Source: a virus
Length of the DNA: 64,000 bases
Direction: 5' to 3' (one strand)
Virus record (IMG/VR): IMGVR_UViG_3300032242_001644
Location: 1-64,000 of that record
Shown: positions 1 to 64,000 of the stretch, piece after piece
How positions within the stretch are numbered: the first letter of the stretch is position 1
Layout of the letters: the number at the start of each line of letters is the position of its first letter
Made by a program: the position numbers and the translations under genes
Notes under the pieces: generated by a model
Seen by the model: only the letters and a program-made list of their open reading frames with translations
What the model was told of the DNA's origin: nothing
The model's database searches: none

Positions 1-308
1 GTCGTTCTAACCGTTTCCCTACAGTAGACTGCATTGTACTCAAACTCTATAGTGGTTTTTGCCAGAACGAAATCGTACTTCATTGTATGATTCTGCCCTG
101 TAGTTGAATATGTAGTAGAGTCAGGTTCCCCTAATCCCAACAAGTTCGGTGAGGTCATCGTGCTCATAATAGCCACAATAGCAGCATCACAGGGGTAGGT
201 TTTTATTGTGGCAGTTGTGCTGTTCTCAACAGGAGCTCCTGCTCCGCAGGCTGTCAGTAGCATGCCAGTGCTTAGTAGTGTTATAAGTGTTATAGTTAAT
301 TTCATCAT
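1..308 (-). CDS. Small lipoprotein, partial (runs off left edge)
   Basis: The minus strand is open from a double ATG at 308/305 to the window edge. Residues 4-18 are a hydrophobic signal segment, followed by the lipobox L-T-A-C (Cys21), so a lipidated, membrane-anchored product is expected. The mature part is about 80 residues long before the edge and has two further cysteines. I do not recognise the family. Small phage lipoproteins are known in superinfection exclusion, but that role here is only a guess. A -10-like TATACT ends 5 nt before the first ATG. The C-terminus is not in the window. Confidence 0.6.
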   Translation of the reverse strand, partial: MMKLTITLITLLSTGMLLTACGAGAPVENSTTATIKTYPCDAAIVAIMSTMTSPNLLGLGEPDSTTYSTTGQNHTMKYDFVLAKTTIEFEYNAVYCRETVRT

Positions 309-313
309 ACACT

Positions 314-342
314 AGTATAACACTCTATGCACAGAGTCTCTA
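314..342 (-). promoter_or_regulatory. Sigma70-like promoter of the lipoprotein gene
   Basis: TAGAGA (337-342), 17-nt spacer, TATACT (314-319), then 5 nt to the ATG at 308. The expected transcription start would fall at or near the start codon. Confidence 0.4.
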
Positions 343-431
343 TGCTTGTTACGGTTCTTTACTGTTATTACACTCTAAACTCTACACTGATCACTGTTCG
401 GGCTGATTGAAAAAACTGCTGTGTATTTTTT

Positions 432-461
432 TTGCCGCTAGATACCATTTGGCCATATATA
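432..461 (+). promoter_or_regulatory. Possible sigma70-like promoter of the gene at 467
   Basis: TTGCCG (432-437), 18-nt spacer, TATATA (456-461), then 5 nt to the ATG at 467. The -35 box matches 4 of 6 bases. Confidence 0.3.
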
Positions 462-466
462 AAGAT

Positions 467-652
467 ATGAAGTCATTCACAGTCAACGGTCGTACCTATA
501 CTAGATTTTATGCTTGGTTACCCACTAGAACTACTCAGGGAGAACTCATCTGGTTTGCACCTTACTATATAAGACCCATGAGATCGGGCGATGGATGTCT
601 ATTATCACATGAGGAATTCCTTGTAGAGATTTCAAGGGGACCGGTGAATTAA
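467..652 (+). CDS. Hypothetical protein, 61 aa
   Basis: Small unknown protein rich in aromatic residues. The motif Y-A-W-L-P-T-R-T near residue 15 and the pattern W-F-x-x-Y-Y-x-R-P followed by L-L-S-H-E-E-F resemble small accessory proteins common in phages, but no family is assigned. The ATG at 467 is preferred over a TTG at 407: the extra 20 residues look unlike the rest, and a possible promoter with a -10 box lies 5 nt before 467. No Shine-Dalgarno sequence is seen at either start. Confidence 0.5.
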   Translation: MKSFTVNGRTYTRFYAWLPTRTTQGELIWFAPYYIRPMRSGDGCLLSHEEFLVEISRGPVN

Positions 653-761
653 CTGCGTAGATTATTATTTAAAAAATCTTTTTTGCGCGGCGCTTCGCGC
701 TCAGGACTCTTGACCCTGCCCCCTAATCTGCTTAAATATTAGTTAACTATAGGAGAATGTC
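653..761. other. Intergenic hairpin region
   Basis: The stretch holds AAAAAATCTTTTTT (671-684) followed at once by a GC-rich inverted repeat, GCGCG (685-689) and CGCGC (696-700) with a 6-nt loop. The T-run lies on the wrong side for a plus-strand terminator and no T-run follows on the minus strand, so it is not a standard intrinsic terminator. An AGGAG ribosome binding site for the next gene ends the region. Confidence 0.4.
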
Positions 762-932
762 ATGGCTAAAATTATCAGTCAAACATTTGTTGTAACTGTG
801 AGTCAACTGGCCCGAGATGGGGAACAGGCTGCGGCTTTGGTCTCGGAAGACTTTGCTGCCAATCTAGAAGCTGTGGCGCAGGAGTTAGCGGGCTCGGCTT
901 CGGTGGTGGAAATTGTGGGAGTTGAGCAATGA
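762..932 (+). CDS. Hypothetical protein, 56 aa
   Basis: Short gene with a strong AGGAG ribosome binding site 7 nt before the ATG. The product is Ala/Val/Glu-rich, with a hydrophobic N-terminal strand (residues 3-13) and a predicted helical middle. Its stop overlaps the next start as ATGA (929-932), so the two genes are probably translationally coupled. Codons are clearly GC-richer than in most neighbouring genes, which suggests separate ancestry. Function unknown. Confidence 0.55.
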   Translation: MAKIISQTFVVTVSQLARDGEQAAALVSEDFAANLEAVAQELAGSASVVEIVGVEQ

Positions 933-1210
933 ACGAGCAAGAATTTCGCGATATGATTGCCGAAGATTTGGTTAGAATTGTCACCACTGATCGACAGTTT
1001 CACGTGGTAACCACACACCCCAGCATGTGCAGCTATGATGTGGAACTTAACCTAGGACATGTGGGAGTTGCGCTGGGATGGGTTCGTTGTTGGGATCTCA
1101 GTCGAGGCCAATGGCACTCAATTGACCCCGCAGCTATCTATGCATGGGAACGGCTCAATCACCCGCTGCTTGGTGTTCAAGACTCAGAGCACGATCTTCT
1201 AAATCCCTAA
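929..1210 (+). CDS. Hypothetical protein, 93 aa
   Basis: Coupled to the preceding small gene by an ATGA overlap. The product is mixed acidic with several Trp and His residues and no membrane segment or recognised motif. Its 3' end overlaps the 3' end of the convergent nucleotidyltransferase gene by 56 nt. Base composition is GC-rich like its partner. Function unknown; the pair could be a two-gene accessory module. Confidence 0.55.
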   Translation: MNEQEFRDMIAEDLVRIVTTDRQFHVVTTHPSMCSYDVELNLGHVGVALGWVRCWDLSRGQWHSIDPAAIYAWERLNHPLLGVQDSEHDLLNP

Positions 1211-1865
1211 TGTGAGTGGTCTGGCGATCGATTAGGCCTTGATTTCTCAGTGTTTTGTAGGCGATATTTTCTGCACCCCACTCGCCCGTTTCAGCGAGAC
1301 CTTCTTTACGCATCTTAGCAAGTCTAGCTTTCGTAGTGTCTGCCTTAGTTGGGTCTGAGTCATTTATCGCTCCTTTGATTTCTCTAGTAAGGTATCTAAC
1401 TTTCTGCGCCACTGACACGTCGTCAATGGTGGGTTCTTCATGTGTGGGAGTTTTAATCCACTTGCCCCTCAGCACAGAATAAACTGCTGTACTGTGGTGC
1501 GGTTCTTCTGCGCCCTGTATATACACTTCTACGGGCAGATTTCTAATTTGAATATTGTGCTGTTCGTTCCACAAGCCTTTCTTGGCATCGTAGAGTTCAC
1601 GAGCTTCATCAGAGGGTAGGCCCGCTACAATCAAGTGTAGATCAAGATCACTGTGATCTGTATAGGTGTGTCCTGCATTTGAGCCAGTAATGGTTATGTC
1701 CGTGATGCGCAGCCTAACACCCACGAACTTGTAAAACGCCCGGGCGATCTCAAGCAGCTTATCCTGAACTTCGGGCAACATGTCATTAGCCTCCCACAGC
1801 TTGGCATTCAACTTGGGATGAAACTTTACATATCGGCTTTCGTTTATTATGTCTTGTATGCGCAT
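1155..1865 (-). CDS. Nucleotidyltransferase-fold protein
   Basis: The middle of this 236-aa protein carries the polymerase-beta superfamily signature: G-S at residues 61-62 followed by S-D-L-D-L-H at 72-77, with a possible third carboxylate at Glu113 in a beta strand. This fold transfers a nucleotide to protein, RNA or small molecules; the target here is unknown. The C-terminal third is charged and probably helical. It lies downstream of gp41 and the 83-aa gene on the same strand. Proteins of this kind occur in T4-like phages without a known role. The fold call is secure; the function is not. Confidence 0.7.
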   Translation of the reverse strand: MRIQDIINESRYVKFHPKLNAKLWEANDMLPEVQDKLLEIARAFYKFVGVRLRITDITITGSNAGHTYTDHSDLDLHLIVAGLPSDEARELYDAKKGLWNEQHNIQIRNLPVEVYIQGAEEPHHSTAVYSVLRGKWIKTPTHEEPTIDDVSVAQKVRYLTREIKGAINDSDPTKADTTKARLAKMRKEGLAETGEWGAENIAYKTLRNQGLIDRQTTHIRDLEDRALSLEHQAAGD

Positions 1866-1882
1866 GATTTACAGTGTTTAGT

Positions 1883-2134
1883 CTATTTAGCCCACTGTAT
1901 GCGATAGGCTCCATATGTTTCGTTGTCAAAGAATTCAGCAACCAAGGTCACCCATCGTTGATCATCAGCTCGGTATTCTGTATCCAGAACCAACTGTACC
2001 TTGTAGAGTGGTTGATTAAAAAACCACTTGTACTGCTCGGGCTCTAGATGTCGTTCAATTACATCCCACTTTAATTCGTAAGGTTCGCCGGCCCATGCTA
2101 GCCACGAACACAGCTCAACACGATTAGAAAGCAT
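1883..2134 (-). CDS. Hypothetical protein, 83 aa
   Basis: Small Trp/Tyr-rich protein overlapping the end of the helicase gene by 11 nt, so it is probably translated from the same mRNA. No motif or membrane segment is recognised. The C-terminal half (residues 45-83) looks like a short beta sheet. Function unknown. Confidence 0.55.
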   Translation of the reverse strand: MLSNRVELCSWLAWAGEPYELKWDVIERHLEPEQYKWFFNQPLYKVQLVLDTEYRADDQRWVTLVAEFFDNETYGAYRIQWAK

Positions 2135-3584
2135 CGTCGTCGCCGGGCATGTTATTCAACAGTTGTCGTAGCTTACTGCTGTCTACCTGTGCCCTTACAC
2201 GGCCTACTGCTACACCTTCTAGAGGATCGGCACTGCGGATTTCTCCGGTCTCGGGATCAGTTGTAGCGGTAACTGTACTGCTACGTGCTTTCAGTGCAGA
2301 TACAATACTACTATTGCGACTCTGACCACCGTGTTCACCGTTATCCTGTTCATCTTCAGGAAGATCAGTGATGCGGAGTGTTTCAATATTAAACTCCAGA
2401 TCAATCTTCATGCCCACACCACTTGATGAACGAGTCTTCATCAACTGTAGCTGATAGCGTCCCCGTTCACGCATGGCCCTTGATGTAAAGATACCAAACA
2501 CATTATCTGCTGTCTGAATCTTACTCAAGCCACCGCTAATGTGACTGTGATCAAATTCAACTTCTTCTACAGCACCACGATTCAACTGTGCCGCTGTGAC
2601 AAACACGCATTGTTTTTCCATGGCTAGATTACGCAGTTCTTCCGACACATACTTGTCCTTGACAAACAAGTTTTCCGCGGAGATCTTCTTACCGTTGGGC
2701 ATTAACAGATCCAAGTAGTCCACCAAAAGTACGTCTACTCGCTTGCCAATTTTAATTTCGTATTCTTTCAAGTAGGCACGAATATCGTTGGCAGTCTTGC
2801 CACTTGGCATATACTTGACCTGTAGCTGTCCTGATTTGCGGCCAATCATCTTGACCTTCATCTCAACATCATCAAGATTCTTAAAGATGTCACGAGTGGT
2901 AATTCCAGTGGTCATTGAGTCAATACGCATGGACACCAGTGCTTCACTAAGTTCCAATGTTAGGTATACCACGTTCAAACCCTGTAGGGCAAAGTTCACA
3001 CCTAGGTTGGCCAAGAATAGAGATTTACCTGCACCTGATCCACCTGCAAAGATGTTAAGTTCACCGCGATTAAATCCGCCAAACAGTTTACGATCCATTG
3101 TGGCCCAGCCTGTGCCTACCTGACCGTTCTTATCTTTCAATCCCATTAACCTGCCGCGAGGATCAGCAAAGTAGTCTGTACCCATATCTCGGGCTAGACC
3201 AATCTGCACTGCTTCTTTAATCAGTGCTTCCACTTCACCGTAGTTGTGATTCTCAAGTAATTCAGCTGATGCAAGGATTGCACGTTCAATGGCCTTGTGA
3301 CGTGTGAACTGTTCAAACTCATCCATGAGCCAATCCAAGTGGCCTTCTTTAAGTTCTCCGGGACTTGCCAGTGCAGTCTTACATGATGAATTAACCATGT
3401 TGAAGTCCGGCAAGACTGTGTATTTCTCTGCATACTCTTTAATAAACTGTGCGGCTTCTTGTAGCTTACGGTCAAATAGTGTTGCATCAAAAATACCTTG
3501 GCAGCGTACAAATGTTTCTGCATCTGCCAACATAAGTTCTAAGTACAGTTTCTGTACTTCATAATCATAATCTTTTATAGTCAT
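2124..3584 (-). CDS. 41: Replicative DNA helicase (T4 gp41-like, DnaB family)
   Basis: Hexameric 5'-3' helicase that unwinds the replication fork together with the primase. Residues 1-130 form the helical N-terminal domain. The RecA-type core starts near 150, with Walker A G-G-S-G-A-G-K-S at 181-188 and Walker B D-V-L-L-V-D-Y at 284-290. An arginine-rich segment at 369-376 fits the C-terminal nucleotide-contact region. The length of 486 aa is near the family norm (T4: 475). A sigma70-like promoter lies directly upstream, with its -10 box ending 5 nt before the ATG and no Shine-Dalgarno sequence. The primase gene lies upstream on the same strand. Confidence 0.93.
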   Translation of the reverse strand: MTIKDYDYEVQKLYLELMLADAETFVRCQGIFDATLFDRKLQEAAQFIKEYAEKYTVLPDFNMVNSSCKTALASPGELKEGHLDWLMDEFEQFTRHKAIERAILASAELLENHNYGEVEALIKEAVQIGLARDMGTDYFADPRGRLMGLKDKNGQVGTGWATMDRKLFGGFNRGELNIFAGGSGAGKSLFLANLGVNFALQGLNVVYLTLELSEALVSMRIDSMTTGITTRDIFKNLDDVEMKVKMIGRKSGQLQVKYMPSGKTANDIRAYLKEYEIKIGKRVDVLLVDYLDLLMPNGKKISAENLFVKDKYVSEELRNLAMEKQCVFVTAAQLNRGAVEEVEFDHSHISGGLSKIQTADNVFGIFTSRAMRERGRYQLQLMKTRSSSGVGMKIDLEFNIETLRITDLPEDEQDNGEHGGQSRNSSIVSALKARSSTVTATTDPETGEIRSADPLEGVAVGRVRAQVDSSKLRQLLNNMPGDDDAF

Positions 3585-3589
3585 AGTTT

Positions 3590-3618
3590 ATTATACACTC
3601 TTTAAACGTTAATCTCAA
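3590..3618 (-). promoter_or_regulatory. Sigma70-like promoter of gp41
   Basis: TTGAGA (3613-3618), 17-nt spacer, consensus TATAAT (3590-3595), then AAACT and the ATG at 3584. It overlaps the 3' end of the carbamoyltransferase gene. Confidence 0.5.
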
Positions 3619-4549
3619 TATGTTTTACAAGTTCCCAGTCTCGTCTTACTCGTGTCTTTGTGTGATACAATACTGCCCCTAGAGCACTGGATGCATCACC
3701 AGGATCGGGTAAAGACCAGCGATACTTAAACGCAGGCTCCACAAACCGTTTGTTAGCCGCTGAATTCATAGCGCACCCTCCCATATAAACTAGACAATCA
3801 GTATTGACTAATTTCCTAGCTTCCATCATAATCATTCCAACTTGTCCTTCAAACGCATCTTGTACTGCGGCTGCAATATCGCATTGATCTTGTAGTGTTA
3901 GAATAGGGTAAGGCCAGTTTAATACACCTCGATGTAGGTTGTATTTTAGATTAAGTGTATTACTAACATAATCATTAACTTCTTTAAAGTACCGCTGTTC
4001 GTTACCTTGCGCCGCCATCTTTTGTAACAAGTGTTCGTCTTTAATCGGAGTAAGGCCAATTAATTTTGTAAATGCCGAATAGAACAAACCCAAACTATGT
4101 GGATAGCTACGGCTCCATACTTTCTTTATTTCACCGTGTAGGCCTTGCCAGATGGTAGCACATTCAAACTCACCTATTGCATCAAGTACAACCACAGCAC
4201 AGTGATTGAAAGGGCTAGTATAATATCCAGCGGCAGCATGACTAGCATGATGAGTAGTGTAAGTAACAGGAGCATATCCCAATCCCCATTTTTTAAGTTT
4301 TTGTGTTGGTAAATTTTCTAAACTAAATGCTGTACTGTATTGTCCGGCACGTAGCTGTCTTGCTTTCTTGAGCCAGGGATTTTCATACCAAAAGATACGA
4401 TCAGGAGCACCTTGATAATCTAATGCATATCGAATAAACTCACTAGGCAGTCGATCGTCATTAGATACACTGTGTCTTAGATATTGTCCGTCCCTAAACA
4501 CAGCTAAACTACTGCCGTGATTAAGAGCACTAATACCCCACGATATCAT
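3602..4549 (-). CDS. Carbamoyltransferase N-terminal domain protein (short form)
   Basis: This 315-aa protein matches the N-terminal, Kae1-like domain of the NodU/CmcH/TobZ O-carbamoyltransferases. It has a G-I-S-A-L-N-H-G-S start, the metal-site cluster H100-H101-x-x-H104 followed by A-A-A-G-Y-Y-T-S-P-F, a D-A-I-G-E-F segment, and G-G-C-A-M-N near residue 258. The C-terminal YrdC-like half that makes the carbamoyl-adenylate in full-length enzymes is absent; compare the 589-aa paralogue at 52358-54127. It may act with another protein or have a changed reaction. The start overlaps the stop of a 38-aa gene as ATGA. Confidence 0.8.
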   Translation of the reverse strand: MISWGISALNHGSSLAVFRDGQYLRHSVSNDDRLPSEFIRYALDYQGAPDRIFWYENPWLKKARQLRAGQYSTAFSLENLPTQKLKKWGLGYAPVTYTTHHASHAAAGYYTSPFNHCAVVVLDAIGEFECATIWQGLHGEIKKVWSRSYPHSLGLFYSAFTKLIGLTPIKDEHLLQKMAAQGNEQRYFKEVNDYVSNTLNLKYNLHRGVLNWPYPILTLQDQCDIAAAVQDAFEGQVGMIMMEARKLVNTDCLVYMGGCAMNSAANKRFVEPAFKYRWSLPDPGDASSALGAVLYHTKTRVRRDWELVKHIEINV

Positions 4550-4662
4550 TTGTAAATGAACGGGTCACGTTCCCTCAATTCAGCTAGTCGCTTTTTAAAT
4601 TGTTGATTGTGTTTGTATCTTGTATACGGATACAGAATAAAATCAAATATTCGTTTTAACAT
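4546..4662 (-). CDS. Small basic protein, 38 aa
   Basis: A short gene ending in ATGA overlap with the carbamoyltransferase, with a GGGTGA ribosome binding site before its ATG. The peptide starts with an amphipathic hydrophobic segment (M-L-K-R-I-F-D-F-I-L-Y-P-Y) and continues as a Lys/Arg-rich helix ending in R-E-R-D-P-F-I-Y-K. I recall similar tiny proteins next to short carbamoyltransferases in T4-like cyanophages, but cannot verify this here. It is a plausible membrane-peripheral partner of that enzyme. Confidence 0.6.
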   Translation of the reverse strand: MLKRIFDFILYPYTRYKHNQQFKKRLAELRERDPFIYK

Positions 4663-4663
4663 C

Positions 4664-4723
4664 TTAATCACCCTGTCTATAATGCCATCTTTTTAAAATC
4701 TTATTGTAACTGTCAAAAACCAT
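4664..4723 (-). CDS. Possible 19-aa micro-ORF
   Basis: An ATG at 4723 opens a 19-codon frame ending in TAA just before the ATG of the 38-aa gene. The peptide is aromatic and basic, with F-D-S-Y-N-K-I-L-K-R-W-H-Y. It could be a leader peptide or chance; no clear ribosome binding site is seen. It fills most of the gap between the primase and the 38-aa gene. Confidence 0.2.
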   Translation of the reverse strand: MVFDSYNKILKRWHYRQGD

Positions 4724-4751
4724 GCGTTTGCGGTTCAGCTAGGCTGGTTTT

Positions 4752-5759
4752 TTATGTCATAAACTGCGCACTTTTCTGTTTTCGTCTTAATAAGTTAATT
4801 CTTATAGGACCAGCTACACTTGTACTGATCGCATCGACTATGACAAATAAAGAGCCATATTTTTCTACGGCAGCACTTGGATCTTTAATCTCTGGTTCCC
4901 ATGTTGGAAACGCCACATGCCAGTCTAGTTCAATTGCTCGATCAATTAATTTGCTGCCAGCTTTGTCTTGGTCTGGAATAACAATCACAGTCTTACCTAA
5001 TCTATTAATTAGCTTGGCCTGATCATCAGAGACATCGTTATGCAGTAAGGCAACACCGTTTACAGCCAAGGCATCAAACGGACCTTCTACCACAAATATA
5101 TATTGTTGTTGATTGGTTATTGCATCTAAATTGAATACAAAATTAGGATGTTGATCTGATAGATATTTGGGCTTGCCATCTTTAATTTTACGGGCAGTAC
5201 TGCCTACATTCTTACCTTCATAGGTAAAAGGTATAATCACACGGTCTTTATAACTGTCCAACGGACTCCAATAAAAGCGACCGTTTACAGGATCATACCC
5301 TCTATCTACAACATATTGAACAACCAAAGCAAGTTGCATTTCTTGCTCTTGTTCCATGTCAATATCTAACCAATCTATCAAAGGCAATGCACCTTTGGGT
5401 AAGGGCTTTTCTGCAAAACGTAATTGGGGGGCTTGGGCAGGTGTTTGTGTATCCGAAGCTTCTGTTTTCATTGCTTCAAAAATCATCTTTCGAATATCAT
5501 CGTCAGGCGCACCTAACCATGCCATTAAATCTTTAAGTTTTTTACTAACGGGTCTGCCGGGTTTCCAGCTTGCTGTGTATCCGCAATTGAAGCAGTTATA
5601 CACAAAACCTTCATTATACTTTACACCACCACGCTGCCTAGTGTCGTGTTTTTCACCTCTATGATGGCAGCATGGTGCGTTAAAACTAGTCCAGCCGCTA
5701 GGTGTCTTTTTTGCACGTGGCGGTAAGTTCTTCTGGAATAGGTCAACAACTGAGGTCAT
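4752..5759 (-). CDS. 61: DNA primase (T4 gp61-like)
   Basis: Makes RNA primers at the fork with the gp41 helicase. The N-terminus carries a zinc-binding module: cysteines and histidines at 30-33, His38, and C56-x-x-C59. The Toprim catalytic domain shows E-G-P-F-D-A-L at 225-231 and P-D-Q-D-K-A-G at 262-268, the expected metal-binding acids. At 335 aa it matches T4 gp61 (342 aa). It lies upstream of gp41 on the same strand. A sigma70-like promoter ends 6 nt before the ATG. Confidence 0.88.
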   Translation of the reverse strand: MTSVVDLFQKNLPPRAKKTPSGWTSFNAPCCHHRGEKHDTRQRGGVKYNEGFVYNCFNCGYTASWKPGRPVSKKLKDLMAWLGAPDDDIRKMIFEAMKTEASDTQTPAQAPQLRFAEKPLPKGALPLIDWLDIDMEQEQEMQLALVVQYVVDRGYDPVNGRFYWSPLDSYKDRVIIPFTYEGKNVGSTARKIKDGKPKYLSDQHPNFVFNLDAITNQQQYIFVVEGPFDALAVNGVALLHNDVSDDQAKLINRLGKTVIVIPDQDKAGSKLIDRAIELDWHVAFPTWEPEIKDPSAAVEKYGSLFVIVDAISTSVAGPIRINLLRRKQKSAQFMT

Positions 5760-5765
5760 ACATAC

Positions 5766-5794
5766 AGTTTAATATCTGTATAATACTTTGTCAA
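5766..5794 (-). promoter_or_regulatory. Sigma70-like promoter of the primase gene
   Basis: TTGACA (5789-5794), 17-nt spacer, TAAACT (5766-5771), then 6 nt to the ATG at 5759. It overlaps the end of the upstream structural gene. Confidence 0.45.
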
Positions 5795-6500
5795 GTGTTC
5801 CTGTATTATTTGTCAATTGTTTTACTCGTAATCTGGACCAAACACCAGTTACATTTAGATAACTTACCGGGGTGTTATTCAATGTTAGTGTATCAACATT
5901 TACCCAAGATCCTAAGTTTTCATCTAACGATCCTTCGATAGTGATATCACCGGTGAAGTTGGTTGTATAAAATGCAAAGGTATGTAGTCCTGCATTTGAG
6001 TTAAATTGTGGTTTTGCATCCACTGCGGTGAACACATTGTCCGGCTGCTCGCTGAGTTTTGGCCCGCCATACGCATCGCCAATAACATCGATAGTACCAA
6101 CAACTCCGTATTGACTATCCGAATACATTGGAGACTTAACACCATTTGCATCAACAGAGTAGAGACTATAGTGATAGTGTCCTGGGGTAATTTGTTCCAT
6201 TGCTTCTTCGTCTACCATGGCGAAGAATCTGCCCAATGCGGCATCATGAATTGTACAATCTTGTTGGACCAATAGTTCATTCGATTCAACTCCTACGATA
6301 TTAAATACAACCGTTAAGTTTGAAATAGGTTGTGGGCGCTCATCGCCGTTCTTAATTTGAAAATCAAGACGGTTGTCAACTCCGCGATATAATTTTAGAT
6401 TTCGTTGATACACTTTTCGATACCTCGCTGTAGTCCAGGTGCCTAGATTTGTATACACGTCGACTCGATTGGAATATAAATAACTTGGATTTAATTGCAT
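5769..6500 (-). CDS. Putative virion structural protein, 243 aa
   Basis: A beta-rich protein without cysteine clusters. Residues 30-130 look like an Ig-like or jelly-roll beta domain, and the C-terminal half (about 160-243) like a second beta domain. It has no enzymatic motif. Its own late-type octamer (GATAAATA) and an AAGGG ribosome binding site mark it as a late gene although it sits among replication genes. I recall similar beta-rich proteins in marine T4-like phages with unknown virion position. Structural role inferred. Confidence 0.5.
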   Translation of the reverse strand: MQLNPSYLYSNRVDVYTNLGTWTTARYRKVYQRNLKLYRGVDNRLDFQIKNGDERPQPISNLTVVFNIVGVESNELLVQQDCTIHDAALGRFFAMVDEEAMEQITPGHYHYSLYSVDANGVKSPMYSDSQYGVVGTIDVIGDAYGGPKLSEQPDNVFTAVDAKPQFNSNAGLHTFAFYTTNFTGDITIEGSLDENLGSWVNVDTLTLNNTPVSYLNVTGVWSRLRVKQLTNNTGTLDKVLYRY

Positions 6501-6518
6501 GACACAGGCCCTTTAGGG

Positions 6519-6526
6519 TATTTATC
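6519..6526 (-). promoter_or_regulatory. T4-late-like promoter octamer GATAAATA
   Basis: GATAAATA on the minus strand, 18 nt before the ATG at 6500. It fits the late consensus NATAAATA seen before other structural genes here. Confidence 0.5.
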
Positions 6527-6528
6527 GA

Positions 6529-6903
6529 ATGAGAATAAGCGACAACCTACAACAAAATTTCCCCTTTATCACGGTACTCAGCTACGTTGAGCACGAATAC
6601 GTGGGCATAATAATAAACCAAGATTCCCAAGTTACGAGCATGTACGACTATAGTGCCCTTAAAACAGAAGAAGAAAAAACACGATTTCTAGAGATGGGAG
6701 ATATTTGGTGGTGGGAATCTAATCGAATGATTCCCATTAACATATTCCTTGCTAAGGAAATGTACAATTTCAAGTATATAATTAAGAACTTATCCAGCAA
6801 GGATGTAAAGGTATTATTTGGGCCTGTTACTAGCCTAAATGATATAATTGTTAAACGTGTAAAAAGACGATCAATTACACTAGTTCGTCGTACTAAAGAT
6901 TAA
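6529..6903 (+). CDS. Conserved T4-like phage protein of unknown function, 124 aa
   Basis: The only plus-strand gene in this part of the window. It begins M-R-I-S-D-N-L-Q, has a Trp-rich stretch (W-W-W-E-S-N-R, near residues 60-66), then P-I-N-I-F-L, and ends in a basic tail. From memory, proteins of this pattern recur in T4-like cyanomyoviruses with no known function; a nucleic-acid or regulatory role is possible given the basic C-terminus. It converges on the DnaE-like gene with a 4-nt overlap. Confidence 0.65.
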   Translation: MRISDNLQQNFPFITVLSYVEHEYVGIIINQDSQVTSMYDYSALKTEEEKTRFLEMGDIWWWESNRMIPINIFLAKEMYNFKYIIKNLSSKDVKVLFGPVTSLNDIIVKRVKRRSITLVRRTKD

Positions 6904-7481
6904 CTAAATCCGTAACTAATTTGCTCGCAGATTAAATTCATCTGCACAGTGATTGCCACTGCATAGGCAACTGCATGAGCTTTCTTAAAATAGTATTCAT
7001 GTTCATGTTTGGGCTTTGTCCATATCTCTGCTTCTACTGTTGCCCAATCTTTTCCTATTAGATATCTCTTTGCTGGACGAATCATTGCCAATACTGCTGC
7101 CAATTGTTCCACGGATGTTGGTTTTACTTTTCTTAGAATAGAACCGTGGCCGTTGACGTGAAATAACAGATTAACAAAATCATCTTGCTCAAGTAGATCC
7201 CATAGTGGATCGGTATTCATCAACTGGATTAGATGTGCCTCATCACGTATGTCTTTATATAGGCTCACATTAAGAAAATCTATTTTAAAATAACCAGCTT
7301 CATCGGCGGCTTCATACGGAACTGCCGATAGATTAGTTTTTGCATTAACTGGAACAGTATGAAAATACACGCCTGTGTTATGAGGCACTAATTTTCCATC
7401 CTCAAGACGACTGGCTTTAACGTGCTCAAATAGAGCTAAGGCCTTTGTCCTATCTGCAAAGTCTATATCAATATCTGGCAT
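6900..7481 (-). CDS. Miniature DnaE-like protein (Pol III alpha palm motifs only)
   Basis: A 193-aa protein that begins P-D-I-D-I-D-F (residues 2-8), the Asp cluster of the bacterial Pol III alpha (DnaE) palm. It then has H-N-T-G-V-Y-F at 34-40 (compare the GV.. region of DnaE), F-K-I-D-F-L at 65-70 (compare K-F-D-F-L-G), a segment ending R-P at 135-136 (compare A-L-x-R-P-G), and Y-F-K-K-A-H-A-V-A-Y at 164-173 (compare F-N-K-S-H-A-A-A-Y). These occur in the same order as in DnaE, but the PHP domain, most of the fingers, the beta-binding and OB domains are missing. It is last in the UvsW operon. Whether it polymerises is unknown; it could be a DNA-binding or regulatory relic. Confidence 0.7.
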   Translation of the reverse strand: MPDIDIDFADRTKALALFEHVKASRLEDGKLVPHNTGVYFHTVPVNAKTNLSAVPYEAADEAGYFKIDFLNVSLYKDIRDEAHLIQLMNTDPLWDLLEQDDFVNLLFHVNGHGSILRKVKPTSVEQLAAVLAMIRPAKRYLIGKDWATVEAEIWTKPKHEHEYYFKKAHAVAYAVAITVQMNLICEQISYGFS

Positions 7482-7720
7482 TATTGTACTCTAGTTGTTT
7501 CAAATAATAGTAAGGGTAATGTTTCTGCAAGGAACTCAGCATACTCTTCTGAGTCTTCTTCGTCTTCAAATCCGCTAAACTTTACTGTTACTGTATTGTC
7601 TGTTTCGTCAACAAACACTTCAATATCTATGTCGTCGTCAGAAATAAACTCTTCATTCTCTGCAAGTTCGTCTGTGTCTTTGATTTCTTCAACTACTTCT
7701 TTTGCTTTTCTTTTAGACAT
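7481..7720 (-). CDS. Small acidic protein, 79 aa
   Basis: Overlaps both neighbours by one base, so it is in a tight operon. It has a basic first 8 residues, then a very acidic middle (residues 10-58) with an alternating V-x-V-x-F strand near 44-49, and a hydrophobic end L-P-L-L-L-F. It may be a protein partner or DNA mimic of an adjacent replication protein. No family assigned. Confidence 0.6.
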   Translation of the reverse strand: MSKRKAKEVVEEIKDTDELAENEEFISDDDIDIEVFVDETDNTVTVKFSGFEDEEDSEEYAEFLAETLPLLLFETTRVQ

Positions 7721-8427
7721 TATTGTACCTTTGCTTCCTGTAATACTTCTTTAACCAACTCAACATCACCGGGTAATGCCTTAAATCGTCTTGTCCAATA
7801 TGGTAAATCTAACATAGGAGTTATTATTTCCAACTGTTCATCATTCATTGATTTTAGCATATTTTTGCCGCTAGCACAATTTAAAATAATCCATGGACTA
7901 ATTAAACCATCCTTGATATGTTTAACTGCTCTATTTAAATTTACATATAAAAAATAGTGCTCCCATGTGGATTTGTTTTCATCTGCCCATTCCATCATAG
8001 TTTTAATAGTGCGTTGTATTGCACCATCTGCAGGTTCCTCTTTAATCAACTCCATTAGATATTGATCATACAGAGCATCTCTACACCAGTGGTCTAACTT
8101 AACACCGCTCTTAATTACCCATTCAACAAATCGTTCTGGATAGATAGGATTAGCATTAGACACAAAACTACCAAATTTTACAAACGCATTATAATAAGGA
8201 CTTTCAACAAAATCGTCAAACGTTTTCTTTTTGTTACTGCGTTGTGCAATTTCATAGAACTTCTGAAATGCCATCATGGCTGCAATTACATGTTTCTCGT
8301 TTTTACTCATGTGGCGGCGTTTGGGTTCACATACATGCACCATTAATGTTTTTTCTTTAACAAATGGTTTATTGCAGTATGCACAGGTAAAATTAGAGTT
8401 CTTTAATTTGCTTGTCATCCCAACCAT
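7720..8427 (-). CDS. Zinc-finger protein of unknown function, 235 aa
   Basis: The N-terminus holds a C2H2/C2HC-type finger: C-A-Y-C at 15-18, and His31 with Cys33 in the stretch L-M-V-H-V-C. The remaining 200 residues are helical, with basic stretches and several Trp. The overlap with the upstream gene (35 nt) indicates one operon; M4 (position 8418) is an alternative start. From memory, T4-like cyanophages have a similar protein near UvsW. Nucleic-acid binding is likely; exact role unknown. Confidence 0.65.
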   Translation of the reverse strand: MVGMTSKLKNSNFTCAYCNKPFVKEKTLMVHVCEPKRRHMSKNEKHVIAAMMAFQKFYEIAQRSNKKKTFDDFVESPYYNAFVKFGSFVSNANPIYPERFVEWVIKSGVKLDHWCRDALYDQYLMELIKEEPADGAIQRTIKTMMEWADENKSTWEHYFLYVNLNRAVKHIKDGLISPWIILNCASGKNMLKSMNDEQLEIITPMLDLPYWTRRFKALPGDVELVKEVLQEAKVQ

Positions 8428-8863
8428 GATCTTTTGCTAATTGTTTAATGTCTTTATCTGTGTACATAGATGCAAGTACATTCAAGTCATCGAGTTTATA
8501 TGCTGGATAAATGGTCTGTAAGAATTTCATTTTCTTACCACCTTGCTGTGCCTTACGTTCAAGTTTAATCCATTCGTGATAGAACGTCTTGCCTGATTCA
8601 TGACTACATAGACACAAGAGTCTCCACAACAATTTAGGATGTTGTTGTAAATCATTCCAATTTTTATTGAAGTATTCGTTTACAGTTAATACAAAATGTT
8701 CCTGTACTTCTCGACTGGCTTTGGCACTACTAATGTATCTGTTAAGAATAAAGAATTCTTGTTTCATTGCCTTGCGTTGCGTTTCATCAGCAAGGTCCCA
8801 TAGTTCGCGAACATTTTGATCTACTGCGGTTATAATTTCTTTTAGTGGTATCTTTTCACTCAT
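8393..8863 (-). CDS. Conserved replication-operon protein, 156 aa
   Basis: Helical protein with no catalytic motif. The pattern F-F-I-L-N-R-Y-I-S followed by L-T-V-N-E-Y-F-N and L-L-W-R-L-L is loosely like the small clamp-loader subunit gp62, but too weak to name. It overlaps the genes on both sides (8 nt and 35 nt). From memory it resembles a conserved protein near UvsW in marine T4-like phages. Function unknown; protein-protein contact in the replisome is plausible. Confidence 0.6.
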   Translation of the reverse strand: MSEKIPLKEIITAVDQNVRELWDLADETQRKAMKQEFFILNRYISSAKASREVQEHFVLTVNEYFNKNWNDLQQHPKLLWRLLCLCSHESGKTFYHEWIKLERKAQQGGKKMKFLQTIYPAYKLDDLNVLASMYTDKDIKQLAKDHGWDDKQIKEL

Positions 8864-9140
8864 TGGGTTTATCTTTGCTTAAATGATATATTAGTATAGC
8901 ACGTTCTAAGGCCGCTTGCAAGGCAGGAATATCCTTTGCATCTCTTCGAATCTCACCCCAGAGCTTGTCTTCCATTATCTGATTGTGTAACGATCTACCG
9001 TCGGAAGTTCTTGGATCGTAATTCTTATAGTCATATCCTACTTCTATTCTTGTTTTAGGATCCGACCCAACTTCTCTTGAATAGACAGTATCGCCTACTC
9101 TCTCATAAATCAGTGTTGCGCCCGGAGTAAGCCCGCCCAT
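8856..9140 (-). CDS. Conserved hypothetical protein, 94 aa
   Basis: Starts M-G-G-L-T-P-G, with charged turns (R-V-G-D-T-V-Y-S-R-E) and a C-terminal helix. It begins one base after the stop of the 168-aa gene and overlaps the next gene by 8 nt. Similar small proteins are common in T4-like phages. No enzymatic motif or membrane segment. Function unknown. Confidence 0.6.
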   Translation of the reverse strand: MGGLTPGATLIYERVGDTVYSREVGSDPKTRIEVGYDYKNYDPRTSDGRSLHNQIMEDKLWGEIRRDAKDIPALQAALERAILIYHLSKDKPNE

Positions 9141-9647
9141 TTAGATTACCTTGTGTAACTGTAGTACTTCACTTTGACGTGTGACTTCTTTGACAAAATA
9201 TGCACATAGTGGATTATGTCCTTCAGCAATAGGAACAGTTAATAACTGCCCGTTTTTCATCTTAGGGAAGTACCATTTAACATCTTGATAGATATTAACA
9301 ATTTCAATTGGCAAATATTCTGCTCTAAATCCTTTAATTGGATTAAACACAAATGCATCAAACCCTCGATCATTAATACTGGTTAGTGGCAGTACTTCCG
9401 GGTCTAGGCCGCAGTCTTTATCTCCTACTACCATGCACCAATCTAAGGGCATTTGCACTTCGTTGCCACCAATGCTTAATACAATTGCCGGACTGTTAAA
9501 TGATTCGAGGAATATCAACGGCATGAAAAAGAAATCAGGATCGTTAGGATTACTGTTGTCAAGTACACTATATCTGGTGTCTTCATCTACATCTTCCGGT
9601 AGATCATTTAAGTCAAACGACTCGTTGTTTAGGGTTAAAATTCTCAT
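9141..9647 (-). CDS. Conserved protein downstream of UvsW, 168 aa
   Basis: Sits directly after UvsW with a 4-nt overlap. It has an acidic N-terminal stretch, then D-F-F-F-M-P-L-I-F-L-E-S-F-N near residues 38-51, a P-L-D-W-C-M-V-V-G-D segment, and Y-Q-D-V-K-W-Y near 124-130. I recall a protein of this layout adjacent to UvsW in marine T4-like phages. Gene linkage suggests a role in recombination or repair. No catalytic residues recognised. Confidence 0.65.
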   Translation of the reverse strand: MRILTLNNESFDLNDLPEDVDEDTRYSVLDNSNPNDPDFFFMPLIFLESFNSPAIVLSIGGNEVQMPLDWCMVVGDKDCGLDPEVLPLTSINDRGFDAFVFNPIKGFRAEYLPIEIVNIYQDVKWYFPKMKNGQLLTVPIAEGHNPLCAYFVKEVTRQSEVLQLHKVI

Positions 9648-11137
9648 ATAGTTACCTTGGTTATTGAAAAAGGATATTTTGCATCCTTGTAAAACTTTTT
9701 ACGTTCTGTTAAGTGTCGTTTCGCATATTTTGTCCCCCCAGTGATATCCCAGATTTGTACGAAGTCTTTGTCTTCAGCTTTCCTAACGCCTCGTCCAATA
9801 CTTTGGATAACGCGAGTAAAGCTCTTTCCGGGTTCCACAAGAACCAAATTAAAGATCCTAGGAATATTAATGCCCACAGCGGCCACACCATAAGTCGCCA
9901 CAATAATATTATTACTACTTGTTTTAATTTCATCGTATGTCTCTTTTCTGTCTTTTGTTTTAACTGCACCGCTGACAAAATCTGCTCCTTCAATACGCTC
10001 ACTTAGCATATTTCCAGTTTCAATTCTATCGATTAATACAAGAGTATTGCCACTCTTGGCAATGTCTTGAATCTTTTTAGCCATCCAATCAATACGATCA
10101 ACATCTGTAGTTAGATATTTTAATTCTTCTGGGTAGCTTCTAAATTCTTTAATTTCAATTGTCTGTAGCACTTCAACGTGACATTGTGCCAGTACATCTT
10201 TACTCTGCAATTCATGGGCACTGATGCGATTTACCACAGGTCCAAGACTTGCATAGATGCTGGCAAACTCAAACTTTTCTTTAGGCACTGTTCCTGTTAG
10301 ACCCCAACGAATTGGACAGTTAGCAAGATCGCCTGTTAGGATATTCTTTAAGACATCTGCTTTTGCCTGGTGAACTTCGTCGACAATAATTGCCACAACA
10401 TCATGGAAAAATTCCGACAACTTCATTAGGTCATCGTTATCTTTACTTTTCTTGTCCATAACGTTTAAACTTTGCCAAGTACAAATTGTATGCGTTTTGT
10501 TAAGATCCTTACGGTCGCCATAGTAAACACCTACGTCTAATCCAAGGTTAACAAAATCTTCTTCAGTTTGTTCTACTAGTGATTTATTTGGAACAATTGT
10601 GATTGTGCGACCATATTTTTCACACAAGTGGCTCAAGGTTGCTGTGGTAATTGTCTTGCCAGCACCTGTGGCAATTTCTTGTAGACATTGTGGATTTTCT
10701 AGAAACTTGTTAACAGCATCATACTGATAGTCACGTAGCATGATAGGCTGTCCTTCTGCCGGATGACCCTTGGGCCAGGTCTTGCCCATGTCTGCCCAGT
10801 AGCTTTCTGTTACTTGATTGAACTCTAATTTAATAGATGTGCGTAGATCTTCTACTTCTATTTCGTAACCTTCATTGGTAATGATGTTAACACATTCTTC
10901 AAGATGACACATATAACCAGTACCGCCAATACCAAAGAAGGCAACTGTGCCATCCCAGCGACCTAGTCTATAAGATGGTTGATAACGTGCCCAAGGCACT
11001 TCGTACTTGAACTTGTTGGCCAGTTTGCGTCTAGTCTCTACACTGAGACCTTCGTACTTGACGTTTACTTCGTCTTTAATAATTAATTTACAAACTGACA
11101 ATTGTTGTATTCCTTTTAGCTGATGGCTTAATTTCAT
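9644..11137 (-). CDS. uvsW: UvsW-like RNA-DNA / branch-migration helicase
   Basis: Superfamily 2 helicase that in T4 unwinds R-loops and D-loops and branch-migrates stalled forks, shutting off origin initiation. The N-terminal domain (1-130) has the Y-x-L-G-R-W-D-G motif typical of UvsW. Helicase motifs: I, T-G-A-G-K-T at 157-162; II, D-E-V-H at 253-256; III, G-L-T-G-T at 279-283; VI, Q-S-I-G-R-G-V-R near the C-terminus. 497 aa (T4: 503). Its 5' end overlaps the upstream gene by 50 nt, so the true start could be slightly further in. Confidence 0.9.
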   Translation of the reverse strand: MKLSHQLKGIQQLSVCKLIIKDEVNVKYEGLSVETRRKLANKFKYEVPWARYQPSYRLGRWDGTVAFFGIGGTGYMCHLEECVNIITNEGYEIEVEDLRTSIKLEFNQVTESYWADMGKTWPKGHPAEGQPIMLRDYQYDAVNKFLENPQCLQEIATGAGKTITTATLSHLCEKYGRTITIVPNKSLVEQTEEDFVNLGLDVGVYYGDRKDLNKTHTICTWQSLNVMDKKSKDNDDLMKLSEFFHDVVAIIVDEVHQAKADVLKNILTGDLANCPIRWGLTGTVPKEKFEFASIYASLGPVVNRISAHELQSKDVLAQCHVEVLQTIEIKEFRSYPEELKYLTTDVDRIDWMAKKIQDIAKSGNTLVLIDRIETGNMLSERIEGADFVSGAVKTKDRKETYDEIKTSSNNIIVATYGVAAVGINIPRIFNLVLVEPGKSFTRVIQSIGRGVRKAEDKDFVQIWDITGGTKYAKRHLTERKKFYKDAKYPFSITKVTI

Positions 11138-12275
11138 CGAAATAAATCATAGTAGGATGACTTGACATCAATGCTGCGGTAATATTATTGGTACTGGGAT
11201 ATATTGAATTACTTGCAAGTAACTCAATTTTAAATGTTTTTTCAAACATCCACTTCTGGGGTTTTACTTGACAAATAAAAATCTTTCCACTAGCAACTGG
11301 CTTGTTAAGATTATTTTCTTTAATCCATTCATTGAATTCAGGTCCACCTTTTTCGGTATTAGTGGGTCTAAAACAAACACGGATATCTTCTTTTTTAAAA
11401 TTTGTAAAGTTAAATTCGTTGACAAATTTTTTAACCCAATCTTTAGGTTCGGGTGTACGATCTAAAATAATAACTACAGGCCATACATTTAATTTATCCA
11501 CTAGACCATAAAAATCTTCAGTCTTTTTTATCCAAAATTCAGTGTCACTGGTTGATGCTATTTTCTTATATGCACTGTCTATTACTGTGCCTTTTAATAA
11601 GAATCCCATTTGTTTGGCAAGAAATAAATCGTGTGCTATCTCCCCTCGCTTATGAGAATCCCAATAAGCATCTGCATATTCGTTGCCATTGACTAGTAAC
11701 ACCTCGCCGTTTTCAATAACAGAATAAGGTAACAAATCATGTTCTCTAGTCCATAATTCTTCAACATAGGCAACGGCATCCATGACAGTGTCATCAATGG
11801 TAAATCCATGACGCTGTGCCTGTTCTACAAGATAGACTAAATTTATCTTGCTTATTTTTACTCGCCGAGCTAGCGTATTAGGATCCCAACGTGACGGATC
11901 CTTGCCATTGGTAAAAAACTCTTTGGCAAATATATCTTTAAACGAATATGGAAATTTAATATTAAGATGTGTATGACCTTCACTATCTTCATCTAGAAAT
12001 AAGTGCTTGGTGGTGTCAATTACACGAAATTCATTTTTCCAAACAGGTGACACTAGTAACGGCTCGATACTAATATCAGTGAATGTGCCTTTGTATTTCT
12101 TCAGCAGTTGAATAATGAACAAGCCTTGTTTGCGTGTGAGTAACTTGCTATCGTTAATAGCGGTATGAAAACTGGATAATGGTCCAATGTCTTGATGTTG
12201 AACACGAATCTCGCAGTTTACTACCTTGGCATATAGCTTTTCAATAAGGTCTTCAATATATAATGGCGTCTGCAT
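11088..12275 (-). CDS. Hypothetical protein upstream of UvsW, 395 aa
   Basis: Large unknown protein that shares 50 nt with the UvsW start, so the two are probably translationally coupled. It looks like a mixed alpha/beta protein. The segment W-P-V-V-I-I-L-D-R-T-P near residue 280 is a Rossmann-like strand, and M-I-Y-F-D-E-I near 377 looks like a Walker-B-type strand, but no P-loop is visible. By context, replication or recombination. Preceded by a sigma70-like promoter 6 nt from the ATG. Confidence 0.6.
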   Translation of the reverse strand: MQTPLYIEDLIEKLYAKVVNCEIRVQHQDIGPLSSFHTAINDSKLLTRKQGLFIIQLLKKYKGTFTDISIEPLLVSPVWKNEFRVIDTTKHLFLDEDSEGHTHLNIKFPYSFKDIFAKEFFTNGKDPSRWDPNTLARRVKISKINLVYLVEQAQRHGFTIDDTVMDAVAYVEELWTREHDLLPYSVIENGEVLLVNGNEYADAYWDSHKRGEIAHDLFLAKQMGFLLKGTVIDSAYKKIASTSDTEFWIKKTEDFYGLVDKLNVWPVVIILDRTPEPKDWVKKFVNEFNFTNFKKEDIRVCFRPTNTEKGGPEFNEWIKENNLNKPVASGKIFICQVKPQKWMFEKTFKIELLASNSIYPSTNNITAALMSSHPTMIYFDEIKPSAKRNTTIVSL

Positions 12276-12281
12276 TATACT

Positions 12282-12310
12282 ATAATACAGTCTCTGTTCT
12301 AAGAAAACAA
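12282..12310 (-). promoter_or_regulatory. Sigma70-like promoter of the UvsW operon
   Basis: TTGTTT (12305-12310), 17-nt spacer, TATTAT (12282-12287), then AGTATA and the ATG at 12275. Confidence 0.4.
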
Positions 12311-13126
12311 GACTTTTTGTAATTTTATTAAAGGAACACCGGCAGCAATTTCTTCAATGAGGTATTCTTTTTGGCATAGATCGTTGAACCATTCTTGTCG
12401 ATCTTTAGGTGGCGGATTTTCAATTTCACTGTAGGCAATATTCATGGGTGCAGCTAAACTACTAGCATCGCAAATAACAGGAACATCATTAATCACTGCT
12501 TGAACACTTGGTCCACTGTTATGATTTACCACACAATGATATTTTTGATAATCTAAATCCCATCCGTCATAACTAGCCGGGATTGCTTGTGGTTGCTCTA
12601 CGATTATGTTATCGGATAAACCTGTTATAGGAAATCTAGGATGTGGTCTAACTACAATTGGGCGCTGTGTATATTCACGTAATTTTGCAATAACATTGTT
12701 GACCCAATTATTGACGTCGGGTTGGCCATTCCATTGTAAACTGTCACCTCGTTGACAGGCTATTAAAATTGAGTCACCGTAATGTGTGCGATTTGTTAAT
12801 TTTATGTTTAACGAGTTAGGTCTAGATGATTCGCCAAATATACCCACTCCATTTACATTGTTTACTGCTACTCGCCAAGTGGTTCCACGTATAAGATTAC
12901 CTACTTCTAAAATGAATACAGGTTTATTAAATTTTCTATAATGCTCGTATACCTGTTGATTGGCCCGCATACGTCCAGCCCACAGTACAGACCAAATTAC
13001 CACAGCATCGGCATCAAGACTATTTTGCACAACTTCCCAACCTTGTGCTCTACAACTGTTAAGGAAGGCTGTCATTATAGGGGGCGAATTAAGTGCCGCC
13101 TGATTAGGGAAGTAGGAAATTTTCAT
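12299..13126 (-). CDS. GT-B-like glycan-transfer protein, paralogue 1
   Basis: 275 aa. The C-terminal half has the hallmarks of capsule-polysaccharide / CDP-glycerol-type transferases: R-P-I-V-V-R-P-H-P near 155-163, then V-V-N-H-N-S-G-P-S-V-Q-A near 198-209 and V-P-V-I-C. It ends in a signature shared with the genes at 15236 and 16165 (D-R-Q-E-W, then a hydrophobic stretch and E-E-I-A-A-G). A role in surface-glycan modification or in glycosylating a phage product is inferred. It is divergent from the glycosyltransferase at 13160 across 33 nt. Confidence 0.6.
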   Translation of the reverse strand: MKISYFPNQAALNSPPIMTAFLNSCRAQGWEVVQNSLDADAVVIWSVLWAGRMRANQQVYEHYRKFNKPVFILEVGNLIRGTTWRVAVNNVNGVGIFGESSRPNSLNIKLTNRTHYGDSILIACQRGDSLQWNGQPDVNNWVNNVIAKLREYTQRPIVVRPHPRFPITGLSDNIIVEQPQAIPASYDGWDLDYQKYHCVVNHNSGPSVQAVINDVPVICDASSLAAPMNIAYSEIENPPPKDRQEWFNDLCQKEYLIEEIAAGVPLIKLQKVLFS

Positions 13127-13159
13127 CAGTTAAATAATATACTCACTTAATATTTAACC

Positions 13160-13963
13160 ATGAATCTATCAGTTATCACAACTTTCAATCAAGCAGGTTA
13201 CGACAGATATGCTCAGAAAATGATACAGACATTTTTAGCAACCTGGCCAGCCGAAGTCACGTTGTATGCCTATGCAGAAGATTGCACAGTAATTGAAAGT
13301 GCTCCAAATTTAATAGTAATTGATCTTCATCAGGCAAGTCCTGCGTTGGTTGCATTTAAACATAAATGGAAAGATGTACCAAAGGCTAACGGTGACATTA
13401 GTGGCGACATAACTAGGTCAATACGATTAGATTCTAAAAAGAGTTTTAAATGGGATGCTATTAGATTTGCTCATAAAGTATATGCAATATTTGATTGTGC
13501 AAAGAAATGTAATAGTGATACGTTATTGTGGATGGATGCTGATACAATTTGTCATAGTCCTATTTCTATAGAGCAGCTATCTCGACTAATTCCACGAGAT
13601 AAAGAATTGTGTTTCCTTGGACGTGAGGGCAAGTATACGGAATGTGGATTATATGCAATGAATTTACGCAGTGCAATGATTACTAAATTTCTAGAAAACT
13701 TTCAACGTATGTATGATCATGCTGAACAGGGAATTTTCACACTTGAAGAATGGCATGACAGTTTTGTATTTGATGAGGTTAAACGTAGTATGGCGTTAAT
13801 TGAATTAAATTGGAGTGCAGGAATTATTCGTGGTGAAGGTCATCCATTAATAAATTCAGAGTGGGGCGCATACTTAGATCACCTAAAGGGTGATAGAAAA
13901 ACACTAGGTCGTAGCAAGTCAACTGATTTAAAAGTTCAAAGAACCGAAGCGTATTGGCAATGA
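13160..13963 (+). CDS. GT-A-type glycosyltransferase
   Basis: 267 aa. The start M-N-L-S-V-I-T-T-F-N-Q-A-G and the metal-binding D-A-D triad in L-L-W-M-D-A-D-T (near 122-129) identify a GT-A nucleotide-sugar transferase. Further acidic and His residues (E-W-H-D near 197-200) may complete the site. It ends in ATGA overlap with the next gene. It is first of three plus-strand glycan genes. The sugar and acceptor are unknown. Confidence 0.75.
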   Translation: MNLSVITTFNQAGYDRYAQKMIQTFLATWPAEVTLYAYAEDCTVIESAPNLIVIDLHQASPALVAFKHKWKDVPKANGDISGDITRSIRLDSKKSFKWDAIRFAHKVYAIFDCAKKCNSDTLLWMDADTICHSPISIEQLSRLIPRDKELCFLGREGKYTECGLYAMNLRSAMITKFLENFQRMYDHAEQGIFTLEEWHDSFVFDEVKRSMALIELNWSAGIIRGEGHPLINSEWGAYLDHLKGDRKTLGRSKSTDLKVQRTEAYWQ

Positions 13964-14637
13964 AAAGTTTTATTATATATTTGCCAAAGTTTGAATCTTC
14001 TACAAAAACAGCACTAGCATTAAAATTGCAACTGGAAGATTTCAACATGCCAGTTGAGCTGTTCGAGGGAACCTACGGCAACGATGCAGTTAAACAAATG
14101 GACCAAGAGAGTCGAATAGTGCATTCCTGGGGAATTAAAGGTCCAGATGTTCCAATAGATGAGTCGCATGCTAGTTTTAAAAAAGTAATAAAACCAGGAG
14201 TGAAAGGCTGTTTCTATAGTCACTATAGATTATGGAAAAAATGTGTAGAACTTAATGAATCTATTATTATTTGGGAAGATGACATTGTACTAACACGATC
14301 TTATATTCCAGTAGAATGGAGTGATGTATTGATCCTTGCACTAGGGCACCAGACAAAGAGTGAACGATATATGAACTTACTAACATCTCCTGCAGGTGAA
14401 CCTGCATCAGTGGAATACACACAATCATCAATGCCGGGTTGTTGTGGATATGCAATTAAACCACAGGCTGCACAGAAGTTATTAGACACGTTTAGTAATA
14501 CCTACCTACCTGCAGATAATGCAATAAACCAACATATTTTAAAAATTGAAATTCATAATCATGTAATGGGCATTGCCTTGGTTAAGAAAGACGGAAAGAA
14601 ATCGTTAACAACCAATGTAGAAATATGGAACAATTAA
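13960..14637 (+). CDS. Glycosyltransferase family 25 (LPS-type)
   Basis: 225 aa from the ATG at 13960, which overlaps the previous stop (ATGA); a TTG two codons earlier is less likely. The GT25 pattern is clear: G-C-F-Y-S-H-Y-R-L-W-K-K-C, then I-I-I-W-E-D-D-I (near 100), the catalytic-type E-D-D. The C-terminus has the usual D-N-A-I-N-Q-H region. GT25 enzymes add hexoses to lipooligosaccharide or to hydroxylysine. Overlaps the next gene by 13 nt. Confidence 0.8.
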   Translation: MKSFIIYLPKFESSTKTALALKLQLEDFNMPVELFEGTYGNDAVKQMDQESRIVHSWGIKGPDVPIDESHASFKKVIKPGVKGCFYSHYRLWKKCVELNESIIIWEDDIVLTRSYIPVEWSDVLILALGHQTKSERYMNLLTSPAGEPASVEYTQSSMPGCCGYAIKPQAAQKLLDTFSNTYLPADNAINQHILKIEIHNHVMGIALVKKDGKKSLTTNVEIWNN

Positions 14638-15245
14638 TTGAAATTAGAGACGGATGGTATTGGCCAAAATCAGATATTGGTTGTTGGCAATACTTAAATC
14701 AATATTCAGATGTTCCTGTAAAATGTTTTGAATTTGTAAAAAATAAAAAGGTGATAATTCAAGCAGGTGGTAACTGCGGTTTTTATGTTAGACCTTATGC
14801 AGATATATTCGAAACAGTGTATACTTTCGAACCAGACGAGTTAAATTTTTATTGTCTTAATAAAAATATTCTATCAAAAAATGTGTTATCTTTTCAGCAT
14901 TGTTTAGGAGAAGAAACTAAACTAGTAGGCATGAGAGGAAGAAGAAATGTTGGGCGACATAGTGTTGATGTTGACAGTAAACATAAACATACTACCATGA
15001 TCACTATTGATAGTTTAAATTTAGACACATGTGACTTGATTCATCTCGACATTGAAGGTTACGAGTTGTTTGCACTAAGGGGAGCTGCAAAAACTATAGC
15101 AAGATGCAAGCCAACAATTATTTTAGAATCAGTTGACAACAATATAAAATTTAACTATACCGATGCTGATGTTATTGATTTTCTAAGTCAGTTTGGTTAT
15201 AAAGTTGTTGGTCGTGTTTACACTGATATTGTTTTTCAAATATAA
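14625..15245 (+). CDS. FkbM-family methyltransferase
   Basis: 206 aa. The SAM-binding motif I is V-I-I-Q-A-G-G-N-C-G near 44-53, followed by acidic motif T-F-E-P-D near 71-75. The FkbM signature L-I-H-L-D-I-E-G-Y-E-L-F-A-L-R-G-A lies near 138-154. Such enzymes O-methylate sugars. The gene overlaps the GT25 gene, so methyl capping of the same glycan is likely. It converges with the minus-strand gene at 15236 (10-nt overlap). Confidence 0.8.
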   Translation: MEQLIEIRDGWYWPKSDIGCWQYLNQYSDVPVKCFEFVKNKKVIIQAGGNCGFYVRPYADIFETVYTFEPDELNFYCLNKNILSKNVLSFQHCLGEETKLVGMRGRRNVGRHSVDVDSKHKHTTMITIDSLNLDTCDLIHLDIEGYELFALRGAAKTIARCKPTIILESVDNNIKFNYTDADVIDFLSQFGYKVVGRVYTDIVFQI

Positions 15246-16168
15246 GATCTCATATGATTCCAACAGTCGCCTGCTTGTAATTCATCAAACTTCCAATGAC
15301 TCATTGCTAGTCGTTCAACCCACTGTTGTCTATCAGGCATCTGTGGGTTTTCTATTTGTGTAATATTTGTATTGGCAATATCTTTACATTGACTACGTTC
15401 AGCATCAAGAACAAATACCGGTATTCCTTCGATCGCTGCGGCTACCAAAGGACTGGAATTATAATTTACCGCTGCCCAACAATCTTTTAAATCGTCTACA
15501 AGATTTACATTTTTACTCAATATTACTTTTTCTGAAAAACGTATAGGACCGTAATACCTTGGAGATTCTATCATAAGTTTTGTACGTTTATCCCCCGGGT
15601 GAAGGCGAACAACAATTGTACGATCAGTAAATTTTCTAATTAATTGAATTGTATTTTCAGCCCAAAATTGTACATCTACGCCATCCATTGACCAGCCACC
15701 GTTTCGTTGTAGACATAACAAAATATGATTTCCTGATGTTCTATAATCTTTTAAAGAAATACCTAAATCTCTACTAATTTGTTTCCAACGAGACGGATCA
15801 ACGGGTGTGTCGCAATAAATTCCTGTGTTAGGAAACACTCCATTAAAACTGTAGCGTAGATAGTGTAATGGATTAACCGTGTTTGCATAAAGAAATAAAT
15901 TACTGTCAACTGCAATAGTATAATTGTTATTGACAGCTTGTGATTGTACCACATTATTTCTTAAAATTACGTTTTGACCAGTGCTAGAGCCAGGAGCTAC
16001 CCACCCCTGAATAACTGCAACATCAGTTGGGATATAGTTGTAATCGTCAACGTCAATCACCTTATCCCCTACTGCTTTTGCACCTTGCGAGAAGTATTTT
16101 AATAAATTTATTTTTTCTTCGTTCCGTCCGTTGGGGACAGATTTATGGTAGATGGCAAGGTTTTTCAT
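15236..16168 (-). CDS. GT-B-like glycan-transfer protein, paralogue 2
   Basis: 310 aa. Same layout as paralogue 1: T-I-V-V-R-L-H-P-G near 184-192, A-A-V-N-Y-N-S-S-P-L-V-A-A-A-I-E-G-I-P-V-F, and the ending D-R-Q-Q-W-V-E-R-L-A followed by D-E-L-Q-A-G. The N-terminal half (I-P-T-D-V-A-V-I-Q-G-W) looks like the first Rossmann half of a GT-B fold. It overlaps paralogue 3 by 4 nt. Substrate unknown. Confidence 0.6.
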   Translation of the reverse strand: MKNLAIYHKSVPNGRNEEKINLLKYFSQGAKAVGDKVIDVDDYNYIPTDVAVIQGWVAPGSSTGQNVILRNNVVQSQAVNNNYTIAVDSNLFLYANTVNPLHYLRYSFNGVFPNTGIYCDTPVDPSRWKQISRDLGISLKDYRTSGNHILLCLQRNGGWSMDGVDVQFWAENTIQLIRKFTDRTIVVRLHPGDKRTKLMIESPRYYGPIRFSEKVILSKNVNLVDDLKDCWAAVNYNSSPLVAAAIEGIPVFVLDAERSQCKDIANTNITQIENPQMPDRQQWVERLAMSHWKFDELQAGDCWNHMRSYI

Positions 16169-16956
16169 TGGTTAATTATGTCAAAAACCTTGCCTGATTT
16201 CATTTCGTTAACATGGAACTGTCCGTAGGCAAGATGACAGGCCCATGCATATAATTTATCACTGTCTGCATAGTAAGGAGTGTCTATCAGACTCAAGTCT
16301 TGCAGTGACACCGGACTTGCGGCATTGACCGGGGCCATGGTAAATGCCGGAATTCCATGAAAAATTGCCTCAATTGCGGCCACACTGTTGTAAGTTACCA
16401 GTGCAAAAATATCCCTGTCTAGAGCCTGTTGAAGTGTGTCATTGACTGTTCGGTCAATGCGGTTAGGAGCACGTTCACGGACAACAACTGGTCGGTCAGT
16501 GTGTTTTTTAATTTTGTTTACAGTGTCGCTGACCCACTGATTTTTGTCAATTCCGTAAAATTTACATGGTTTTTCGTCAGGTGCTGCAACCATGATTGCA
16601 CGTCCTGTTTTCTTCCAAGGTTGAAAAGTTTTATTGAACTGTTTGAAGCGATCATCAGGACGAGCAACAATTTCTCCATGCTGTAAATTATTTTTTACAA
16701 TTCGATGCCAGTATTTCCAACCATTAGGATTGGCAGAATTTTGCTCATTTCCAAAGTAGCCAGTGTCAACATAGTAGAAATCTCTACCATCCTCCCAACA
16801 CTGTTTCATTATCTTATGTTTGAGGATTCCTCGAAGTACAATCGGGTCAGTTGAGGTCAAATAATCAAAATCTTCAGTAGAGATCGAATGTGTACCACTC
16901 CCCTTGGCAAACATGTTGATGTACTCATCTTTACCATTTTTACTCAAAAAAATCAT
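16165..16956 (-). CDS. GT-B-like glycan-transfer protein, paralogue 3
   Basis: 263 aa. It has R-P-V-V-V-R-E-R near 155-162 in place of the R-x-H-P of its paralogues, followed by F-A-L-V-T-Y-N-S-V-A-A-I-E-A-I-F-H-G-I-P-A and the ending W-A-C-H-L-A-Y-G-Q-F with N-E-M-K-S-G. Loss of the His-Pro pair may change the active site. It overlaps genes on both sides by 4 nt, so it is in one operon with 15236 and 16953. Confidence 0.6.
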   Translation of the reverse strand: MIFLSKNGKDEYINMFAKGSGTHSISTEDFDYLTSTDPIVLRGILKHKIMKQCWEDGRDFYYVDTGYFGNEQNSANPNGWKYWHRIVKNNLQHGEIVARPDDRFKQFNKTFQPWKKTGRAIMVAAPDEKPCKFYGIDKNQWVSDTVNKIKKHTDRPVVVRERAPNRIDRTVNDTLQQALDRDIFALVTYNSVAAIEAIFHGIPAFTMAPVNAASPVSLQDLSLIDTPYYADSDKLYAWACHLAYGQFHVNEMKSGKVFDIINQ

Positions 16957-17633
16957 AAACTACGCTGTAGACAGTATTCGGTGTAAATTCTCTCACGATG
17001 CCATTCATCAGCAAAGTCTCCCTGATCAGCAAACTCATGAAAGCACGGTGTACCAAGAGTAAAGTGTACTAATTTTGCCAAAGGATTCCATTCATACTCA
17101 ATATCAAGCCAATTCCATTCATTGGGTAATTCGCCAATTAAATCATCTGTAAGCCACGTGAATCTATGTACCTGTGCTCCAGTTGCTGACTGTACAAATC
17201 CAGGTGTGACGGCAGCATTAGCGGGATGCCCGCAATTCCATAAGATGACGCTTGACCAATTCTTTCGAGGGTAGTTGTCATTTTTTGCCCCAAGGTATTT
17301 TTCAGACATTCTAGTTTCGTAGTTGTGTTTAACCACCATAACTGCTTTTGTTTCATCACGTAGCTCCCATAATTTAGTGATATCATCACGTAGGATCATG
17401 TCACCGTCTATGAAGATTGCCCACCCTTGATAGTTCATTAGGTGTGGTACTAGAAAGCGACTATAGATAAACTGATTGCTGCCGTCAGTGTGTGTTTCTT
17501 GATATTCTTTAATTGTGTTTAATGCCAATGCCGTGATACTAACTGGTGTAGATGTGTGTCTAATAATACTGTTGGAACACACATGATAGGCAATCGCTTC
17601 TCTTGGATCATAGCCGATGAATACTGGAATCAT
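16953..17633 (-). CDS. GT-A-type glycosyltransferase (GT8-like)
   Basis: 226 aa. It begins M-I-P-V-F-I-G-Y-D-P-R-E and carries the D-x-D motif in A-I-F-I-D-G-D-M (near 73-80). The C-terminal K-L-V-H-F-T-L-G-T-P histidine region is typical of GT8-like enzymes that bind UDP-sugars with Mn2+. It overlaps the cytidylyltransferase-cupin gene by 4 nt. Likely adds a hexose to the same glycan as its neighbours. Confidence 0.75.
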   Translation of the reverse strand: MIPVFIGYDPREAIAYHVCSNSIIRHTSTPVSITALALNTIKEYQETHTDGSNQFIYSRFLVPHLMNYQGWAIFIDGDMILRDDITKLWELRDETKAVMVVKHNYETRMSEKYLGAKNDNYPRKNWSSVILWNCGHPANAAVTPGFVQSATGAQVHRFTWLTDDLIGELPNEWNWLDIEYEWNPLAKLVHFTLGTPCFHEFADQGDFADEWHRERIYTEYCLQRSL

Positions 17634-18382
17634 TTTCTTTCAATGTCCTCTTCAGTACACTCAGTTCCGTATTGAATTTCAATTACATGTAACGGCACAG
17701 TTGTTGGATTATGTAATTGATGCCATTCACCTGTAAGTATTGTTTCTTGTTTAAAACGTTTTATACGTTCGCCACCGAAGTCCCAATTAAGTCCTGCTTC
17801 GCCTTCGGCAATAAACCAAAGTTCAGTACGATTAGCATGACGTTGCATACTTAGACTCTTACCGGGATCAACCGTAAGTTCTTTTACCTTGACAGTATTG
17901 TTATGAGTGTGTAGAACACGATAATAACCCCACGGCCGAATAGTTTTGGGGCTTTTCCACTCTTCTAAAATCCAACTTGAACTGTTAGCTTTGTTTTCAC
18001 CACCAACGCCAAATACAAATTCTAGGTTAAGATATTCGTTTAACAAATCCATTTCTGGAATATTTTCTTGTGTCCTATCCCCGCCATTGGCAAAGACAAT
18101 CTGTTCGTTGGGATATATTGCTCGTAGCTTGCGTATTGCATCTTTAGCAGAATTGTCACTGTCATCGAAGTTTATTACTTGTGTGATATCTTTCAATCCG
18201 CCTACAATAGTGGCACGTTCTTCCCAAGGTAAGAATGGCCTACCTTTTTTACGGGTAAGCCATTCATCAGAGTTTATTCCAACAATTAAGACATCTCCTA
18301 ACTTCTTTGCTGCCTGTAGATAGGCAATGTGACCGGAGTGGATCGGATCAAATCCGCCTGTAGCTAAAACTATTTTTCTCAT
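17630..18382 (-). CDS. Cytidylyltransferase-cupin fusion protein
   Basis: 250 aa with two domains. Residues 1-140 are a nucleotidyltransferase of the RfaE/TagD kind: G-G-F-D-P-I-H-S-G-H at 9-18 with the HxGH motif, and N-G-G-D-R at 99-103. Residues 148-250 are a cupin like the C-terminal part of type II mannose-6-phosphate isomerase: M-Q-R-H (179-182), E-L-W-F (187-190), H-Q-L-H (221-224). The pair suggests activation and isomerisation of a sugar. Possible late-like octamer TGTAAATA 5 nt before the ATG; no ribosome binding site seen. Confidence 0.78.
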   Translation of the reverse strand: MRKIVLATGGFDPIHSGHIAYLQAAKKLGDVLIVGINSDEWLTRKKGRPFLPWEERATIVGGLKDITQVINFDDSDNSAKDAIRKLRAIYPNEQIVFANGGDRTQENIPEMDLLNEYLNLEFVFGVGGENKANSSSWILEEWKSPKTIRPWGYYRVLHTHNNTVKVKELTVDPGKSLSMQRHANRTELWFIAEGEAGLNWDFGGERIKRFKQETILTGEWHQLHNPTTVPLHVIEIQYGTECTEEDIERK

Positions 18383-18387
18383 AGCAA

Positions 18388-18395
18388 TATTTACA
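18388..18395 (-). promoter_or_regulatory. Possible late-like octamer TGTAAATA
   Basis: One mismatch to TATAAATA, ending 5 nt before the ATG at 18382. It overlaps the end of the UvsY-like gene. Confidence 0.3.
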
Positions 18396-18843
18396 GAGTT
18401 GCATCTTCCATTCCCGCTGTTCTGAGTTTAATCACATTAGAAAGTTGCCATTGTTTGACGTCTAGACCTTTTACAATGCCTAACCATTTGTTGCGTAGTA
18501 GAGCAAATTCATTGATAATCTTTTCAAAATCTACCACATCTGCTTCGCCTTCAACAAACCTATCAACGTCTCGACTGCTCAATGCACGTTGATAGTTTTC
18601 TAGATATTTTCTAAAATGTTGACTACGAAGTCGACGTAATTCAATGTTAAGATATTCAAGAATTGCTTCAATCTCTTGTAGTTGATTAAATCTCTGTTCC
18701 ACAATACCGGGCATACTGGCAGCGGCTTTTTCTATATTTCCCGCTATGCGAGTATCACTTTTTGCTGCCAATAATTCGGCCTCATAATATGCCACGGCAT
18801 CTGGAATATGAGAAATATCCTTGGATACCTTGTTATACCACAT
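18391..18843 (-). CDS. uvsY: UvsY-like recombination mediator
   Basis: 150-aa helical protein. The C-terminal half has the pattern seen in UvsY-like proteins of marine T4-like phages (from memory): Y-Q-R-A-L-S-S-R-D near 85-93, L-L-R-N-K-W-L-G-I-V-K-G-L near 116-128, and K-Q-W-Q-L-S-N-V-I-K-L-R-T-A-G at the end. T4 UvsY (137 aa) loads UvsX on gp32-coated ssDNA. The gene sits next to UvsX and gp32, which supports the call. Sequence similarity to T4 UvsY itself is slight. Confidence 0.6.
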   Translation of the reverse strand: MWYNKVSKDISHIPDAVAYYEAELLAAKSDTRIAGNIEKAAASMPGIVEQRFNQLQEIEAILEYLNIELRRLRSQHFRKYLENYQRALSSRDVDRFVEGEADVVDFEKIINEFALLRNKWLGIVKGLDVKQWQLSNVIKLRTAGMEDATL

Positions 18844-18845
18844 GA

Positions 18846-19085
18846 TTAATCTTCGTCTTCGTAATAGTCTAAATCTTCTTCTTCTTCTGCGTCACTGCCG
18901 TCAATTGCATACTCAATAGCAGCATCAAGATGACTGTCAACGCCAATAAGTCCTTCTAGAACAGATTCTTTTACTCCGTTATCAAGTAGGACATTGATAA
19001 AATCATATGCAATATCTTTCTTGGCCTTTTCAGGTACGTGTTCAATAAATGTATTCCAAATATCTGCAATCAAATCTTCTTTCAT
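18846..19085 (-). CDS. Small acidic protein, 79 aa
   Basis: Lies between UvsX (one-base overlap) and the UvsY-like gene. Residues 1-60 are helical; residues 64-79 are almost all Asp/Glu with two Tyr. The acidic tail resembles those of ssDNA-protein partners. No family assigned; a recombination accessory role is inferred from position. Confidence 0.6.
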   Translation of the reverse strand: MKEDLIADIWNTFIEHVPEKAKKDIAYDFINVLLDNGVKESVLEGLIGVDSHLDAAIEYAIDGSDAEEEEDLDYYEDED

Positions 19086-20158
19086 TATGCGACCTCCGTT
19101 TCTCCGTCAGTAATAGTTATCTCAACAGGTGTTTTTTCACCAAACTTAACAATCTCGTCCATCATGATAGTAAGACCGTCTTTCTCGTTCTTTTCCCATG
19201 CTTTACGGAACTGTTTGATAATTTCGCCATCTGCTGTAGTGTAGACAAGACTGTTACCTTCTTTCTTAAGCATCCCTTTAGCTTCAAACAAGTCGACTAA
19301 TCCGCTATACGGACTCATACCTGTTTCATATGGAATTTCAACTTGTACACTTTCAAAAGGCTTTGCGTAACGAGTTTTCATAATCTTACAGGCTGCACGA
19401 ATACCGTTAACAGTTGTAGTCTTGTTACCGTCTGCGTCTGTTTTTAACTTTAACTTACGCATGGCAATAACAATACTGCTAGCATAGATGAAACCTTGAC
19501 CACCTGAAATTTTATCATCTGGATCGAACATATCTTGACTTGCGTAAGTGTGATTTGTACAAACCATACCTACATTGTAACTACCAAACATGTTTACACA
19601 GTTACGAACAAGACTGGTCAATGCCTTAGGCTTACGGCCCATGTCACCTTTCATTTCGCCTGCTTCAAACTGATTAACGTCTGTAGGAGTCAACAACATA
19701 CCCAATGAATCAATCACAAACATAACCTTAGGACGAGTTTCCTCCGGCATCAATTTGTATTCTTTCATGAACTCACTAATAGTACGAGCAACGTCATCGA
19801 TCATAGCCATGTTAAGTTTTAACAACTTGTCTTCACTAGTATCAACGCCCAATGCCTTGAGCCATGCTTCATCTAGAGCGTTTTCGCTATCAACAAGTAC
19901 AACATAAATTCCTTGTTCTTGAGCATGTTTAATCAAGTTACCTGAGCAGATATACGATTTACCTGCACCAGACTCACCTGCTAATACTGTTACCTTACCA
20001 AGTGGAACACCTTTGTTAAAGTCTCCGCTGATAAGATAGTTCAAGGCATAATTGCCAGTACTCACCCAATCTGTTGGATCATTAAATCCAACACCTAACC
20101 CTTCAATTGATTTGGTTAGGGTCTTTCTAAATTTTGTAATATCAAATGCTTTTGTCAT
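19085..20158 (-). CDS. uvsX: UvsX recombinase (RecA family)
   Basis: Strand-exchange protein that drives recombination-dependent replication and repair. Walker A G-E-S-G-A-G-K-S is at 61-68, Walker B V-M-F-V-I-D-S at 145-151, and the stretch G-E-M-K-G-D-M-G-R-K near 170 matches RecA loop 1. H-T-Y and S-G-G-Q-G-F-I-Y (loop 2 and base of the core) follow. The length of 357 aa is close to T4 UvsX (391). The start has AGGGA upstream, just past a hairpin separating it from gp32. Confidence 0.93.
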   Translation of the reverse strand: MTKAFDITKFRKTLTKSIEGLGVGFNDPTDWVSTGNYALNYLISGDFNKGVPLGKVTVLAGESGAGKSYICSGNLIKHAQEQGIYVVLVDSENALDEAWLKALGVDTSEDKLLKLNMAMIDDVARTISEFMKEYKLMPEETRPKVMFVIDSLGMLLTPTDVNQFEAGEMKGDMGRKPKALTSLVRNCVNMFGSYNVGMVCTNHTYASQDMFDPDDKISGGQGFIYASSIVIAMRKLKLKTDADGNKTTTVNGIRAACKIMKTRYAKPFESVQVEIPYETGMSPYSGLVDLFEAKGMLKKEGNSLVYTTADGEIIKQFRKAWEKNEKDGLTIMMDEIVKFGEKTPVEITITDGETEVA

Positions 20159-20175
20159 AATAGATCCCTAGTGTG

Positions 20176-20207
20176 AAAGAAGTGTGGGGAGAACCCCCAC
20201 ACTTTTA
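20176..20207 (-). terminator. Hairpin between gp32 and UvsX (terminator or attenuator)
   Basis: Perfect 9-bp stem AGTGTGGGG (20181-20189) and CCCCACACT (20195-20203) with a 5-nt loop. On the minus strand it is followed by TCTTTC, a weak T-run, so partial termination between abundant gp32 and UvsX is likely. Confidence 0.6.
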
Positions 20208-20213
20208 AGTCAA

Positions 20214-21221
20214 TTACTCTGACTTGTTACGATTGCGAATCATTGCAAGAATGTCTTGCGCACGACTTGCTTGACCGTCACCTGCCGGAGCACTAGGCGC
20301 TGCCGCTGGGGCTGCTTTTGCTACTACTGGTTCGTCATATTCGTCGTCAACTGGAGCTGCTGTTGGCGCTACAGTACGAGCCGCACCAGCAGTAGATGCT
20401 GAGCCGCTACGACCAACTGGATCACCAGTTGCTGAACCCAATCCTGCTGGCTTGAAGTATTGACCCCAACGATCTAGGTCATATGCTTCGCCGTCAACTG
20501 ATGCTTCGAACATTTCTTTCATAACTTTCAATTCAACATCTGTAGGCTTCTTAGGCAAGAAGTCCATCAGGTTAAACAAGCCATGTTCAGCAATTGCCTG
20601 CTGTTCAATATCGCTCAATGCACGTTCACGACGGCTCCACTTACTAGTAGAGTAGTCAGCATATCCGCCTTTGCTAGTTTTAGCAATACGGAAATCAACA
20701 CCACGCAAGAAGTCTGTTGGCAATTCTTCCAACTCTGGATCCATCAATGCTGAACGGATGATCTGATAAATCTGAGGTCCGATAATAAATCTACGGATAG
20801 GGTTTGCTGGTGCGTTGTCTTCTTTCAATGGATCATCAACGATGAAACCTTGGAATACATAACTACGCTTTTTCCAATACTTACGACCCATCTCTTCTAG
20901 ACTCTTGTCTTTAAACCAACCGCGAACTTCGCTGAGGATTGGACAAGTTTCATTCCACATTTCAACGCAAGGTACTTGTACCTGCACTGGACGTGAATCG
21001 GTCTGACCTTTAACGCCCGCGAACGGAAGTTTGATCATGGCTCGTTCAGCCCAGAAGAATGTGTTGTTTGGATCTTTGTCTGGAAGAAAGCGGACTACTG
21101 CTTCTTTGTTTTCGTCCATGTTCCAGTGTGGATAGATAGCGTTGTCGCCACCTTTTGATTCGCCGGATTTACCGGTTTGTGCTTGTTGAAGTTTAGCACG
21201 GATTTCTGCGAGTGATGCCAT
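20214..21221 (-). CDS. 32: Single-stranded DNA binding protein (T4 gp32-like)
   Basis: Coats ssDNA and organises replication and recombination proteins. The N-terminus is basic (S-L-A-E-I-R-A-K-L-Q), the cooperativity region. The core (30-245) matches gp32 of marine T4-like phages, with W-F-K-D-K-S and R-K-Y-W-K-K-R-S near 101-120. Only two cysteines (85 and 93) lie where T4 has its zinc ligands, so zinc binding is uncertain. Residues 255-320 form an Ala/Pro linker with the acidic D-D-E-Y-D-E. It has a strong promoter (21279-21307) and an AGGAGG ribosome binding site. Confidence 0.9.
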   Translation of the reverse strand: MASLAEIRAKLQQAQTGKSGESKGGDNAIYPHWNMDENKEAVVRFLPDKDPNNTFFWAERAMIKLPFAGVKGQTDSRPVQVQVPCVEMWNETCPILSEVRGWFKDKSLEEMGRKYWKKRSYVFQGFIVDDPLKEDNAPANPIRRFIIGPQIYQIIRSALMDPELEELPTDFLRGVDFRIAKTSKGGYADYSTSKWSRRERALSDIEQQAIAEHGLFNLMDFLPKKPTDVELKVMKEMFEASVDGEAYDLDRWGQYFKPAGLGSATGDPVGRSGSASTAGAARTVAPTAAPVDDEYDEPVVAKAAPAAAPSAPAGDGQASRAQDILAMIRNRNKSE

Positions 21222-21278
21222 TTTTGTATGCCTCCTATAGCCTTAAATAAAAATGTGTTATGCCTAATGCACATATGT

Positions 21279-21307
21279 AGTATGCGCTTTCTATTTAGTA
21301 AAGTCAA
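21279..21307 (-). promoter_or_regulatory. Sigma70-like promoter of gp32
   Basis: TTGACT (21302-21307), exact 17-nt spacer, CATACT (21279-21284). The leader is about 50 nt and contains AGGAGG before the ATG at 21221. Confidence 0.6.
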
Positions 21308-21344
21308 TGATAATGCTATCTAAATCTGAATATATTTCTACCAA

Positions 21345-21377
21345 TAAAAAAGCCCTAACGCTTTCACGCTTGGGCTT
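21345..21377 (-). terminator. Rho-independent terminator upstream of the gp32 promoter
   Basis: Stem 21351-21360 paired with 21367-21376 (10 bp with one mismatch and one G-T pair), 6-nt loop holding the TGA of the small gene above, then a T6 run on the minus strand. It isolates gp32 from upstream transcription. Confidence 0.75.
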
Positions 21378-21546
21378 TTCTATATGCTGCCATTGCTAGT
21401 TCTCTAGCTTGAGCCAATCTATTCATAACATAGTCACTCAACGGAGCATCATCGTCTTCGTGTACTACTTTACCAAACTTATCAGCTTGTCGATTACGAC
21501 CAAATGTGACCTCATCGTCTATTATGAGGTCATCATTGTCATCTAG
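21364..21546 (-). CDS. Small protein without a usual start codon, about 60 aa
   Basis: The minus frame ending at the TGA at 21366-21364 encodes a convincing phage-like sequence: an acidic beginning D-D-N-D-D-L-I-I-D-D-E-V, then K-F-G-K-V-V-H-E-D-D-D-A-P-L-S-D-Y-V and a helix N-R-L-A-Q-A-R-E-L-A. The P-L-S-D-Y-V motif recalls small conserved proteins of T4-like phages. No ATG, GTG or TTG lies in frame before it; the frame opens inside the 3' end of the Ala-rich gene, offset +1. A frameshift, a rare start codon or an assembly error could explain it. A 9-bp inverted repeat (21507-21532) lies near the beginning. Confidence 0.45.
   Translation of the reverse strand, partial: LDDNDDLIIDDEVTFGRNRQADKFGKVVHEDDDAPLSDYVMNRLAQARELAMAAYRKAQA
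21507..21532. repeat. 9-bp perfect inverted repeat inside the startless gene
   Basis: TGACCTCAT (21507-21515) and ATGAGGTCA (21524-21532) with an 8-nt loop. It could form a stable RNA hairpin on either strand close to the start of the 60-aa frame. Confidence 0.6.
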
Positions 21547-21547
21547 A

Positions 21548-21778
21548 TTACTTAGCGACTGAGGCTTTAACTTCAGCTTTTGGTTCGACTTTCGTTGCAG
21601 GCTTGGCTGCTTCGCTTTTAGTGGCCTCGGCTTTCTTTTCTACTTTTGCAGTCTTGTTAGGTGCAGGTGAAGCGGTTACAGCAGGAGCGGCAGCTGGTGT
21701 AGCCGGAGCCTTAGCTGGTTCTGTAGCGAAAGCAGTTGCAGCAACCAAAGTTGCGATTAGAGTTGCGATTAATTTCAT
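21548..21778 (-). CDS. Secreted Ala/Lys/Pro-rich peptide, 76 aa
   Basis: Residues 1-18 form a classical Sec signal peptide ending A-F-A; the mature part is low-complexity Ala/Pro then Ala/Lys/Glu repeats. Short secreted peptides of this style are frequent in Betaproteobacteria and related hosts, so it may be host-derived. It has an AAAGGAAA ribosome binding site, and a terminator of the preceding gene lies upstream. A periplasmic or envelope role is inferred; function unknown. Confidence 0.65.
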   Translation of the reverse strand: MKLIATLIATLVAATAFATEPAKAPATPAAAPAVTASPAPNKTAKVEKKAEATKSEAAKPATKVEPKAEVKASVAK

Positions 21779-21865
21779 TTTAAAGTTTCCTTTAGGTTAT
21801 ACACAAGAACCTTCCTGTGTACATATATAACGCTGTAGCTCAAGGAAACGTTTACACCTAGTCAA

Positions 21866-21887
21866 AAGAAAAGGCACCAAAGTGCCC
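21866..21887 (-). terminator. Rho-independent terminator after the 574-aa gene
   Basis: GGCAC/GTGCC 5-bp stem (21873-21877 and 21882-21886) with a 4-nt loop, followed on the minus strand by TTTTCTTTT. It closes the packaging-side operon before the Ala-rich gene. Confidence 0.65.
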
Positions 21888-21906
21888 AATCTTTAAGTTT
21901 TTAATT

Positions 21907-23631
21907 TTACATGCCTGATAGTGCTTTAATACGTGCTAGTTCTTGTATCTCTGGATTCTCAACTGCCTGTGCTGGTGCAAGTTTTTCACACCAAGAGCGA
22001 GTCGCTTGTTCAGCTTGCTCACCAAATTTCTTACCTACCATGATCGCAATACGTTCTGGCGGAGTTGCAAATGTATTAGATGAGTGATCATAATGCGATT
22101 TAATAAACTCCGCTAACTTTTTAACATCCACAGGACCTGGCTCTTCGCCCATGCTTTCTTGCGGAACTTCTGCTGCTGCCGCTGGTACGGCCGCTGGTGC
22201 TTCTGGCGCTGTTATATCACCTCCTGGGGCAGTCGCCGGCGTCTCACCTTGCTCTTCTGGTGAGTAATCACCAAAATCTAATTCTTGTAGGACATCGGGG
22301 GCATGTTCTTCAAGCCATGTGTGTACTAAGCCTCTTACATCATATGTAGAATCTTTGCTTTTTTCTACTTCTAGTTTAATTTCTTTTTCTAGAATAGGAT
22401 CATTAATAATGCCTTTTAAACTCTGGATGGCATTAAGTCCATCGTCACCCGCTGGGAATGCTTCGCTAACTAACGGCTGTAATTGTCTAATAGCGGCATC
22501 GCGTTGTTCTGGGTCTTGGATAGCACTAGTTTCACCTAGTCCCATTACCCATGATTCAAACTTGTCAAAATCAGTGACTTCAATATCTTCTTCTATCTCT
22601 TCAGAATTCATTTGTTCAGTAGATGTCATGGCGACTATGTCGTCGTAGCCTACGTCGGACGCTTCTTTCATGAGTCTGTAGATCACTGGAAATACAGATG
22701 CAATGTCCTCTTTGAAATTCTTAACTGTAAATTTGTCTGTGTAATCAGCGATTACATCTTCTGGAATTTCTTCTTGAATGTTTGCCTGGAAAGACTCTTT
22801 GTATGCTTGGTAGTGGCTTTGTTTTGCTAACTTAGCTAGGGTTTCGCGTAGCTTGTTTAAGTGGCCTTGACTGCGTTCAACGATACCATTTGTATCGCTA
22901 TTCATTAGATCGTTACGCACAACATAATTACTAAAACTTCTTAATTGAGCAATTTCTTCACTCATGCCTACAATGCTCTTGCCTATGTCGTCATATGGTG
23001 CGCCACCATTGGCCACGTGACGTTGCATGGCACGGGCACCTGCCAAGTGGATGAAAGGATATTTAAAACGCTCCCCGTCACCGTTCTCAACAAACAATGC
23101 TGAGATGTTTCTGCTTCTAGCACCAGGAGTCATTTCTTCTGGTAGTGCATTTTTATGTTTAATAATTAACCGTGTGTTTTCAAGTTTCTGAAAACTGGTT
23201 TTATTTGTACCGTACATTGCTGCTTCACTCATAATACTTTCTCCGACTTGGGCGTTGTTCTGACTTAGGAATTTAAAATCATTTTTATCTAGATTATCTT
23301 TGGCAATGTCTCTAGTGTCAAACGACAGTAGACGACTTTTTGCAAACATACGTAATTCTTTTAAGAAATCGTACCATTCATTTTTTTGTACAGGATCCAT
23401 ATCTTCTGCTAGGTTATCGCTGTAGTAAACTTTCATGCTACCGTTTTCTGCAAGACTAATACTAACATGCCCAATTGGTGTTTCACCGTGCATATAGTCA
23501 AAGTCGAAGAATGCCGCTTCCTCGGGATTGATAGTCACTTGTCCGTCGGGTGCGCCTAGTGTTAGCCCTGTAAATCTACTTCGAATTTTGTAGAATAGGT
23601 CTGTGCTAATTGATTTAATCGTGTTTTCCAT
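21907..23631 (-). CDS. Conserved large protein next to terminase, 574 aa
   Basis: Unknown protein, alpha/beta at the N-terminus (1-200) with a helical middle. A linker rich in Ala/Pro/Glu (about 460-505) is followed by a C-terminal helical domain. No enzymatic motif is recognised. Its late octamer AATAAATA 7 nt before the ATG and its place after gp17 suggest a virion or assembly role. From memory, marine T4-like phages have large unknown proteins at this place. Confidence 0.6.
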   Translation of the reverse strand: MENTIKSISTDLFYKIRSRFTGLTLGAPDGQVTINPEEAAFFDFDYMHGETPIGHVSISLAENGSMKVYYSDNLAEDMDPVQKNEWYDFLKELRMFAKSRLLSFDTRDIAKDNLDKNDFKFLSQNNAQVGESIMSEAAMYGTNKTSFQKLENTRLIIKHKNALPEEMTPGARSRNISALFVENGDGERFKYPFIHLAGARAMQRHVANGGAPYDDIGKSIVGMSEEIAQLRSFSNYVVRNDLMNSDTNGIVERSQGHLNKLRETLAKLAKQSHYQAYKESFQANIQEEIPEDVIADYTDKFTVKNFKEDIASVFPVIYRLMKEASDVGYDDIVAMTSTEQMNSEEIEEDIEVTDFDKFESWVMGLGETSAIQDPEQRDAAIRQLQPLVSEAFPAGDDGLNAIQSLKGIINDPILEKEIKLEVEKSKDSTYDVRGLVHTWLEEHAPDVLQELDFGDYSPEEQGETPATAPGGDITAPEAPAAVPAAAAEVPQESMGEEPGPVDVKKLAEFIKSHYDHSSNTFATPPERIAIMVGKKFGEQAEQATRSWCEKLAPAQAVENPEIQELARIKALSGM

Positions 23632-23638
23632 GGTAATA

Positions 23639-23646
23639 TATTTATT
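23639..23646 (-). promoter_or_regulatory. Late-like octamer AATAAATA
   Basis: Ends 7 nt before the ATG at 23631 and touches the stop codon of gp17. Confidence 0.45.
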
Positions 23647-25238
23647 TAAAATCCAGAACTAAAGAACGGCATTGGAAGTTGTTCTTCCGTTAATCTTTCA
23701 GACATTTTGTCATAGATTTGTGGATCCCAATCTGCTAGTACATCTGCCATACGTATGCACAATAGCATGGCCATAACTAGGTCGTCGTGCTCGCCTGTTT
23801 TTGCACCAAATCCAACACCATGCGCTACGAATGTTTTTAATTCGGACAACAGGGGTTTAGAGTATATCTGCATTCTACGTGTTTCAATTAGACTCTTGAA
23901 TTTAGAACATGCTGTAATCTTACTGCGATGTGTGGTGTTAAAGCCCTTACGGAATTTACGTATATGGCCCTTGCGTATTGGCTCACTTAGGAATAGCCCA
24001 TTAATCGATTCTTCGCCAAGGTCCTTAATGACTACCAGTGCTGCTTCACCAATTGAGTTGTTTTCAACACTGTAATAGATATTAGACGCACTGCCAGCGC
24101 CACCTTTTTCCACCATCTGATCATTAATGTATTTTGTGATATCGCGTAGATGTCGAACTTGAGATTGGATAGGTGTTAGATTATGTCGCCATTCTGCCAC
24201 CTGTTTCATTGTGGGCATTTCAAATACTTGAATAGCGGCATAGTCACCGCCTGTACCTAGACTAGGATCTAATGCCACAAGGTACGTGCATTTGGGATCA
24301 ATTTCTTTGTACCAACGAGTTTGTCCCATAGTCATAATAGGATCAACACCTTTCATTTCAGATAGGTGTATGGTGTTGATTAGTGTTTCGTCGAAGATTA
24401 AGAATTCACAATCAAACTCACGACGGAAACGTTCTTCACCAATTTTGGCACGCTCAACGTTGGCCCATGCTTCGTCACGGAAAGGATTTTCACTCCAGTG
24501 TGCAAAGAAAGGAAAGAATCCATTTACACCTAGCTCAGTTTCGTTTCCATGTTCGTCAAACTTTCTATTAGCTTCTGTCCAGATTAGAGCAAATTGATCT
24601 TCATCACTGTTTGGTGTCGATGTAATCATACACTTACCACCTGTTGACAGCGTAGGACTTAATGCTGTCCAGAATTCTTTGGCTTTTTCTGGCGGTTGTA
24701 CGAATGCAAACTCATCACAATAAATTAGTGAAAGGGATTTACCACGACCGGTATTTTCTGTTGTGGTAGTTGCTTGAATACGTGCGCCATTATCGTATTC
24801 GATAGTATTTCTGTTATATGAGTAAACACCGGCACGAATAAAGTCCGGCAAATTTTCGTAACCAAAACGGTAACGATTCATAATATCCTGCGCACCTTCA
24901 TATTTGTGAGCAGCGATTAGTACTTGACATTCTGGTATAAACATTGTATACCATAACAGATAACCAGTAGCGCAAGTAGTTTTACCCATCTGGCGCGGTA
25001 ACATGGCAATGCTATCTTTGTGATTATGATACGATTGAATTAATCGTTCTTGATATTCGTACGGCTCAAAGGGGATAGCACCTCGAACCGGGTGTTGAAT
25101 CTTTAGAAACGTTTTACAAAAATATAAAGGCCCATCTACCGGATCCATACACTTTTCAAGATGTTGAATCTCTTCTAAAGTATATTTCTGTTTGGCGTGG
25201 GCCTTTTTAATTAAGACGCCATCGAGGCTTTTACTCAT
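23646..25238 (-). CDS. 17: Terminase large subunit (T4 gp17-like)
   Basis: ATP-driven packaging motor and headful nuclease. ATPase: Walker A-type P-R-Q-M-G-K-T at 81-87 and Walker B L-I-Y-C-D-E-F at 171-177, then the coupling S-T-P-N near 207-210. RNase H-like nuclease: V-A-L-D-P-S at 321-326, E-N-N at 392-394, and H-D-D at 484-486. The length of 530 aa is slightly under T4 gp17 (610). Preceded by gp16 and two unknown genes in the same run. Confidence 0.95.
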   Translation of the reverse strand: MSKSLDGVLIKKAHAKQKYTLEEIQHLEKCMDPVDGPLYFCKTFLKIQHPVRGAIPFEPYEYQERLIQSYHNHKDSIAMLPRQMGKTTCATGYLLWYTMFIPECQVLIAAHKYEGAQDIMNRYRFGYENLPDFIRAGVYSYNRNTIEYDNGARIQATTTTENTGRGKSLSLIYCDEFAFVQPPEKAKEFWTALSPTLSTGGKCMITSTPNSDEDQFALIWTEANRKFDEHGNETELGVNGFFPFFAHWSENPFRDEAWANVERAKIGEERFRREFDCEFLIFDETLINTIHLSEMKGVDPIMTMGQTRWYKEIDPKCTYLVALDPSLGTGGDYAAIQVFEMPTMKQVAEWRHNLTPIQSQVRHLRDITKYINDQMVEKGGAGSASNIYYSVENNSIGEAALVVIKDLGEESINGLFLSEPIRKGHIRKFRKGFNTTHRSKITACSKFKSLIETRRMQIYSKPLLSELKTFVAHGVGFGAKTGEHDDLVMAMLLCIRMADVLADWDPQIYDKMSERLTEEQLPMPFFSSGF

Positions 25239-25253
25239 GTACGTCCTTGAATA

Positions 25254-25907
25254 TTACTTGGTTTTGTATTGCTGATACAGATTAGCCAACCCTTCTCTAA
25301 TTGACTCAACACTCTCCATACCCATTGGATTATCACCTTGCTTGTAACTATGCTTGTGCATGGTCTGCTGACGGCCTAAACCACCTGACAACTTGTTGAC
25401 CATGAAGTCAGTGTCTTGATACTCTGGATCAGGAGTCGTAGATGCATCATATGCACCTTCTTTTTCCATTTCATCTTCTTCAGATTCGTGATCAGTACTT
25501 AGTTCGATGTCATCATTGCCGTCGCCGTCGATATCAATACCTATCTCTTTTTCACCACCAAGGTCAACACCGTCAATATCGTGTGTTGCATCATGATTTG
25601 GTTCATCAGTAACAGCTGGCAACATTTCTGGTTTATCACCCATTGAGCTGATGCTGGCAATGTGCGGTTCAGAAGTCAATGCTGGCATTGCTGGACCTTT
25701 CTGGCTAATCATATCAGGATTAACTTTGGTCATTAATTTTAATAGACTTTCAATGTTGTCCATTCCTTGAGCATTTAAATTAACACTCATTGATGGGTGT
25801 GATGGAGGCATTTGGCCGCCTTCTGTCCATTGACCCATGTCACCACATTCTGCAATAACTGGTTTGTCTAGGTCATAAATTTTCTTGTATAATTCGTTGA
25901 AGTTCAT
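25254..25907 (-). CDS. Conserved acidic protein between gp16 and gp17, 217 aa
   Basis: Begins M-N-F-N-E-L-Y-K-K-I-Y-D-L-D-K-P, followed by a long acidic, Gly/Asp-rich, probably disordered middle (100-160) with I-D-I-D-G-D-G-N-D-D, which looks like a calcium-binding loop. The C-terminal helix has R-E-G-L-A-N-L-Y-Q-Q-Y. An AAGGA ribosome binding site precedes the ATG. Function unknown; packaging or scaffold roles are possible by position. Confidence 0.6.
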   Translation of the reverse strand: MNFNELYKKIYDLDKPVIAECGDMGQWTEGGQMPPSHPSMSVNLNAQGMDNIESLLKLMTKVNPDMISQKGPAMPALTSEPHIASISSMGDKPEMLPAVTDEPNHDATHDIDGVDLGGEKEIGIDIDGDGNDDIELSTDHESEEDEMEKEGAYDASTTPDPEYQDTDFMVNKLSGGLGRQQTMHKHSYKQGDNPMGMESVESIREGLANLYQQYKTK

Positions 25908-25918
25908 AGTACGATTCC

Positions 25919-26506
25919 TTATTCGTTTTCTGGCAGCTTGTTTTGATGCGATCCTACTGGACTAGAAGTTTTACTTCCATAGTCTGGTCCTGCATCCTTT
26001 GCGCCTGCCTTAACGTCCTTCTGACCTAGGTCTTTTTTACGTTGCTTGGATGCTTTGTCTAAATCTTTTAAGAAACTCTTATTGTATGCATCGCCAAAAT
26101 AGTTTTTAAACTTTTCGCCTTTTTCATACGGAGTATCTAATAATGCCTTTGCATTAGTTTTTGCACTTGGATCATAATTAATATCTGCTTCATTAGCACC
26201 ACGAACGCGAATGTGTGCTTCATGCATGCCAAAATCAGCTACTAACATGTTTACAATTTCTGGACTAATAATTGGATAGTCCAGATCTACTTCGTACATG
26301 GTAACAGATGCATTTTTTACTTCTGGAAAATCCATTGGACTTTCTTGTACAGGAGTAGTTTTAGTCTTTTCAAATCTGCAAACACTGTATTTTTCCAATG
26401 CGGCTTTAAATTTAGCTTCAAAGCCCTCAGGAATAGGACATGCGATTTTAATTTTAAAAGGGTAAACCTTTTTGCTTTCGGTGAGATATTCTTTTAGGGT
26501 TTTCAT
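25919..26506 (-). CDS. Conserved protein near terminase, 195 aa
   Basis: Begins M-K-T-L-K-E-Y-L-T-E-S-K-K, then an alpha/beta domain with A-A-L-E-K-Y near 35-40 and Y-E-V-D-L-D-Y-P near 71-78, and a basic, disordered tail from 150. The start resembles short N-terminal leaders on several T4-like virion or core proteins. The late octamer AATAAATA ends 5 nt before the ATG. Function unknown. Confidence 0.6.
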   Translation of the reverse strand: MKTLKEYLTESKKVYPFKIKIACPIPEGFEAKFKAALEKYSVCRFEKTKTTPVQESPMDFPEVKNASVTMYEVDLDYPIISPEIVNMLVADFGMHEAHIRVRGANEADINYDPSAKTNAKALLDTPYEKGEKFKNYFGDAYNKSFLKDLDKASKQRKKDLGQKDVKAGAKDAGPDYGSKTSSPVGSHQNKLPENE

Positions 26507-26511
26507 AGTTG

Positions 26512-26519
26512 TATTTATT
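26512..26519 (-). promoter_or_regulatory. Late-like octamer AATAAATA
   Basis: Ends 5 nt before the ATG at 26506 and overlaps the end of gp16. Confidence 0.45.
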
Positions 26520-26994
26520 ATTTTCCGCCCAGTTTTTTCATTAATTCGTTACGGTCAATGTGTACAAAGCCCGCACCATTAATGATGTTTTCCCCGGCGC
26601 TTTCCGGAGTATCACGGTCAATCTTAAGTTTCTTTAACTGTAGATCAACAACTTTTAACTTTTTATCAAACTTGGCTGCTTTGGCGTCAATAGCATTTTT
26701 CAGCATGCCGCCTGCTACTTCGAATATACGCCCACTATAGCGCACTTCTACATTCATGCCTAGATCCATTAGGTCATCATAGGCTGCTTCTGCCTTGTCT
26801 GCTAGTCTATCTAGTTCCTGATCGCCCATCATTTCGAGGCCATCTAAACTGGGTAAACTTTTGGATATTCTATCAACTTCCTGAAAACTCTGTTCTAAAC
26901 TACGTACATCTTCTTTGCTGTCAACAGGAACTGCTTCTACTTTAGTTGGAGTAGAATCGTCAAGATTGAATAATGTTTCTAGTTTCTTTGTCAT
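26518..26994 (-). CDS. 16: Terminase small subunit (T4 gp16-like)
   Basis: 158-aa helical protein. In T4, gp16 forms rings that recognise DNA and stimulate gp17. The core D-L-G-M-N-V-E-V-R-Y-S-G-R-I-F-E near 77-92 and the long basic helix that follows match gp16 proteins of marine T4-like phages. The length equals T4 gp16 (164). It lies between gp4 and the gp17 group, as expected for a packaging module. Confidence 0.75.
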   Translation of the reverse strand: MTKKLETLFNLDDSTPTKVEAVPVDSKEDVRSLEQSFQEVDRISKSLPSLDGLEMMGDQELDRLADKAEAAYDDLMDLGMNVEVRYSGRIFEVAGGMLKNAIDAKAAKFDKKLKVVDLQLKKLKIDRDTPESAGENIINGAGFVHIDRNELMKKLGGK

Positions 26995-27005
26995 AAAACT
27001 ACTTA

Positions 27006-27443
27006 TCAGCGTTTGGCACCTTGGTGAAAAATATCATTCTCATTTACGACCCTGAAGACGAGCCCTTGCTGTTTGCACCAAGCGGTTGCTGCTTCCCATT
27101 TGGCAAGATTCTTGATATATTGCTCTTGGTTGTACTTACTCTTACCAACTTGCTCTCTAAAGGTTTGACTAGCGGGTTTAACTTCGATAACTTCTGCATG
27201 TTTTTTTCCATTTTTATCTGCATACACCATGAAGAAGTCCGGAACGTAGATTGTATATCTACCAGTTAACGGATCCTGATAGGGTATTTGTATGCTTTCG
27301 CTTGCCCAATTTAATACACCGGGATTTTCATCAAGCATACGCATAAACACAAACTCCCAGGAACTGCGTGCCAAGGGAGTTTTCTTTCCTACATATTTGT
27401 CGGGATTCTTCATATCGAAGCGTCCCTGGGCGAATTTAGCCAT
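27006..27443 (-). CDS. 4: Head completion nuclease-like protein (T4 gp4/gp50-like)
   Basis: 145 aa. The T4 gp4 pattern is preserved: N-P-D-K-Y-V-G near 13-19, then R-S-S-W-E near 26-30, V-L-N-W-A-S-E-S near 39-46, a D-F residue pair near 68-69 and E-V-I-E-V-K-P near 82-88. The arrangement E...D...E-x-K is the TnsA-like endonuclease site. In T4, gp4 acts on packaged DNA ends before tail joining. The start overlaps the upstream gene by one base. Confidence 0.85.
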   Translation of the reverse strand: MAKFAQGRFDMKNPDKYVGKKTPLARSSWEFVFMRMLDENPGVLNWASESIQIPYQDPLTGRYTIYVPDFFMVYADKNGKKHAEVIEVKPASQTFREQVGKSKYNQEQYIKNLAKWEAATAWCKQQGLVFRVVNENDIFHQGAKR

Positions 27444-27820
27444 TACTGTACAATATTTCTTGTTTGGTTATATTTGTCAACACTGGCAATTTTAAATCCT
27501 AATGTAGACGAGTTGGACCTGTTGTTATTTAATATTTCTCCAACTAGTGCAGATAATTGTATACCTTCAAAATTCTTCAATGTATCTAATAATTTAAAGA
27601 CTGGCATTGAATCAATCTTTGCCTGTTTTAACAAAACCATTCCCGTGGTCTGTGCGGCCTGATCCCCAAACCCCTTACTGGTAAAAAATCCAATAACTGC
27701 ATCGACATCGGCGCCTGCAAACACCAGCGGTACTTGACCGTATTGATCAAAATATAATTTTGTACCAGCGGCACTATCATTAGGAGTTGCCCAAGGTAAA
27801 TTAGTTTTAGTTGTGCTCAT
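27443..27820 (-). CDS. Putative tail/baseplate protein, 125 aa
   Basis: Starts at ATG 27820 in ATGA overlap with the gp54-like stop; an ATG three codons earlier is also possible. It is a helical protein with A-V-I-G-F-F-T-S-K-G-F near 37-47 and no enzymatic motif. Located between the tail-tube initiator and gp4, it is probably a small structural or assembly protein. I do not recognise the family. Confidence 0.5.
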   Translation of the reverse strand: MSTTKTNLPWATPNDSAAGTKLYFDQYGQVPLVFAGADVDAVIGFFTSKGFGDQAAQTTGMVLLKQAKIDSMPVFKLLDTLKNFEGIQLSALVGEILNNNRSNSSTLGFKIASVDKYNQTRNIVQ

Positions 27821-28989
27821 CCGTACCATCCTACATTAGTTACTCCATCCGGAATTACTCGTTGTATAATGTCACCGTTGGGGCCAATAGATGGTATCAT
27901 TGTATATCCGGGAGTACTTGGTTCAGTTACTGCTTTGGCAGTAGCAGTGGTTGTATCTTGATTATCGTTTGTATTCTGGCTCTTAGGAAATACTGAGCCA
28001 ACTAGTCCGCCAACAATGCCAACTGCCCCGGCAATGCCAACGGGACTAGTTAAAATATTAATTGCTTCATTCTTAAGACCAGCACTGGTAAGATTTCTAA
28101 GATTAGTCATGGTGTTGACCGCAGTGACCGCAGTTGACAAGAATCCCAATGGACTGTTAAATGCTGTTCCGTCGGCAACACTACCAAACACTGATTCTAA
28201 TCCAGACAACACACCACCTTGACCAGTTAGTGTTGCAGTGCCGCCACCTGCCATACTTAATGGGCTTGGTAAGTTGTCATAATGTAATGTTGCAAATCCT
28301 TTAGGTGTTCCTTTCTTAACCGCGCCGCCGGAATAGATAACACTTTCGTAGGCAATGGTCATGGTATTTTCCATTGGTGTTTGTGAATCCGATTGACTAA
28401 CCTGGCCGTGTTGCCAGGCAGTGATCATTGGGTTAACTAGTGTGTAGCCAAGGAATCTACGCTGACTCATTGTATAGATGCTGATGCTTTTAAAGAATGG
28501 TACACTGACATCATTATCAAAACCGTTTCTATACATGTTTCCTAGATAAGGATTTGGAGAATAGGCATTTAGTGGGACATTACGATCTCTGTAATAATAG
28601 CCGTAGTACAGTGCCCACATGGCATTGGTTACACCTTCGGAATCATCATGCAAGGTAAGATTAATTGGGTCGTAGCTGATCATTTTCTGCACAACTTTTT
28701 TACGGTTATACTGATTTTTAGTAACAGTTTCAATTGTGAATTTAGGAAGGTCCGCAGTCTTGATCAACATTTCTGTTTCGCCAATGTGCTTGCCCTTGAA
28801 AGTTGGGCTTTGCATGGCCATGGGATCAATTTCAAATACCACATGGTAGGAGAATTTAGTGCGGGGAGCCAGTCTATAGTTACCATCGAGATACAGTCGT
28901 TCAGCATGACGCCAATCACCTAGTTGACCTTTGGGATTAGTGATGCCTTGTGCTACGCCGGTTAAAAATTTTGTAAATGGTGAGGCCAT
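27817..28989 (-). CDS. 54: Baseplate tail-tube initiator (gp54/gp48 type)
   Basis: 390 aa. The tube-like domain has Y-R-L-A-P-R-T-K-F-S-Y-H-V-V-F near 38-52, then a T-A-D-L-P-K-F segment and N-Q-Y-N-R-K-K-V near 90-97. F-F-K-S-I-S-I-Y-T-M and Y-T-L-V-N-P-M-I-T-A-W follow. This is the pattern of T4-like baseplate-tube junction proteins that nucleate gp19. gp54 versus gp48 cannot be settled from sequence alone. The C-terminal third is Gly/Ala-rich and partly hydrophobic. It has a late octamer, a GGAG ribosome binding site and sits right after gp19. Confidence 0.8.
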   Translation of the reverse strand: MASPFTKFLTGVAQGITNPKGQLGDWRHAERLYLDGNYRLAPRTKFSYHVVFEIDPMAMQSPTFKGKHIGETEMLIKTADLPKFTIETVTKNQYNRKKVVQKMISYDPINLTLHDDSEGVTNAMWALYYGYYYRDRNVPLNAYSPNPYLGNMYRNGFDNDVSVPFFKSISIYTMSQRRFLGYTLVNPMITAWQHGQVSQSDSQTPMENTMTIAYESVIYSGGAVKKGTPKGFATLHYDNLPSPLSMAGGGTATLTGQGGVLSGLESVFGSVADGTAFNSPLGFLSTAVTAVNTMTNLRNLTSAGLKNEAINILTSPVGIAGAVGIVGGLVGSVFPKSQNTNDNQDTTTATAKAVTEPSTPGYTMIPSIGPNGDIIQRVIPDGVTNVGWYG

Positions 28990-29007
28990 TGATGTCTCCG
29001 ATACAAT

Positions 29008-29015
29008 TATTTATT
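29008..29015 (-). promoter_or_regulatory. Late-like octamer AATAAATA of gp54
   Basis: Lies 18 nt before the ATG at 28989, just after the terminator of gp19, so gp54 has its own transcript. Confidence 0.5.
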
Positions 29016-29045
29016 CATAAAAAAACCCGAGTAAAAACTCGGGTT
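29016..29045 (-). terminator. Rho-independent terminator after gp19
   Basis: 9-bp stem AACCCGAGT (29024-29032) with ACTCGGGTT (29037-29045), 4-nt A loop, followed on the minus strand by a run of T. Confidence 0.85.
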
Positions 29046-29066
29046 CTTGCCAGAACATAAACGTTA

Positions 29067-29708
29067 TTAAATGTTACCGCCACCTGTAGTAGCTGTACCA
29101 AGTGTTCTTGCGCCGATTGTACGACCAATACCGTCAACAACACCACCTTTATATTGGATAGCGTTATCGTAGCGCAGTGTCAATGCAACTGTTGCTTCTT
29201 CGTTAGTTGCATAGTTTAGATCACCGTAGTCAGCGGCTTGAACAAAACAGCCATACATTTCAATTGTTTCTAAAATGTTTGGAGTCTGAGCACCGTTTCC
29301 GCCGTCCATCACTTCAATTTTAGTTGTAAACTTGTAATCTTGTCCAGATGCTGCACCAGCTTGCTCATAGAAGTCTAATTGCTTCTGTAGTTGCTCACCG
29401 ACTAGACGTTGAACGTTGCCTGAAGCATCATCACGTAGAGTAAGTGTCATTGCTTCCCATGTGTGCTTACCAGCCAAATAAACCTTGCTGTTGTAAACGT
29501 CTAGGGTGATTTCTTCAAACGCAACCTTAGGACGAGTTGCATCCTTAACCTGTTTTGTTAATTCTGTAGTAACTGTGCCATTGGCACCGAAACCTTGTAG
29601 AAGTACACGGAATCTGTACTTTAGTTTTGGCATTAACAAGCCTTGCGAGCTTGAGCTTGCGTCACTTGCTAATGGTACTGTAAATCTTGATAGTGTTGAA
29701 ATTGCCAT
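29067..29708 (-). CDS. 19: Tail tube protein (T4 gp19-like)
   Basis: 213 aa. Polymerises into the inner tube of the contractile tail. Typical gp19 features: F-R-V-L-L-Q-G-F-G near 32-40, R-P-K-V-A-F-E-E near 59-66, W-E-A-M-T-L-T-L-R-D near 84-93, and Y-G-C-F-V-Q-A-A-D-Y near 149-158. It lies between gp18 and gp54, as in T4-like phages. Own late-like octamer, GGAG ribosome binding site, and terminator behind. Confidence 0.9.
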   Translation of the reverse strand: MAISTLSRFTVPLASDASSSSQGLLMPKLKYRFRVLLQGFGANGTVTTELTKQVKDATRPKVAFEEITLDVYNSKVYLAGKHTWEAMTLTLRDDASGNVQRLVGEQLQKQLDFYEQAGAASGQDYKFTTKIEVMDGGNGAQTPNILETIEMYGCFVQAADYGDLNYATNEEATVALTLRYDNAIQYKGGVVDGIGRTIGARTLGTATTGGGNI

Positions 29709-29729
29709 ATTATTATGCTCCGGATATTG

Positions 29730-29737
29730 TATTTACC
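29730..29737 (-). promoter_or_regulatory. Late-like octamer GGTAAATA of gp19
   Basis: Near-consensus octamer 21 nt before the ATG at 29708, with CCGGAGC between. Confidence 0.4.
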
Positions 29738-29772
29738 ATTTAGGTAAAGTGAGGAATTACCCCCACTTTAAC

Positions 29773-32700
29773 TTATCCCTTTAGCTCTCCTGTATTCAAT
29801 AGACGTAATGGAATGTAGATGAATTCGATTGCTTTTACTGGCTCAATCGCAATGTCAAGATACAATTCATTTCTGTCAATTCTAGTTTTTGTGTTGTTAG
29901 TTTCATCACAAACTACAGCAAAGTCATAGATAGCACGTAGACCGACTAATTCAAGCAATAGTGATTCTGCTGCTTGTTTAATTTCGTCACGTGTAATCTT
30001 ATCGTTAGGTTCAAATACATACGGCTTAGCTAGTTTGTTCAACTGGCTACGTAGATATACAACCAAACGTGCTACATTGATACGATCTAAAGCACTTGCG
30101 TTTTTAGCACGAGTCTTCTGACCATAGTTAACTAGGCCAACACCGTTGAAGAATGTAATTGGGTTAACTTTAATATCATACAATGTATTACGTTGACCTT
30201 CGTTCAAGCTAACTTGTTGGAACTCACCGCTGGCTGCGTCGATATAACCAACTGCTGTTGCGTTGGTAATACCACCACGACGTGTTCCTGCTGGAGCAAA
30301 CCATGGATAGCTAACTTGGTCACTTAGCGTGATAGTTTTTAGCATCATGTGGCTAGCTGGAACAACAATATAGTTGCCGTAGTTGTCAGTTGTGTAACCG
30401 TTTGGATAAAATGCTGCGGTGTACTCGTCGTATGTAACGATACCCTTGTCATTGTTATCCAATGCACCTGCTGCGTTTCCGCCCCAGTTGGTTAGTGTTG
30501 TAGCATCTGCTTTTAAACGTAATGGTGTATCAGCAACTACAAAAGATGTCAACTTACGATCAATGTTCAAGTTAACTAGGTTGCTCATTAGCTCTGGATA
30601 ACCAGGGCAAGCAATCAAGTTGAACACACGTAGTTCTGTTTCACGGATATCGCTAGTAGTATCAACAGTGGCTTTCAATGCAGATACAACTGCCTTACGC
30701 TGTGCTAAACGACCAAATGTACCTGAGCCATCTTCGTTAGTACCGCTTTCACTAACCCAACGATCAGTCAGGTAAGCAGCTTGGCTTTCGTTGTTGAAGC
30801 GAACGTTATCAGCTGTACGGTCAACGTGACCACGTGCAAAACGTTTTACATTGAAACCGCTACGACGTAGGTTCCATAGCAACATACCTGCAGGGTATAG
30901 TGCTGGATCTGGTGCATCTGTATCTAAGAAATCACTAATTAGTAGATCCTTAATTGTTGATGCATGTACACTCTGACCGTTAGTATCCCAACGTGCATCG
31001 GCAAACAATACACCTTCTTCAGTTGTTTGGTCTGACTTGTCAAGTAAAACATATTTCTGTAGGTCACCGCTGTAACGATAGATAGTTGGATAGTTTTCTA
31101 GATCAGCTGTGCTAATCCATATGTCACCATCAACTAGCATAGTACCGTCACTTTGTGTAGTTGGCTTGCTGGCTGCAACTTGTGGACCTGCTGGGTCTGT
31201 GGAAGGGAATATGTTTTTATAACCTTTCCATGTTGTACCATTGTGAACCATAATGTCCACTTCTTCGATCATACTTGAATACCATAGTTGACCGTCTAGT
31301 GCTTCTTCTAATGGTGCGCTTGCTGCTGCAACATAGTCAGAACCTAGTGGCTTCCAATTACTTGCGATGAAATCATCACCTTCAGCAGCATATGCACCTG
31401 CAGGAGCCATGTATAAATTAGCTGTTGCAGTTAATGCATTTGATCCGTCAAATCCAATAAATCCAATGTCTAAAAACACATCGTCGGTATCAGCAATACG
31501 AATTTCACCACCTAAGATGTGCTTAATTTCAATTCGTCCGCCAACAACGTTTGCAGTGACATTGACTAAATTAGAATTTGTAAATGCTGTTGCAATAGTG
31601 TTTGCATCACGAGCATCGCCAAAGAATTCGCCAAATGTAACAGTTACTGGGCTTGACAATGCTGCTTGGCCTTTTAAACTTTCTCTAATAGTCACTTGAA
31701 GTCCGGCACCATGTGCTGACAATGTGCCTGTACCAATTATACCGGAAGTAACGGTAGTTGCTGCACCGGCATTAACACGCTTGAATAATTTAAATGATGC
31801 TGTTTGTGGAGTAGTATCATATCCTGTATCTTCTGTATAGTTGTACTGTGCAAATACAGTATTTGTAGGGATAGATAATCCACCAATTTTGTCTAATTCA
31901 AAGATAGCAGCTTGTGGGCTGGCCAATAATGGAGCTGATTGCTCAACCCATGCTAGTGTAGTACCATTCCAACGCTTGACTCTCCAACGTGCGCCTAGAT
32001 TAGGTTCAGTTGTTTTAATCCATACGCTACCTGTAGGACGGTTGTCGCTCGCTGCCTTGAATGGAGGAACACTAGTATGTGGAGACATTTGTAATACTGG
32101 GCACTTGTATGTGCCAGCTGTCATACCAATAGTTGCTAGTAGATTAGTTGGACTACCATCTGCTAATGTAATTGTACCATTATGTGCTTCGCCAGTTGTA
32201 AACAACTGTAGACGACCGTTAACACCTAATGCAGTAACACCCGTAATAGCTAGTGAGTTAATTTTGTTAACTAAACTTTGTAGTGTTGTACCTGGATTAC
32301 TTACCAGTGTACCGTTAATTGTACATGTTGCATCGTTAGCAACTGTTGCATTTGCAGTTCCTACGATTGTAGGGAATGCATTTGTCCACTCGTTGTCACC
32401 AACTAGAACCCACTTGTTGCTGATCACACCAGTGGATGGGTTTACAATACGCTTGTTATAGAATATTTTTGGTGTTGATGTATATGTAACAACTGCATAA
32501 TCGCCGGACATGCCAACGCTGGTCTTTGGAGCCCAACCGTAGTCTTGTGTATTTTCTAGCTTGTCAGCGTCGTCAACTGTTAATACAATTGGTTTTTCGT
32601 TCATAAACGACTGACCGCCATCAACTTTTGCGGCTCCATTCCACTCAAAAATACCATAAGTAGAATTAGTAGTGTCTAACCACCATTGTCCGTTTAATGG

Positions 32701-33087
32701 ATTTGATCCAGGTGCAGCAGATTTTGCTGCAAGGTCGTTTAAGTTTACGTTAGCACGTACAACCCATGCTGAATTTGTAACACCCATCAAGCTGTAGGCA
32801 GCTTGAAGTCCGTATTCGTTTTGTTCTCCGCCGTGTACTGGGCTTCCGCTTGCTGTACGAGAAAAAGTTGGAACACCAAAAAGATCTACTAGGTCTCGTT
32901 GGCTTGTAACTTTATATGCTTTACCAGCGTTGGCTTTTAATGTGCCCTGAGCAGTACCGGTACCGCTGGCGTTTGTTTTGTCTTGCGCTGTGGCCACTAT
33001 AATCAACGGAGTTGTTCCAGCTTCTGCTGGTGTATAAAAACTCTCGTCGACTACTGTAACTTGTACGCCTGGTGATGATAGTGCCAT
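29773..33087 (-). CDS. 18: Tail sheath protein (T4 gp18-like), enlarged
   Basis: 1104 aa against 659 in T4. The N-terminus S-S-P-G-V-Q-V-T-V-V-D-E and the C-terminal core (L-N-K-L-A-K-P-Y-V-F-E-P-N-D to R-N-E-L-Y-L-D-I-A-I-E-P) are conserved sheath parts that form the contracting helix. About 450 extra residues lie in the middle (roughly 130-640), in beta-rich segments with G-Q-W-W-L-D-T and G-S-V-W-I-K-T motifs that resemble carbohydrate-facing decoration domains. It has an AGGAG ribosome binding site and a late-like octamer upstream. Confidence 0.92.
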   Translation of the reverse strand: MALSSPGVQVTVVDESFYTPAEAGTTPLIIVATAQDKTNASGTGTAQGTLKANAGKAYKVTSQRDLVDLFGVPTFSRTASGSPVHGGEQNEYGLQAAYSLMGVTNSAWVVRANVNLNDLAAKSAAPGSNPLNGQWWLDTTNSTYGIFEWNGAAKVDGGQSFMNEKPIVLTVDDADKLENTQDYGWAPKTSVGMSGDYAVVTYTSTPKIFYNKRIVNPSTGVISNKWVLVGDNEWTNAFPTIVGTANATVANDATCTINGTLVSNPGTTLQSLVNKINSLAITGVTALGVNGRLQLFTTGEAHNGTITLADGSPTNLLATIGMTAGTYKCPVLQMSPHTSVPPFKAASDNRPTGSVWIKTTEPNLGARWRVKRWNGTTLAWVEQSAPLLASPQAAIFELDKIGGLSIPTNTVFAQYNYTEDTGYDTTPQTASFKLFKRVNAGAATTVTSGIIGTGTLSAHGAGLQVTIRESLKGQAALSSPVTVTFGEFFGDARDANTIATAFTNSNLVNVTANVVGGRIEIKHILGGEIRIADTDDVFLDIGFIGFDGSNALTATANLYMAPAGAYAAEGDDFIASNWKPLGSDYVAAASAPLEEALDGQLWYSSMIEEVDIMVHNGTTWKGYKNIFPSTDPAGPQVAASKPTTQSDGTMLVDGDIWISTADLENYPTIYRYSGDLQKYVLLDKSDQTTEEGVLFADARWDTNGQSVHASTIKDLLISDFLDTDAPDPALYPAGMLLWNLRRSGFNVKRFARGHVDRTADNVRFNNESQAAYLTDRWVSESGTNEDGSGTFGRLAQRKAVVSALKATVDTTSDIRETELRVFNLIACPGYPELMSNLVNLNIDRKLTSFVVADTPLRLKADATTLTNWGGNAAGALDNNDKGIVTYDEYTAAFYPNGYTTDNYGNYIVVPASHMMLKTITLSDQVSYPWFAPAGTRRGGITNATAVGYIDAASGEFQQVSLNEGQRNTLYDIKVNPITFFNGVGLVNYGQKTRAKNASALDRINVARLVVYLRSQLNKLAKPYVFEPNDKITRDEIKQAAESLLLELVGLRAIYDFAVVCDETNNTKTRIDRNELYLDIAIEPVKAIEFIYIPLRLLNTGELKG

Positions 33088-33123
33088 TCGTGTATTCTCC
33101 TAATGGTTTGAATCTTGTATAGA

Positions 33124-33131
33124 TATTTAGT
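33124..33131 (-). promoter_or_regulatory. Late-like octamer ACTAAATA of gp18
   Basis: About 36 nt before the ATG at 33087, with AGGAG between. The same variant precedes the 598-aa fibre gene. Confidence 0.4.
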
Positions 33132-33188
33132 ACCATTTGGCAAAAACACCCCGCAAAGGAAGCCTAAAAAGGGGCGCAAAAGGTCAGC

Positions 33189-33196
33189 TATAAATA
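33189..33196 (+). promoter_or_regulatory. Late-like octamer TATAAATA
   Basis: Full consensus, ending 4 nt before the ATG at 33201. Confidence 0.5.
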
Positions 33197-33200
33197 CATT

Positions 33201-33542
33201 ATGCGTCCATTATGTCCATGTTGCCAGAAAAGTCCTCGTGCTATTAATTACTACAAGGACAAAAAGGTATTTTATAGAAAGTTCTGCGAGAGCTGCGCAA
33301 AGAACGGGGGTAAGGACAAGGGTACACCACGCTGGTATCAGCTAGGATACCGTAAGAAAGATTTTTGTGAAAAATGCGGTTTTAAAAGCAAACACTCTGA
33401 ACAGTTTAACGTCTTGTTTGTAGACGGGGATCTTAACAACTGTAGGCCTATTAACTTAAAAACAGTATGCGCCAACTGTCAACGCATACTGCAAAAAGAA
33501 GGTGTTAAGTGGCGGCAGGGCGATCTATTACCAGATTTTTAA
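33201..33542 (+). CDS. Zinc-ribbon / HNH-like protein, 113 aa
   Basis: Four C-x-x-C type pairs: C-P-C-C near 5-8, C-E-S-C near 31-34, C-E-K-C near 54-57, and C-A-N-C near 90-93 next to an N-L-K-T-V segment. V-D-G-D-L-N-N lies where an HNH core would be, but the His residues of a true HNH nuclease are not clear. I recall this protein in T4-like cyanophages beside tail or neck genes. DNA or RNA binding likely. It overlaps the dNMP kinase end by 38 nt. Confidence 0.65.
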   Translation: MRPLCPCCQKSPRAINYYKDKKVFYRKFCESCAKNGGKDKGTPRWYQLGYRKKDFCEKCGFKSKHSEQFNVLFVDGDLNNCRPINLKTVCANCQRILQKEGVKWRQGDLLPDF

Positions 33543-34137
33543 CTGTGTTATACAGTGAGTCAATTGTTCTATTGTTGTCAATAATATGATCAAAGTCTGT
33601 TCCTGCCCAGGCTGTTTCACTAGCGTGTATACCTTCGTCTTTTAGCCACTGAATTGCCTTAGTATCACCCTTGTTGGCTTTACAGGCAATGTCATACCAG
33701 TGTGGTATTACACCACGCTGTACCCATATGATTTTCCCACCTTGTGCTTTGATAGCTCGAATTTCGTTAGGAAACCGACAGTCGCTAATGACCACATGAT
33801 CTTTACTGGTTCGGAGTTTGTTTTCTAGACTAGCAATCCAAATGTCATCATGGAAACCTTTACGACATACTTCTGTGCCCCAGAGTTGCAGCATTAATCG
33901 AGGAGTTAGTTCGGGCATGTTTAAACGAGATGCCCACCACGGATCTACTTGTTCACGCCACTCACGTGCTTCTTTAGTGCGACCTTCAAGTAGTGTTCTA
34001 TCCCAGCCGAACACTGCTGCCACTGCATCTTTAAGAGTTGATGCAAAACTTTCTCTGCGGAACTCGTGGAAATTTTGTAGGTAATCTGCTACAGTATCCT
34101 TGCCGCTACCAATAAAACCGCATACGCCTATGATCAT
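33505..34137 (-). CDS. 1: Deoxynucleoside monophosphate kinase (T4 gp1-like)
   Basis: Phosphorylates dNMPs to supply precursors for phage DNA. The P-loop G-F-I-G-S-G-K-D-T is at 7-15. R-E-W-R-E-Q-V-D-P-W-W-A and L-M-L-Q-L-W-G-T-E near 60-92 match the substrate region of T4-type kinases, followed by V-V-I-S-D-C-R-F-P-N-E near 115-125. 210 aa (T4: 241). It has its own near-consensus sigma70 promoter and an AGAGGA ribosome binding site, so it is probably an early gene. Confidence 0.9.
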   Translation of the reverse strand: MIIGVCGFIGSGKDTVADYLQNFHEFRRESFASTLKDAVAAVFGWDRTLLEGRTKEAREWREQVDPWWASRLNMPELTPRLMLQLWGTEVCRKGFHDDIWIASLENKLRTSKDHVVISDCRFPNEIRAIKAQGGKIIWVQRGVIPHWYDIACKANKGDTKAIQWLKDEGIHASETAWAGTDFDHIIDNNRTIDSLYNTVKNLVIDRPAAT

Positions 34138-34156
34138 AATTGTCCTCTTTAGAACA

Positions 34157-34185
34157 AGTATAATACAGTTTTATTAAAAAGTCAA
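34157..34185 (-). promoter_or_regulatory. Sigma70-like promoter of dNMP kinase
   Basis: TTGACT (34180-34185), exact 17-nt spacer, TATACT (34157-34162), 19 nt before the ATG at 34137. The best sigma70 match in the window. Confidence 0.65.
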
Positions 34186-34191
34186 AGATTT

Positions 34192-34950
34192 TTAACCAAT
34201 AATCCAGCTATAGCCAATGCCGCCGGATGCCGATGTTGCTAATTCGATTGTTAATCGATCTATGTCAGCTTGGCCTTCGGCTTTCATTGCGGCACCGTTT
34301 AGACTAGTTCCGCCCTGTGGGCCAGCAATTTGACTGAACAATTCACGAGCTTGTCCAAGCATGATTTTACAATTAGCCAGTGTATAGTCTTTAATCCACT
34401 GTCCTGAATAGGTGTCGTTGATAATTGCAGCATCTGGTTTTATATTGTAGATCCATAGTAGAATCTCTTCGTCTGAACGCGGACGTTGTTGTATTACTAG
34501 TCTCTTGTTTTGTGGATTCCAAGTAAAATTAATAAACGATCCAAACATTCTACCTACTAGTTCTTGATACTGTGCAAACAATTCGTAGGTCAACAAGCCA
34601 CCCATATTTGTCGATGACAACAAATAGGTATTAGTGTAGGCTAGGTTAAACGGTTCAAATACTGTACCACCTTGTCCACCACCTGATCGTGAACCGATCG
34701 AACGTCGGAACAACTGTCGTACCTGTTGTATTTCTTTGGGCAGTATATATTCGTTCTGATCTACTTTCAGTGTTAAGAACGCATAGCTTTCTTCCACAGC
34801 ATTATCGCTACGCTGACGGAATACTGCAAGAGCACGATTAAGTGCTGTTTCATAATGTATAGGGTCTAGCTCTACATCGATCATGCCTTCACCTAGCATG
34901 GCTTTGCAGTAGTTAAACACTTCTTGTTTTGATGGATCAATTTGGCTCAT
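34192..34950 (-). CDS. 13: Neck protein (T4 gp13-like)
   Basis: 252 aa. The N-terminus Q-E-V-F-N-Y-C-K-A-M-L-G followed by E-L-D-P-I-H-Y-E-T-A-L-N-R-A-L parallels the T4 gp13 opening (vertex or neck connector fold). The C-terminus, with W-I-K-D-Y-T-L-A-N-C-K and G-G-I-G-Y-S-W-I-I-G, parallels gp13's W-V-K-D-Y and F-G-I-L-V-G. Somewhat shorter than T4 (309). It is divergent from gp14 over a shared palindromic late octamer. No Shine-Dalgarno sequence precedes the ATG. Confidence 0.82.
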   Translation of the reverse strand: MSQIDPSKQEVFNYCKAMLGEGMIDVELDPIHYETALNRALAVFRQRSDNAVEESYAFLTLKVDQNEYILPKEIQQVRQLFRRSIGSRSGGGQGGTVFEPFNLAYTNTYLLSSTNMGGLLTYELFAQYQELVGRMFGSFINFTWNPQNKRLVIQQRPRSDEEILLWIYNIKPDAAIINDTYSGQWIKDYTLANCKIMLGQARELFSQIAGPQGGTSLNGAAMKAEGQADIDRLTIELATSASGGIGYSWIIG

Positions 34951-34955
34951 GCTAG

Positions 34956-34967
34956 TATTTATAAATA
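34956..34967. promoter_or_regulatory. Palindromic two-way late octamer between gp13 and gp14
   Basis: TATTTATAAATA reads TATAAATA on both strands (minus 34956-34963, plus 34960-34967). It ends 5 nt before the gp13 ATG and 7 nt before the gp14 ATG. Confidence 0.55.
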
Positions 34968-34974
34968 TATGACT

Positions 34975-36339
34975 ATGCCAAGACTCAGTTTATACAAGCC
35001 CGAAAAGGGCAATAATTACAAATTTATCGATAAAACCGTTTGGTCAATGTTCCAAGTTGGTGGCACCGATGTGTTTGTTCACAAGTATTTAGGTTCAGGT
35101 GCGCCTGTTGCTGGTACTTCAAGTCCTACGATTCCGCAGTATGATGCATTGAATCCGTCAAATATTCAAGATTTGCTGTTCTTGGAAAATAGAGATCGTA
35201 CTTACGATACAAATATCTACCAGTTGCGTGGAGTGTACAATGTGCAAGATACTGATTTTAATCTAAGTCAATTTGGCTTATTCTTGCAAAACGACACAGT
35301 GTTTATCAGTTTTCACATTAACGATACTGTAGAAAAACTTGGTCGTAAAATTATAGCAGGCGATGTTATCGAACTGCCGCATTTGAAAGACGAATATGCT
35401 CTTAACGATCTAACATTTACTCTAAAACGTTTCTATGTTGTTCAAGAAGTAAACAGAGCCAGCGAAGGATTTTCAGCAACTTGGTATCCACACCTATATC
35501 GTGCCAAGTGTACACCAATGGTTGACAGTCAAGAATTTAAACAGATCCTTGATGCTGCTGCGGATACTGCAAATGATCGAGGAGTGTGGGCAGAAAATAC
35601 CACTTACTATCCCGGTGATGTTGTTAAAGGTGCAGATGGACTATATTATAATGTCATTGCAGAAGTGACAAATATTTCGCCGCCTAACTCGACCTATTAT
35701 ACATTGGCCAACAGTCTACGTGATATTGTCAGTACTTACAAGAAAGAACTAGCAATCACACAGGCCGTATTAAACCAAGCAGAAGCAGATGCTCCAAAGA
35801 GTGGATTTGATGTTACTAAATTCTTTACACTCGCTGTTGATTCTGCAGGACACCCAGCACTGGTCACTGCCGATGAAGATACCATTGATGCCAGTACATT
35901 TACCATTAGTGGCGTAGATGGTGAGGCAACTACTGTAGATGCGTCAACTGTGCTGCAAACACCCACTAAAGAAGGATACGATAAAACGTATCTTATTGGC
36001 GACGGAGTTGCGCCAAACGGTGCTCCGTTTACCAGCGGTACAATATTTCCATCTGGTAATCCAGTTGAAGGACAATTCTGTTTACGCACTGACTTCTTCC
36101 CTAATAGACTATTCCGTTATTCAGGTAAGCGTTGGATCAAGTATGAAGATAATGTTAGAATGAACATGAGTAATATTGGCGCAGACGATGCTGCTGCTGG
36201 CATAACCACAGCCAACGGTATACGTCTTACACAGAAAAGTACGTTTGTTAATAATACAGCAACTGATAATATCAACGGACATATTATTAAAGAAAGACAA
36301 AGTCTTAGCAAGGCTCTTAGACCAAAGGCGGATGAATAA
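34975..36339 (+). CDS. 14: Neck protein (T4 gp14-like), enlarged
   Basis: 454 aa from the ATG at 34975 (M-P-R-L-S-L-Y-K-P-E-K-G), chosen because the family starts this way; upstream ATGs at 34942 and 34969 are alternatives. Core features: F-Q-V-G-G-T-D-V near 23-30, Q-D-L-L-F-L-E-N-R-D-R, D-F-N-L-S-Q-F-G-L-F-L-Q-N-D, and E-L-P-H-L-K-D-E. With gp13 it closes the head after packaging. The C-terminal half (230-454) is extra compared with T4 (256 aa). The stop overlaps the endonuclease start (TAATG). Confidence 0.85.
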   Translation: MPRLSLYKPEKGNNYKFIDKTVWSMFQVGGTDVFVHKYLGSGAPVAGTSSPTIPQYDALNPSNIQDLLFLENRDRTYDTNIYQLRGVYNVQDTDFNLSQFGLFLQNDTVFISFHINDTVEKLGRKIIAGDVIELPHLKDEYALNDLTFTLKRFYVVQEVNRASEGFSATWYPHLYRAKCTPMVDSQEFKQILDAAADTANDRGVWAENTTYYPGDVVKGADGLYYNVIAEVTNISPPNSTYYTLANSLRDIVSTYKKELAITQAVLNQAEADAPKSGFDVTKFFTLAVDSAGHPALVTADEDTIDASTFTISGVDGEATTVDASTVLQTPTKEGYDKTYLIGDGVAPNGAPFTSGTIFPSGNPVEGQFCLRTDFFPNRLFRYSGKRWIKYEDNVRMNMSNIGADDAAAGITTANGIRLTQKSTFVNNTATDNINGHIIKERQSLSKALRPKADE

Positions 36340-36866
36340 TGTATATCTATAAATTTACACATATAGAAAACGGCAAGTGCTACATTGGACAAACTATTCA
36401 AGATCCAAATCAACGTCGTCTAGAGCATATTGCAGATAGTCGATATACTGCTAAGACATACCATTTTCATAATGCTCTACGAAAATATGGCATAGATGCA
36501 TTTACATTCGATGTAATTGATTCTGCAACATCATTAGATGATTTAAATAAATTAGAAGAAAAGTATGTATTATTATTTGATTCGATTAACAATGGATATA
36601 ATATTCGAAATCCGGGCGACAATAAAACACATAATCCCGCTAGTATCGAACGTATGAGAGAATCTCAGCGTAATGCTCATGCTAGAAGAAAAACATTAGG
36701 TACAGATACGTGGACACGTAAAGACGGCGGCCCTATGAAGGGTAAGACGCAATCAACAAATACAAAAGAAAAGATGCGAATTGCGCACTTAGAAGCAACA
36801 CATTGTAGAGGAAAAACATGGAAATTAATAGATGGAAAACGTGTTTGGCTGGAGGCTTCGGTTTAA
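36339..36866 (+). CDS. GIY-YIG homing endonuclease with NUMOD3 repeats
   Basis: 175 aa. The N-terminal GIY-YIG domain has I-Y-K-F near 3-6 and C-Y-I-G-Q-T near 14-19, with Arg26/27, His30 and Glu74 as likely catalytic residues. Two NUMOD3-type DNA-binding motifs follow (N-P-A-S-I-E-R-M-R-E-S near 100-110 and N-T-K-E-K-M-R-I-A-H near 141-150). It is free-standing, between gp14 and gp15, and its ATG overlaps the gp14 stop. It is in the same reading frame as gp15. A selfish element spread by cutting allelic sites. Confidence 0.88.
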   Translation: MYIYKFTHIENGKCYIGQTIQDPNQRRLEHIADSRYTAKTYHFHNALRKYGIDAFTFDVIDSATSLDDLNKLEEKYVLLFDSINNGYNIRNPGDNKTHNPASIERMRESQRNAHARRKTLGTDTWTRKDGGPMKGKTQSTNTKEKMRIAHLEATHCRGKTWKLIDGKRVWLEASV

Positions 36867-36929
36867 CACCGTTGAAATATTATTCAGTTCTTTTATGACG
36901 GTCAAATTAGACGATATGTAACACAATTT

Positions 36930-38501
36930 ATGCGCATCTTCATTGGGTTTAAGACTCAAGCAGGCGATGGCACACTGAGACAAATTCCAGTAATGTACGG
37001 TGACATGACCAAACAAGTTGCCAGCATTATTAAAGAAAACAGCGAAAACAAAATGCCCAGTGTGCCTCGTATTGCCTGTTACATCACTGGTATTGAAATT
37101 GCACGTGACAGACTAAGTGATTCAAGTTTTGTCAGCAAGTTAAACATTAGAGAACGTGCTTATACCACTGCTGCGGGCAACATTGAGTACGAAAATTATC
37201 AAGGTGGTGGCTATACTGTTGAGCGTTTAATGCCAACTCCGTACAAGTTGACAATGAAAGCAGACATCTGGACCAGCAACACTGACCAAAAGTTACAGGT
37301 CATGGAACAGATACTAATGTTGTTTAATCCTAGTTTAGAAATACAAACTACGGACAACTATATTGACTGGACCAGTCTAAGTGTGGTCGATCTAACTGGG
37401 ACAAATTTTACCAGTAGATCAATTCCAGTTGGGTCTGCCGACGATATTGATATTTGTTCTTTAGACTTTGAAATGCCTATTTGGATCAGTCCTCCTACCA
37501 AGGTCAAGAAACTTGGTGTTGTTAAAAACATTATTATGAATATTTTTGGTGAGCAAGGTGATGTTAGTGACCTGTCTAATATATTGTTTAATGATCCAAA
37601 TGCACAGGCCACATCAACTCCGGGTAATTTTGGAGTAATATTACTCAAGGCCAATAATGGTCAGCCTCATGACTATAATGTTGAAGTGTTAGATGCCAAT
37701 GAAGCAGTAAGTGAAGTAGGACTTGAAGCGCCCACTAAACAAAGTTATCGTATTGATTGGCATAAGGTTCTTGAACTGTACGGCGGTTATCAGCCAGGTA
37801 TCAGCCAGATATTTTTTAGACAACCTAGCGGCAATGAACTAGGCGGAACTTTCACAGTTAATGAAATAGATCCGTCGTTTATCGTTGTTACTATTGACCC
37901 TGATACAATACCCACTAATTCGTTAGGTGCAATTACCGCAATTATTGACCCTTATAAATTTAATCCCATTGCAACATTTGGCAGTAAAGCTGATATACCG
38001 CAAGGCACACGCTACTTAATTCTTGATGATATTAACATATTAGAAGACAGGTATTGGACCACAGAAGTTCGAAGAGTAAATGCACTTACTAGCCAATTTG
38101 ATCTTGCAGTTCCATTCTCATCACTGACTGCCTATCAGGTGTTTGTTGAAAAGACCGAAGTGATTTCATCGGTTGTTGAACACAACGGCAATGTTAGAGT
38201 TGTTCTTGATACTGCGGTTCAGAATGCCAAAGTTACAATTAAAACCATGACAGGTTATGACGGCCCAGATGCTTGGAAAAATACCGATATGACTGACACG
38301 GTGGTTGCTGCTAATTCTGTAATTGAATGGAATGGTGCCAAATGGGATGTGGTGTTTGTTCCAGGCCCAGTGGTTAATCCAATCTATACTACAAATGCAA
38401 AAACTGGTATACAGTACAAATGGGATGGAGAGCAATGGGTCAAGAGTTTCGAAGGCGAATATGCCAGCGGATACTGGCGATTCGTTCTTGACCCAGTATA
38501 A
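36930..38501 (+). CDS. 15: Tail completion and sheath stabiliser (T4 gp15-like)
   Basis: 523 aa from the first ATG. The conserved part includes V-P-R-I-A-C-Y-I-T-G near 46-55, I-W-T-S-N-T-D-Q-K near 110-118, D-N-Y-I-D-W-T-S-L near 137-145 and F-E-M-P-I-W-I-S-P-P near 184-193. This matches gp15, which caps the tail and fixes the sheath; T4 gp15 has 272 aa, so the C-terminal half is extra. The family's conserved beginning (F-F-Y-D-G-Q-I-R-R-Y) lies in frame upstream at 36888-36917 without an ATG, GTG or TTG, so the true start is probably an ATT at 36879 or 36882. The stop overlaps the next start (TAATG). Confidence 0.8.
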   Translation: MRIFIGFKTQAGDGTLRQIPVMYGDMTKQVASIIKENSENKMPSVPRIACYITGIEIARDRLSDSSFVSKLNIRERAYTTAAGNIEYENYQGGGYTVERLMPTPYKLTMKADIWTSNTDQKLQVMEQILMLFNPSLEIQTTDNYIDWTSLSVVDLTGTNFTSRSIPVGSADDIDICSLDFEMPIWISPPTKVKKLGVVKNIIMNIFGEQGDVSDLSNILFNDPNAQATSTPGNFGVILLKANNGQPHDYNVEVLDANEAVSEVGLEAPTKQSYRIDWHKVLELYGGYQPGISQIFFRQPSGNELGGTFTVNEIDPSFIVVTIDPDTIPTNSLGAITAIIDPYKFNPIATFGSKADIPQGTRYLILDDINILEDRYWTTEVRRVNALTSQFDLAVPFSSLTAYQVFVEKTEVISSVVEHNGNVRVVLDTAVQNAKVTIKTMTGYDGPDAWKNTDMTDTVVAANSVIEWNGAKWDVVFVPGPVVNPIYTTNAKTGIQYKWDGEQWVKSFEGEYASGYWRFVLDPV

Positions 38502-38911
38502 TGCATAAAGAGATAGATACTAGTATGCAAAAACATGCTGGTATCTTATTCTTATCTAAACAAACCTCCAAGGTCCTGATCATCCTTGAGGACACAAAAT
38601 GGACAGTGCCCACATTCACACGCACAGATGTGGTGTTACAGGATGCTGCTCCTATAATTGAACTCTACTACAACAAACCTGCTAAGTTAATTCCTTTAGA
38701 ATTATATGTCAGCAGTGACAGCGGTTTTGAATTTTCCACCTACGTGTGTCTTGTAGATAGTGAGTTCACAATAGAAAAATGCCCAACATATTGCTGGGCA
38801 AGTTTTGATCAATTACCTAAGAATCTTCACACTGGCTTAAAAACCACATTGACCAACAAGGTTATTAACGATAAAATTAATACCATGTTGGTCGTAGCCA
38901 AACAACTTTAA
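38501..38911 (+). CDS. Nudix-fold-like protein without catalytic box
   Basis: 136 aa; ATG overlaps the gp15 stop. The frame of a Nudix protein is visible: A-G-I-L-F-L near 13-18 (first strand), W-T-V-P near 34-37 where L-P-G-G would be, and C-W-A-S-F-D-Q-L-P-K-N-L-H-T-G-L-K near 98-114, the usual Nudix ending. The catalytic helix R-E-x-x-E-E is missing; only E54 lies in the corresponding stretch. It may be a binding protein or relic. It converges with the 1842-aa gene (4-nt overlap). Confidence 0.5.
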   Translation: MHKEIDTSMQKHAGILFLSKQTSKVLIILEDTKWTVPTFTRTDVVLQDAAPIIELYYNKPAKLIPLELYVSSDSGFEFSTYVCLVDSEFTIEKCPTYCWASFDQLPKNLHTGLKTTLTNKVINDKINTMLVVAKQL

Positions 38912-41900
38912 GCCTGCGCTTCGCCCCAACGTAGAATAACGTTAACTGGGGTATTTGAGCCGCTGACCTTGTACACGTTAATGGCCAATACGTCTGGACC
39001 ATTAGGGAATGTACCGCGTCCACCAATTGCGGTTGATGTCATTTCTTTCAATCCTGATAAGTCTAGCGTATCAGTATTGCCTGGGTTACTAACGAATGAG
39101 AAGACTTGCTCACCCGGCAATGCATATGCTGATCCAAACTGGAATACTGGCGTTGCACCTGCTGCAATAGTTGCATTGGATGTTTGTGTAAATGTCACAC
39201 GATAAACAGTTGTTGCACCAAACGTTCTTGTTGCGGTTGCAGCTACGGATGTACCAGCTGGGAACTGTGTATAGTTAGTTGCAATTTTAGTTCCAAGGTT
39301 GGCACCGCTTGATGTCCAAGATGCACTGGTAAAGAACAAGTAGTTGGTAATTACATAGTTGGCTGCAGAACCTGCTGCTGTCACTGTAACAGTTTGGTCG
39401 TTGCTCGCACCTGATGCACTAGTGGCGTTTGCCGCAGCACTCATAACAACTCTTGTATAACTTGTACCGCCAATGTTAATATAACTTGGAGTAATTGTTT
39501 GAATTGTTTGAGATCCAGTTATATAAGTTGCCAAAGATAACGAATCACTAGTTGCAATACCGCTTGATGCATATTGTGTATCAGTGATTAAGAAATCAGT
39601 TCTAGCAGTATTTAATGCACTTCCGTATGTTGATGTTGCCGCTGAAGTAGCAGTGATTGTAATATTATTTCCAGATCCTGCTGTAGATGTATTATTTGCA
39701 GGACCGCTCATAATAACCTGTGCATATGACACGCCACTAATTGTAGTAAAGTTAGAAACAACGCTTGAGATTGTATGAACTGTTGTAATAAATGTTGCCA
39801 CTGATAGACTATCAGTAACTGATATTGTTATACTGGATAACTGCGATTGCGTTATTAAGAAATCTGTTCTTGACGCACTTAACGCTGTATTATAACGAGC
39901 AGCCACTGAACTTGTTATTGATGCAGTAAGATTTTGTGCTCCATTTGACACTGCGGCCGGACTTGTTCCATTTGCTACCGCAGACATAACAATACGAGTA
40001 TACGGGATACCAGCTAGTGTAATATAGCTGTTAGTAATAGATACAATAGTTTGTCCACCAACTACATAACCGGGTATGTTAATACCATCTCCAGTTGATA
40101 ACGGGGTAGTAAGGCCGGAAATTATTGAATTAGCAACTAGAAAATCTGACCTTGCAGTACTAACAGCACTGTTATATACTGGACTTGTAGAGGCTGCAAA
40201 ACTAGCCGCTGTAATTGTTTGCACTACTGGATTAAATGATATCGCAGTCAATGATGCAGTAATTGGTGCAAAACTCTTGGCTGTTAGCGTGGTTGTAAAT
40301 GCGCCTTGTACTATGGCTGTTGCTGTTGATACATTACCGCCCCATGTTACACTACCGCCGGATGCAACTTGAGCAAAACTTGGCTGTCCACCAGCACCTA
40401 ACGAGTTCAATCCAGTCCAGGTGATCAATGTAGGATCAGTTGGATAGTTAATTGGATTCAAAATACCTTGAACAATAATTGCGCCGCCGCCTGACACTGT
40501 GTCAGATGTAATGGAAATACCCGATAACAATAATTGCGCACGATTTAGCAATTCTCTTACACCCAAGTCACCAGTTTGTGCGTTTGATACACTGGGTGCT
40601 AGACGAATTAAGAAAGCAGTATTAGTGCTAGTACTGGCGCTAACTCCGGTCGCTGCGTAGTTAAAAATGTATCCACGATCGCTGTCAAACTGACCGTCAA
40701 TCATGTATGCACTACCCCAGTGACTGATTAACGGAGTAATTGTATTACTGATTAGGATAACACCAGCATTTACATTATGACTTGCTGCGGGACTTCCTGT
40801 AAATGTTCGTTGGGCACCTGCTGCAAACTGTGATAGACTAGAACCGCGTGAACAACCAACTAGGCTAGTACCGTTGTTTGCTGTATATGAAATTAATTCA
40901 CTGTCAACAACTACTGTTCCTGCAGGTGGAAAGTAGTATGCATTAGTTAGTGGCAATACTGTGTCTGATGCGGTGATCGCTGCGGATAATTTATCTTTTG
41001 CACCTTCGTTGATAACTTCGTAGCGAACTGGTTGGTTACCTGAACGCATGTAAGCCTCGATGTTGTAGTTGCTGTTACGGAAACGATGCACGAATACATA
41101 ATTACCGTCGGATCCTCTAAGCATAAAATCAATAAATCCAGCACCATACCACGTGTGTTGGATACCAATCATCTGCATTTTAGTAACATCGATATTATAA
41201 CCACTATCACCTCGGCCGTCTGCTGTGTCTCTATTCCAATAGGCCTGCGGCACTATTAGATCGTTAGTTTTGGCCATTTTGGCAGAAGTTAAATCAATAG
41301 TTCCTCGATAGTCAGGACTAACTGTTAGACTTGTGTTGCTGTTAATTTGTGTTACCACATGACTCATACCGCGAATAACAACTCTATCACCTGCGGCAAG
41401 TTGTTCTGTAAATCTTGTACCAGTACCGGTGACTTGGTTTGAGTTTGCAGCAAGTGCAATAGATCCAGCTACTTGAAATGTACTTGAACGTTTTACAACG
41501 GCTAATTTTTGTCCGTCGTATTGCCAGAACATACCGTTTTGGTCGTCAAAAATACCTGCACGAACTGTTGAACCGTGCCATGATCTAACACTTATAACAC
41601 AAGGATTACCAATAGATGCTGTGGTAGCGCCCAGAGTTTGTTGTGCAATTATTGTTAAAATACGTTCGGTTAAAATACTAAACACAGTATAGTTACCGTT
41701 GTATCCCGATGTAATTACACCGCTGATGCTAATTCCGCCGTTAACTTGACAGCCGTGATCAACGTCGTCTAGAACAACAGTTATAACACTACCTACGCCC
41801 GTTCCCGAAGAAGTGATACTTGCAATGTTATAACTAGGTGCAAATAATGCACCAGTGTTATACATAACACCTTTACCCGATTGATACCGAATATACTTCT

Positions 41901-44436
41901 TACTCATACGGATTGCAGTTGCACCGTGTGTTGGGCCACCAGTTCCTAACATAACACCGCCGTCGAACGGTCTGTGAATAAAGAAACTGTCTGGTCTACC
42001 GTAAACGTATCCAGTTAACGTATTATTGATTGTACCAGCTGCTCTGGCAGTGTACAAGAATGTGTTAGATGCAGGCACTTGTTCAACAAAGAACGGACCT
42101 GCTGCTAGTTGTGCTCCTGTGTCCGAACTGGTAATTTGAATTGTAACAGTATTACCTGGTACAAATCCGTGTGGTGCTGGAAAGGTAACTTGGATAGTTG
42201 AAATTGCACTATAGGTGATTCCAGTATTGGCATTGGCTATTTGTGCTGTGGTATTTGCATTTAATGTAAATGCACTGATAAAATTAATTGTTCCTGCTGT
42301 GATAGGGGTTCCAGTTATTGAAACAGACTGTATTAATCCGCCTGTGGAAATTGCAGAAATTTGAATAGTGGCATCGTTATTTCCGTCTACAATTGTAACA
42401 ACATCATTCTGCGCATACCCTCTACCTGAAGCAACAATAGTTACAGTATCAATTACGCCGCCTGTTGTTGCAATAGCAACTGTTAGGCCAGTACCTAGAC
42501 CAACGTTGGTTGTGGTAAATGTACCATCAACGTAACCTGTGCCTGGTACTAAGGAAGCAGAGCTAAGTGATAGTACAGAATTTAATGCACTGGCTGCGGT
42601 AACAATTATTGATGCATCGTTTGTTGTACTTGCTCCACCCAACAGTGTTCCTGCGGCCGTTAGGGTATTTCCTGAAACATAACCAGTTCCTGGGTTTACA
42701 ATTTGTGCAGTGTAGGCAGTTCCATTTCTTAATATGTTAAAAACTGAATTACTACCGTTGCCGCCTGTCGGTGCAACATTTGAATATGTTTGTGTACTAC
42801 CAGTAATTGTAGTGGCTAATGAACCGCTTAACGAAACAGTGCTACCAACAACGCTGGTTACTAGCAATGATTGTCCGTCACCTCGGTCAATTACCAAACC
42901 TGGACTAATAGAAGCTGTATTGTCAATCGTAATTGAGTTGGCACCGGATGTTGCTGTTACAGTCAATGTAGTACTGGCCACGGTTCCGCCTGAACCAGTT
43001 ACTGCTGTGATCTGTGTTCCTGCAGCAATGCCTGTTCCAGTCAACGGTGCGCCCACAGGAGGTGCACTTCCGCTAAATCCAATAAAGTTTGTACCAGATG
43101 CTGAAATCAAACTAGTGGTAATAGTTCCAGATGCTCCTGCTGAGTATACGGAAAAATTAGGAATACCAACGCTGGCGCCTGTATAATATGCACCAGTTCT
43201 TAACTGAGTATAGTTTGTACTAAGTACATCACCGTTGTTTGTACCTACCTTGGACTTGGCATAGTAGGTAAATTGAGTAGCAGAAACAACAGAGTTAACT
43301 AAAAAACTTCCTTCTGCACGACTGAATCCTGATACCGAAACAGCCAATGCTTTAATAGTAAATGGTTGATTAACTGTAAAATTATGAGCATTTTGTGTTG
43401 TGACTGTGATTAAACTAGATCCAGACCCACTAGTTCCTGACGATGCATCTGTAACTACGTTAATAACTGGTTGATCACTGTTTGGAATTTCATAGATTGA
43501 TGGATAATTTCTCATCAATGCAATTGTTTGCCACTTGGTTGGCTGTAGTCCGTATTCAAAGTCAGCGTCAAGCATACTTTGTGGAATACCAACTTTCATA
43601 CGTTCCATTGCGTCACTGGCAATTGGATTTAATTTAACAACCTGTGCAGGTCCTTCAACAAATACCTGAAGAGTATCTGACAACATCATGCCGCTAGTGT
43701 CAAAATCAAAATAGATTGTTGTTACTTTATCAGCACCGTATAATGCACCAGGAAAATCACTGTCATAACTTTCGCTGGTAGTAAGTTCAATAGGATATGC
43801 AGGGTCTGCAAAATTATAAATGATTGTATTTTTAGTAGTGTTTGTTATTAACAATACATCTTCTTGGTGGTACATTCCCGGAATTTTTACATAACCACGA
43901 TTTGTTGATACTGCAGGGATCGTTGTTGTTCCACTTGTTGCACTGTTAACAATAATGCCAGATAGGGTGCTTAGTGCTGCTCCGACGCCGGTTTCTGCCA
44001 CATATCCGTTGTTGATTACTTGAGATACTGTGCTTTGTAGATAGCTAAATGCTGTATTAGATAAAATATAATTTTTTATTAAATTATTAATATAATTGTA
44101 TGTTGCTGCTTCTGGTGCTGGAGATACCAGTTCGACACCATATTGCCAGAATTTAGTAGCATTGGTAGTGGTCAACATGTTTGAACCATGACGCAAATCA
44201 CTGATGTATCCGTCAATTATTCCGCTAATCTCTTTTCTTAATAATCCAAGATCGTAAACATAATTTGCATAAGGTTGCACACTAAATGATACGTTACGTT
44301 GAATAAATGCAATTGCTTCTTCTTGTACAAACTTTTTGTTTGCATTAATTAAGAATCTTGCGTTAGGATATAAACTTGTTGTAGGTGCCGCTGTTCCGGG
44401 TACAAATTTATAAGTTGATATCTGCTTCTTTGCCAT
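38908..44436 (-). CDS. Large tail-fibre or baseplate-associated protein, 1842 aa
   Basis: The N-terminus (1-330) is a globular attachment part beginning A-K-K-Q-I-S-T-Y-K-F-V-P-G. From about 330 the protein is a chain of beta-rich domains. A conserved middle region has F-W-Q-Y-D-G-Q-K-L near 990 and a W-Y-G-A-G-F-I-D-F-M-L-R motif that I recall from large virion proteins of marine T4-like phages. Three tandem repeats of about 90 residues with R-x-D-F-L lie near the C-terminus (DNA about 39530-40230). GGAG ribosome binding site. Role in host contact inferred. Confidence 0.7.
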   Translation of the reverse strand: MAKKQISTYKFVPGTAAPTTSLYPNARFLINANKKFVQEEAIAFIQRNVSFSVQPYANYVYDLGLLRKEISGIIDGYISDLRHGSNMLTTTNATKFWQYGVELVSPAPEAATYNYINNLIKNYILSNTAFSYLQSTVSQVINNGYVAETGVGAALSTLSGIIVNSATSGTTTIPAVSTNRGYVKIPGMYHQEDVLLITNTTKNTIIYNFADPAYPIELTTSESYDSDFPGALYGADKVTTIYFDFDTSGMMLSDTLQVFVEGPAQVVKLNPIASDAMERMKVGIPQSMLDADFEYGLQPTKWQTIALMRNYPSIYEIPNSDQPVINVVTDASSGTSGSGSSLITVTTQNAHNFTVNQPFTIKALAVSVSGFSRAEGSFLVNSVVSATQFTYYAKSKVGTNNGDVLSTNYTQLRTGAYYTGASVGIPNFSVYSAGASGTITTSLISASGTNFIGFSGSAPPVGAPLTGTGIAAGTQITAVTGSGGTVASTTLTVTATSGANSITIDNTASISPGLVIDRGDGQSLLVTSVVGSTVSLSGSLATTITGSTQTYSNVAPTGGNGSNSVFNILRNGTAYTAQIVNPGTGYVSGNTLTAAGTLLGGASTTNDASIIVTAASALNSVLSLSSASLVPGTGYVDGTFTTTNVGLGTGLTVAIATTGGVIDTVTIVASGRGYAQNDVVTIVDGNNDATIQISAISTGGLIQSVSITGTPITAGTINFISAFTLNANTTAQIANANTGITYSAISTIQVTFPAPHGFVPGNTVTIQITSSDTGAQLAAGPFFVEQVPASNTFLYTARAAGTINNTLTGYVYGRPDSFFIHRPFDGGVMLGTGGPTHGATAIRMSKKYIRYQSGKGVMYNTGALFAPSYNIASITSSGTGVGSVITVVLDDVDHGCQVNGGISISGVITSGYNGNYTVFSILTERILTIIAQQTLGATTASIGNPCVISVRSWHGSTVRAGIFDDQNGMFWQYDGQKLAVVKRSSTFQVAGSIALAANSNQVTGTGTRFTEQLAAGDRVVIRGMSHVVTQINSNTSLTVSPDYRGTIDLTSAKMAKTNDLIVPQAYWNRDTADGRGDSGYNIDVTKMQMIGIQHTWYGAGFIDFMLRGSDGNYVFVHRFRNSNYNIEAYMRSGNQPVRYEVINEGAKDKLSAAITASDTVLPLTNAYYFPPAGTVVVDSELISYTANNGTSLVGCSRGSSLSQFAAGAQRTFTGSPAASHNVNAGVILISNTITPLISHWGSAYMIDGQFDSDRGYIFNYAATGVSASTSTNTAFLIRLAPSVSNAQTGDLGVRELLNRAQLLLSGISITSDTVSGGGAIIVQGILNPINYPTDPTLITWTGLNSLGAGGQPSFAQVASGGSVTWGGNVSTATAIVQGAFTTTLTAKSFAPITASLTAISFNPVVQTITAASFAASTSPVYNSAVSTARSDFLVANSIISGLTTPLSTGDGINIPGYVVGGQTIVSITNSYITLAGIPYTRIVMSAVANGTSPAAVSNGAQNLTASITSSVAARYNTALSASRTDFLITQSQLSSITISVTDSLSVATFITTVHTISSVVSNFTTISGVSYAQVIMSGPANNTSTAGSGNNITITATSAATSTYGSALNTARTDFLITDTQYASSGIATSDSLSLATYITGSQTIQTITPSYINIGGTSYTRVVMSAAANATSASGASNDQTVTVTAAGSAANYVITNYLFFTSASWTSSGANLGTKIATNYTQFPAGTSVAATATRTFGATTVYRVTFTQTSNATIAAGATPVFQFGSAYALPGEQVFSFVSNPGNTDTLDLSGLKEMTSTAIGGRGTFPNGPDVLAINVYKVSGSNTPVNVILRWGEAQA
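39530..40230 (-). repeat. Three tandem protein-level repeats, about 270-280 nt each
   Basis: Within the 1842-aa gene, the motif A/S-R-T/S-D-F-L recurs with spacing of about 90-94 codons, each unit ending in R/Q-I/V-V/I-M-S. DNA copies have diverged, so the duplication is not recent. Confidence 0.6.
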
Positions 44437-44464
44437 TTAAATCTCCATGAGTTTCTGTTTACTA

Positions 44465-45067
44465 TTAACCTAATGCTACACTTAAGGCAATCGTTAATAG
44501 TTTAATATTTGAACCGCCAACTGTTAATGTTCCGGCCACTGTGGTATTTCCTGCAACACTAACGTTGCCGCCTAGTGCTGTATCATTGCTGGTTGTCAAT
44601 GAGGTAAAATTGCCAGCAGCAGGATTTATAGTTCCTATGGCAATGTTATCAATTGTTCCTTCGTTGGTTGGATTAAAAGCAAGATCTCCAGATACACTTA
44701 ATGTTGTAAATGTTCCTGAACCGGGTGTTGTTGAACCAATGTTTACTTTGTCTATTGTTCCCACAACTGAAGAAGAATTAATTATAACTCTTCCTGATAA
44801 CGTTGTAGTTCCAGATACTGTTAATCCGGATAAGGTTCCTAAGCTGGTTAAACTGCTGTTTGTAACAGTTGAACCTAGAGAGTTAGTACTAATTAGTAGA
44901 GTATTGCCGCTTGATATAGATCCGGTTGACAGTGATAGTGTTCCGCCCAGCGTAAAATTATTAGTTAAACTGAGGTTACCGTTTGCATCAACAATAAATC
45001 CTGGGCTAACAAAGCCCGTAGCGGATCTTAACGGGTCTATTGTAAACGGACTAACTAAATTTGCCAT
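44465..45067 (-). CDS. Tail-fibre-like repeat protein, 200 aa
   Basis: Two repeats of the marine phage fibre motif G-T-I-D-x-x-x-I-G-x-x-x-P-x-x-G-x-F-T-x-L (near 110-133 and 138-160), with further shorter copies at the N-terminus. Likely a trimeric beta-helical fibre segment or adaptor between fibre parts. Full late octamer TATAAATA, AAGGAAG ribosome binding site. Receptor specificity unknown. Confidence 0.65.
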   Translation of the reverse strand: MANLVSPFTIDPLRSATGFVSPGFIVDANGNLSLTNNFTLGGTLSLSTGSISSGNTLLISTNSLGSTVTNSSLTSLGTLSGLTVSGTTTLSGRVIINSSSVVGTIDKVNIGSTTPGSGTFTTLSVSGDLAFNPTNEGTIDNIAIGTINPAAGNFTSLTTSNDTALGGNVSVAGNTTVAGTLTVGGSNIKLLTIALSVALG

Positions 45068-45087
45068 ATTGATCTTCCTTATTAATT

Positions 45088-45095
45088 GTATTTAT
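45088..45095 (-). promoter_or_regulatory. Late-like octamer TATAAATA
   Basis: 20 nt before the ATG at 45067, with AAGGAAG between. Confidence 0.55.
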
Positions 45096-45124
45096 ACGTT
45101 AGGTGTGTATGCTAATTTGTTAAT

Positions 45125-45589
45125 TTAAAAGTTTTTAATGTCAATTGCATCAATCGCTTCATGTGTTGTACATGCCAATACCTCAGCTTCTAACGCATTA
45201 CTAGCGTCTCGTATTGCTTGTCTAGTTTGTAACACCTCTAGCGTTTTAGAAGTTGTATTTTCCAGCTGATCCTGCTCTCTAGCTCTTTCTAGTTTCCAGT
45301 CTAATGCCATTATCTTTTCGGCGGCTTTATTCTTAATCTGCGGGATTTTTGATTCTTTGTGTTTTTGCAAAGAATCCGCTTCTTTATCTGCATTGTATTT
45401 TGCAACCTGCTGGGCCAGTGTTTTTCCCGGCATAGTATGTACAACTACGCCGTTGATCAATTTTAATGTGGCCAATAATTCTTTTGTCGGATCGTATGGA
45501 TATGCGTAACAGGTGGTGTGTGCCTCTGTTTCATTATCAAAATAATTAGTAGCTTCGTTGGTCAGTGTATCAAATGTGAGATATTTCAT
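45125..45589 (-). CDS. Tail-fibre assembly-like protein, 154 aa
   Basis: N-terminal beta part (1-55) with a short Y-A-Y-P-Y-D loop, then a long charged helix (about 65-140) with A-A-E-K-I-M-A-L-D-W-K-L-E-R-A-R-E. The end, R-Q-A-I-R-D-A-S-N-A-L-E-A-E, has the spacing common in phage tail-fibre assembly chaperones. Located between two fibre genes, which supports a chaperone role. No firm family assignment. Confidence 0.5.
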   Translation of the reverse strand: MKYLTFDTLTNEATNYFDNETEAHTTCYAYPYDPTKELLATLKLINGVVVHTMPGKTLAQQVAKYNADKEADSLQKHKESKIPQIKNKAAEKIMALDWKLERAREQDQLENTTSKTLEVLQTRQAIRDASNALEAEVLACTTHEAIDAIDIKNF

Positions 45590-45601
45590 AATTGTCCTGT
45601 T

Positions 45602-47005
45602 TTATAAATCATTAAATGGTTTTGTATCATACATCAATGGTACAATACATGGGTAGTCTGTGCTGTTGTAATTACTACCAATAATTTGAGTAGCTTGAGT
45701 TCGTACTATATTTGCTCTTGCAGCATCAGCAGTTGTATTCATTAACCAATCACTGGCTATATGTTGAAAATAAAGTCCCGATCCGCCGTCTGCGTTCTCC
45801 CCATTTTGGCACATAAAATCGCTTTTGCCAATTGGCGTAAACTGATATCCTCGACTGTTAGGATGCTCAAAGTCATAGATGGTCTTGCCATCGCTCACAC
45901 GTATCAATGCACAATATACACCAGCTTGGTAATAGTAGCTGGCACAGTATGCGAGTACGTATCTACCATCAGAGCTAACCACAAATCTAATACCGTAATA
46001 TACACCTTGGTCAATACCATAACTAGTTGTATTGCTTGAACTTATGATTCCACCTTCAGCTAGTCCAGTTGTCCCCCAACGATGTACCCAGAATCCGTAA
46101 CTAGGAATCATCTGTACAAACACAATTTTACCGTTGTCGCACATAACCGGAACACCTCGGTAGTTGTCTTCCGTTCCTCCACTGTTAGTTGGAACTCCGG
46201 TGCTTGCCGCATACGTAGTACTATAATTACCCACTGTATTAAAATATGTATAAAGATTACTCGAAGTGGCTTGAGTAAATGCTGCTGCTTGTTCTATTGT
46301 TCCGTAAAATTCTCTGTTTGAATATTGACTTAGACGAGGAACACTACTATAAACTACCGGTTTGTGAACATAGCTACCATTACTTTCAATAATGCATAAC
46401 TGATTTGTTTTGGCATTGTAGCTAACACGGCCGTATCTAGTGTTAGCATATCCTGTATTTTTTGTAGTAACAGTGGCGTATCCTTCACCTACGTTGAATC
46501 GCTGCATGCCGTACCAGGTTGCACTTCTTGGTCCAATAGAAATGCTGGTACCGTTATTAAAAATAGCATATACTTGGTCTGACTCATTAACAATTGTACC
46601 CACATCTCTAAAGGCTTGAGCACGGTATGATAATTCTGTACTCTGTCTAACAAGATCGCCAGCAAATCCCGAACCCATTGCATGACTCATGTTACCTAAA
46701 AATCCTGCACTCGGTGCACCTTGACTAAAACAATCACTGGTGCTACCTGGCAAGCCAGCAGTGTATGCATATCTGCTGGCATAGTATCCGTCACTACTAA
46801 TTGCGCCTGTACTGGTCATCTGTGCTCCGCCACCACCTCGATTAGTGTTGGTAATCATAAATCTGCCTATGCAATTATAATTATGATCGTATATAGAATA
46901 GCCCCCATAACTGCCGCCGTTATTAGACCAAACTGCAAAAGCAGCCTGTAAGTATGCATTGCTTGGTGTATAATTTGTTAGTGTATTGCCCAGTAAAGTT
47001 GGCAT
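45602..47005 (-). CDS. Putative receptor-binding tail protein, paralogue A
   Basis: 467 aa; related along its length to the next gene (47028-48437). Repeating strands end in motifs such as G-K-I-V-F-V-Q-M, S-S-D-G-R-Y-V-L-A-Y and I-R-V-S-D-G-K-T-I, which suggest a beta-propeller-like domain. The N-terminus F-A-V-W-S-N-N-G-G-S is shared with its paralogue. AAGGAA ribosome binding site. A host-recognition role is inferred from position among fibres. Confidence 0.6.
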   Translation of the reverse strand: MPTLLGNTLTNYTPSNAYLQAAFAVWSNNGGSYGGYSIYDHNYNCIGRFMITNTNRGGGGAQMTSTGAISSDGYYASRYAYTAGLPGSTSDCFSQGAPSAGFLGNMSHAMGSGFAGDLVRQSTELSYRAQAFRDVGTIVNESDQVYAIFNNGTSISIGPRSATWYGMQRFNVGEGYATVTTKNTGYANTRYGRVSYNAKTNQLCIIESNGSYVHKPVVYSSVPRLSQYSNREFYGTIEQAAAFTQATSSNLYTYFNTVGNYSTTYAASTGVPTNSGGTEDNYRGVPVMCDNGKIVFVQMIPSYGFWVHRWGTTGLAEGGIISSSNTTSYGIDQGVYYGIRFVVSSDGRYVLAYCASYYYQAGVYCALIRVSDGKTIYDFEHPNSRGYQFTPIGKSDFMCQNGENADGGSGLYFQHIASDWLMNTTADAARANIVRTQATQIIGSNYNSTDYPCIVPLMYDTKPFNDL

Positions 47006-47027
47006 TTATTGATTCCTTGAATTTATA

Positions 47028-48437
47028 TTATGCATTAACATTGAACAATGCAGTGTCATACTGTACAGATGTAAACATTGGATAATCTGTTGAGTAAAAA
47101 TTAGATTGCATAAATCCAGGAACATAACTTCTGCACATGTTTGTCTGAGCAAGATCTGCGTTTTCATTCATCAATGCATCACTCAAAATACTTTGATGAT
47201 GTATTCCAGCACTGCTGTCAGCGTTGACGTTTTGCAACATCACAAAATCACTCTTGCCTATGGGAGTATAAAAAAATCCGTAACTTGTATCGTTATTTTC
47301 ATCCCATATAGTTTTGCCGTCACTTACTCGTACCAAGAACACTTTGGTTCCTGCGCCGTAATAATAGTAAGGACAATGCACTAATACATATCTGCCATCC
47401 GATGATACTTGATGTCTAATACCGTATCGTAAACCCTGTGCTACTCCCTGAGTGGTAGTAAGTGATCTATTGATTAATGCTCCAGTGTGTGTGCCGTCTG
47501 AATTCCACCGACTCATCCAAATACGATTGTTTGGAATCATCTGTATCCAAACAATTTTATCGTTATCACACATAACTGGAATACCTCGATAATTGTCTTC
47601 TCCACTATCATTGGCAGGTTTGCCAGTGGCTGCTGCATATGTTGTAACATAATTATTAGAGTTATTAAAAAATGTATACAATGGCCCACTAGTACCAGCA
47701 GCGTATGCGGTAGTCTGCTCCGTAACTCCCCTAAACAGTGACGGTGCATAATATCTCAAGCTAGGTACAGAACTATATACTGTAGGTCGAGCACCGTAAG
47801 AATCATTAACTTCTATAATACAAACTTTTTTAGTTTTTGCATTGTAACTGATGCGGCCTTGAATACTATTCATGTTATACCCGCTTTGTTTAGCAGTAAT
47901 TGTAGTATAATTCTGAGTGTTAACAACTCGCTGATGCACATACCAATTCATACTGCGTTGACCAATACGAAGGTATCCGCTGGTTGACATAAAGATTGCA
48001 TAGTCTTGATTTGTTTCGTTTACAATAACTCCGCTTTCTGCAAGGCCGGCAGCACGATTTTCATATCCTGATGATCCCATAATGTCTCCAGCACCATTTG
48101 ATCCCATGGTGAATCCAATTGACAATAAGCAGTTGCCAAGGTAACCGTTATATTGAGGCTGTCCGTAGGTTGCATTAGCTGCCGGAACATCAGCTGATGT
48201 TTGTGTGTATGCACTGCCAGCATATGTATCAGTAAATTCGTTCGCGCCAGTAGACGACATTGCGCCGCCACCGTTAACGTTGCTGTTATTCAACATAAAT
48301 CGGCCCATGCAGTGGAAGTTGTGATCATATACGGACCAACCACCTTGGCTACCATTGTTGCTCCAGCAGGCAAATGCAGGCTGCTTATATGCCTGGCCCG
48401 GAACATTTCCGCCTACAAAATTAGATAATAATGCCAT
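47028..48437 (-). CDS. Putative receptor-binding tail protein, paralogue B
   Basis: 469 aa. It shares with paralogue A the opening F-A-C-W-S-N-N-G-S, the segment D-N-Y-R-G-I-P-V-M-C-D-N and the C-terminal G-K-S-D-F with Y-S-T-D-Y-P. Between these the sequences differ strongly, consistent with duplication followed by change of binding surface. AGGGAA ribosome binding site. Propeller-like fold is a guess from the repeated strand motifs. Confidence 0.6.
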   Translation of the reverse strand: MALLSNFVGGNVPGQAYKQPAFACWSNNGSQGGWSVYDHNFHCMGRFMLNNSNVNGGGAMSSTGANEFTDTYAGSAYTQTSADVPAANATYGQPQYNGYLGNCLLSIGFTMGSNGAGDIMGSSGYENRAAGLAESGVIVNETNQDYAIFMSTSGYLRIGQRSMNWYVHQRVVNTQNYTTITAKQSGYNMNSIQGRISYNAKTKKVCIIEVNDSYGARPTVYSSVPSLRYYAPSLFRGVTEQTTAYAAGTSGPLYTFFNNSNNYVTTYAAATGKPANDSGEDNYRGIPVMCDNDKIVWIQMIPNNRIWMSRWNSDGTHTGALINRSLTTTQGVAQGLRYGIRHQVSSDGRYVLVHCPYYYYGAGTKVFLVRVSDGKTIWDENNDTSYGFFYTPIGKSDFVMLQNVNADSSAGIHHQSILSDALMNENADLAQTNMCRSYVPGFMQSNFYSTDYPMFTSVQYDTALFNVNA

Positions 48438-48446
48438 TTATTTCCC

Positions 48447-50243
48447 TTATACTAGTTTCCAACCGTAAGTTGCACCCGAATAAACCAGTGCTACACTTAC
48501 ATTTTTTATGTTTAAAATTAAATCTTCTGCTAGTCCCATGATCAAACTAGAGTTCCTTGCAACGGTTAAATTGTTACGATCAAATGTTCCAGCTAGATCA
48601 GCAATATACACAATTGCATTTGTTGCAGGAGACGCTGGTAACGCTATTGTAAAAGGTGCCGTTGCAGTATTGGCAAAATATTTTGTACCTGCTGTTGCAG
48701 TTATTGCTGTTGCAATGGTAGTCCAAGCGCCGCCGCCGGAGGCATCAACATAGGCTTTTGTTGCCGCGTCTGAATCAGCAGAAGGAGTTGCAAGGCTTGT
48801 AATTTTAAAATTATTCATATTAACATTGCCACCAAAACTGCCTGTTCCACTTGCACTCAATGTGGTAAATGCGCCGGCAGACGGTGTTGCAATGCCTATG
48901 GGTAAATTTATAGAGCCTGTTGCTGAATTAATTGCAGTAAGTAGTGCATCAGTTGATATAGATCCAGACAGGCCAGCAAATGAAGTAACTCCGGTATTTG
49001 TTATTAACAAATTATCACCGTATGTAGCATGATTGTCTTCTACAACAACACTAACACCCGTACCTGATCTAAATTTAAAAGAACTAGTTGCAGTGTTTGC
49101 TGCGGTACTAGCACCAAAACTATCTGTAAAACCCGAATAAGCATTTACAGTAGAATTTGTTGAAATGGTTATTCTTCCGTTGGCTACTGAAGTAACAATT
49201 CCTGTTCCGCCTGCTATACGCAGATTAAACCCTGTAAGAGATAGTTCGTCATCAGTTGTAAGTGTTGGCGCTCTGCCAGTTACAGTTAGCTGATTGGTTG
49301 CCGGATTTGTGGTCAGTGTTATGCCAGTTCCGCCTACAAGATTTAATACAGATGAGTTTGAAACACTAGTATTCAACGCAGTTTGTCCTGTTACTGCAAC
49401 AGAATTAAACGCTTGATTGGCAAATGTAACTTGTTTGTTTATAGCATCAGTTGTTATTAGGATACCGTTGTTGCCTATTAGTCGAATCGTATCTCCGGGT
49501 AATGTTGCTTTAACAGTGAGCTGACCAGGTGCTTCAATTGATTTAAAATTTTGTGTTGATTGAATAATACTGATAGTATTTGCCGGCTCCGATGGCATTG
49601 TGGTAAACACTAGCTGTTGAAGAGTTGCTGCACTAACCGAGGCAGCAGTTACCCAACCAATTACTAAAATACCAGTTGATGAATTCCAAGAAGTGACTGT
49701 GGATATCGACGGCAAGTTGCTATTTGAAACTAGTTGGCCTATTAAGATAGTTCCAGTTAATTTGTCTAATGGCACAGTTATAGTCAATGCAGTAACATTG
49801 GTCACCGCGGACCACGATGTACTATTAGCAGTTGCTGGCGCATTTAATGGCACCAGTGCTATGGTTGATCTGGCATAATTACCAAAGAAGCTGACAATAC
49901 TGCCTTGCACTTCTAAACTTGCTGGTTCAACAATTAACTGGGCGTAAGAGTTTGTGGCATCTGATCTAATGTTTATCAGCGGTCGGGTTAAATTAGTTCT
50001 ACCATAGATTGTTATGGCTGTTTGTCCCGGCATTGCTACCAATGTAGCATGAATAGTTTCTCTTTCGTTTTTTCCAAACTCTACATTAATGATATATTCG
50101 ACAGATACAAAATCACCCACGGGCCAACGATCAATTGCTGTACTAGTATAAATTGCCACACCGGTACTGTGATATGCTAGATTCGTACCTCTATTCAGTA
50201 CTAATGTTGAATTTGTACCTTTTGTAAAAAATGATGTTGACAT
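48447..50243 (-). CDS. Tail fibre protein, 598 aa
   Basis: Beta-rich fibre protein. The N-terminus (1-130) is a compact domain; the middle repeats short strands typical of phage fibre shafts (T-G-I-T-L-T-T-N-P, G-T-G-I-V-T). Near 450-510 the fibre motif A-T-P-S-A-G-A-F-T-T-L is followed by D-A-A-T-K-A-Y-V-D, a widespread fibre linker, and a C-terminal tip. AAGGA ribosome binding site and late-like octamer ACTAAATA upstream. Confidence 0.75.
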   Translation of the reverse strand: MSTSFFTKGTNSTLVLNRGTNLAYHSTGVAIYTSTAIDRWPVGDFVSVEYIINVEFGKNERETIHATLVAMPGQTAITIYGRTNLTRPLINIRSDATNSYAQLIVEPASLEVQGSIVSFFGNYARSTIALVPLNAPATANSTSWSAVTNVTALTITVPLDKLTGTILIGQLVSNSNLPSISTVTSWNSSTGILVIGWVTAASVSAATLQQLVFTTMPSEPANTISIIQSTQNFKSIEAPGQLTVKATLPGDTIRLIGNNGILITTDAINKQVTFANQAFNSVAVTGQTALNTSVSNSSVLNLVGGTGITLTTNPATNQLTVTGRAPTLTTDDELSLTGFNLRIAGGTGIVTSVANGRITISTNSTVNAYSGFTDSFGASTAANTATSSFKFRSGTGVSVVVEDNHATYGDNLLITNTGVTSFAGLSGSISTDALLTAINSATGSINLPIGIATPSAGAFTTLSASGTGSFGGNVNMNNFKITSLATPSADSDAATKAYVDASGGGAWTTIATAITATAGTKYFANTATAPFTIALPASPATNAIVYIADLAGTFDRNNLTVARNSSLIMGLAEDLILNIKNVSVALVYSGATYGWKLV

Positions 50244-50259
50244 TTATGATCCTTTTTAG

Positions 50260-50267
50260 TATTTAGT
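50260..50267 (-). promoter_or_regulatory. Late-like octamer ACTAAATA
   Basis: 16 nt before the ATG at 50243, with AAGGA between; same variant as before gp18. Confidence 0.4.
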
Positions 50268-50332
50268 TGAAAACTACCAGATCTATACTGCCTAACGATT
50301 TACACTGATAATTAAAATAAGAAGAGGTTTAT

Positions 50333-50860
50333 ATGAATAGATACACGTATGCTTTAAAATCCACAGGTCAGAATACCGGTACAATTATTGGTCTTTTTCC
50401 ATGGGGCACCATTGTTGATCCAGCAACTACAGATCACAAGAAAAGCCAAATAAGTTTTCACGAACACGGTGTTGACTTTTTACGACAGCTAGCCGGAAAG
50501 AATATTTCGGTTGTGTTATTTCTAAATCAATTTAAACCCTACATGTTACCCATGGACGATTTAAAGAATTTTGCAGATTCTGTAGAGCAGTTTGTTCGAG
50601 ATCAAGGCGTGGCTGTACTTGGCATGTATTGGTGCCCTGGCATTGAAAAGAAAGACCCGTTTGTTGTACCAAATCCCGGAATGTTTGTTCGTGTTACTGA
50701 AAATCTTGGAATTGATTGGAATAAGATCCCAGTGTTATCTGGCAGTGAAGTTGACTTATCTGCTGCTACTAAAGTTAAGGCAACACCTATTATGATAGGC
50801 TCTAAACACAACAAATATACTAGTTATTCCAATCTTGCTGATTGGATTTCTAGCATATAA
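50333..50860 (+). CDS. HAD-like (GmhB/HisB-N type) protein lacking catalytic Asp
   Basis: 175 aa. The layout of a small HAD phosphatase is visible: L-F-P-W-G-T-I-V at 21-28 in place of D-x-D-G-T-x-x, V-L-F-L-N-Q at 61-66 (family V-T-N-Q), Y-W-C-P at 99-102 (family Y-x-C-P-H), P-N-P-G-M at 113-117 (family R-K-P-x-P-G-M) and L-S-G-S-E-V-D at 135-141 (family V-G-D-x-x-x-D). Both nucleophile Asp residues and the G-D Asp appear replaced. Probably inactive as a phosphatase; a sugar-phosphate sensor or partner is possible. Overlaps the SGNH gene tail to tail. AAGAGG ribosome binding site. Confidence 0.6.
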   Translation: MNRYTYALKSTGQNTGTIIGLFPWGTIVDPATTDHKKSQISFHEHGVDFLRQLAGKNISVVLFLNQFKPYMLPMDDLKNFADSVEQFVRDQGVAVLGMYWCPGIEKKDPFVVPNPGMFVRVTENLGIDWNKIPVLSGSEVDLSAATKVKATPIMIGSKHNKYTSYSNLADWISSI

Positions 50861-51600
50861 TTATATAATATATTAGCCCATTTTTCGTGCTGTTCAGCCG
50901 TGGGGTGTCTTGGAACAATATTAAATATATTGTCTCTAGGAAAATGACATGATGCCGGCCAAAATGCTGACGATCTGTCAAATGGTCGATAATATTCTTT
51001 TCCAATTAGTCCGCTAATATCCTGAGAGTGCGGTGGTAAAATATCAAAATTTAATTCATCAATTCCGTTAAACTGCAATATTTTAATTCCTAAGGAATTT
51101 GCTACACTAGTCAATGCTACACTATAGTTAACTAATAATTCTAGTTGATAAAAATCGTGTGTCCAATGTCTAAAAAAGTAATCAGCAAGATGCGGGAATT
51201 TATTTTGAATGTTTTTGTCTGATACCTCCATCGGAGTAAAACTATGGTAAGGTCCCGGTTCTTGCCCTGGGTGGTATTTTTGGCGATAAAGAGATCGTAT
51301 ATTAATTTCATATGGGTTAACGATCTCGAGTCTAGCTGGCCCCGACCACTGTATTACAACCATACCGTCAGTTCCGTAGTTAGCAGCATGTGAAGCCATT
51401 TCTTCCATTGCTATTCGAAATATACTTCCATTACTTCTACCCGGCCACCCTCGATTGGTTAATTGACTGACATTGAGTAGTTTACCTAGATGGGCAGGCC
51501 ATGCTAGAGTTTTATCTTCGAGGAGGCTTTCCCCAAATTGTGTAATTTCACTACCCCAAGTTAAACTACATCCGACTGCTAGTAACCAATCGGTTTTCAT
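50824..51600 (-). CDS. SGNH/GDSL-type hydrolase-like protein
   Basis: 258 aa. Block I G-C-S-L-T-W-G at 10-16 contains the putative Ser nucleophile; block II N-R-G-W-P-G-R-S-N near 49-57 supplies Gly and Asn; H-P-T-A-E-Q-H at 232-238 gives the His, although the usual Asp three residues before it is not obvious. Such enzymes add or remove O-acetyl groups on glycans. It overlaps the oxygenase gene by 4 nt, so it is in the same operon. Substrate unknown. Confidence 0.65.
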   Translation of the reverse strand: MKTDWLLAVGCSLTWGSEITQFGESLLEDKTLAWPAHLGKLLNVSQLTNRGWPGRSNGSIFRIAMEEMASHAANYGTDGMVVIQWSGPARLEIVNPYEINIRSLYRQKYHPGQEPGPYHSFTPMEVSDKNIQNKFPHLADYFFRHWTHDFYQLELLVNYSVALTSVANSLGIKILQFNGIDELNFDILPPHSQDISGLIGKEYYRPFDRSSAFWPASCHFPRDNIFNIVPRHPTAEQHEKWANILYNYMLEIQSARLE

Positions 51601-52346
51601 ACAGCAGTTAACGATCTGTTGTTTAGGTACATTTCAATTCCTTCCATTGTTGCAGGATCATCAAACAAACAATGAGGTCTCCACGGATTTGATACTGTAT
51701 TTTCTTCAGTAGATAAATCAAATGCAATGCTTATTCGTAATTCGTTACCTTTGTATACTGAACTTTCGTGAGGCACATAGCTAGGAAACATAATAAGATT
51801 TCCCTTAGTTGTAGGAAATACATCAGTTTGATCTATCCGGATAGGATTAATAAGTTTTAAACTTGTAGGTGCAGACGTTGGGTAATAAGTTCCACTTATA
51901 TATGTATGTGCATCAGCCATGTGGTGATGGAGACTGATCCATTGTCCGTCTCTTAACACATTTGCCCATCCATGTATATATGTTTTAATACGGGGGTATT
52001 TTAGTTCTTTAAGAAATAAAAGATAATGTTTCCTGACTATATGAAATAATTTAGTTAACTCAGGTGTCATTTCGAATCTTTCCAAATGCTCACCCCCTTG
52101 CACCGATTTGTCCCAAAAAATACTGTGTTGTTTCCAGTGTTGTGTCCACGGATACGGATCATTACTTCCCTTAGGGACTTCACTTACTAGTTCTTCTTTT
52201 GAAATATGTTCTTCAAATTTTAAAATTTGTGTTACTAGTTTATTGTAAAAATCGTCAGATCCTTCCGACCCTTTATATAACGGTATTTTTAAATTTGGTG
52301 CAAACTTAGTTAACGGAGTTTCGGAATTAAACCAAATTAGTCCCAT
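51597..52346 (-). CDS. 2-oxoglutarate/Fe(II)-dependent oxygenase
   Basis: 249 aa. The C-terminal half matches phage 2OG oxygenases: iron-site histidines in L-H-H-H-M near 138-142, I-S-G-T-Y-Y near 149-154, G-N-L-I-M-F-P-S-Y-V-P-H near 181-192 (second His), and the 2OG-binding Arg in E-L-R-I-S-I-A-F near 200-207. It would hydroxylate a peptide, sugar or nucleotide. AAGGAA ribosome binding site; located directly after the carbamoyltransferase, suggesting a shared product. Confidence 0.75.
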   Translation of the reverse strand: MGLIWFNSETPLTKFAPNLKIPLYKGSEGSDDFYNKLVTQILKFEEHISKEELVSEVPKGSNDPYPWTQHWKQHSIFWDKSVQGGEHLERFEMTPELTKLFHIVRKHYLLFLKELKYPRIKTYIHGWANVLRDGQWISLHHHMADAHTYISGTYYPTSAPTSLKLINPIRIDQTDVFPTTKGNLIMFPSYVPHESSVYKGNELRISIAFDLSTEENTVSNPWRPHCLFDDPATMEGIEMYLNNRSLTAV

Positions 52347-52357
52347 AATAATTTTCC

Positions 52358-54127
52358 TTATTCTTTTTCTGCGTTTAAATTGTGGGGAACAGTTATTAAT
52401 TTTCCAATTTCTGGAAGATACAAATATGTTAAATCACTTTGTCTTAGGGTATGTAATGCATCATCAATAGTTTCAACTAGGGGATCACCGCCTAGATTAA
52501 AACTAGTATTGAATAGAATAGGAACACCGGTAAGTTTATTAAACTCTTGAATTAGTGCGTAATAATTTTTGTTTTCTTCTTCAGTAACTGTCTGTATACG
52601 GCATGTTCCATCCACATGAATAATACTAGGAATTTTGTCTTCTACACCCGGCTGGCAATCAACAGCATACATCATAAATGGACTTGCATCCATACCTCGT
52701 AGATCAAACCAATCATGTACAGCTTCTTTTAAAATTGTACCGGCAAAGGGTCGAAACCATTCACGGTGCTTAACTTCGTTAACAATATCTTTACCGTCCT
52801 TTACTCGTGGATCAAATAGAATACTTCGATTACCTAATGCACGTGGACCAGCTTCGCTACCACCTTGATACATACAAACAATAGTTTCTTCACTGATTAA
52901 TTTTGCAATATCGGCAATAGATGCATCGATAATAGATTCTCCATCTACTAAGTTAATATCATATTTTCCATTCTTTTCAAAATAGTTAGGTCCATGATAT
53001 ATTGTTTTTTGTGGATGACGAGTTAGATCGTTTGACAGTTCATAGTAGACAACTTTTGCAGCGCCAATACATGTACCACCGTCGTGTGCAATTGGTTCTA
53101 CATATAGATTAACACCGTCAGGTAAATGTTTTAAATATTCATAGTTGCCAACACAGTTTAATCCAAACCCTCCAGCGATAACAATATTTTTCTCCCCTGT
53201 GCGTTCTATTGCGTCTAATATTAAACGTACAATTTGTTGTTCGCATGCCTTTTGTACTGCATAGGCAAGATCCATTTTTGTTTCAATTGAATCGTTGTCT
53301 AGTGCAGGAAATGCCACACGATCGATATGAGCACCGTTAGGATAGTTAGGTACAAATAAATTACGATTACTTAAATGTCTGCCTTCTTCTCCCATAAAAA
53401 TTGTAGGGATCTTACTATTTTCTTTACCGTATGGCGCTAATCCCATTGCTTTTCCAGCTTCAATAAATGCAAAACCACAATAATCAGTCATTGCTTCGTA
53501 GCATTTTGTAATACCTGGATGATCTGTAAAAATTACATCATGTATATCTTCGGGTTTTCCTCGATTTTCATGGGGCACTTGATATTTTGCATAAGCCGGT
53601 TGAGGTCCACGAACACCAATGTGTTTATAGTGAGTTCTAAAATTAGCAGGATAAGATGCTGAAAAAATAGTCTCTAATTCATATCCAATTACGCCGCTGT
53701 CACCTAAAGGAATAAATGTTCCGGCACCGTCTACAATTAAACATGCTGCTGTTTCAAAACCACTATTATAGAATGCGCAGGCTGCATGCATTTCGTGGTG
53801 TATATGACCAAGATCAATTACTTGGGGGTGTGTTTCGGTGTCAACTTTTTGTTCAATTAGGCCTAATTTTCTTGCAAGACCTGTGTATATATCGTCACCG
53901 GCCCAATCAAGTTTAGGTCCTTTGGATAGTGGGCTGGTATGCGCAACCACTAGATAATCTAACTTATCAGTATATTCTTTAATTTTCATCATGCCGGCTA
54001 ATGGACTGCCGTCATATTTTTTTCGGCTAAGTCGTTCTTCTTCAATGTAAAAAACTAACTCACCGTCTTTAAGTAAACAAGTAGCACCGTTATGTCCTCT
54101 TGTGATTCCTGCAATCCATTGTGCCAT
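52358..54127 (-). CDS. Carbamoyltransferase (NodU/TobZ family), full length
   Basis: 589 aa, both domains present. N-terminal Kae1-like part: G-H-N-G-A-T at 11-16, E-E-E-R-L-S-R-K-K near 29-37, and metal ligands H110-H111-x-x-H114. C-terminal YrdC-like part: G-G-S-E-A-G-P-R-A-L-G-N-R-S-I near 420-434 and F-N-T-S-F-N near 545-550. The family uses carbamoyl phosphate and ATP to carbamoylate hydroxyl groups on sugars, nucleosides or antibiotics. Flanked by a GT9-like enzyme and an oxygenase, so a glycan acceptor is likely. AAGGA ribosome binding site. Confidence 0.9.
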   Translation of the reverse strand: MAQWIAGITRGHNGATCLLKDGELVFYIEEERLSRKKYDGSPLAGMMKIKEYTDKLDYLVVAHTSPLSKGPKLDWAGDDIYTGLARKLGLIEQKVDTETHPQVIDLGHIHHEMHAACAFYNSGFETAACLIVDGAGTFIPLGDSGVIGYELETIFSASYPANFRTHYKHIGVRGPQPAYAKYQVPHENRGKPEDIHDVIFTDHPGITKCYEAMTDYCGFAFIEAGKAMGLAPYGKENSKIPTIFMGEEGRHLSNRNLFVPNYPNGAHIDRVAFPALDNDSIETKMDLAYAVQKACEQQIVRLILDAIERTGEKNIVIAGGFGLNCVGNYEYLKHLPDGVNLYVEPIAHDGGTCIGAAKVVYYELSNDLTRHPQKTIYHGPNYFEKNGKYDINLVDGESIIDASIADIAKLISEETIVCMYQGGSEAGPRALGNRSILFDPRVKDGKDIVNEVKHREWFRPFAGTILKEAVHDWFDLRGMDASPFMMYAVDCQPGVEDKIPSIIHVDGTCRIQTVTEEENKNYYALIQEFNKLTGVPILFNTSFNLGGDPLVETIDDALHTLRQSDLTYLYLPEIGKLITVPHNLNAEKE

Positions 54128-54136
54128 TTTTAATCC

Positions 54137-55063
54137 TTATTTGGTTGTTTTGTTAATATGTGCTTCTATACTTGCGTATAGTTTTTCAAAATCGTCATCT
54201 GATAAACTCAATGCTTGATCATTAATTCTATCTGCTAAATGTCCGTTAAAATCAGTTATACGAATCGGCGAATATCTTTTCTTAAATTCTGGTTTTTCCC
54301 ATATATTAAAATGATCAGGATATGATACATTTATTGCATAAGTACTACCCAATACCACTGTTCCCGGTATATTAAATAAGTAGGCAAAATGTTGTCCCAC
54401 GCTGTCGCATCCTATAAAGTAATCAGACAATTCAATTACAGCTGACCATTTTCTTAAATCTAAATTTTTAGGGTGTACACTAAATGTATCCCCGGGTGTT
54501 GGGAACTCACTCATACACAATACATTATAGGACTTTCTTAATCTTTCTGCAAGTTTTAAATAATCTTTTTGCTCTAAACTTCTAGATCCAGTATCTGCTA
54601 CGATGTTTATATCTCGAGTCACACTGGCACCCCGGCCGTAGGGCTGTATTACTATCGTTTTTTCTTTCCCGTGATTTTTCTTAGCAGCTTGAATTGTCGC
54701 AATCCCGTGCAATTCTTCATCTTTATTCAAATAAATTTTTGATTTTGGCAGACTGCGTATTTCAGAGTGTCCGTTGATTTGTTTATCAAATGCTTGACCA
54801 ATACTACAACGTTGATTATAATAGTCGTTATCTCTGTAAGGTTCTGTTGTTACTATCCTGCCATTTTTAATAATAGACTCAAACAGGCCTTTATGATTTA
54901 CATCGAATGCTTTGTCTTGAAGAACAGGGTGCCCAAAGAATACATCTAAACCCGACTCACAAACTATATAAAATTCATCGTGTGTTTGTGCATATAACTC
55001 TAAAGCAGGCAATGCTGACACTACTCGTCCGGTACCGCCGTTTAGAAAGAAAACATCATACAT
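54137..55063 (-). CDS. GT9-like (heptosyltransferase-fold) glycosyltransferase
   Basis: 308 aa. The GT-B fold of family 9 is suggested by F-L-N-G-G-T-G-R-V-V-S-A-L-P-A-L near 6-21 and by I-G-C-D-S-V-G-Q-H-F-A-Y-L-F-N-I-P-G near 216-233, which parallels the D-x-G-x-x-H-x-A motif of heptosyltransferases. First gene of the modification operon 54137-50824. Acceptor unknown. A long bidirectional hairpin precedes it. Confidence 0.7.
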   Translation of the reverse strand: MYDVFFLNGGTGRVVSALPALELYAQTHDEFYIVCESGLDVFFGHPVLQDKAFDVNHKGLFESIIKNGRIVTTEPYRDNDYYNQRCSIGQAFDKQINGHSEIRSLPKSKIYLNKDEELHGIATIQAAKKNHGKEKTIVIQPYGRGASVTRDINIVADTGSRSLEQKDYLKLAERLRKSYNVLCMSEFPTPGDTFSVHPKNLDLRKWSAVIELSDYFIGCDSVGQHFAYLFNIPGTVVLGSTYAINVSYPDHFNIWEKPEFKKRYSPIRITDFNGHLADRINDQALSLSDDDFEKLYASIEAHINKTTK

Positions 55064-55111
55064 AAAAAAAATACCCCTATATTCTTATGAATATTTATGG
55101 GGTATTTTTTG
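55064..55111. terminator. Long AT-flanked hairpin (bidirectional terminator)
   Basis: Outer stem ATACCCC (55071-55077) with GGGGTAT (55099-55105), inner stem ATATTC (55079-55084) with GAATAT (55089-55094). Runs of A before and T after give T-runs on both strands. A CATAAATA octamer lies inside it on the minus strand. Confidence 0.7.
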
Positions 55112-55134
55112 TCAACTAGCTAAATGTGGCTATA

Positions 55135-55407
55135 TTATATTGTTAATGACGACAATGTTAATTGTTGATCAAAGTTAGGTCTATCTGGCCACTCAATTTG
55201 ATTTAAATCTTCTAGGTCTTTATATGTTTCCGGAATATCTCTTAGTTTTTGTTTATACTCTTTCCAAGCATCAATTATTGCTTTGGGAGAATCAAAATTA
55301 TATTGGGTCTCAGATTCTAAAAGCATACCGTCACGTTGTGCTCTTACATCATCCCATGTTTTTTCAGGAACAATTGCTAGATTTTCTTGTAAATTATTAT
55401 CAGTCAT
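55135..55407 (-). CDS. Tail-fibre chaperone-like protein, 90 aa
   Basis: Contains T-W-D-D-V-R-A-Q-R-D near 17-26, A-W-K-E-Y-K-Q-K-L-R-D-I-P near 47-59 and I-E-W-P-D-R-P near 71-77, the pattern W-D-x-V-R-x-x-R-D, W-x-x-Y-x-x-x-L-R-D, W-P-x-x-P typical of phage tail assembly chaperones. It follows a Gly/Cys-rich protein gene by one base, suggesting it helps fold that product. Confidence 0.65.
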   Translation of the reverse strand: MTDNNLQENLAIVPEKTWDDVRAQRDGMLLESETQYNFDSPKAIIDAWKEYKQKLRDIPETYKDLEDLNQIEWPDRPNFDQQLTLSSLTI

Positions 55408-55408
55408 T

Positions 55409-56473
55409 TTAATACCATATCCTTACATATCCGGATGCACCGTTTCCGCCTGCAGAATGATTCCAGCAACAGGTTGTTGTTGCCCCGCTGGTTCCGCCGC
55501 CACCGGGGAATTGTCCCGGCAGTCCCGGCATAATTCGAGCACAATTTGAGTAATCGGTTGAACTACATGTATAGTTAGTAGTGCCAGGAATATTATATGC
55601 AGACGTAGTACCACTGGCTGCTGCTGCGCCAGGATCGCCGCCGCGGCCGGCAACACCAGCAGTGTTTGTACACGAACTATTGAATTTTATATAGCCCCAG
55701 CATTGACAATTGAAGTAAGAATACTGAGCATCGCCACCAAACGCTGCACTGGCTGCGTATGAAATTTGTGTACTGCTGTTACCGTTACATCCCGGAGTAC
55801 CGCTGTTACTTCCACCTACTTGCAAATCAGCACTATAGCCAGTACATCCGGTCCAAGCGCCATTATCGGCGCAAGGGCCGCCAAAGCCACCAACACCCCA
55901 TTTTGTACCGCAATTGCTATAATACATACAACCACAGGTCATGTAACACTGACTAATACCGCCAGCGCCACCTTGAGCATCTGCGCAAAAAGATCCGTTT
56001 CGTTGAACAAAACTACACCCGCCTCTAGCTCCACAACAGCAAAAACTGTCCTGTCCTTCGCAAAATGGGGCTCCACATCCGCCAGCTCCTGCACATAACG
56101 TCAACACATCGCCTGCAACAACAGGAAAATTTCGTTTTACATAAGTTCCAGCACCTCCGCCAGGATTTATACCGCAACAGTTTGCACTTGCGCCACTACC
56201 ACCACCGCCGCCGCCACCCCATAGCTCAACAGTGACACTGGTTACACCAGTAGGTACAGTAAAGGCACAGCAACAACCAACTGGCAAATATGTGCCTTGG
56301 ACGCAGGGACATGCAGATGCGGTCATTCCACCATTTTCACCTGCTGTGAGATCTGGACTGCAACCAAATACATCAAGGGTTCGTGTATAACCAGCACCAG
56401 TTACAGTACATCCCACATTCCATGGGATTACACAACATGGTGACGATTTTAAAATGCATACTTGATACGCCAT
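55409..56473 (-). CDS. Glycine/cysteine-rich adhesin-like protein 1
   Basis: 354 aa with more than 30 cysteines, many in C-C or C-C-C runs, and long Gly tracts. The core F-T-V-P-T-G-V-T-S-V-T-V-E-L-W followed by seven Gly is the entry of a glycine-rich domain seen in phage fibre tips. The end is G-A-S-G-Y-V-R-I-W-Y, shared with two neighbours. Likely a receptor-binding or fibre-tip protein; cysteine bonds or metal sites may stabilise it. AAAGGA ribosome binding site. Confidence 0.65.
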   Translation of the reverse strand: MAYQVCILKSSPCCVIPWNVGCTVTGAGYTRTLDVFGCSPDLTAGENGGMTASACPCVQGTYLPVGCCCAFTVPTGVTSVTVELWGGGGGGGSGASANCCGINPGGGAGTYVKRNFPVVAGDVLTLCAGAGGCGAPFCEGQDSFCCCGARGGCSFVQRNGSFCADAQGGAGGISQCYMTCGCMYYSNCGTKWGVGGFGGPCADNGAWTGCTGYSADLQVGGSNSGTPGCNGNSSTQISYAASAAFGGDAQYSYFNCQCWGYIKFNSSCTNTAGVAGRGGDPGAAAASGTTSAYNIPGTTNYTCSSTDYSNCARIMPGLPGQFPGGGGTSGATTTCCWNHSAGGNGASGYVRIWY

Positions 56474-56477
56474 TTTT

Positions 56478-57122
56478 TTATCCTTTGTTTAAACCAAGTC
56501 TTTCAGCTTCTGCAGCAACAGCCAAACTTTCTGGACTTCCTATGATTGCTTCTGGAGGATAAGTGTTTTCTCCCTTGTACCAAACACAGTTAGGTTTTTC
56601 ACTATCCGGAACACCAATTCGAGCACTCTTAGGAAACGGAGGTACGTAATCATGCCAAAATACCGTATCAGGAGTTCGGCCAGCAGCTAGTTCTCTAGTG
56701 ATTAGATCTCTTAATAGCTGTCGATATTCTACCCATTCGGTCTTTAACGGATCTGGGGTGTCGACGTTAAACATATTGTCTGATCCCTTTAACATGTTAT
56801 TTCTAGCGGATCTAACATCATCCCAGACCATTGGGGGTTTATAGACCATGTTAATACCATTAGTTTCCCAATTGTAGGTGCAGGCCGCGATATTAAGATC
56901 AAGCAGATCAGTATCATCTGTGTGGCTCACATCCGATGAATCAACAAATACTCTATAAAATAGTGACCCTGGCACTACTTCCACGAATTCTCTATAGGGT
57001 CCTAACACTTCTTCTCTGTTATGATCAGGAAGTTCAGTCTCTTTATAATTAGTTGATTCAATATGACCTGGATTTGGGCTATCGGCCTTCCAGACTATTC
57101 TATAAATTTTTTCAGTGCTCAT
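56478..57122 (-). CDS. Tail-fibre chaperone-like protein, 214 aa
   Basis: The C-terminal half carries the same chaperone pattern as the 90-aa gene (V-W-D-D-V-R-S-A-R-N near 98-107, E-W-V-E-Y-R-Q-L-L-R-D near 128-138), preceded by a beta-rich N-terminal domain (1-85) of unknown type. It lies between two glycine/cysteine-rich genes. AAGGAA ribosome binding site. A fibre folding or capping role is inferred. Confidence 0.6.
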   Translation of the reverse strand: MSTEKIYRIVWKADSPNPGHIESTNYKETELPDHNREEVLGPYREFVEVVPGSLFYRVFVDSSDVSHTDDTDLLDLNIAACTYNWETNGINMVYKPPMVWDDVRSARNNMLKGSDNMFNVDTPDPLKTEWVEYRQLLRDLITRELAAGRTPDTVFWHDYVPPFPKSARIGVPDSEKPNCVWYKGENTYPPEAIIGSPESLAVAAEAERLGLNKG

Positions 57123-57136
57123 TATTTTTCCTTATG

Positions 57137-57991
57137 TTACATCCAAATTCTAACCATGCCTGTAGCACCGTCACCGCCGCAGGAACATATGCCGCAACAG
57201 CAACTTGGCCAACCCGGAGTTCCGCCGCCACCGGGAAACATACCAGTGAACCCACAAATGCCGCCAAATTTTCCGGTGCCGCGTTCATCGACGTACTGAC
57301 TGCAAAAGTCATAACCGATGTGCATGTTTCTTCCGCCAAATGGTGAGCCACCGCCCCAGCCCCAACCGTGACACCACGGTTGACCAGCATCATTACCGAT
57401 AAGACGGCCGCCGTCATATCCTCTAAGATTCAAGTCACCACCTGTGCCAGGAAACCCACCGTTTGGTGTTACGCCACTTCTACAGGTTTCAGCACATCTA
57501 CTTTCTCCGCCGTAGCCGCCTTCTGCACAGAAGTTAGTTAGACCTGGGCCAGTTACATAGGTAGTAACACCTTTTTGTCCACAGCAACAGGCACTGCTGC
57601 TGCCTGGAATGCCGCCTTGGCCGCCAGCACCTACACAGATTGTATAGCTCGATCCTGCTGATACCGATGACAGGTATTTTTTTGCATATGCGCCACCACC
57701 GCCACCGGTGCCAAAGCCGCAGCACCAGCACCATGCTCCGCCGCCACCGCCGCCACCGCCGCCCCAGATTTCAATAAACATCTGAGTAACACCAGTAGGT
57801 ACAGTAAAGGCACAGCAATAACCGCTGCCAAGGTTGCCAGTACTTTGATAGCCGTTAGAGCCGCCGGTCATTTGAAAAACACAGGTGCCTATATAAGCAC
57901 CTGGTGCCAGTGTACATGATCTAACAGAGCTATATGCGCCCGATGGAGTAGCATCATTAAAACTAACAACTTGAGTTGTATAACGTCCCAT
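57137..57991 (-). CDS. Glycine/cysteine-rich adhesin-like protein 2
   Basis: 284 aa. Same plan as protein 1: F-T-V-P-T-G-V-T-Q-M-F-I-E-I-W near 61-75, nine Gly in a row, C-W-C-C-G, a second Gly tract, then F-P-G-G-G-G-T-P-G and the end G-A-T-G-M-V-R-I-W-M. Cysteine-rich throughout. AAGGAA ribosome binding site. Fibre-tip role inferred. Confidence 0.65.
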   Translation of the reverse strand: MGRYTTQVVSFNDATPSGAYSSVRSCTLAPGAYIGTCVFQMTGGSNGYQSTGNLGSGYCCAFTVPTGVTQMFIEIWGGGGGGGGGAWCWCCGFGTGGGGGAYAKKYLSSVSAGSSYTICVGAGGQGGIPGSSSACCCGQKGVTTYVTGPGLTNFCAEGGYGGESRCAETCRSGVTPNGGFPGTGGDLNLRGYDGGRLIGNDAGQPWCHGWGWGGGSPFGGRNMHIGYDFCSQYVDERGTGKFGGICGFTGMFPGGGGTPGWPSCCCGICSCGGDGATGMVRIWM

Positions 57992-58000
57992 TTTTTTTCC

Positions 58001-58834
58001 TTAATACCAAATTCTTACAAGGCCGCTGGCGCCACAGCCGCCGCAGTTGCAAATTCCGCAACAACATGTCATCGGTGCTCCGCTACCACCACCGCCTGGA
58101 AAATCTCCGCCAATTCCGCCACAGTTGGCCATATATGGGCAACATGATATATGCGACATCATAGCACCAGTGCCGCCGTTTGCTGGTGCCGATCCACCTT
58201 TATTTTCAAATCTACATCCTTTTGGGTGCCCAAATAAATGCCCACCTTCGCCGCAGGCACAAACTGCATTATTTACATAAGTGGTGGAGTTAGGACAACC
58301 GTATGCGCAATTTGGCCAATTTGATCCATAACAGGAAGCATTACATGCATTGCACGGCCCGCTTAGTGCTCCGCAGCCGCCGGTTGCACATAAACTAGAT
58401 ATGCCAGGTCCAGTAACATAACTTGTACCACCGGTTGTACCGTTTGTACACTGTCCGCATCCCATAAGGCCGCCGCTGCCAGCACAAATTGCATAAACAC
58501 TTCCGCTAGTTGTGGGTATAGTTACTGCAACGTAGGCGCCACCTCCACCACCGGTGCCCGCAGTGCAACAACAACAATTGCCGTTGCCACCACCACCGCC
58601 ACCTGCTCCCCAGATTTCAATGAATATTGAACTTATGCCTGTTGGTACAGTCCAACTACAAGACCCAACAGCAGATGTAACATCTATAGTTCGTTTTGCC
58701 TGCGTTGGCGGTGCTGCTTGATTAATTGTTAAATTACAACTGATCGTTATTCCGTTGTTTTGACACATTTGACGATCAGGAACACTGACGCAAATACAAT
58801 CAATTCTATCTGGTAATGTTTGAAAACGTGCCAT
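58001..58834 (-). CDS. Glycine/cysteine-rich adhesin-like protein 3
   Basis: 277 aa. The N-terminus differs from its paralogues (beta part with I-D-C-I-C-V-S-V-P-D-R near 11-21), but the core W-T-V-P-T-G-I-S-S-I-F-I-E-I-W, the Gly tract followed by N-C-C-C-C and the end G-A-S-G-L-V-R-I-W-Y are conserved. It is first in the row after the giant repeat protein. CAGGAG ribosome binding site. Confidence 0.65.
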   Translation of the reverse strand: MARFQTLPDRIDCICVSVPDRQMCQNNGITISCNLTINQAAPPTQAKRTIDVTSAVGSCSWTVPTGISSIFIEIWGAGGGGGGNGNCCCCTAGTGGGGGAYVAVTIPTTSGSVYAICAGSGGLMGCGQCTNGTTGGTSYVTGPGISSLCATGGCGALSGPCNACNASCYGSNWPNCAYGCPNSTTYVNNAVCACGEGGHLFGHPKGCRFENKGGSAPANGGTGAMMSHISCCPYMANCGGIGGDFPGGGGSGAPMTCCCGICNCGGCGASGLVRIWY

Positions 58835-58835
58835 A

Positions 58836-61800
58836 TTATACTAACTCCTGAATTCCAATTGCAACTATATTGACCTGTGCAACGTTACTGCTTGCATACA
58901 AGTACGTATTTGGTGGAATAAGGATTCCAGTTCTTTCAAGAATACCTAATGTTGCAATCAGTGCATCGTATTCTATAAAATCAGCATACAGGGGTAACGG
59001 TGTCATTGTTAAAATATTTGTTCCACTAGCATATCCAGTACCAATTGCTATCGGTCCTCCGTTAGGAGTAGCTGATAGTATAATTTGTGAGCTGTTAAGA
59101 ACAGCCTTGACATAGTAAGCAGGAATCATATAGAACAATTGATTGCTGGTACTTGTTAGAGTAATCGCTGCACCGCCTACTGTTAATGCCAGTGTAAATG
59201 TTGTACCGCTTGCAATACTCTGTATATAGTAGGTTTGAAATGCTACAACGTTACCAGTTGTGGCGCCAGTAAACACTACCGGTTGGCCAACAATTAAATT
59301 TGTGGTACTTGATGTAGTAACCACGTTTCCTGATGAAGCTGTTGTTGTGCATACATAAGGAAGTCCAATGGTATTTGCCATTGTGATAACACCGCCAAAC
59401 ACCGTACCAGCTGTATTAGTAAATATGACTGGTTGATTAGGTAAGAAATAATTAGTGCTGCTACCAGTAGCAAGTGTAATAATATTGCTGTTTACTACCA
59501 CTGTACCTGTTGATGTAGACAGCGGTGTAACGCTACCGCCCGATGTAGACGATATTGTAAACGTAAGTGGTGTTGGTACACTCTGCACATAGTAACCGGT
59601 ATACGGCGTTAAAGCAGTTCCTGTTGGATTTACCACCTGCATGGTAAATGTATTAGTGCCAGTTGCCCAAGTAATAGCTGCACCGCTAGGTGTTAAACTT
59701 AGCGTAAATGTGTTGGCTGTTGGAATACTCTGCATATAGTAAATTGTGCCTGCTGTAATACCGCTGATAAATGTATATCCAGTGAATACCACAGCTTGGT
59801 TAACTGCTAAGAATCCAGTGTTACCCGGAGTATATAGTGTTGTGCCGTTAATTGCTGTTACTGTAATAGTTGCGCCAACAAATGTTATTGGAGCATTAGC
59901 TGCAATAGGAGCATTCATGTTAGCCAATAGCCCGGCTGTACTACCATACGCCGACATGTAACCGTTTGCTGTGGCAGTAATTGATATACTTGTTCCGGCT
60001 AGTGCATTGTTAACTGTGGTAGCTAAGGTAAATGTTGTTACACTTGGTATTGTAGCCACATAGTATGTGGTGTAAGGCATTAGGCCGGTTCCGCCACTGA
60101 ATACCGAACCAGTGAATACCATTGACTGGCCCACTGACAAGTTAGCAGTTGATGGTTGAACATATACACCGCCATAAGAGTTGGTTAATATTGCAACTTG
60201 GCCACCCCATGCTTGTGCCACTGTAAATGTTGTTGCACTATTAATGGTCAATACATAATAAGTAACACCGTTGTTTAAACTACCAATTGCTGCACTGAAT
60301 ACAATTGGCATGCCAATTGACAGTGCGCTTGTACTTAAACATGTAATCAAGTTAGTACCAATTGCAGTACCTGTAACTAGTGTCAAGTTACCAACAGTTA
60401 ATACGTTACTACTTGTTGTAGTGGTAATAATTGGTAATACCTGTGATTGATACACGTTGTTGGCAGTGACGTTGGTTAACAATGGAACCATCATCATGGC
60501 AGCATTTGAACCACCGTTTGTACCAACGCTGATTGCAGCGCCACCTGGTGTAGCAGCTACACTGAATGAACCACTGACGCTATCACCAACCTGGGTTGTT
60601 ATGTAATAAACTGTACCAGATGTAATACCAGTTCCAAATACAGCATTACTGCTGTTAAGAATACCATAGAATACAACGGCTTGGTTAATCTGTAATTTAC
60701 TTGTAGATTGATATAGAGTAGCACTACCAGTAGCGGTAGTTAACGGCAATGCTGTACCGTTGGCAAATTGATATGCTGCTGTAACACCCAAACTTCCCGG
60801 AGGAGCTAACGATACAGATATACGACGCTCGTCGTAAACATTGGTTACATAGTAAACTCTGGCTGCAACGAGCGGGCCAATTGATGTACTCAATGAGAAT
60901 GGCATACCAACATACATGGCAAATGTACTGTTAACCACGGCCAGCATGTTGTTTCCGTTCATTGCCGCGGTAGCGGTCATTGTAAATGTTCTTGGAACTA
61001 GTGTAGAACCGGTTGTGTTGTCAATTACCCAAGATCTGTGTGGGCCAACTTGTACTGACATGTTACCAGTTGTTGCTGTCAATGTAACTGCTGTGGAGTT
61101 TTGATATGCTGTGATGGTAAATGTAGTGCTTGTTGGTACAGTTAAAATATAGTATGTAGTAGCAGCGGATGCATTGCCAAATACTGCACCGTTGAACACT
61201 ACTGGTTGATTGACCTGTAGGAATGTTGTGGCCTGTTGTACGTTGATACTACCTGTTGTGCTAGTCTGTACAAATGCTGTACCGTTAAATGTAGCACTGA
61301 TAGTAAATGTTGTACTTGTTGGGATAGTTAATATATAGTACACAGTACCAGATACTAAGTTTCCTAAACCACTACTAAACACCACTGGCATACCAATTGC
61401 CAGTGTTGATGTACTAGCACAAGTAACTGTATTACCGGTGGCGCTTGTTGCCGTTACGGCAATATTAGCTGTAGTATATGTATAAGGAGCACTGCCAGTA
61501 CTGGCTGTTACAAATAACGGAGGTACCGGCATCACACTAGACATTAACATAGATCCAGATGCAGCGGCTGTTAATCCAATTGGCAATATTCCCTGTCCAA
61601 GTTGACCACTTGCACCTGCTGCCTGTGTTGATCCGCCAATTAATGCTATGGTAAATGTGTTGTAACTAGGAGTACTTTGTATGTAATATGTTTGTCCAGC
61701 TGCCAGTGCTGCTGGGATACCAAACGTAGTTCCAGTAAACTGTACAGGTTGTCCTGTTGTTAAGTTTGCTGTAGATTGATAAACATTTAATGTAGTGATA

Positions 61801-64000
61801 CTGGTCACTAATGTAGTTGCAAGTATTGGGCCACCCAATGTAGCAGAAATATTAAATGTTACGCTGCTTAAAATAGCATTTACATAATAGGTTGTACCTG
61901 CAGTAATGCCACCGAGTGTATTGTCAAATACAACTGGCATGCCCACTGATAATGTTGTAGTAGAAGTACAGGTTAAAGGATAACTAGGGCTAGTTGCACT
62001 AGTTGCTGTTACTGCAATAGCTGCTGTTTGATAGGCCAGTGTTGTGATAACGTTGTTAGTTAGTGCAATACCAGTAATGGCTGTACCACCTGAGATTGAT
62101 AATACAGTTGGGCTTGCGCTACCTGGTTGGATAGGAGTTGCACTCAGTGTGAACAATACTAGACTTTCAATAGATCTAACATAGTAGGTAGTACCCATGG
62201 TAATACCAGTATATGTAGTTGCAGCCTGTGTTAACTGGAATTGCATTGCCTGGCTTAGATACAAGATAGACGTAGCCTGTTGCAAATTCATCGATCCAGT
62301 TGCTGTAGTCTGTATGAATACAGGGCCGCCGCGTGTTGCAGACACAGTGAATGTGGTTCCTGATGGAATCGATGCAACATAATAAACCACGTTTGCCTGC
62401 AAGCTGCCCATACTGCTGCTGAATACCACTGGCATACCCACCGCCAATGCATATGTGCTAGCAATGGTAATTAAGTTTGTTGTAACTGCTGTGGCTGTTA
62501 CAGCATATGTGTACATGGATAACTGGTTACTGCTGACGCTACCGCTGATCATTGGAATTGGTTTTGGACCAATACTGGCAACCATTGTACCGGTAGTACT
62601 GGTTAGTGCAAATGTAGAACCACCAAGTGTTGTTGAAATAGTAAACGATGTTGTTGTTGGAACTGATGCAACATAGTAGGTCGTACTAGTTACACCAGCT
62701 GTAACACCACCAAACGCACTGCCTGCAAATGTGATTGGCTGTCCAACTGACATGTTGTTAGTTGCTTGAGATACAGTCATTGACGTTGTACCAGATTGTA
62801 GAGCAAAAGGTGTACCACCGTAGGTTGCTGAAATCTGGAATGCAGTACCGCTGTCAATAGTTGCTACATAATACACTGTTCCAGCAACAATATTTTGTCC
62901 GCCCGTTGTAAACACAACTGGCTGACCCACTGATAATGTTGCTGTACTAGAACAGGTAATTTGATATGGTGCTACGCCACTTGTTGCACTAGTACTAATT
63001 GCAGAAGTAGTGTATGCGTTGGTAGTTGCTGACGACGAACCAATATTAATTGTTGGAACAATTAACAACATCGATCCAGTCATTGTACCAGTTGCCACTG
63101 TTGGTGCAAAGAATGCACCTCCAAATGTTGTTGAGATCTGGAATGATGTGTTAGAAACAATGTTCTGCACATAGTAAATCTGACCTGCTGTAATACCGCC
63201 AATTGTTGTTCCTGTGAACACAATTGGTTGATTAATCTGCAGTGCAGTAGTTGCATGATAGAAGTTTGCTGTTAAACCGCTGGTAGCTGTTAATGGATAT
63301 AAACTACCGTTAGGTGTAGTGGATATTGAGAACGTTGTACTGCTAGCAATGTTTAGTACATAATAAACTGTGTTGGCAACAATAGTTGAAAAACTAGTAT
63401 CAAAAACAATTGGTTGACCAGTGGCCAATGTAGTTGTGTTTGAAGTGATTAATCCAGTAGTTGCTGTGGCAGTTACTGCTACGGCCGCTGTTGTCAATGC
63501 TGTAACACTAGTTGAAGCAATAGTCAACGGTACTGGAACTTGCGTTGTAGTTGTTACCATTGTACCACTAGATGTAACCAACGTTACTACTGAGCCGCCT
63601 GGCTGTGTTGCCACTGTAAATGTTGTCGTACTTGGAATGGTAGAAACATAGTAAGGAATGTTAGTAGCTACGTTACCAAATGTTGTACCAGTAAACATAA
63701 TTGGCTGGTTCAACTGTAAATGAGTTGTAGCCTGTTGCATGGTCACTGCACTAGCACTGGTACTTAGAGTAAATGCGGGGCCGTTTAATGTTGCACTAAT
63801 GTTAAAAGTTGTAGTGCTGTAGACGTTTAAAACATAGTAAACTGTACCAGATACAATAGTTCCTACTGCGCCACTGAATACAACTGGCATTCCAGTTGTT
63901 AGTGTGTTTGTACCACCGGCTGCTGTGGTAAGATAACCGTTAGCACTGGTTGTTGATGCTGTTGCACCAGTTATAGATATCGATTGTGTTGTAAAAACGT
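58836..64000 (-). CDS. Giant repeat tail-fibre-like protein, partial (runs off right edge)
   Basis: The minus frame stays open to the window edge, so the start is outside; the ATG at 63890 lies within a repeat and is not the true start. At least 1720 residues are made of about 20 beta-rich units, each with x-Q/M-P-V-V-F, G-T-x-Y-Y-V and T-T-F-T-I-S. Units alternate short and long, with a combined period of about 160 residues. The C-terminal 60 residues differ (F-I-E-Y-D-A-L-I-A-T-L-G) and may be the anchor or trimerisation end. Likely a long fibre or surface stalk. Confidence 0.75.
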   Translation of the reverse strand, partial: VFTTQSISITGATASTTSANGYLTTAAGGTNTLTTGMPVVFSGAVGTIVSGTVYYVLNVYSTTTFNISATLNGPAFTLSTSASAVTMQQATTHLQLNQPIMFTGTTFGNVATNIPYYVSTIPSTTTFTVATQPGGSVVTLVTSSGTMVTTTTQVPVPLTIASTSVTALTTAAVAVTATATTGLITSNTTTLATGQPIVFDTSFSTIVANTVYYVLNIASSTTFSISTTPNGSLYPLTATSGLTANFYHATTALQINQPIVFTGTTIGGITAGQIYYVQNIVSNTSFQISTTFGGAFFAPTVATGTMTGSMLLIVPTINIGSSSATTNAYTTSAISTSATSGVAPYQITCSSTATLSVGQPVVFTTGGQNIVAGTVYYVATIDSGTAFQISATYGGTPFALQSGTTSMTVSQATNNMSVGQPITFAGSAFGGVTAGVTSTTYYVASVPTTTSFTISTTLGGSTFALTSTTGTMVASIGPKPIPMISGSVSSNQLSMYTYAVTATAVTTNLITIASTYALAVGMPVVFSSSMGSLQANVVYYVASIPSGTTFTVSATRGGPVFIQTTATGSMNLQQATSILYLSQAMQFQLTQAATTYTGITMGTTYYVRSIESLVLFTLSATPIQPGSASPTVLSISGGTAITGIALTNNVITTLAYQTAAIAVTATSATSPSYPLTCTSTTTLSVGMPVVFDNTLGGITAGTTYYVNAILSSVTFNISATLGGPILATTLVTSITTLNVYQSTANLTTGQPVQFTGTTFGIPAALAAGQTYYIQSTPSYNTFTIALIGGSTQAAGASGQLGQGILPIGLTAAASGSMLMSSVMPVPPLFVTASTGSAPYTYTTANIAVTATSATGNTVTCASTSTLAIGMPVVFSSGLGNLVSGTVYYILTIPTSTTFTISATFNGTAFVQTSTTGSINVQQATTFLQVNQPVVFNGAVFGNASAATTYYILTVPTSTTFTITAYQNSTAVTLTATTGNMSVQVGPHRSWVIDNTTGSTLVPRTFTMTATAAMNGNNMLAVVNSTFAMYVGMPFSLSTSIGPLVAARVYYVTNVYDERRISVSLAPPGSLGVTAAYQFANGTALPLTTATGSATLYQSTSKLQINQAVVFYGILNSSNAVFGTGITSGTVYYITTQVGDSVSGSFSVAATPGGAAISVGTNGGSNAAMMMVPLLTNVTANNVYQSQVLPIITTTTSSNVLTVGNLTLVTGTAIGTNLITCLSTSALSIGMPIVFSAAIGSLNNGVTYYVLTINSATTFTVAQAWGGQVAILTNSYGGVYVQPSTANLSVGQSMVFTGSVFSGGTGLMPYTTYYVATIPSVTTFTLATTVNNALAGTSISITATANGYMSAYGSTAGLLANMNAPIAANAPITFVGATITVTAINGTTLYTPGNTGFLAVNQAVVFTGYTFISGITAGTIYYMQSIPTANTFTLSLTPSGAAITWATGTNTFTMQVVNPTGTALTPYTGYYVQSVPTPLTFTISSTSGGSVTPLSTSTGTVVVNSNIITLATGSSTNYFLPNQPVIFTNTAGTVFGGVITMANTIGLPYVCTTTASSGNVVTTSSTTNLIVGQPVVFTGATTGNVVAFQTYYIQSIASGTTFTLALTVGGAAITLTSTSNQLFYMIPAYYVKAVLNSSQIILSATPNGGPIAIGTGYASGTNILTMTPLPLYADFIEYDALIATLGILERTGILIPPNTYLYASSNVAQVNIVAIGIQELV
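58990..64000 (-). repeat. About 20 degenerate protein-level repeats
   Basis: The Y-Y-[VIM] tripeptide of the repeat core occurs 20 times in the visible product. DNA copies are similar but not identical, with frequent third-position changes, so the array is old but may still recombine. Confidence 0.65.

What the first reader, a model, noticed from the sequence alone, without database searches (positions are those of the whole stretch)
6900..7481. Miniature DnaE-like protein keeping only the palm motifs of Pol III alpha
A 193-aa protein carries P-D-I-D-I-D-F, F-K-I-D-F-L, a helix ending in R-P and Y-F-K-K-A-H-A-V-A-Y in the order found in bacterial DnaE (about 1160 aa), including the catalytic Asp positions, but lacks PHP, most fingers, OB and clamp-binding parts. 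It ends the UvsW operon. A T4-like phage would normally use a family B polymerase, so this may be a reduced nucleotidyl enzyme, a DNA-end binder or a host-polymerase decoy.
Basis: partly seen in the sequence, partly recalled or inferred. Interest (0 to 1): 0.75.

Follow-up and report, generated by a model that had tools for sequence, protein, structure and literature searches.

The report
One half of split phage DNA polymerase
This small gene of a large bacteria-infecting virus encodes one half of a stripped-down bacterial-type DNA polymerase whose other half lies far away in the same kind of genome; the split enzyme was described from sequence in 2021, its activity has apparently never been tested, and this is one more member of that family.

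Summary
On the minus strand, 6900-7481 encodes 193 aa with DnaE motifs in order; all three catalytic Asp, the KxD Lys, HxxG, RP and FKKxHxxxY are conserved. AlphaFold (pLDDT 92.5) plus Foldseek match only Pol III alpha/PolC.

It is not a self-contained mini-DnaE. It starts at PDIDIDF and lacks the triphosphate-binding GRGS motif. A second jumbo-phage gene, far away beside the clamp loader, encodes the missing part: it ends in GxGRGSS...EFLK/R, at E. coli DnaE ~396, while this protein begins at ~400. All 8 divergent isolates tested carry exactly one of each. In metagenome contigs, a half is missing only where its marker neighbour (UvsW or gp44) is missing too. Four relatives with both halves also have an intact family B polymerase.

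This split, minimal Pol III alpha was described by Iyer et al. 2021 (PMC7824862); family phrog_11778. So this is a new member of a known, experimentally untested kind. Added here: the fixed junction, the fate of each active-site element (thumb and R709/R710 finger segment lost; a new invariant RPxK), co-occurrence and structural support.

Best guess: the halves form a two-chain, thumb-less accessory nucleotidyltransferase beside the replicative PolB. The other half is not in this 86-kb fragment.

The parts
6900..7481 (-). CDS, 193 aa: C-terminal half of a split minimal DnaE (DxD, third Asp, reduced fingers); phrog_11778
7461..7475 (-). D3-I-D5-I-D7: D5 and D7 align with E. coli DnaE D401 and D403 region PDFDVD (metal ligands)
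   Evidence: invariant in 74-sequence alignment A4; E. coli PDFDVD at 400
7371..7382 (-). H34-x-x-G37, aligned with E. coli KHAGG (510-514)
   Evidence: H34 and G37 invariant; hhalign
7278..7286 (-). K66-x-D68, aligned with E. coli K553 and D555 (third metal ligand)
   Evidence: invariant; hhalign; strand 67-71 in the model
7068..7079 (-). R135-P136-x-K138, aligned with the E. coli RPGP turn at 639; K138 is invariant here and absent from E. coli DnaE
6963..6989 (-). F165-K-K-x-H169-x-x-x-Y173, aligned with E. coli FNKSHSAAY (756-764)
   Evidence: K166, H169, Y173 invariant
7479..7483 (-). TAATG overlap of the upstream stop and this start codon (translational coupling likely)
7481..7720 (-). 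79-aa acidic protein directly upstream in the operon
   Evidence: no family match
9644..11137 (-). UvsW-like helicase heading the operon that this gene ends
   Evidence: same order in isolates
4752..5759 (-). Toprim primase (gp61-like), downstream replication gene
2124..3584 (-). DnaB-like helicase (gp41-like), downstream replication gene

Best explanation
The protein is the C-terminal half of a trans-split, minimal bacterial-type (family C) DNA polymerase core carried by T4-like jumbo phages. SHOWN by sequence: it holds the metal-binding half of the palm (DxD and third Asp), the KxD Lys and a reduced fingers piece; the triphosphate-binding GRGS half of the palm is a separate ~175-aa protein in relatives; the two abut within about four residues on DnaE and recur together. 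INFERRED: the chains fold together, without intein splicing, into one Pol-beta-like active site that transfers nucleotides with two metals. Because the thumb, the R709/R710 finger segment, PHP, OB and clamp-binding parts are missing, I expect a distributive or short-patch accessory enzyme (gap filling, lesion or recombination-intermediate extension) working beside the intact PolB and supplied with DNA by a partner such as the UvsW or clamp-loader machinery, not the replicase. My estimates: C-half of a split DnaE core 0.97; halves associate 0.85; assembled enzyme catalytic 0.65-0.7; repair/accessory synthesis role 0.4.
For: Family and fold: phrog_11778 E=7e-68; hhalign to DnaE for both halves (N: E=6e-10, E. 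coli 319-396; C: E=4e-5, E. coli 510-641); both AF2 models (pLDDT 92.5 and 93.1) have C-family polymerases as their 14-15 best PDB matches. Junction: 80/80 N-half loci end about 35 residues after the start of GxGRGS, at EFL(K/R) or within a few residues of it; the C-half starts at or a few residues before DxDID. Co-occurrence: one N-half and one C-half in 8/8 divergent isolates; contigs lacking a half also lack its neighbour marker. Conserved catalytic set: D3, D5, D7, H34, G37, K66, D68, R135, P136, K138, H169, Y173 invariant in 74 sequences; GRGSS in 80/80 N-halves. PolB with exonuclease and polymerase motifs intact in five relatives. Prior report of the same split: Iyer et al. 2021, PMC7824862.
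Against: No biochemistry was found for either half. The N-half is not in this window's 86-kb record, so the pair is inferred from relatives. Loss of the thumb and of the R709/R710 finger segment removes elements that full DnaE uses for DNA and dNTP binding. Complex formation was not modelled. Distance matrices of the halves correlate (r=0.73) no better than either does with UvsW (0.74, 0.77; partial r 0.37), so there is no strong specific co-evolution signal. The contig sets were found with motif-seeded scans, which favours motif-bearing members.
Confidence: 0.7

Rival explanations
1. The split DnaE core is catalytically dead and survives as a structural or regulatory part of the phage replisome or recombination machinery.
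For: Thumb and the R709/R710 finger segment are lost; PolB is intact; the genes sit beside UvsW and the clamp loader.
Against: All three Asp, the KxD Lys, GRGSS and the FKKxHxxxY motif are invariant or nearly so over sequences as low as ~40% identical; dead relatives usually lose metal ligands.
Confidence: 0.17
2. The pair is a nucleotidyltransferase with a job other than templated DNA synthesis: end tailing, primer making, or nucleotide transfer to another molecule.
For: The thumb is missing, so little more than the nucleotidyltransferase core remains; some Pol-beta-fold enzymes act without a template (established knowledge).
Against: A reduced fingers piece and the DnaE-specific FKKxHxxxY helix are kept; the genes stay in replication operons.
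Confidence: 0.09
3. Host-polymerase decoy or inhibitor: a DnaE mimic that competes for the host Pol III holoenzyme.
For: It resembles DnaE, and phages do attack host replisomes (established knowledge).
Against: It lacks the C-terminal parts that bind beta and tau; both halves are kept with catalytic residues in phages of very different hosts; T4-like phages bring their own replisome.
Confidence: 0.04

Closest known systems
Split minimal DNA polymerase III alpha of group 2.2 jumbo phages (Iyer et al. 2021, PMC7824862)
   Same: The same thing: a family B polymerase accompanied by a minimal Pol III alpha split into two proteins from distant genes, an N-terminal NTP-binding and a C-terminal Mg2+/template-binding unit.
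   Different: Nothing in kind. Added here: the window's member, the exact junction, the list of kept and lost active-site elements, conserved gene neighbours and structure matches.
phrog_11778 (C-half) and phrog_11127 (N-half), both labelled 'DNA polymerase'
   Same: The window protein matches phrog_11778 over nearly its full length, E=7e-68; the CBB N-half matches phrog_11127, E=1.7e-87.
   Different: The library gives both one label and does not say they are halves of one enzyme.
Pectobacterium phage CBB gp287/gp328, Agrobacterium phage Atu_ph07 gp074/gp316, Sinorhizobium phage Phosso 437/138
   Same: Orthologues (window C-half 39-53% identical), same operon ending.
   Different: The CBB paper noted only the N-half and called it truncated (172 vs 1120 aa; PMC5259590).
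Bacterial DnaE / PolC (family C replicase)
   Same: Palm motifs, order and fold.
   Different: No PHP, thumb, most of the fingers, OB or clamp-binding parts; palm divided between two chains.
African swine fever virus PolX (minimal Pol-beta-fold repair polymerase)
   Same: A viral enzyme described as reduced to the nucleotidyltransferase fold plus fingers (PMC11646218); a precedent for what this may work like.
   Different: Family X, one chain, a different family of the fold.

Membership tests
Split minimal Pol III alpha of jumbo phages (Iyer et al. 2021) | Short stand-alone protein with the Mg2+-binding palm part and reduced fingers, no other Pol III domains | tested here: met
   193 aa
Split minimal Pol III alpha of jumbo phages (Iyer et al. 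2021) | Partner gene for the NTP-binding half elsewhere in the same genome | tested here: inconclusive
   Absent from this 86-kb fragment; present in 8/8 isolates and in each of the four C-half contigs found to carry the gp44 neighbour
Split minimal Pol III alpha of jumbo phages (Iyer et al. 2021) | Same phage has a family B polymerase | tested here: inconclusive
   None in this fragment; an intact one in five relative contigs, four of which also hold both halves
Family C DNA polymerase (DnaE/PolC) | Three palm Asp (E. coli D401, D403, D555) and KxD Lys | tested here: met
   D5, D7, D68, K66 invariant in 74 sequences
Family C DNA polymerase (DnaE/PolC) | GRGS triphosphate motif in the same chain | tested here: not met
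   Absent from the window protein; in the separate N-half of relatives
Family C DNA polymerase (DnaE/PolC) | Pol III-type palm fold | tested here: met
   Foldseek best 14 matches all Pol III alpha/PolC, E=4.7e-4, prob 1.00
Family C DNA polymerase (DnaE/PolC) | Thumb (E. coli about 433-510, limits from established knowledge) | tested here: not met
   DxDID to HxxG spans about 30 residues here, about 107 in E. coli
Family C DNA polymerase (DnaE/PolC) | Finger segment with R709/R710 (LRRAMGKK) | tested here: not met
   RP to FKK is 30 residues here, 117 in E. coli; no other fingers gene found in relatives
Family C DNA polymerase (DnaE/PolC) | PHP, OB and beta-clamp-binding parts | tested here: not met
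   Protein is 193 aa, no such domains
Family C DNA polymerase (DnaE/PolC) | DNA polymerase activity | not testable with these tools
   Needs biochemistry

The most novel reading that the evidence does not exclude
The two chains reconstitute a thumb-less family C active site with a chemistry or role unlike any known Pol III (for example template-independent or primer-making synthesis), with the new invariant RPxK(R/K) motif standing in for the lost R709/R710 finger residues.
Probability: 0.15. Interest if true: 0.65.

Novelty: new member of a known kind. Interest (0 to 1): 0.35.

Why it matters
If the halves do form an active enzyme, they would be an exceptionally small family C polymerase core and a naturally split one, and would show how little of Pol III is needed for nucleotide transfer. 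They also raise the question why T4-like jumbo phages with a complete family B replicase keep a second, bacterial-type polymerase core in many lineages. The kind is already described, so the value of this case lies in making that question testable.

Tried and rejected
1) Self-contained mini-polymerase: rejected, the GRGS motif is missing and lies in a second gene. 2) Intein or trans-splicing: no intein-like sequence at the end of the N-half or start of the C-half (direct reading). 3) A third gene with the missing fingers: the Pfam fingers profile finds only the C-half itself in 15 genomes, apart from one weak hit in CBB. 4) Natural fusions of the halves: none among 80 N-half or 160 C-half loci inspected; scans were capped, so rare ones are not excluded. 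5) Contigs with one half as counter-examples: they also lack the neighbour marker, so look like fragments. 6) Obligate pairing with a DnaQ-like exonuclease: found in 7 of 8 isolates but absent from the four closest large contigs. 7) Mirror-tree for a specific interaction: uninformative beyond shared ancestry. 8) Cellular origin: the one genome-contig scan found only 11 MAG contigs, probably phage; none on plasmids. 9) Asp distances in the model: coordinates not available.

Full report
WHAT IS THERE. The minus strand of 6900-7481 encodes 193 aa starting MPDIDIDF, coupled to the previous gene by TAATG. It matches phrog_11778 'DNA polymerase' (E=7e-68) and part of the full-length phage DnaE family phrog_405 (E=9e-10). 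Pfam and PDB sequence searches with the single sequence give only weak DnaE matches.

MAPPING TO DnaE. With E. coli DnaE fetched and checked: D3-I-D5-I-D7 corresponds to PDFDVD (400), H34xxG to KHAGG (510), K66xD68 to KFD (553), RP (135) to RPGP (639), FKKAHAVAY (165) to FNKSHSAAY (756). Profile-profile alignment gives E=4e-5 over E. coli 510-641; the flanking motifs were placed by eye. The ~107 residues between DxD and KHAGG in E. coli (the thumb; domain limits from established knowledge of the E. coli structure) shrink to about 30, and the 117 residues from RP to FNKSH, which hold LRRAMGKK (R709/R710), shrink to 30. A Lys two residues after RP (K138) is invariant in 74 sequences and absent from E. 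coli DnaE.

THE OTHER HALF. The protein lacks the GRGS triphosphate motif. CBB has a second small 'DNA polymerase III alpha' gene, gp328, 172 aa. It ends ...WGLGRGSSVSSYCLYLIGLHLVDSIKYELDVNEFLKW, passes the Pfam DNA_pol3_alpha cut-off, and its family aligns with E. coli 319-396 (E=6e-10), ending a few residues before the C-half begins. In 80/80 metagenomic N-halves the chain stops 35-41 residues from the start of GxGRGS, nearly always at EFL(K/R). C-halves start at or within a few residues of DxDID in nearly all cases; those of CBB and 121Q have longer N-terminal extensions.

CO-OCCURRENCE AND NEIGHBOURS. Eight divergent isolates (CBB, 121Q, Phosso, Atu_ph07, Ettore, XacN1, CM1, Vibrio 2.275) each have one N-half and one C-half. 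The N-half sits near the gp44 clamp loader; the C-half ends the UvsW-led operon ahead of primase and helicase in most, with XacN1 an exception. In the large metagenome contigs tested, C-half records with gp44 have the N-half (4/4) and those without gp44 lack it (4/4); N-half records with UvsW have the C-half (8/8), and the one large record tested without UvsW lacks it. The window's own 86-kb record has no N-half and no family B polymerase; it is a fragment.

CONSERVATION. In 74 C-halves D3, D5, D7, R11, H34, G37, K66, D68, R135, P136, K138, K166, H169 and Y173 are invariant. N-halves keep GRGSS in 80/80. Caution: the scans are seeded on conserved peptides, so the metagenomic sets favour motif-bearing members; the isolates come from an unseeded tblastn and agree. 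Nine C-half loci first dropped by my script for lack of a nearby ATG also carry the motifs.

STRUCTURE. AlphaFold2 with locus-only alignments: C-half pLDDT 92.5, pTM 0.78; N-half pLDDT 93.1, pTM 0.78. Foldseek against the PDB: the first 14 matches of the C-half and first 15 of the N-half are Pol III alpha or PolC; N-half E-values are weaker (best 5e-3, prob 1.00). RMSDs are large, as may be expected for isolated halves against much larger targets. The complex was not modelled and Asp distances were not measured.

SECOND POLYMERASE, NOT THE REPLICASE. Five relative contigs encode a ~890-aa PolB with FFDIE, GWNSEGFDIPY (or GYDIPY), YNRQD, DINSLYPS, KKINLNSLYGA and YGDTDS intact; four of them also hold both halves. 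A DnaQ-like exonuclease is present in 7 of 8 isolates but not in the window's closest large relatives.

LITERATURE. Iyer et al. 2021 (PMC7824862) state that group 2.2 jumbo phages carry a phage-specific minimal Pol III alpha split into separate proteins from distant genes, an N-terminal NTP-binding and a C-terminal Mg2+/template-binding unit, likely to reconstitute a complete enzyme, possibly for one strand or for repair. The CBB paper (PMC5259590) noted the N-half as truncated. The marine jumbo-phage survey PMC9123017 found PF07733, probably this N-half, in 51.9% of one group. Six full-text searches of the held library found no experimental follow-up; subscription papers and preprints are not covered.

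HOW IT PROBABLY WORKS. Shown: homology, complementarity, co-occurrence, conserved catalytic set, absence of thumb and other parts. Inferred: the halves join into one two-metal active site. Since thumb and R709/R710 are gone, DNA grip and triphosphate contacts must come from the partner chain, from the new RPxK(R/K) motif, or from other replisome proteins; a short-patch accessory polymerase is the most economical reading. ASFV PolX, described as reduced to the nucleotidyltransferase fold plus fingers (PMC11646218), is a precedent for a viral repair polymerase of this economy.

VERDICT. Real, well conserved and curious, but a new member of a kind described in 2021. Interest 0.35: the function is open and easily testable.

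Noticed in passing
window 6529-6903 (+): A convergent gene (phrog_11637, unknown function) overlaps the end of the mini-DnaE gene by 4 bases; a convergent small gene stands at the same place in CBB, 121Q, Phosso, Atu_ph07, Ettore and the Vibrio phage.
   Followed up: partly
window 7720-8427 (-): phrog_11058 protein with an N-terminal C2H2-like CxxC stretch, two genes upstream of the mini-DnaE, unknown function.
   Followed up: no
window 8393-8863 (-): phrog_11758 protein; position and C-terminal look suggest a possible clamp-loader small subunit (gp62-like). A guess from reading only, no profile support.
   Followed up: no
window 3602-4549 (-): A 315-aa carbamoyltransferase N-terminal domain (PF02543, E=2e-23) without its usual C-terminal part lies between the helicase and primase genes; possibly DNA-base or sugar modification.
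   Followed up: no
window 13954-15245 (+): Glycosyltransferase family 25 and FkbM methyltransferase genes on the opposite strand to the replication genes.
   Followed up: no
L203 (2798-4873, 5882-7168) and L205 (3047-4702, 6182-7672): Full-size DnaE genes of Bacillus phage KLEB27-3 and Thomasclavelia phage TR-TP2 are annotated as two ORFs with an HNH endonuclease gene between them, a different kind of interruption.
   Followed up: no
G043 C1:50664-51416 and 52678-53421: UvsW appears as two separate pieces 1.3 kb apart in this contig, perhaps an intron or inserted gene.
   Followed up: no
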